Origin: Cellulomonadaceae bacterium
Lineage (GTDB): Bacteria; Actinomycetota; Actinomycetes; Actinomycetales; Cellulomonadaceae
DNA length: 18,599 bases
Reading direction: 5' to 3'
Assembly (NCBI GenBank): GCA_031283115.1
Contig: JAITCK010000133.1
Span: 1-18,599, forward strand
This document shows, in pieces, positions 1 to 18,599 of the stretch. The notes beneath the pieces were generated by a model. The model saw nothing but the letters and a program-made list of their open reading frames with translations. It did no database searches and was not told where the DNA came from. A program made the position numbers and the translations under genes. Each line of letters opens with the position of its first letter. Within the stretch, counting starts at the first letter, position 1.

Positions 1-300
1 GAGGGCAGGCAGTGGCTGTGGGAGGTTGACGGCAAGCCGGTCTGCTGGGCGGGACACAGCAACCCGTCGTCCGGCGTCGCCGGTATCGCTAACGTCTTCA
101 CCCCGCGCGACCATCGCGGCCACGGATACGCCAGCGCCCTGGTCGCCCACCTCACCCAAACTTTGCATGACCAGGGCCTTCGCGTCATCCTCTACACGGA
201 CTTGGCTAACCCAGTCTCCAACGGCGTCTACCAGCGCATCGGCTACCAACCCATCGCCGACACTGCTGAAGTCCGCTTGACACCACCACCCCAAAACTGA
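1..300 (+). CDS. GNAT-family N-acetyltransferase, 3' end only
   Basis: Reading frame 1 is open from the first base to a TGA at 298-300 and gives the last 99 residues of a GNAT acetyltransferase; the start lies outside the window. The acetyl-CoA binding loop (motif A) is visible as VFTPRDHRGHGYASALV, with the R/Q-x-x-G-x-G/A pattern in RDHRGHGYA. It is followed by the motif B strand and helix LYTDLANPVSNGVYQRIGYQPIAD, the usual ending of this superfamily. Family members transfer an acetyl group from acetyl-CoA to an amine on a small molecule, peptide or protein. The substrate cannot be told from this fragment. The 151 bp to the next gene show no strong U-tailed terminator. Confidence 0.85.
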   Translation, partial: EGRQWLWEVDGKPVCWAGHSNPSSGVAGIANVFTPRDHRGHGYASALVAHLTQTLHDQGLRVILYTDLANPVSNGVYQRIGYQPIADTAEVRLTPPPQN

Positions 301-439
301 CGGCCGCTAGGGCGGGTGATCAGCCACCTGCTTCCAGTGGGCCGTGATTGTGGAGTGGGTGGCTGGGACGGGGCAGCACTTGCAGGCGCTTGCACGATGA
401 CGAATGTCGAGGATGTCGGGTCATCGGGCCGATGGGGCA

Positions 440-445
440 TAGGCT
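440..445 (+). promoter_or_regulatory. -10 box TAGGCT of the Nudix gene (leaderless)
   Basis: TAGGCT ends exactly 6 nt before the GTG at 452, so transcription would begin at or next to the start codon. There is no properly spaced SD. An in-frame TAG at 440-442 (the first bases of this box) excludes any earlier start. No clear -35 was found. Confidence 0.6.
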
Positions 446-451
446 GAGGCG

Positions 452-1051
452 GTGGCGTATTCGAGGCTGGGGGCTGACTGGCAGGCAAACGGTGACGGTA
501 TTCGTTCGCGGCGGGCCGCGCGGGTCATCCTGCTTGATGCCGACCGCAGGGCAGACCAGGGGCCGCGGGTGCTGCTGGTGCGCGGGCATGAGGCCGATCA
601 GCCGTCACGGTCATGGTGGTTCGCCGTCGGCGGCGGGATGGATGCAGGTGAGACGCCGCGTCAGGCCGCTATCCGTGAAGCCTGCGAAGAAACAGGCATC
701 CTGCTTGATGACGCAGACCTGGTGGGTCCGGTGTTGACCCGCTTGGCTATCTTCGATTTTTACGCGGAAACTGTGCGGCAGGATGAAGAATTTTTCGCCG
801 CCCGTGTGTCCCCGCGTGCCGTTACTACTGCCGGTTGGACGGACGTGGAACGTGAACTTCTTGACGAACTGGCCTGGCTGACGCCTGCCCAACTGCGCGC
901 TCAGCCGCTCGAATACTTCCCCGAGAACCTGCCAGATGCCGTCGAAACTTTGCACTCGCAACTGTGCGGTGGAGGATGGGACGGCATCACCTGGCATTTA
1001 GGCGACCAAGACGACGACGCCGGGATTCGCGGTCAACGCGCTGAAGATTAG
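452..1051 (+). CDS. Nudix hydrolase
   Basis: A 199-aa protein with a complete Nudix box at about residues 61-83: GGMDAGE, seven residues, then REACEETGI, matching Gx5Ex7REUxEExGU, where the glutamates bind Mg2+ or Mn2+. The family hydrolyses nucleoside diphosphates linked to another moiety, such as oxidised NTPs, ADP-ribose, NADH or dinucleotide polyphosphates. The beta-sheet before the box (RAARVILLDADRR...VLLVRGHE) is typical; the substrate is not evident. The GTG start is the only one possible after the in-frame stop at 440-442 that keeps the first strand, and it fits a leaderless promoter. The stop codon interlocks with the stop of the convergent HAD gene (4-bp overlap), leaving no room for a terminator between them. 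The acidic tail (QDDDAGIRGQRAED) has no recognised role. Confidence 0.88.
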   Translation: MAYSRLGADWQANGDGIRSRRAARVILLDADRRADQGPRVLLVRGHEADQPSRSWWFAVGGGMDAGETPRQAAIREACEETGILLDDADLVGPVLTRLAIFDFYAETVRQDEEFFAARVSPRAVTTAGWTDVERELLDELAWLTPAQLRAQPLEYFPENLPDAVETLHSQLCGGGWDGITWHLGDQDDDAGIRGQRAED

Positions 1052-1722
1052 CGGGCAAGCAGAGCCAGGGTGGTGGACGCGAGGTTGGCCACGTCGTCAA
1101 TGACGGCGACGGCTCCTGCGTGGGGCAGTTCGCCGGGAGCGGCGTAACCCCAGGTCACGCCCAGGGTGTCGATGGCGTGTTCGCGGGCGCCGATGACGTC
1201 GTGTTCGCGGTCGCCCACCATCAGGACGGGGCCGCCTGATGCAGCCTGCCCGCTCGCAGCCCGCCCAAGTGAGGCCAAGGCCGCAGCGATGACGTCGGCT
1301 TTGGTGGATCGGTGCTCGTCGAGGGGGGCTCCGAAAACCCCGTCAACCATGCCGCGTAGGTCGAACCGTTCCATGATGGGGTCGGCGAAAACTTGCGGCT
1401 TGGACGTGGCCACCAGCAGGGTGCAGCCTGCCTGGCGCAGGCGCTGCAACTGGTGGGGGATGCCAGGAAACACAGAGTTGTTCCACATGCCGTGCTCCCG
1501 GTATTCGGCCCGGTAGGCCGCCACAGCCTCGGCAATCCGGTCAGGTGGCACGCCGTGGGCTGGGAAAGAGTCGGTGATGGGTGGGCCGACAAAAGCCCGC
1601 AAGGCGTCGGCGTCTGGTGTGGGCAGGCTCAGGGCGGCAAAGGCGTGCGCCGCCGACGCCGTAATACCCGGCGCCGAATCCATGAGTGTCCCGTCAAGGT
1701 CAAGCAAAACAAGCGAATCCAC
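1048..1722 (-). CDS. HAD-superfamily hydrolase, phosphoglycolate phosphatase-like
   Basis: A 224-aa soluble HAD phosphatase of the Gph/PGP subgroup. Motif I is LLDLDGTLMDS, with nucleophile Asp8 and acid/base Asp10. An alpha-helical cap follows (about residues 17-85). Motif II is Thr106-Ser107 in LLVATSKPQ, motif III is Lys141 in STKADVIAAAL, and motif IV is GDREHDVIGA with Asp171 and Asp175. These residues form the Mg2+-dependent aspartyl-phosphate active site. Likely substrates are small phosphate esters such as 2-phosphoglycolate; exact specificity is not shown. The run GRAASGQAASGG (about 153-164) is a low-complexity insertion before motif IV. The GTG start at 1722 is fixed by a leaderless -10 box. 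It is divergent from the kinase gene, with only 33 bp between the two start codons, and convergent with the Nudix gene. Confidence 0.88.
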   Translation of the reverse strand: MDSLVLLDLDGTLMDSAPGITASAAHAFAALSLPTPDADALRAFVGPPITDSFPAHGVPPDRIAEAVAAYRAEYREHGMWNNSVFPGIPHQLQRLRQAGCTLLVATSKPQVFADPIMERFDLRGMVDGVFGAPLDEHRSTKADVIAAALASLGRAASGQAASGGPVLMVGDREHDVIGAREHAIDTLGVTWGYAAPGELPHAGAVAVIDDVANLASTTLALLAR

Positions 1723-1728
1723 GGCGCA

Positions 1729-1734
1729 ATCCTA
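1729..1734 (-). promoter_or_regulatory. -10 box TAGGAT of the HAD gene (leaderless)
   Basis: On the minus strand TAGGAT is followed by 6 nt (TGCGCC) and then the GTG start at 1722, so the predicted transcript starts on the start codon. The box lies back to back with the kinase -10 at 1744-1749. Any -35 contact would fall inside the divergent gene's start region. Confidence 0.6.
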
Positions 1735-1743
1735 TGCGACGGC

Positions 1744-1749
1744 TAGGGT
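1744..1749 (+). promoter_or_regulatory. -10 box TAGGGT of the kinase gene (leaderless)
   Basis: TAGGGT, then 6 nt of G-rich sequence, then ATG at 1756. Only 9 bp separate it from the oppositely oriented -10 at 1729-1734, so two polymerases could hardly occupy both promoters at once. No -35 consensus is seen. Confidence 0.6.
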
Positions 1750-1755
1750 GGGGGT

Positions 1756-2574
1756 ATGACGTTTGTGGTTCCTGCCTTGACCTTTGGGCCGATGACAGTC
1801 AGGCCAGGGGGGGAGATTGCCTGCACCGTCATCGACAGGGTGAGGCGGACTGCTGGCGAGGGCGGTGGTGCTGTTGGCGGGGCTGGCGTCGTGTCGGGAG
1901 ATCAGGGGGCGACGCGGGCCATCGTGCTTATTGACGGTGCGGGCGGGTCGGGTAAGTCGACGTTTGCGCGGCGGCTCGTTGACGCAATCAACGGTGACGA
2001 ACGGGAAGACGGAAACATTGGCGACGGGGTTACCGGCGGCAGGGGGGACGGCGACGGTGGCAGCACTAGCGGAAGTCGCGTAGCCCACGCCTGCCTGGTC
2101 GCGGTGGATGATGTGTCCTGGTGGCTGCACCCCTTCAACTGGGCGGACGCCATGCTGGACGGCGTGGTGCGGCCCTGGCTGGCGGGTGGCGACGTGGATT
2201 ACCGGCCACCCGGCTGGATTGACAAGGGCCGCGCAGGCTCGGTGACGGCGGTGGCATCGGCAGAAGCGGCGGTCAACATCCTGGTCATTGAGGGGATGGG
2301 GGCGGCCCGGCACGACTTGGCTGACCTGGCCTCCTGCATCATCTGGGTCAACACGGATCCGCACACCGCCCGCGAACGGCTTATCGCCCGCGACCTCGCT
2401 TTAGGCGTCAACGGCAGCAACCGCCAAGAGGTCGAAGCCTTCACCGACGAGTTCGACGCCCTCTTAGCCCCCTTCTACGCCGCCGAGAAACCCTGGCAGC
2501 GTGCAAACCTGGTCATTGATGGCGACACCCACCGCCCCGACGGACGCATCGACGTGGTTTTAGGTGACCGTTAG
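1756..2574 (+). CDS. P-loop NTPase, uridine kinase-like
   Basis: A 272-aa protein with the Walker A motif GAGGSGKST (residues 61-69) after strand AIVLID. The segment CLVAVDDVSWWLHPFNWADAMLDGVVRPWLAGGDVDYRPPGWID (about 113-155) resembles the substrate and lid region of uridine kinase/phosphoribulokinase-type enzymes. The strand ILVIEG (175-180) fits a Walker B position, and ARERLIARD (205-213) a lid arginine region. This actinobacterial group is usually annotated as uridine kinase or AAA-family ATPase; the phosphate acceptor is not proven here. Two low-complexity Gly/Asp-rich stretches (about 34-51 and 81-108) interrupt the fold. A G7 run at 1807-1813 sits in the early coding region. The start is supported by the leaderless -10. 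The TAG stop forms the first bases of the next gene's -10 box. Confidence 0.75.
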   Translation: MTFVVPALTFGPMTVRPGGEIACTVIDRVRRTAGEGGGAVGGAGVVSGDQGATRAIVLIDGAGGSGKSTFARRLVDAINGDEREDGNIGDGVTGGRGDGDGGSTSGSRVAHACLVAVDDVSWWLHPFNWADAMLDGVVRPWLAGGDVDYRPPGWIDKGRAGSVTAVASAEAAVNILVIEGMGAARHDLADLASCIIWVNTDPHTARERLIARDLALGVNGSNRQEVEAFTDEFDALLAPFYAAEKPWQRANLVIDGDTHRPDGRIDVVLGDR

Positions 2575-2577
2575 GCT
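2572..2577 (+). promoter_or_regulatory. -10 box TAGGCT of the DUF1905 gene, overlapping the kinase stop codon
   Basis: TAGGCT is followed by 6 nt and GTG at 2584. Its first three bases are the TAG stop of the upstream kinase, so termination codon and promoter element share the same bases. Confidence 0.6.
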
Positions 2578-2583
2578 GGGCGG

Positions 2584-2874
2584 GTGCGGCTTGTTTTCGA
2601 ATCGGTGCTGGAATCGCATGTGCATGGGCGGGCGACTATTTTGTTGCTGAAGTTGCCTGACGATGAATCTGACCTCCTGACCGACCTGCCGATTTTGCGG
2701 GGCGGCTTCGGCAGCATCAAAGTGGACGCCACCATCGGCGACACCACCTGGCGCACCTCCGTCTTCCCTGACAAAGGCGTCTACCTGCTGCTCATCGCCC
2801 GAAAACTTGCCGCCCGCGAAGTCCTGGCCGTCGGCAACCCGGTCACCGTAACCCTGACTGTCGTCGCGGCCTAA
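2584..2874 (+). CDS. DUF1905 domain protein
   Basis: A 96-aa single-domain protein matching the DUF1905 pattern: an N-terminal FESVLESH...RATILLLKLPDDESDLLTDL, the glycine-rich turn RGGFGSIKVDATIGDTTWRTSVFP, and YLLLIARKLAAREVLAVGNPVTVTLTVV. The domain is a small beta-barrel, often found alone or fused to a YdeI/OmpD-associated domain. No biochemical role is established, so I assign none. The GTG start is chosen because it begins the first predicted strand (RLVFESVLES) and sits 6 nt after a TAGGCT box. Only 17 bp separate its stop from the next start, and that gap holds the next gene's own -10. Confidence 0.75.
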   Translation: MRLVFESVLESHVHGRATILLLKLPDDESDLLTDLPILRGGFGSIKVDATIGDTTWRTSVFPDKGVYLLLIARKLAAREVLAVGNPVTVTLTVVAA

Positions 2875-2879
2875 GACCG

Positions 2880-2885
2880 TAGGCT
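2880..2885 (+). promoter_or_regulatory. -10 box TAGGCT of the YigZ-family gene (leaderless)
   Basis: TAGGCT, 6 nt, then ATG at 2892. There is no SD in the 17-bp gap after the DUF1905 stop. Confidence 0.6.
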
Positions 2886-2891
2886 TGCCTC

Positions 2892-3599
2892 ATGCCCTGG
2901 AATCCTGGTTTTGATGACGGGCTGCAGGCTGCCGTGGCTTCGCCTACTGGCATGGCCTTGCCGTCAACCATCGCGGCGCCGCTGGCGCATGAGATTGAGA
3001 TCAAGCGGTCGCGGTTTATCGCGCGGCTGGTTCCTGTGGGGTCGGTAGCCCAGGCTGAGGCCGAGATTGCTGCCGTGCGGAAGGCGGCCTGGGATGCCAA
3101 CCACAACTGCACGGCCTTTATCGTCGGGCGGCAGGCTGAATGGCAGCGGTCGTCCGATGATGGGGAGCCGTCGGGCACGGCGGGCGTGCCCATGCTGGAA
3201 GTGCTGCGCCGCCGCAACCTCACCGACCTGATTGCCGTGGTGACCAGGTATTTTGGCGGGGTCATGCTGGGGGCTGGCGGGTTGGTTCGGGCCTATTCGA
3301 CGGCGGTGTCGCAGGCTCTCGACGCTGCCGTCATCGTCCGGCGCGAATGGTTGACCGACGTGACCGTCGCCGTCCCCTATGACGAGGCCGGGCGGGTGGA
3401 GAACCTGCTGCGGGCCTGGGCTTCCGGGCATGGTGCCGCCTTCGGGGAGCCGGTGTATGCCGCGAATGCACAGTTCACGATGGCGGTTCCGCCTCATCTG
3501 GTCGATCAAGCCAAAGCCGACATTGCCGCCGCGACGGGTGGGCGCTGTCAGGTGGAGGTAGGCGAGCAGCACATCGTGGATATGCCATCCAGCAGGTGA
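2892..3599 (+). CDS. YigZ/IMPACT family protein (UPF0029 plus DUF1949)
   Basis: A 235-aa protein. The N-terminal UPF0029/IMPACT domain shows EIEIKRSRFIARLVPV (about 34-49), the core SSDDGEPSGTAGVPMLEVL (87-105) and DLIAVVTRYFGGVMLGAGGLVRAYSTAV (112-139), all diagnostic. The C-terminal half (about 155-228) fits the DUF1949 ferredoxin-like domain. Eukaryotic IMPACT proteins bind GCN1 and regulate translation control. Bacterial YigZ structures suggest a nucleic-acid or nucleotide-binding role, but no reaction is established. The 30-residue N-terminal extension is longer than in many homologues; I keep it because the ATG is placed exactly 6 nt after a TAGGCT box. An internal ATG at residue 21 is the alternative start. 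Confidence 0.88.
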   Translation: MPWNPGFDDGLQAAVASPTGMALPSTIAAPLAHEIEIKRSRFIARLVPVGSVAQAEAEIAAVRKAAWDANHNCTAFIVGRQAEWQRSSDDGEPSGTAGVPMLEVLRRRNLTDLIAVVTRYFGGVMLGAGGLVRAYSTAVSQALDAAVIVRREWLTDVTVAVPYDEAGRVENLLRAWASGHGAAFGEPVYAANAQFTMAVPPHLVDQAKADIAAATGGRCQVEVGEQHIVDMPSSR

Positions 3600-3641
3600 C
3601 AGGCAGGGATGATCGGTTTATCGAGCATGTGCCGGATCTGC

Positions 3642-3651
3642 ATCATATGAT
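3642..3651. promoter_or_regulatory. ATCATATGAT palindrome upstream of the ClbS-like gene
   Basis: A perfect 10-bp AT-rich palindrome 38 bp upstream of the start at 3690, in a 90-bp gap clearly less GC-rich than its surroundings. It contains TATGAT (3646-3651), which could be a -10, with TTATCT (3654-3659) as an alternative. It could equally be an operator. The gene has an SD, TTGGAGG ending 9 nt before ATG, so this transcript is not leaderless. Confidence 0.3.
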
Positions 3652-3689
3652 CGTTATCTGTTACATCAGAAGGTTGGAGGGTAGGTGCG

Positions 3690-4232
3690 ATGCCGAGGGC
3701 GACGAATAAAGAGGACTTGTTGACTGCTGCTGCGGGGCGGTGGGATGCCCTGTGGGGGTTGCTTGATGCGATTCCCGGCGGTGCAGAGGCGGTGGCCTTT
3801 GATTTCAGTGGGAATCCAAAACTGAAAGAGGCGCACTGGTTGCGCGATAAGAATGTGAGGGACGTTTTCGCGCACTTGTATGAATGGCAGCGGCTTCTTA
3901 TCGACTGGGTGGCTGCGAATAGGGGAGATGGCTCGGTCACGCCGTTTTTGCCTCAGCCGTACACCTGGAAAACCTACGGCGACATGAACGTCAAGTTCTG
4001 GCGGAAGCATCACAGCACCACGTATGCGGAGGCAGAATCCCTGTTGCGCGGCAGCCACGCCCAGGTGTTGGCCCTCATCGACTCTTTCAGCGATGAAGAC
4101 CTCTTCGAGAAAAAGCATTTTCCCTGGACGGGCACCAGCAACGTCGCCAGTTATTGCATTTCTGTCGCACCCAGTCACTATGACTGGGCAATCAAGAAAG
4201 TCAAGCAGTATCTCAATCAGACCCATCAGTAG
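3690..4232 (+). CDS. ClbS/DfsB family protein (DUF1706)
   Basis: A 180-aa four-helix-bundle protein of the ClbS/DfsB family (formerly DUF1706). Hallmarks are KEAHWLRDKNVRDVFAHLYEWQRLLIDWV (about 46-74), PFLPQPYTWKTYGDMNVKFWRKH (85-107), LLRGSHAQVLALIDSFSDEDLF (118-139) and FPWTGTSNVASYCISVAPSHYDWAIKK (144-170). In Escherichia coli, ClbS protects the producer against the genotoxin colibactin by hydrolysing its cyclopropane warhead. Most family members are uncharacterised and may protect against other DNA-damaging metabolites or act as DinB-like enzymes, so function here is inferred from family. A good SD (GGAGG at 3676-3680) supports the ATG. The gene is less GC-rich than its neighbours, suggesting transfer. 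Its last 20 bp overlap the convergent TetR gene. Confidence 0.88.
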   Translation: MPRATNKEDLLTAAAGRWDALWGLLDAIPGGAEAVAFDFSGNPKLKEAHWLRDKNVRDVFAHLYEWQRLLIDWVAANRGDGSVTPFLPQPYTWKTYGDMNVKFWRKHHSTTYAEAESLLRGSHAQVLALIDSFSDEDLFEKKHFPWTGTSNVASYCISVAPSHYDWAIKKVKQYLNQTHQ

Positions 4233-5070
4233 TTGCTGGAGGGGAACCGAGGAGGCGGCTGCCCATCCGGTCGATGGTGCCGCCGATGTCGAGGTCGTCG
4301 GGCAGGATGGCGGCGAAGATGGAACCCAAGGTGCTGATGGAGGCTAAGGCGACGGCGATGTCGAGGTCGTCGCGGGTGATGCCGCCGTCATCGTTGGTAC
4401 CGCTGTCACCGTTGGTAGCGTCGCCAGCAGTGTTGCTGCCGTTGCTGCTGGTGGCAGCGGCTCCTTCGCTGTCGTGACCCGTGTTTTTCGCGGCCTGAAC
4501 GTCGGCGGCCAGGCGGGTCAAGGAGGCGCGGGCAGTGACGGCTAGGCGGGGGCGGGATTCCGGGTAACGCAGGGCGTACAGGTAGGCCTCCAGGGAGATG
4601 AGGCGCGCCGCTAACTCGTCGGGGGAATCAGACGGGCCGGTCCAGTTCTCCAGTCTTCCCCCCGCAGCCTCGATGTTGCTCTGGTTGAGGTCGGTGACCA
4701 TCGTCAGGAAGAGGTCTTCTTTGGAGGTGAAGTGGGCGTACAGAGCGCCTTTGGTGTATCCGGCTTCTTTGGCGATGTCGGCGACGGAGGCGGCCTCGTA
4801 GCCGACTCGGGCGACGAGGCGAGCGCAGGCAGCGAGGAGGTCGGCGCGGGTGCGTTCGGCTTTGGTCGCGCGGTCGGCGGCGGCCCGGCTGACGCTGTGG
4901 GCAGCGTCGCTCAGGTCTCGCGTGATGTCTCGGGTGGCTTGGGCGAGTTCGTTGACGAGGTCTTGGCGGATTTCTGTGCTGGCGTCGGCGAGTCCTTCGC
5001 CGAGGGCGCGACGCAGGGCGGTCACGGCGTTTTTGAGGTCAGACCCGGGCGTGCTGGAGGGTTTCGCCAT
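4213..5070 (-). CDS. TetR/AcrR-family transcriptional repressor with long helical N-terminal extension
   Basis: A 285-aa TetR regulator starting at ATG 5070 (MAKPSSTPG). The DNA-binding domain is at about residues 73-121, with helix-turn-helix ASVADIAKEAGYTKGALYAHFTSKEDLF, the standard TetR signature. Two oddities stand out. About 70 residues precede the domain and look like one long charged amphipathic helix, whereas most TetR proteins begin within 10-20 residues of it. The ligand domain also carries a Ser/Asn/Gly/Asp-rich loop at about 197-230. The start is set by TACGAT ending 6 nt upstream (leaderless). The divergent ABC exporter genes and a 32-bp palindrome lie directly upstream, so it very likely represses both itself and the exporter and is released by the exported compound. 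Confidence 0.9.
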   Translation of the reverse strand: MAKPSSTPGSDLKNAVTALRRALGEGLADASTEIRQDLVNELAQATRDITRDLSDAAHSVSRAAADRATKAERTRADLLAACARLVARVGYEAASVADIAKEAGYTKGALYAHFTSKEDLFLTMVTDLNQSNIEAAGGRLENWTGPSDSPDELAARLISLEAYLYALRYPESRPRLAVTARASLTRLAADVQAAKNTGHDSEGAAATSSNGSNTAGDATNGDSGTNDDGGITRDDLDIAVALASISTLGSIFAAILPDDLDIGGTIDRMGSRLLGSPPATTDGSD

Positions 5071-5076
5071 GTTTCT

Positions 5077-5104
5077 ATCGTAGTGCATACCGAACGGTTT
5101 GCAA
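5077..5104 (-). promoter_or_regulatory. Promoter of the TetR gene (leaderless, shared -35)
   Basis: On the minus strand: -35 TTGCAA (5104-5099), 16-bp spacer, -10 TACGAT (5082-5077), then 6 nt to ATG at 5070. The whole spacer lies inside the operator palindrome, so repressor binding would block it (autoregulation). Confidence 0.65.
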
Positions 5105-5117
5105 ACCGTTCGGTATG
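5086..5117. promoter_or_regulatory. 32-bp perfect palindrome, probable TetR operator (O1/O2)
   Basis: Bases 5086-5117 are a perfect inverted repeat with no loop, beginning CATACCGAACGG and ending with its complement. Each arm contains its own near-palindromic box: ACCGAACGGT at 5089-5098 and ACCGTTCGGT at 5105-5114, centres 16 bp apart. This fits two TetR dimers binding side by side. The centre is TTGCAA, the -35 hexamer of both divergent promoters. Confidence 0.85.
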
Positions 5118-5126
5118 TGTTAGCGT
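5099..5126 (+). promoter_or_regulatory. Promoter of the ABC exporter operon (shared -35)
   Basis: -35 TTGCAA (5099-5104), 16-bp spacer and -10 TAGCGT (5121-5126). The start would fall near 5133, giving a leader of about 56 nt with SD AGGAG (5175-5179) 9 nt before ATG 5189. Operator boxes cover the -35, the spacer and the region just past +1. Confidence 0.6.
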
Positions 5127-5136
5127 TCAGCCCCAT

Positions 5137-5146
5137 ACCGATCGGT
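5137..5146. promoter_or_regulatory. Third TetR operator box ACCGATCGGT (O3)
   Basis: A perfect 10-bp palindrome (12 bp with flanking T/A, 5136-5147) matching the two boxes in the large palindrome (ACCGWWCGGT). Its centre is exactly 32 bp from the second box and 48 bp from the first. It lies just downstream of the predicted ABC transcription start. Confidence 0.65.
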
Positions 5147-5188
5147 ACGTCTGCGCCGCATCCGTCATCACGACAGGAGTTCCACCCC

Positions 5189-5974
5189 ATGCACACCCAG
5201 CCGCCCGCCGACCTTGTCCTCAACATTACCGGGCTATCCAAGCAGTTCGGCACGGGCGCGACTGCCGTCCAGGCCAACGACGGCGTCAACCTGGCCGTGC
5301 GCGCCGGACAGATTGTCTGCCTGCTGGGCCACAACGGCGCCGGAAAATCCACCCTGGTCAACCAGGTGGTCGGCATCGCCCTGCCCGACGCCGGAACCAT
5401 CACCCTGGCCGGAATCGACGCCATCAAGCATCCCGCCCGCGCCCGCCAACTGGCCTCCGTCCAAGCCCAAGCCAACGTCCCCATCACCGGCCTGACCCCG
5501 CGTAAGGCTATTCAACTTGTCGCCCGGATGCGGGGCGCCTCCAAGCAGGCGGCCCAAGAGCGCGCCGACCACCTGCTGGCTGCCCTCGACCTAGGGCCGT
5601 GGGCCGACAAGTCCGCCGAAAAAGTTTCCGGTGGCGTCGCCCGCCTGACCGCTTTTGCTATGGCTGCCGCCTGGCCAGGCGCGCTCGTCGTCCTTGACGA
5701 GCCCACCAACGATGTCGACCCGATCCGCCGCCGCCTGCTCTGGCAGGAGATTCGCCGCCTGGCCGATGACGGGGCGGGCGTTCTGCTGGTCACCCACAAC
5801 GTCCACGAAGCGGAGGCAGTCGTTGACCAGGTGGTCATCCTCGACCAGGGCCGCGTCGTCACTACCGGGACGCCCGCCGACCTCATTGCCGCGCAGGCGG
5901 GCGAGTCCCTGGAGGACGCCTACATCCGCCTTGTCGGGCCGAGCCAGGCCGACGATCTCGCCGCCGCCGCCTAA
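5189..5974 (+). CDS. ABC transporter ATP-binding protein (TetR-controlled exporter)
   Basis: A 261-aa nucleotide-binding subunit. Walker A is GHNGAGKST (47-55), the Q-loop is near Gln92/Gln94, the signature is KVSGGVARL (145-153, a degenerate LSGGQ), Walker B is LVVLDEP with catalytic Glu171, and the H-loop is His203 in LLVTHN. This layout fits drug- or antibiotic-export ATPases paired with ABC-2 permeases. The frame is open further upstream, but ATG 5189 is chosen because it follows a good SD and immediately precedes the first beta-strand (LVLNITGLSKQF); upstream codons would run through the operators. It pairs with the permease 68 bp downstream. Expression should be controlled by the divergent TetR repressor. 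The substrate is unknown. Confidence 0.9.
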   Translation: MHTQPPADLVLNITGLSKQFGTGATAVQANDGVNLAVRAGQIVCLLGHNGAGKSTLVNQVVGIALPDAGTITLAGIDAIKHPARARQLASVQAQANVPITGLTPRKAIQLVARMRGASKQAAQERADHLLAALDLGPWADKSAEKVSGGVARLTAFAMAAAWPGALVVLDEPTNDVDPIRRRLLWQEIRRLADDGAGVLLVTHNVHEAEAVVDQVVILDQGRVVTTGTPADLIAAQAGESLEDAYIRLVGPSQADDLAAAA

Positions 5975-6042
5975 CCGCCCCTCCCTGCCCTGTCCTGAAC
6001 CAGCCCGCACGTCTCCATCGAACACGTTCCAAGGAAACAGCC

Positions 6043-6867
6043 ATGACCACCTCGACTCTTACACCATCGGCCACCGCACCGTTGACCACCGCACCGTTGA
6101 CGACCGCCGCATCGTCCCCGCTGGCCCGCATCGGCACGGCGACCCGGCAACTTGGCCTGGTCTTGCAATGGAACGTGAACCGGATGCGCAGTTGGCTGCC
6201 GTTGACCATCGTCGTGCAAGTGATGATGACCGTGCTCACCGTGCTCGGCTACGGGATGCTCATCGGCACCCCCACACCGCAGGCCGCCGTGTTCCTCGCC
6301 ACCGGCGCCGTGACCGTGCAAATGCTGATGATGGGGCTGGTCATGGTCCCGCAGGCGGTGGGCCAGTCCAAAACGGAAGGGTCGCTGGCCTGGATGCGGA
6401 CCTTGCCGGTTCCCCGGCTGGTGTTTTTCCTCGCGGACATGCTGACTTACGCCCTGCTTGCCCTACCGGGAACTGTGCTCGCGCTGGTGGTGGGCGCCTG
6501 GCATTACGGCATCAGCCTGTCGGTCAGTGTGTGGGCGCTGCCGGCGGCCCTGCTCGTCGCCCTCATTTCGACGTCTGTCGGTTATGCGTTGGCCATGCTG
6601 TTGCCGCCGTTGGTCGCTGGGCTGATTAGTCAGGTGCTGGTGTTTGTGGTGCTCATGTTCTCGCCCGTGTCCTTCCCGGCCGCCAACCTGCCCGGCTGGC
6701 TGGCCGTCGTCCACGAGTGGCTGCCCATCGCCTCCATGGCTGACCTGATGCGCGCCACCCTGGCCAGCGACACCTTCACCATGTCCCTGCGGGCCGGTTT
6801 AGTCCTGGCCGCCTGGACAGTCCTCGCCGTCATCGGGGCCATTCGCGTGCTGTCCCGGCGTGTGTGA
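6043..6867 (+). CDS. ABC-2 type permease of the TetR-controlled exporter
   Basis: A 274-aa integral membrane protein with about six hydrophobic segments (approximately 52-75, 81-104, 127-151, 162-184, 188-208 and 250-270), as in ABC-2 half-permeases that dimerise with two ATPase subunits. The cytoplasmic loop KTEGSLAWMRTLPVPRLVFFLADML (110-134) resembles the coupling region of this family. The SD AAGGA (6031-6035) lies 7 nt before ATG. The first 30 residues are Thr/Ala/Pro-rich and arise partly from a 15-bp tandem repeat. The close spacing after the ATPase gene argues for one transcript. It probably exports a hydrophobic drug or metabolite; the substrate cannot be read from sequence. Confidence 0.87.
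   Translation: MTTSTLTPSATAPLTTAPLTTAASSPLARIGTATRQLGLVLQWNVNRMRSWLPLTIVVQVMMTVLTVLGYGMLIGTPTPQAAVFLATGAVTVQMLMMGLVMVPQAVGQSKTEGSLAWMRTLPVPRLVFFLADMLTYALLALPGTVLALVVGAWHYGISLSVSVWALPAALLVALISTSVGYALAMLLPPLVAGLISQVLVFVVLMFSPVSFPAANLPGWLAVVHEWLPIASMADLMRATLASDTFTMSLRAGLVLAAWTVLAVIGAIRVLSRRV
6073..6102 (+). repeat. 15-bp tandem repeat, two copies, in permease N-terminus
   Basis: ACCGCACCGTTGACC is followed directly by ACCGCACCGTTGACG (14/15 identical), encoding a repeated five-residue unit (TAPLT, TAPLT). Being a multiple of three, gain or loss would keep the frame. Confidence 0.7.
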
Positions 6868-6978
6868 CGTGTGAGCCTAGCGGGCCTGTCACTGTTTTGT
6901 CGTTGTTCATTTATTCAACTCATAGGACGACAAGGTTTTAGCCTTGCACCGTAGTGTGTTGCCGGGTTGCTCATCGTG

Positions 6979-7013
6979 TAGAGTTGTCGTTGTGACTTTA
7001 GTTAGGGCTTACG
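6979..7013 (+). promoter_or_regulatory. Promoter and short leader of the Fic gene
   Basis: TAGAGT (6979-6984) matches the TANNNT -10 seen elsewhere in the window; transcription would start near 6991. AGGG (7004-7007) sits 6 nt before ATG 7014 as an SD. A GTG at 6992 opens a 10-codon frame that overlaps the Fic start. No good -35 was found. The 146-bp gap after the permease is AT-richer than its neighbours. Confidence 0.45.
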
Positions 7014-8063
7014 ATGACAACTAAGACTCTTCAGCGTGGACGTCGAGGGCGCCCGTCTCGGGACGCTGTTTTTGCCCGGTTTGCTGCTGCCATCGGTGAA
7101 CTAGCCAACTATGGCGGTCTCCCCAAGCCCTATGAGGCTAAGAAGTTGTGGGATGACTTGTGGGCGCTTGAAGCTCACCACTCCACCGCTATCGAAGGCA
7201 ACACGCTGGTTTTACGTCAGGTGGAGAAACTGCTGCACGAGGGCCGGGCCGTGGGTTCGAAAGAGATTCGTGAGTACATGGAGGTACTCGGCTACGCAGA
7301 CGCGGCAACATGGGTGTACAAGCAGGCCGTCGCCCCGGATGAGTGGGAGCATGATGGCCTGGTCTCCTTGACCGAAGTGCGGCGGATTCACACGCTGGCG
7401 ATGAAAAAGGTGTGGGAGGTTGCTCCGCATCCTGACGCCTACGACACCGAAGAGCCGGGCTCGTTTCGACACCATGAAATCATGCCGTTCAGCGGCGGTA
7501 TGCAACCCCCAACCTTCCCGCTTGTACCCGCTGAAATCTCGGCCTGGGTGGATGAAGCCAACGCCTTAGGGCAAAGGTTGCGCCATGCGGAGATGCCGGT
7601 CAGCGAGGTTCCTGAGGCGCTCGCCCGCCTCCATCGGAGGTTCGAGTGGATTCACCCCTTCATTGACGGTAATGGCAGGACGGGGCGGCTTGTTCTCAAC
7701 CTGCTGCTAGTGCGGCTTGGCTGGCCGCCTGCGATTATCCTCAAAGAGCAGCGCAAACGTTACCTCTCGTCACTCGACCGGGCCGACAATGGAGACTTCG
7801 GCCCACTGGCGGAGATTATCGCCCGATGCGTGGTCGACTCTTTACATCGCCTGATTCCCAACATAGCGGGGCCAGTCAAGTATGTTCCCCTGGAATCCCT
7901 GGCAGATGGCGAGTTGTCTATTGCAGCGCTTCGGCAGGCCGCCACCCGGGGGCGCCTCGATGCGGTACTTGGCGCCGACGGCCACTACCGCTCGTCACGG
8001 GCCGCAGTGGACGAGTACAAACAGTCCCGACAGCACACTGGTGGCAAGGCGCACATGGCATAA
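7014..8063 (+). CDS. Fic family protein (probable AMPylase, class II)
   Basis: A 349-aa Fic/DOC protein. The catalytic motif HPFIDGNGRTGR (214-225) is complete, with His214 as base, Asp218 for Mg2+ and Arg225 for phosphate. The autoinhibitory motif (S/T)xxxE(G/N) is STAIEGN (57-63), N-terminal to the Fic core, which defines class II and means Glu61 should block ATP binding until relieved. The substrate flap is near FRHHEIMPFSGG (151-162). The C-terminus (about 299-340) looks like a small winged-helix or excisionase-type DNA-binding domain (ALRQAATRGRL...HYRSSRAAVDEYKQSR). Fic enzymes usually transfer AMP to Ser, Thr or Tyr hydroxyls; the target here is unknown. No separate antitoxin gene is evident, as expected for class II. 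The flanks are AT-richer than the neighbours and share a 10-bp direct repeat (6882-6891 and 8126-8135), hinting at acquisition. Confidence 0.93.
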   Translation: MTTKTLQRGRRGRPSRDAVFARFAAAIGELANYGGLPKPYEAKKLWDDLWALEAHHSTAIEGNTLVLRQVEKLLHEGRAVGSKEIREYMEVLGYADAATWVYKQAVAPDEWEHDGLVSLTEVRRIHTLAMKKVWEVAPHPDAYDTEEPGSFRHHEIMPFSGGMQPPTFPLVPAEISAWVDEANALGQRLRHAEMPVSEVPEALARLHRRFEWIHPFIDGNGRTGRLVLNLLLVRLGWPPAIILKEQRKRYLSSLDRADNGDFGPLAEIIARCVVDSLHRLIPNIAGPVKYVPLESLADGELSIAALRQAATRGRLDAVLGADGHYRSSRAAVDEYKQSRQHTGGKAHMA

Positions 8064-8125
8064 GCAGGTTGGGGAGGCGTTGCAGGGGCTTGGCTACCGA
8101 CTGCGTGCCGAAACCTTCGGGGTGA

Positions 8126-8147
8126 GGGCCTGTCAATTTTTCTGTGT
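8126..8147. mobile_element. Possible IS256-family terminal inverted repeat remnant
   Basis: The sequence starting GGGCCTGTCA and continuing AATTTTTCTGTGT resembles the ends of IS256 (mutator-type) elements, which often carry TGTC followed by AATTTCTGTGT-like sequence. No transposase ORF or matching opposite end is present, so only a scar or solo end could be here. The judgement is from remembered pattern, not alignment. Confidence 0.25.
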
Positions 8148-8252
8148 GGCAGATTCTTGGTGCTGGAGGCTGAGGCGTGTTTCTCGATAGGAGGAACGTG
8201 CCTTTTCTTCTGCCCTGTTGAGTGAGGTCATGGCTTCAGCCTGAAAGTTCTC

Positions 8253-8272
8253 AAAGTGACCTACATCACTTT
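8253..8272. promoter_or_regulatory. CRP/GlxR-like binding site
   Basis: AAAGTGA, six bases (CCTACA), then TCACTTT: perfect 7-bp arms around the core GTGANNTANNTCAC, which is the binding pattern of cAMP-responsive CRP/GlxR regulators in actinomycetes (full consensus TGTGA-N6-TCACA). No recognised gene starts within 650 bp downstream, so its target is unclear. Confidence 0.5.
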
Positions 8273-8394
8273 TTGTGGGTATTGGATGGAAATCTGGCGT
8301 TATCCAGCGCTACCGAACACCTCAGAAAACCGCAGCAAAAGCCCAGTAAAACTGCCGATAAAGCGGTGTTGACCTGGCAGTAGGCCCATCGGCC

Positions 8395-8428
8395 ATCAGC
8401 GGGCATGGGCAATCAGGGGGCATTGGCG
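8395..8428 (+). repeat. Degenerate 17-bp tandem repeat, two copies
   Basis: ATCAGCGGGCATGGGCA (8395-8411) is followed immediately by ATCAGGGGGCATTGGCG (8412-8428), 14 of 17 positions identical, in noncoding sequence. Function unknown. Confidence 0.45.
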
Positions 8429-8794
8429 GGTAAAAAATATGCAATGTTTGCTTTTGGGGGTGACGGAAAACGATTTACACGAGTAGCGTGGAAGCGCCGA
8501 CACGTGGACGCCTGCCCGCAGCGGACATCTGCACGTCGGTAGCGAAAATCAGTGAACACAAGCGGCACGCACCTCCCGGTGTACGCGGCAATCGTGGCGA
8601 CGGTTTACCGCGAGGCCGGTTCGCTGACATGCTGAACTGTGGAAGGTACTCACCCCACCAAAACAGGGAAGCAAGAAAGAAAGCAAGAAATGAGGATCCT
8701 CGCAACACCCCGAAGGGTTTGAGGAGCCCCGTGACGGCGCCGTGTGGGCCTGTGACAGCCCCACAGCCGAGGCGTTCGCTGCGGAAACTGCACG

Positions 8795-8825
8795 GCGGGG
8801 GCTGGCACTGACCGCCAGCCCCCGC
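8795..8825. terminator. Strong hairpin upstream of trmB (terminator-like, no U-tract)
   Basis: Arms GCGGGGGCTGGC (8795-8806) and GCCAGCCCCCGC (8814-8825) are perfectly complementary over 12 bp around a 7-nt loop. No T-run follows, so it would be an actinomycete-type hairpin terminator or an RNA structure insulating trmB. Confidence 0.45.
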
Positions 8826-8913
8826 ACAGTTCCCGCCCCGCCCTTCGTAAACGGTTCGCTTTTGCTGCCCGACGCCGCATACTCACGTTTGCGCTTCGAC
8901 TGCGGCCAACGCA

Positions 8914-8919
8914 TAGGCT
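8914..8919 (+). promoter_or_regulatory. -10 box TAGGCT of trmB (leaderless)
   Basis: TAGGCT, 6 nt (GGTCAC), then ATG at 8926. TTGCGC at 8889-8894 is a possible but poorly spaced (19 bp) -35. Confidence 0.6.
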
Positions 8920-8925
8920 GGTCAC

Positions 8926-9870
8926 ATGTCCGACGACGCGACCCCGGCAGACCTCGCTCCCACACCACACACAAACGGGTCAAAAACCCCACCAGCAGCA
9001 GACACAGCCCCAGATGCTGTACGGGACGGTGCATCGGGAACAGCCCGGGACAAACGAACCTTCCGCAACTTCCCGGTAAGTTTTGTGCGCCGCACCGACC
9101 GCCTGTCCGTAGGCCAACAACGCGCCTGGGACAACTACAGTCAGGCCTACCTACTCGACTTCCCACGCGGCCTAGCCGCCACCTCCGTTGACCCGAACTG
9201 GACCCTCAACCCGGCAGATGTTTACGGACGCACCGCCCCCCTCACCATCGAAGTGGGCAGTGGGCGCGGAGAAAACATTGTCGCCGCCGCAGCCTCCCAC
9301 CCTGACCGGGATTTCCTCGCCCTAGAGGTGTACATTCCCGGCCTAGCCCGCACCATGCTGCGCGCCCAACACGCCGTGGCCGCCCGCGACGAACATGCCA
9401 CGGGTGCGGAAGCCTCCCCGTGGGCCGCCGCTGAACCTGGACACCCCACCCTCACCAACCTGCGCGTAGCCGAAGTGGACGCCGTGGAACTGCTCGACAC
9501 CGCCATCGAACCAGGAACCCTCGACCAACTGTGGGTGTTCTTCCCCGACCCCTGGCCTAAAAAACGCCACCACAAGCGCCGCATCGTCAACCCTAGATTC
9601 GCCGACGCAGCCGCCAAAGCCCTACGGCCTGGCGGAACCTGGCGGCTGGCAACCGACTGGGCTCAATACGCCGCCTGGATGGTCGACGCTATTGAAGGGT
9701 CAGTCGAAGATTCCGAAGAGCCAGACTGGACGCCCCACCCGGCCTTCCGTAACGTTCACGGGCCGCGCGCCCACGCCCCACGATTCGACGGCCGTGTGCT
9801 CACCGCCTTCGAAAGCCGAGGCATCGACGCTGGACGTGACATCGCCGACCTCGAATACGTGCGCTTGTAA
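8926..9870 (+). CDS. trmB: tRNA (guanine-N7-)-methyltransferase
   Basis: A 314-aa TrmB, which methylates N7 of G46 in tRNA variable loops using S-adenosylmethionine. The SAM-binding loop is IEVGSGRGE (108-116), with acidic Glu134 in FLALEVY for the ribose. The diagnostic catalytic and tRNA-binding segment FFPDPWPKKRHHKRR is at 205-219, followed by GGTWRLATDW (236-245). TrmB from most bacteria is 210-250 aa. The excess here is a polar N-terminal tail (about 1-43, probably disordered) and an Ala/Glu-rich insertion (about 154-172). The leaderless -10 supports the long start at 8926 rather than an internal one. It is transcribed in the same direction as the ATP-grasp gene 58 bp downstream, which has its own -10. 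Confidence 0.95.
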   Translation: MSDDATPADLAPTPHTNGSKTPPAADTAPDAVRDGASGTARDKRTFRNFPVSFVRRTDRLSVGQQRAWDNYSQAYLLDFPRGLAATSVDPNWTLNPADVYGRTAPLTIEVGSGRGENIVAAAASHPDRDFLALEVYIPGLARTMLRAQHAVAARDEHATGAEASPWAAAEPGHPTLTNLRVAEVDAVELLDTAIEPGTLDQLWVFFPDPWPKKRHHKRRIVNPRFADAAAKALRPGGTWRLATDWAQYAAWMVDAIEGSVEDSEEPDWTPHPAFRNVHGPRAHAPRFDGRVLTAFESRGIDAGRDIADLEYVRL

Positions 9871-9914
9871 TGTCACCCCAGCCGGTATCTGATCGCACGC
9901 AGGCGCGCGCGGAG

Positions 9915-9920
9915 TAGGCT
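9915..9920 (+). promoter_or_regulatory. -10 box TAGGCT of the ATP-grasp gene
   Basis: TAGGCT is 8 nt upstream of ATG 9929, slightly longer than the 6-nt spacing at most other genes here, so the transcript is leaderless or has a 1-2 nt leader. GAGG (9923-9926) is too close to ATG to serve as a normal SD. Confidence 0.5.
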
Positions 9921-9928
9921 CAGAGGTT

Positions 9929-10861
9929 ATGAGCGACAAGCGTGTAGCACTGGCAACCTGTACGGATGTTCACGGCCTAGCCGCCGACGACCAACCGCTA
10001 GTGCCAGAACTCGCCAAACTAGGTATCACCGCCGAACCTGTGGTGTGGAACAACCCGGAGGTCGACTGGACCAGTTACGACCTCACCGTCATCCGGTCTA
10101 CCTGGGATTACGCCACCCAGCAGGAAGAGTTCATTCAGTGGGCGCAGTCGGTTCCCCACCTGGCCAACCCGGCCTCCGTCATCGCCTGGGACACCGACCG
10201 CCGCTACCTCATGGAGTTGGAGAAGGCCGGAATTCCTGTCATTCCCACCATCTGGCTTGAGCCGTCACACCACCTGTCCAAGCGGGCCATTCACTCGCGG
10301 ATGCCCGCCTTCGGGGATTTTGTTGTCAAACCTGTCGTGTCGGCGGGCGCGAAAGACATTGCCCGCTACCAGCCTATTTCCGCCCAATCCCGGTCCAAGG
10401 CGATCACGCACACGCAGCGCCTGCTCGACTCTGACCGTTGGGTGATGATTCAGCCCTACGTCACCTCCATCGACACTGACGGCGAAACCTGCATGACCTT
10501 TGTTGACGGCCAGTTCTGCCATGCGGTGCGCCGTCACGCCCTGCTGGGCGGCAACATGCATCAGACTCTCGGCCTCACCTTGTACCCCAACAATTCGACC
10601 CGGTCTGTGGAGGCCACGCCCGAACAGATTGACGTGGCCCAGCGGGCCTTAGCGTTAGCCAAGGAAGCCACGGGCGAAAGCGAAGACTTCCTGTACGCCC
10701 GCGTTGACCTGGTCAAAGGTGAGGAAGGCCCCCTGGTGATTGAGATCGAACTCACCGAACCTTCCCTGTGGATGCGGTATTCCGGTGGCGCCCCCACCTT
10801 GAAACGGTTGACGCAGTCCATCGCCCGCCGGGTTGGCGTTCCCGTGGACGCGGCAGCCTGA
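9929..10861 (+). CDS. ATP-grasp domain protein (RimK/glutathione synthetase-like ligase)
   Basis: A 310-aa cytosolic ATP-grasp protein. The N-terminal domain has VIRSTWDYATQQEEFIQWAQ (54-73). The ATP-grasp core shows FVVKPVVSAGAKD (131-143), with the nucleotide-binding lysine and a flexible loop, then WVMIQPYV (171-178), ARVDLV (257-262) and LVIEIELTEPSLW (269-281), the Mg2+-binding acidic segment. The superfamily joins a carboxylate, activated as acyl phosphate, to an amine or thiol. This subgroup is common in actinomycetes but has no assigned substrate to my knowledge. Its stop overlaps the VKOR start by one base (TGATG), so the two are translationally coupled, which suggests a functional link not explained by known pathways. 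Confidence 0.82.
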   Translation: MSDKRVALATCTDVHGLAADDQPLVPELAKLGITAEPVVWNNPEVDWTSYDLTVIRSTWDYATQQEEFIQWAQSVPHLANPASVIAWDTDRRYLMELEKAGIPVIPTIWLEPSHHLSKRAIHSRMPAFGDFVVKPVVSAGAKDIARYQPISAQSRSKAITHTQRLLDSDRWVMIQPYVTSIDTDGETCMTFVDGQFCHAVRRHALLGGNMHQTLGLTLYPNNSTRSVEATPEQIDVAQRALALAKEATGESEDFLYARVDLVKGEEGPLVIEIELTEPSLWMRYSGGAPTLKRLTQSIARRVGVPVDAAA

Positions 10862-11457
10862 TGCCATCTCGCCCCCGCACGTTAGCGATTGCGCTGACCG
10901 TGCTGGGTGCCGTCGGCCTGGTTGCTTCGCTGTCCCTGGCTGTTGACGGCTGGCGGGCGCTTGTTGCCGCCGCTGACGGCGTCACCGACCACGTGCTGGC
11001 CTGCTCTATTGACGAGACTTTGGATTGCGCCCCGGCTATGGCCTTGTGGCAGGCGCAGATTCTCGGCTTCCCCAACGCCTACCTGGGCGTCGGCGCTTTT
11101 TCCGTGATGGTGACCAGCGGGGTGGCCATGCTTGCTGCAGCCCCTCAGCAGCTGGCCCGATGGTTTCGCCTGGCCCTGCTGGCCGGATCGGGTCTGGGGC
11201 AGGTGCTGGTGCTTTTCCTCATGGCCACCACTTTCACGCAACTTCCGGCCCTCTGCCCCTGGTGTACCGTCATCTGGATTGTCATGTGGCCTCTGTTGTG
11301 GCTACAAGTGGTTGACGCCGTTGCTGACGCAGGTTCGCTGGTAGTGCCCGATGGTCTGGCCCGGTTGGTGGGCCGTGAACGTTGGCTGCTTCTGGCTATC
11401 GGCTACGTCCTGGCTGCCGCCGTCGGATTGGCCGTCATGGGGCCGCGCGTCCTGTAA
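10861..11457 (+). CDS. Vitamin K epoxide reductase (VKOR) family membrane protein
   Basis: A 198-aa membrane oxidoreductase. The redox motif CPWC (Cys132-Cys135) lies at the start of a transmembrane helix, and the loop cysteine pair is Cys48/Cys56 in ACSIDETLDCAPAM, followed by the family hallmark LGFPNAYLGV (68-77). Hydrophobic segments at about 9-29, 72-94, 103-124, 136-152 and 176-194 fit the VKOR fold. Bacterial VKORs use quinone to reoxidise a DsbA-like thiol oxidase and so drive disulfide formation in exported proteins. No DsbA-like partner is in the window. ATG 10861 is chosen over the longer open frame because it overlaps the upstream stop and begins just before the first membrane helix. 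Confidence 0.9.
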   Translation: MPSRPRTLAIALTVLGAVGLVASLSLAVDGWRALVAAADGVTDHVLACSIDETLDCAPAMALWQAQILGFPNAYLGVGAFSVMVTSGVAMLAAAPQQLARWFRLALLAGSGLGQVLVLFLMATTFTQLPALCPWCTVIWIVMWPLLWLQVVDAVADAGSLVVPDGLARLVGRERWLLLAIGYVLAAAVGLAVMGPRVL

Positions 11458-11480
11458 CGGGATGCAGGCTTTCTCTCCCT

Positions 11481-11498
11481 GCGGCAGGTGCCTGCCGC
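11481..11498. terminator. Hairpin after the VKOR gene
   Basis: GCGGCAG, loop GTGC, CTGCCGC: a 7-bp perfect GC stem 24 bp after the VKOR stop. No U-run follows, so termination is plausible but unproven. Confidence 0.4.
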
Positions 11499-11504
11499 CG
11501 TGTC

Positions 11505-11537
11505 TTGACATTCCCCCCCCCCATCCGGGCCTAAACT
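11505..11537 (+). promoter_or_regulatory. Promoter of second ABC exporter with C10 tract in the spacer
   Basis: A consensus -35 TTGACA (11505-11510) and -10 TAAACT (11532-11537) are separated by 21 bp, 10 of which are an uninterrupted C run (11513-11522). The -10 ends 6 nt before ATG 11544, so this is also leaderless. CCGGGC (11525-11530) and GCCCGG (11538-11543) form an inverted repeat around the -10. A spacer of 17 bp would be optimal, so tract shortening should raise activity. Confidence 0.6.
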
Positions 11538-11543
11538 GCCCGG

Positions 11544-12293
11544 ATGATGACGACGGCACGGTTCGCAACGCAGTCTCACCCTATTGAGATTCGCGGCCTG
11601 GTCAAACGGTTCGGGTCCACCACGGCCTTGAACGGCCTTGATCTGACGGTGGGGCACGGCGAGGTGGCCGGGTTTTTGGGGCCTAACGGGGCTGGTAAGT
11701 CCACCACCATCCGTGTGCTGCTGGGCTTGCTGCGGCCCGACGGCGGCCAGGCGCGGCTTTTTGGCGGTGACCCTTGGAGGGATGCCGTGACCCTCCACCG
11801 CCGCCTGGCTTACGTGCCCGGTGACGTGTCCCTGTGGCCCAACCTGACCGGTGGGGAGGCCATCGACCTGCTGGCTCGTCTGCGCGGGGGAGTAGACCTG
11901 GCCCGCAAACGCGACCTGTTGGATCGGTTTGACCTGGACCCCAGCAAAAAGGCCCGCACCTACTCCAAGGGCAACCGGCAGAAGGTGGCCCTGGTCGCGG
12001 CCTTCGCCTCCGACGTGGATCTCTTCATTCTGGACGAGCCAACATCGGGCCTGGACCCCCTCATGGAGGCCGTCTTCACCGACTACCTGCGCGACCTCAA
12101 AGCCCAAGGGGCGTCAGTCCTGCTCAGTTCCCACATCCTCAGCGAAGTGGAGAAGGTCTGCGACACCGTGACCATCATCCGCAAGGGCGTCGCCGTCGAA
12201 CACGGCACCCTGGACGAGGTGCACGCCGCCCATCCCGGCGTCGCCACCCTGGAAGAGATTTTCTTGGGCCAGTACGCGGGTGAGCCAGAGTGA
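11544..12293 (+). CDS. ABC transporter ATP-binding protein (polyketide/drug exporter type)
   Basis: A 249-aa ATPase. Walker A is GPNGAGKST (46-54). The signature is YSKGNRQKV (140-148), in which KGNRQ replaces SGGQ; this form is common in actinomycete antibiotic-exporter ATPases. Walker B is FILDEP (161-166) with Glu165, the D-loop is SGLD, and the H-loop His197 is in LLSSHIL. It should power the membrane protein encoded immediately downstream, whose GTG start overlaps this stop by 4 bp (GTGA), giving tight translational coupling and fixed stoichiometry. A second ATG directly follows the first; the leaderless -10 spacing favours 11544. Expression may depend on the length of the C10 tract in the promoter. 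Confidence 0.92.
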
Positions 12294-13984
12294 GCGGGAC
12301 TTCTTCGGCGCGGGTTTCGCTGGCGCCGACATCGTCGTCGGGCGCTTCGCTGACCAGGGCATCCTCGCTGACCGGAACCGCCGCCCTCCTCCGCTTCAAC
12401 CTCCGCCGTGACCGGATCCGCATCGGCGTGTGGACCCTGTCGATCGGCGTCATGTACCTCTACTGCGTGGTCGCCCTGGGCGGCATGTTCGGTACGGCGG
12501 AGGCTCAGCAGCAGCGGGCGGCCCTGATGTCCACTCCGGCGTCGGTGCTTTTGGCCGGGCCGGGTTACGGGCTGGACCACTACACGCTGGGCCCCATCAT
12601 GGCCAACGAGTTGCTGCTCTGGTTCATCGTTGCCGTCGGCATCATGTCCATTCTTCAGGTGGTGCGCCTGACGCGGGCCGAAGAGGAATCGGGCCGGTCA
12701 GAGTTGATTCGCGCGGGCGCGGTGGGCCGCCATGCCCCCTCTGTCGCCGCAGCCCTGACCGTGGTGGTGGCCAATGTCATCATCGCGGTCGTGAGTTGTG
12801 CCGCCCTGGTAGGCGGTGGGTTGGCGGCGGGGGAGTCGCTGGCCTACGTGGCCGCTGTGGCCCTGGGATCGCTGGTCTTTGGTGCTGTCGCCTTGGTGAC
12901 GGCGCAGGTCACCGAGCATGGGCGCGGAGCCTCCGGCATGGCCATTGCCGCCCTCATGGTCGCGGTGGCGGTGCGGGGCGCCGGAGATGTTGAGGGACTG
13001 AGCCGCACCCCGTCGCAGCATGGGTCGCCGCTGAGTTGGTTTTCCCCGATTGGTTGGATGCAGCAGACGCGGCTCTACGTGGACCTGCGGGTTTGGCCTT
13101 TGGCCTTGCCGGTCGCGCTCATTGCCGTGTTGGTGGGAGTCTCAGCCCTACTGGCTGGCCGTCGTGACTTCGGGGCTGGCCTTATCGCCGTCAAACCGGG
13201 CCGGGCCGACGCGGGTCAGTGCCTGCGGTCGCCGCTGGCGGTGACCTGGCGACAGCAGCGGTCCATGACCCTGTGGTGGGCCTTTGGGTTCGCGCTCATG
13301 TTCGCCGCATCGGGCACCTACATCGACTCCATCGGCTCCATGATGCGCGACATGATCGCCCAGAACCCGGCCGTGGGAAACATCTTCAACGCCCACGACA
13401 TCACCGGGTCCTTTGTCGGTGTGCTGCTCCTTTTGGGGGCGGTGACCGCTGCGGCCTACGGCATGTCCGCCCTGGGCCGGGCGCGGGCGGAAGAATCCGC
13501 AGGCCGGGCCGAATACCTGCTGGCCACGCCCATCTCCCGTGCCCGTTGGCTGGCTGCCCAGATGGCAGTGCCCGTCACCGGGGCTGCCGCCCTCATGGTG
13601 CTGGCCGGGGTGACCACCTGGGCCGGGGCAGTGTCCTCCGGTGTGACGGACCCTGGCCTGGGCGACTACCTCCTCGCCTCCCTGACCTGGTTGCCCGCTG
13701 TGGCCGTGGTGCTCGGGTGTGTTGCGGCCCTCTACGGCTGGGCACCCCGCCTCATGCCAGTGGGCTGGGCCTTTGTCGCCTGGGGGGTCTTTGCTGGGAT
13801 TTTCGGCCAGGCCATGAACCTGCCCGGCTGGGCGCTCGGTATGTCGCCCTTCCACTGGGTGCCCAACACCATGATGACCGGGGCACACCATTACTGGCCG
13901 GTGGCCTGGCTGACGGTCATTGCTGTAGCCCTGTTCGTGGCGGCTTTCGTGGGGTTCAGGCGTCGCAATATTCCTGTCGCCTGA
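12290..13984 (+). CDS. ABC exporter permease (polyketide antibiotic exporter-like, two-lobed)
   Basis: A 564-aa membrane protein with roughly twelve hydrophobic segments, the size and shape of actinomycete exporters annotated as polyketide or tetronasin-type ABC permeases. An internal duplication is visible. [19 protein letters not shown] (129-147) corresponds to [21 protein letters not shown] (397-417), and [16 protein letters not shown] (249-264) to [13 protein letters not shown] (517-529). One polypeptide therefore provides both permease halves for an ATPase dimer. The N-terminal 30 residues are Ser/Ala/Thr-rich. The GTG start overlaps the ATPase stop (GTGA). The role is probably efflux of a hydrophobic antibiotic-like compound; the substrate is not determinable. 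Confidence 0.87.
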
Positions 13985-14003
13985 CCGACACGCGATCTGT
14001 CGG
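13985..14003. terminator. Hairpin directly after the exporter permease stop
   Basis: CCGACA (13985-13990), 7-nt loop, TGTCGG (13998-14003), starting at the first base after the TGA stop. There is no U-tract. It probably separates the exporter operon from leuS. Confidence 0.4.
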
Positions 14004-14026
14004 CGGGGAATGTCCGATGGGGCGTC

Positions 14027-14032
14027 TACTAT
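14027..14032 (+). promoter_or_regulatory. -10 box TACTAT of leuS (leaderless)
   Basis: TACTAT ends 7 nt before GTG 14040. A transcript starting there would exclude the in-frame ATG at 14010, so the box decides the start codon. With no leader, T-box or peptide attenuation is not possible from this promoter. Confidence 0.6.
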
Positions 14033-14039
14033 CTGCCGG

Positions 14040-17000
14040 GTGAACAACGTGGCGGAAACCCTCAACGCATCCGAGACCCCCCAAGGCCCGGCCTTCCGAT
14101 ACACCCCGGCCCTGGCCGAGCAGATCGAGTTGCGCTGGCAAGACCGCTGGGAGGAACGCGGCACCTTCTACGCCGCCAACCCCGGCGACGGCTCCGACGC
14201 CGCAGTGGGCGGCGGCCTGGCCGGACCGGCTGGTGCTGCTGCGTCGGGTGCCCCCTTCTTCATCATGGACATGTTTCCCTACCCGTCGGGCGCGGGCCTA
14301 CACGTGGGCCACCCGCTGGGCTACATTGCCACGGACGTGGTGGGCCGCTTCCGTCGCATGTGCGGTGACAACGTGCTACACGCCCTGGGCTATGACGCCT
14401 TTGGCCTGCCCGCCGAGCAGTATGCCGTGCAGACGGGCCAGCACCCGCGCGTGACCACGGAAGAAAACATTGCGACGATGGCCCGCCAACTGCGCCGCAT
14501 GGGCTTAGGCCACGACCCCCGCCGCTCTTTCGCCACCATCGACCCCGATTATGTCCGATGGACCCAATGGATTTTCCTGCAAATCTTCGACTCCTGGTAC
14601 GACGACAACGCCGCCTGGACGGACACGACGGGGGCGGCCCGCGTCGGCAAGGCCCGTCGTATCGCTGACTTGCGTACCGAACTTGCCTCCGGTGCCCGTG
14701 ACGTTCCTGGTCACGACGGCGACAATGCGGGAGGTGCCGTCTGGGCTGCCTTGACCGCCGACCAGCAGCGGGACGTCATCGACGGTCAACGCCTGGCCTA
14801 CGTCGACAACTCGCCCGTCAACTGGTGTCCCGGCTTGGGAACCGTCCTGGCCAACGAGGAAGTCACCAACGACGGGCGCTCGGAGCGCGGCAACTTCCCT
14901 GTTTTCACTCAGGCCCTGCGCCAATGGAAGATGCGCATCACCGCCTTTGCCGACCGTCTCACCGATGACCTAGACCTCATCGACTGGCCGGAGCCGGTCA
15001 AGTTGATGCAACGCAACTGGATTGGCCGGTCCACGGGCGCCACCGTCTCCTTCCATGTGGTGGGTAACGACGCCTCCGATGCGTCGGCTGGTGGCGAATT
15101 TGTTGAAGTGTTCACCACCCGCCCCGACACCCTTTTTGGCGCCACCTTTATGGTGGTGGCCCCCGAACACCCCCTGCTGGACGAGGTGCCCGCCGAATGG
15201 CCGGAAGGCACCCGGGCTGCCTGGACGGGCGGACACAAAACCCCGCTGGCAGCCGTGGCCGACTACCGGGCCAAAGCTGCCGCGAAAACGTCTGACCAGC
15301 GCACCGACGACGCCACCGCTAAGACGGGCGTGTTCAGCGGCCACCTGGCCGTCAACCCCATCACCGGCGCCTACATTCCCGTGTTCACCGCCGACTACGT
15401 GCTCATGGATTACGGCACGGGCGCCATCATGGCCGTGCCTGGCGGCGACGACCGCGACTTCGACTTCGCTGCCGCCTACGACCTGCCCGTCATCTACACC
15501 GTTTTGCCCGACCCGTCCGCCCCGGGCGGCGGCCTGCCCGCCGGTTTTGAGGGCGCCTACACGGCCGACGGCGTTGTCGTCCATTCCCCGGCCTCCGCCC
15601 AGGTGCAAGAGGACGTTGACCACATTTACGGGCCTGCCGCCCCCGCCGACGCTCCCGTCCTCAACGGTATGGCCGTCGCCGAGGCCAAGGCCGCCATGAT
15701 TGACTGGCTGGAAGCTCACAACCTGGGCGAAGGAGCCGTCACCTACCGGCTGCGGGACTGGCTTTTCAGCCGTCAACGCTACTGGGGTGAGCCCTTCCCC
15801 ATCGTCTGGGATGCGGGCGACCGTCCGGTCGCCCTTCCCGCCGCCATGCTGCCCGTCGACCTGCCTGACGTGCCCGACTACGCCCCCCGCACCTTCGAAC
15901 CCACCGACGCAGGCTCGGAACCGGAAGCCCCCCTGGGGCGAAACCCGGAATGGGTTACCGTGACGTTGGATTTGGGTGACGGCCCCCAGCAGTATCGCCG
16001 TGACACCAACACCATGCCCAACTGGGCAGGGTCTTGCTGGTACTACCTGCGCTACCTGAACCCCACCTGGGCACCTGCTGACGCTGACGCGCCCGTTGTC
16101 CCTGCTGACTTGGATGCTTACTGGATGGGTCCGCGCCATAATGCGACCTCTGGGCCTGCTGGCGGCGTAGACCTCTACGTGGGCGGCGTCGAACACGCGG
16201 TGTTGCACCTGCTCTACGCCCGCTTCTGGCACAAAGTCCTCTTTGACCTGGGCTACACGGCTGCCATGGAGCCCTTTGGCAAACTCTTCAACCAGGGCTA
16301 CATTCAGGCCTACGCCTTCACCGACGCCCGCGGCGCCTACGTGCCCGCCGCCGACGTGACCGGCGACGAACAAGACGGCTTCACCTACGCTGGGGAACCT
16401 GTCAGCCGCGAATACGGCAAGATGGGCAAGTCCTTGAAAAACGTGGTCACCCCCGACGAGATGTACGCCAACTATGGCGCCGACACCTTCCGCGTCTACG
16501 AAATGTCTATGGGGCCACTAGACCTGTCCCGTCCCTGGAACACCCGCGACGTCATCGGCTCGCAGCGCTTTTTGCAACGCCTGTGGCGCAACGCCGTCGA
16601 CGAGGAAACCGGGGCCGTCACCGTCGTCGATGCCCCCGCCGCCCCCGACACCCTGCGGGCCGTTCACCGGGCCATCGCCGATCTCACCGCCGAAACGGAG
16701 GGGATGCGGCCCAACACGGCCATCGCCAAACTCATCACCCTCAACAACCACTTGACCGGCCTGGATGCTGTTCCGCGCGAAGCTATCGAGCCGCTGGTGT
16801 TGATGACGGCCCCCATCGCCCCCCACATTGCTGAAGAGTTGTGGGAAAAGTTGGGGCACGATGAGTCCCTGGCCCGCCAGCCCTGGCCAGTTGCAGACGC
16901 TGCCTTCCTGGTGGAAGACACGGTCACCTGCATCGTCCAAGTCCAAGGCAAAGTCCGGGGCCGCCTGGAAGTCCCCCCCAGCATCAGCGACGCCGATCTG

Positions 17001-17105
17001 GAAGCCGCCGCCCTAGCCGACCCGGCCGTCATCAAGTTCATTGACGGTCAACCGGTTCGCAAGGTTATTGTGCGTGCCCCCAAACTCGTCAACATTGTCG
17101 TGTGA
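14040..17105 (+). CDS. leuS: Leucyl-tRNA synthetase
   Basis: A 1021-aa class Ia synthetase that charges tRNA-Leu. HVGH (88-91, the HIGH motif) follows [10 protein letters not shown], and KMGKS (794-798, the KMSKS motif) is in [11 protein letters not shown]. The editing (CP1) domain includes [26 protein letters not shown] and [22 protein letters not shown]. In the latter, the histidine found in the E. coli motif (GHDQRD) is Gly469, while the aspartates are kept. The C-terminal tRNA-binding region ends [22 protein letters not shown], as usual. A Gly/Ala-rich insertion (about 46-70) sits just before the HIGH region. The start is GTG 14040 ([11 protein letters not shown]), not the in-frame ATG 10 codons earlier, because the -10 box lies between them. 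Confidence 0.97.
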
Positions 17106-17111
17106 GCATTG

Positions 17112-17133
17112 CCCCGCCGTCAGATACGCGGGG
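17112..17133. terminator. Hairpin shortly after leuS
   Basis: CCCCGC (17112-17117) pairs with GCGGGG (17128-17133) around a 10-nt loop, 6 bp past the leuS stop. No U-run follows directly. Confidence 0.3.
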
Positions 17134-17166
17134 GGTTGAGTGGGGTTGTGAATCGGCCTAGTTGTG

Positions 17167-17193
17167 CCCAACCACCGGGTGGCGGGAGTTTTT
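17167..17193 (+). terminator. Probable intrinsic terminator of leuS
   Basis: A short GC hairpin (CCAC, CGG, GTGG, extended by CCC/GGG across a small bulge) is followed 2 nt later by TTTTT (17189-17193), the only hairpin plus T-run noted in this window. Confidence 0.45.
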
Positions 17194-17259
17194 CGGCGTC
17201 GGATGCGCGGGGGAGGGACGCTGGGTGTGTTCGGACTACCGCCGACGCCCGGACACGGG

Positions 17260-17277
17260 TACTCTCTCGCGGGAGTA
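17260..17277 (+). promoter_or_regulatory. Candidate sufB -10 overlapping an inverted repeat
   Basis: TACTCT (17260-17265) fits the TANNNT -10 of this window, about 67 nt before sufB. It lies in the inverted repeat TACTCTC (17260-17266) / GGGAGTA (17271-17277), with one G-T mismatch and a 4-nt centre, which could be an operator or a 5' hairpin. No clear -35. Confidence 0.3.
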
Positions 17278-17332
17278 ACTGAGCCTGGCTGGTGCGCGCG
17301 GCGTACCGGGCGGGCCCGAGTCAAGGAGCGAG

Positions 17333-18599
17333 ATGACGCAGCCGGTTGCCGCAACAGCGGCAGATACGGGACAAACCCAGCGCAGCGACGAGGAGATTAT
17401 TGCCTCCATCGGTGCCTACGAGTACGGATGGCATGACTCTGACGCTGCCGGTGCCGCCGCCAAGCGCGGCCTGGACGCCGACGTGGTGCGGGAGATTAGC
17501 GCGCTGAAAAGCGAGCCGGACTGGATGCTGGACTTCCGCCTGCGGGCTCTGGGCTTGTTCGATAAAAAGCCCATGCCCAACTGGGGGGCCGACCTGACCG
17601 GCATCGACTTCGACTCCATCAAATACTTTGTCCGCTCCACGGAGAAGCAGGCTGCCTCCTGGGATGACCTGCCCGAGGACATCAAGAGCACCTACGACCG
17701 CCTGGGTATTCCCGAGGCGGAGAAGCAGCGGCTGGTGGCCGGTGTGGCCGCCCAATACGAGTCTGAGGTGGTCTACCACCAGATTCGAGAAGACCTGGAA
17801 AAGCAGGGTGTCATCTTTCTGGACACTGACACGGCCCTGCGTGAGCACCCGGACCTTTTCCGCGAATACTTCGGCACCGTCATCCCTGCCGGTGACAACA
17901 AGTTTGCAGCCCTCAACTCGGCCGTCTGGTCGGGTGGGTCTTTCGTCTACGTGCCTCCCGGCGTCCATGTGGAAATCCCGCTCCAGGCCTACTTCCGCAT
18001 CAACACGGAAAACATGGGCCAGTTTGAGCGGACCCTCATCATTGCCGACGAAGGCTCTTACGTGCACTATGTGGAAGGTTGCACCGCGCCCATCTACTCG
18101 ACCGACTCCCTCCACTCGGCGGTGGTCGAAATCATCGTCAAAAAGAACGCCCGCGTCCGCTACACCACCATCCAAAACTGGTCCAACAACGTCTACAACC
18201 TCGTCACCAAGCGGGCCACCGCCGCCGAAGGCGCAACCATGGAATGGGTGGACGGCAACATCGGGTCCAAGGTGACCATGAAATACCCGGCCATCTGGCT
18301 CCTGGGTGAGCACGCCCGCGGCGAAACCCTGTCCATCGCTTTTGCCGGCGAAGGCCAGCACCAGGATGCGGGCGCCAAAATGGTGCACGCCGCCCCCCGC
18401 ACGTCGTCATCCATCGTCAGCAAGTCTGTGGCCCGAGGCGGTGGTCGCACCAGTTACCGTGGCCTAGTCCAGGTGCAAGAAGGGGCTAAAGGCTCAGCGT
18501 CCAACGTGTTGTGTGACGCCCTGCTGGTGGATCAAATCTCCCGGTCTGACACCTACCCCTACGTTGATGTGCGCGAAGACGACGTGTCTATGGGCCACG
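17333..18599 (+). CDS. sufB: Fe-S cluster assembly scaffold SufB, 5' part
   Basis: The frame stays open from ATG 17333 to the window end: 422 complete codons of a protein usually near 470-480 aa. Conserved SufB segments are [17 protein letters not shown] N-terminus (here [12 protein letters not shown]), [81 protein letters not shown] (with Cys250 at the position of the catalytic/sulfur-relay cysteine) and [37 protein letters not shown]. SufB works with SufC and SufD as the SufBC2D scaffold, accepting sulfur from the SufS cysteine desulfurase. The SD AAGGAG (17323-17328) supports the start. The gene is probably first in a suf operon; no SufR-like regulator gene precedes it in the window. Confidence 0.97.

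Follow-up and report, generated by a model that had tools for sequence, protein, structure and literature searches.

In a Cellulomonadaceae genome, the start codons of a TetR-family repressor gene and of an ABC transporter ATPase gene are 118 bp apart, and a perfect 32-bp palindrome centred on the self-complementary hexamer TTGCAA lies between them. The question raised by this locus is whether the two promoters share TTGCAA as a single −35 element, as the original prediction proposed, or whether such an element is produced by the symmetry of the palindrome. The whole analyzed stretch of DNA (18,599 nucleotides) is hereinafter referred to as the window. Checking of the sequence confirmed that the palindrome is perfect and that it fails when widened by one base. 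TTGCAA was also found to be separated by 16-bp spacers from both the leftward TACGAT (read from 5082 to 5077) and the rightward TAGCGT, just as predicted. The features of the locus are listed in Table 1.

Table 1. Genes, operator boxes and promoter elements of the TetR/ABC-2 exporter locus in the window
Feature	Position	Strand	Basis
TetR-family repressor, 285 aa	4213..5070	-	Pfam PF00440, 8.3e-17, residues 78-122
Leftward -10, TACGAT, 6 nt 5' of the TetR ATG	5077..5082	-	TANNNT 6-8 nt before the start in 66/67 loci
Perfect 32-bp palindrome (box 1, TTGCAA centre, box 2)	5086..5117	.	Sequence check
Box 1, ATACCGAACGGTTT	5087..5100	.	11/12 to ATACCGNNCGGTAT
Exporter -35, TTGCAA	5099..5104	+	TTG 16-18 bp rightward in 31/49 box-anchored loci
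Box 2, AAACCGTTCGGTAT	5103..5116	.	11/12; mostly within the exporter promoter spacer
Exporter extended -10, TGT-TAGCGT (hexamer 5121-5126)	5118..5126	+	TTG and/or TGN in 48/49 loci
Box 3, ATACCGATCGGTAC	5135..5148	.	11/12; at the predicted exporter start, probably near 5133-5134
Shine-Dalgarno-like AGGAG, 9 nt 5' of the exporter ATG	5175..5179	+	Sequence
ABC transporter ATPase, 261 aa	5189..5974	+	PF00005, 1.8e-21
ABC-2 permease	6043..6867	+	PF01061, 3.1e-13

A gene with a TetR helix-turn-helix (HTH) domain is divergent from a transporter gene in this locus, and palindromic operators, which are kept in relatives, are located at both promoters. Both traits mark a TetR-family autoregulated divergent exporter locus. 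The top NCBIfam model for the ATPase was drrA, with 172.6 bits, which is under its cut-off of 312.45. The end of the repressor gene is overlapped by a convergent neighbour (3690–4232, plus strand) with a strong match to DUF1706 (PF08020, 5.1e-50), and a Fic/DOC-family protein (PF02661) is encoded 3' of the permease gene (7014–8063, plus strand). In addition, a second ABC ATPase and then a large ORF (12290–13984) that may encode its membrane partner were found at 11544–13984 on the plus strand; a motif scan of the window's genome revealed no box of the 14-bp type described below in this region.

The HTH domain of the repressor is most similar to the gamma-butyrolactone-type receptors (ScbR) among the NCBIfam models, and CprB and AvaR1 are among its best PDB sequence matches. 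The protein was not classified as an ScbR-type gamma-butyrolactone receptor, since its match to the model NF041196 covers residues 70–129 only and scores 63.8 bits against a curated cut-off of 150. Modeling using AlphaFold (40 sequences) led to a model with a mean pLDDT of 86.6 and helices at residues 8–29 and 32–89. According to this model, a helical N-terminal extension of about 65–70 residues would run into the first HTH helix, with blocks of residues 11–70 having pLDDT values of 83–96; the 40-sequence alignment and the model indicate that an extension of this length before the HTH is a trait of the whole TetR subfamily. A PDB fold search, which is uninformative about the extension, gave TetR chains of about 170–220 residues among the best 50 of 839 matches. 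When the TetR protein was searched against the genome contigs, a single distant locus was found (56 residues, 40% identity).

Whole-genome searches within the genus and the family supplied the relatives of the locus. With a threshold of E ≤ 1e-12, 70 of the 221 family genomes gave a TetR match. Sixty-seven loci, including the window, were oriented, G005 was added from its other contig, and G046 and G150 were left out. The first tallies (boxes, exporter −10, leftward −10 and TTG background) comprise the window and 66 relatives, and the tallies of TTG spacing, shared hexamer and longest palindrome were made with L035 excluded and G005 included. The automatically assigned exporter start was wrong or missing for L006, L007, L008 and L084; L007 and L008 were still tallied, because the stretch was extended to 170 nt. 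The loci in these tallies are not phylogenetically independent.

It was revealed that the palindrome is formed by a pair of neighbouring 14-bp boxes, ATACCGNNCGGTAT, and that a third copy lies at the predicted start of the exporter transcript. The motif ACCGNNCGGT occurs four times in the window, where 0.70 occurrences are expected, and three of these are located between the two genes (at 5089, 5105 and 5137). In the window's genome, which is 72.9% complete, the 14-bp box with at most one mismatch was found at these three places only, and a control with the reversed pattern gave no occurrences. All 67 loci contain at least two boxes matching at 9/12 or better, with a mean of 3.12 such boxes per locus versus 0.058 in shuffles. 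The 162 boxes of 10/12 or better match ATACCGNNCGGTAT with strong preferences at almost all positions, a fit that is a necessary one, as the boxes were chosen by ATACCGNNCGGTAT. As side observations, the locus L101 (G008 C30) has an orthologous ABC gene (74% identity) and boxes, with no TetR match in the available stretch, and in L006 (G002) box 3 is directly followed by an ABC match that covers residues from 133 onward only, as though the 5' half of the gene were lacking in the genome or in its assembly.

Box 3 was absent from the original prediction, yet no other feature of the region is placed as regularly. In 43 of the 49 loci in which the exporter −10 was located, its first base is followed after 12–16 nt by the start of a box of 8/12 or better (exactly 13 nt in 34 of them and 14 nt in the window); the shuffle expectation for a box at any position of the 43-nt stretch is 10%. 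This spacing puts box 3 at the predicted start site.

A string with this symmetry is far beyond chance expectation, and its length arises because two reverse-complementary copies of a quasi-palindromic box adjoin; when two boxes were picked at random from the relatives, they were exactly reverse-complementary in 0.7% of cases. Among the 67 loci, a perfect palindrome of at least 32 bp was found in the window only, and the longest ones in the other 66 are 4–24 bp. By this comparison, the long symmetry is specific to the window's genome and the conserved unit is the 14-bp box. The claim that the promoters meet inside a 32-bp operator therefore holds as far as a centrally placed TetR-type operator is concerned, but this operator is really two 14-bp boxes, with the third one downstream. 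An alternative is that the palindrome forms one recognition unit for a TetR dimer of dimers, as for CgmR or QacR, for which site lengths of 32 and 28 bp are stated; CprB, to which the HTH domain is similar, also binds as a dimer of dimers (PMC4150764). We consider a single operator unlikely, as the 32-bp symmetry is confined to the window, box 3 has no adjoining partner box there, and the spacing between boxes 1 and 2, measured in the 40 of 49 loci that yielded a box 1, ranges from 12 bp up to the 45-bp limit of the search. A role of the palindrome as an RNA hairpin or another structure, instead of as DNA operators, is extremely improbable. Such a reading is suggested by the perfect inverted repeat, but the boxes are kept in relatives, in which the longest perfect palindromes are shorter, and the palindrome lies upstream of both predicted starts and so would be in neither transcript.

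The proposed roles of TTGCAA as the exporter −35 and of TAGCGT as its −10 were borne out by comparison with relatives. Anchoring by box 2 revealed TANNNT in 49 of the 67 loci, and 48 of these 49 have a TTG −35 and/or a TGN extended −10. A rightward TTG at 16–18 bp is present in 31 of the 49 box-anchored loci versus a background of 1.4%; nearly all loci without it have the TGN extension, and the window and L080 have both. In the other 18 loci, which lie outside the set of 49, no box-anchored exporter −10 was found within the search range. Five of them are genus mates (L003–L006 and L093), in which box 2 is further upstream. Without box anchoring, TTG-16..18-TANNNT was found in 34 of the 67 loci and was absent from 33. 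Counted by eye against the E. coli consensus, TTGCAA and TACGAT match at 4/6 positions each and TAGCGT at 3/6, which is weak; both −10 elements fit TANNNT. A sigma-70 consensus scan gave no promoters, and such a scan is of little use in a high-GC actinobacterium.

The leftward −10 TACGAT also stood the comparison, since TANNNT with leaderless geometry is kept in 66 of the 67 loci. It was searched for 3–12 nt before any in-frame start, and the candidate nearest to 6–7 nt was kept; it precedes the start by 6, 7 and 8 nt in 48, 17 and 1 loci, respectively, and the shuffle expectation at 6–7 nt is about 1% per start. In the one exception, L035, no leftward −10 was found, probably because the aligned start lies beyond it. 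A TANNNT about 6–7 nt before the start, with no room for a Shine-Dalgarno site, is the mark of a leaderless gene, and the TetR mRNA of the window is predicted to be leaderless because there is no space for a ribosome site. In bacteria, leaderless genes are marked by a TANNNT some 12 bp before the start, and such genes are frequent in actinobacteria (PMC3160421). The −10 motif mapped in M. tuberculosis is likewise TANNNT, and a conserved −35 motif was not detected in that species (PMC3898074). The repressor gene, with the first base of TANNNT about 12 bp before its start, is like the leaderless genes described in these sources, and no difference from them was seen. Seven of the 39 aligned TetR relatives (P0007, P0008, P0015, P0019, P0020, P0023 and P0026) have an M-Y-x-x-x-M N-terminus; these proteins are probably annotated too long, the annotated start being an upstream ATG whose next codons span the TANNNT −10.

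An order-level search matched 92 of 396 genomes. Of the 30 loci returned, 12 were analyzed; none entered the tallies, and L138 belongs to a genome already counted. TANNNT is located 6–7 nt before an in-frame start in nine of the 12 loci, one of them with TTG at 18 bp, and three have no leaderless signal. A box of 9/12 was found in seven and was absent from the available stretch in five, and an ABC gene lies within the stretch in four.

The comparison bears directly on the claim that divergent promoters share TTGCAA: the promoters are indeed divergent, but a leftward TTG at 16–18 bp was found in only two of the 67 loci (the window and L061), where about one is expected at the 1.4% background. 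In the 34 loci with rightward TTG-16..18-TANNNT, the exporter TTG hexamer lies 16–18 bp from the leftward −10 in the window only. The distance is 13, 14 and 15 bp in the other compact loci of the genus (G010, G001 and G005, respectively), 19 bp in one locus and 20 bp or more in 29. A core element with usable spacing in both directions is thus not kept in relatives, as its geometry is found in 1/34 loci. TTG is missing altogether from that place in L037 and L044, two loci of another genus that are also compact (37 bp between the −10 elements).

We find it improbable that TTGCAA serves as the −35 of both promoters, with polymerase orientation there setting the direction. The exact 16/16 spacing in the window is in favor of such a switch, and TTGCAA also occupies the centre between the boxes in G001 and G005, but the leftward TTG is at the level of chance, the exporter TTG hexamer is 13–15 bp away from the leftward −10 in the other compact loci and 19 bp or more in the remaining 30 of 34, and most mapped TANNNT promoters of M. 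tuberculosis have no conserved −35 (PMC3898074). TTGCAA is kept in three of the four compact genus loci (G000, G001 and G005, at 16, 14 and 15 bp), the fourth, G010, having TTGCCG, and TTGCAA between two box halves was found in 4/221 family genomes, namely these three and G125. A small chance of a lineage-specific double use is left because of this retention, the 15-bp spacer of G005 being poor but not impossible. It is doubtful, though conceivable, that in the compact lineage (36–38 bp between the −10 elements) the exporter −35 became TTGCAA and that the repressor promoter of the window, and perhaps that of G005, captured it as its own −35, giving a one-hexamer two-way switch in a triple operator. 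The retention may leave room for selection on the CAA half. Taken together, the idea of two promoters sharing a single recognition element has weak support; that TTGCAA is self-complementary and lies equally far from the leftward −10 is most likely a by-product of operator symmetry. A literature search for a shared −35 found no publication, and something may still be in print.

According to the original prediction, the two promoters should exclude each other even without TetR. This is plausible in the window from polymerase overlap alone, since the predicted starts are about 63 bp apart and two polymerases with usual footprints would hardly fit side by side, whatever the −35 does. However, no shared −35 is needed for this, and exclusion is not a conserved principle, because the gap between the two −10 elements ranges from 36 to 149 bp over 48 loci (the 49 without L035), with 31 at 70 bp or less and seven over 100 bp. 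For E. coli bidirectional promoters, acrR/acrA included, basal activity is reported to be too low for marked polymerase competition, which appeared once one side was strengthened (PMC12825309).

All these characteristics allow us to assume, with a probability of roughly 80%, that this is the control region of a self-regulated TetR/ABC-2 exporter locus with three operators, in which the repressor −10 is independent of a −35 and TTGCAA is the exporter −35. The boxes, both −10 elements, the exporter −35 and the leaderless geometry are supported by comparison with relatives, and we infer the binding of TetR, the repression, the release by a ligand and the positions of both starts. A TetR dimer would bind the three ATACCGNNCGGTAT copies and, once bound, block both promoters. 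Box 1 lies close to the leftward −10 on its upstream side, box 2 falls between the two elements of the exporter promoter, and box 3 is located at the start of the exporter transcript. A ligand, probably an exported substrate, would release the repressor. The exporter mRNA would be transcribed from TTGCAA-16-TAGCGT, with TGT before the −10, starting near 5133–5134 and carrying the Shine-Dalgarno site. Transcription of the repressor gene would begin at its ATG, driven by a TANNNT promoter that has no need of a −35.

From its sequence features, the locus most likely represents an ordinary type of bacterial control region, that of a standard autoregulated TetR/exporter pair. In Tn10, the repressor gene tetR and the exporter gene tetA are divergent, and more than one operator overlaps both promoters. 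The present locus is similar in its divergent repressor and exporter genes with several operators, and it differs in the operators, the transporter class and the promoter spacing. The acrR/acrA region of E. coli also contains a TetR-family autorepressor gene divergent from an efflux operon, and polymerases can compete there for overlapping promoters; the element shared there belongs to the −10 (PMC12825309), whereas the promoters of the present locus have separate −10 elements and, as proposed, would share the −35. Inverted repeats with A/T-rich CC...GG-type half-sites are described for the operators of the gamma-butyrolactone-type receptors CprB and AvaR1 (PMC4150764, PMC5744401), which the boxes resemble; the present locus differs from those systems in its box, ATACCGNNCGGTAT, and in having an exporter next to the regulator. 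A literature search for this exporter family found no publication, which does not prove absence from print.

The operator motif and the promoter map given here can be tested, and they apply to a TetR/ABC-2 exporter family that was found in 70 of the 221 genomes in the window's family. The locus also illustrates how a genuine promoter element can be told apart, by comparing relatives, from one that palindrome symmetry produces. If a shared −35 were proven, it would provide a compact natural case of polymerases competing in two directions.
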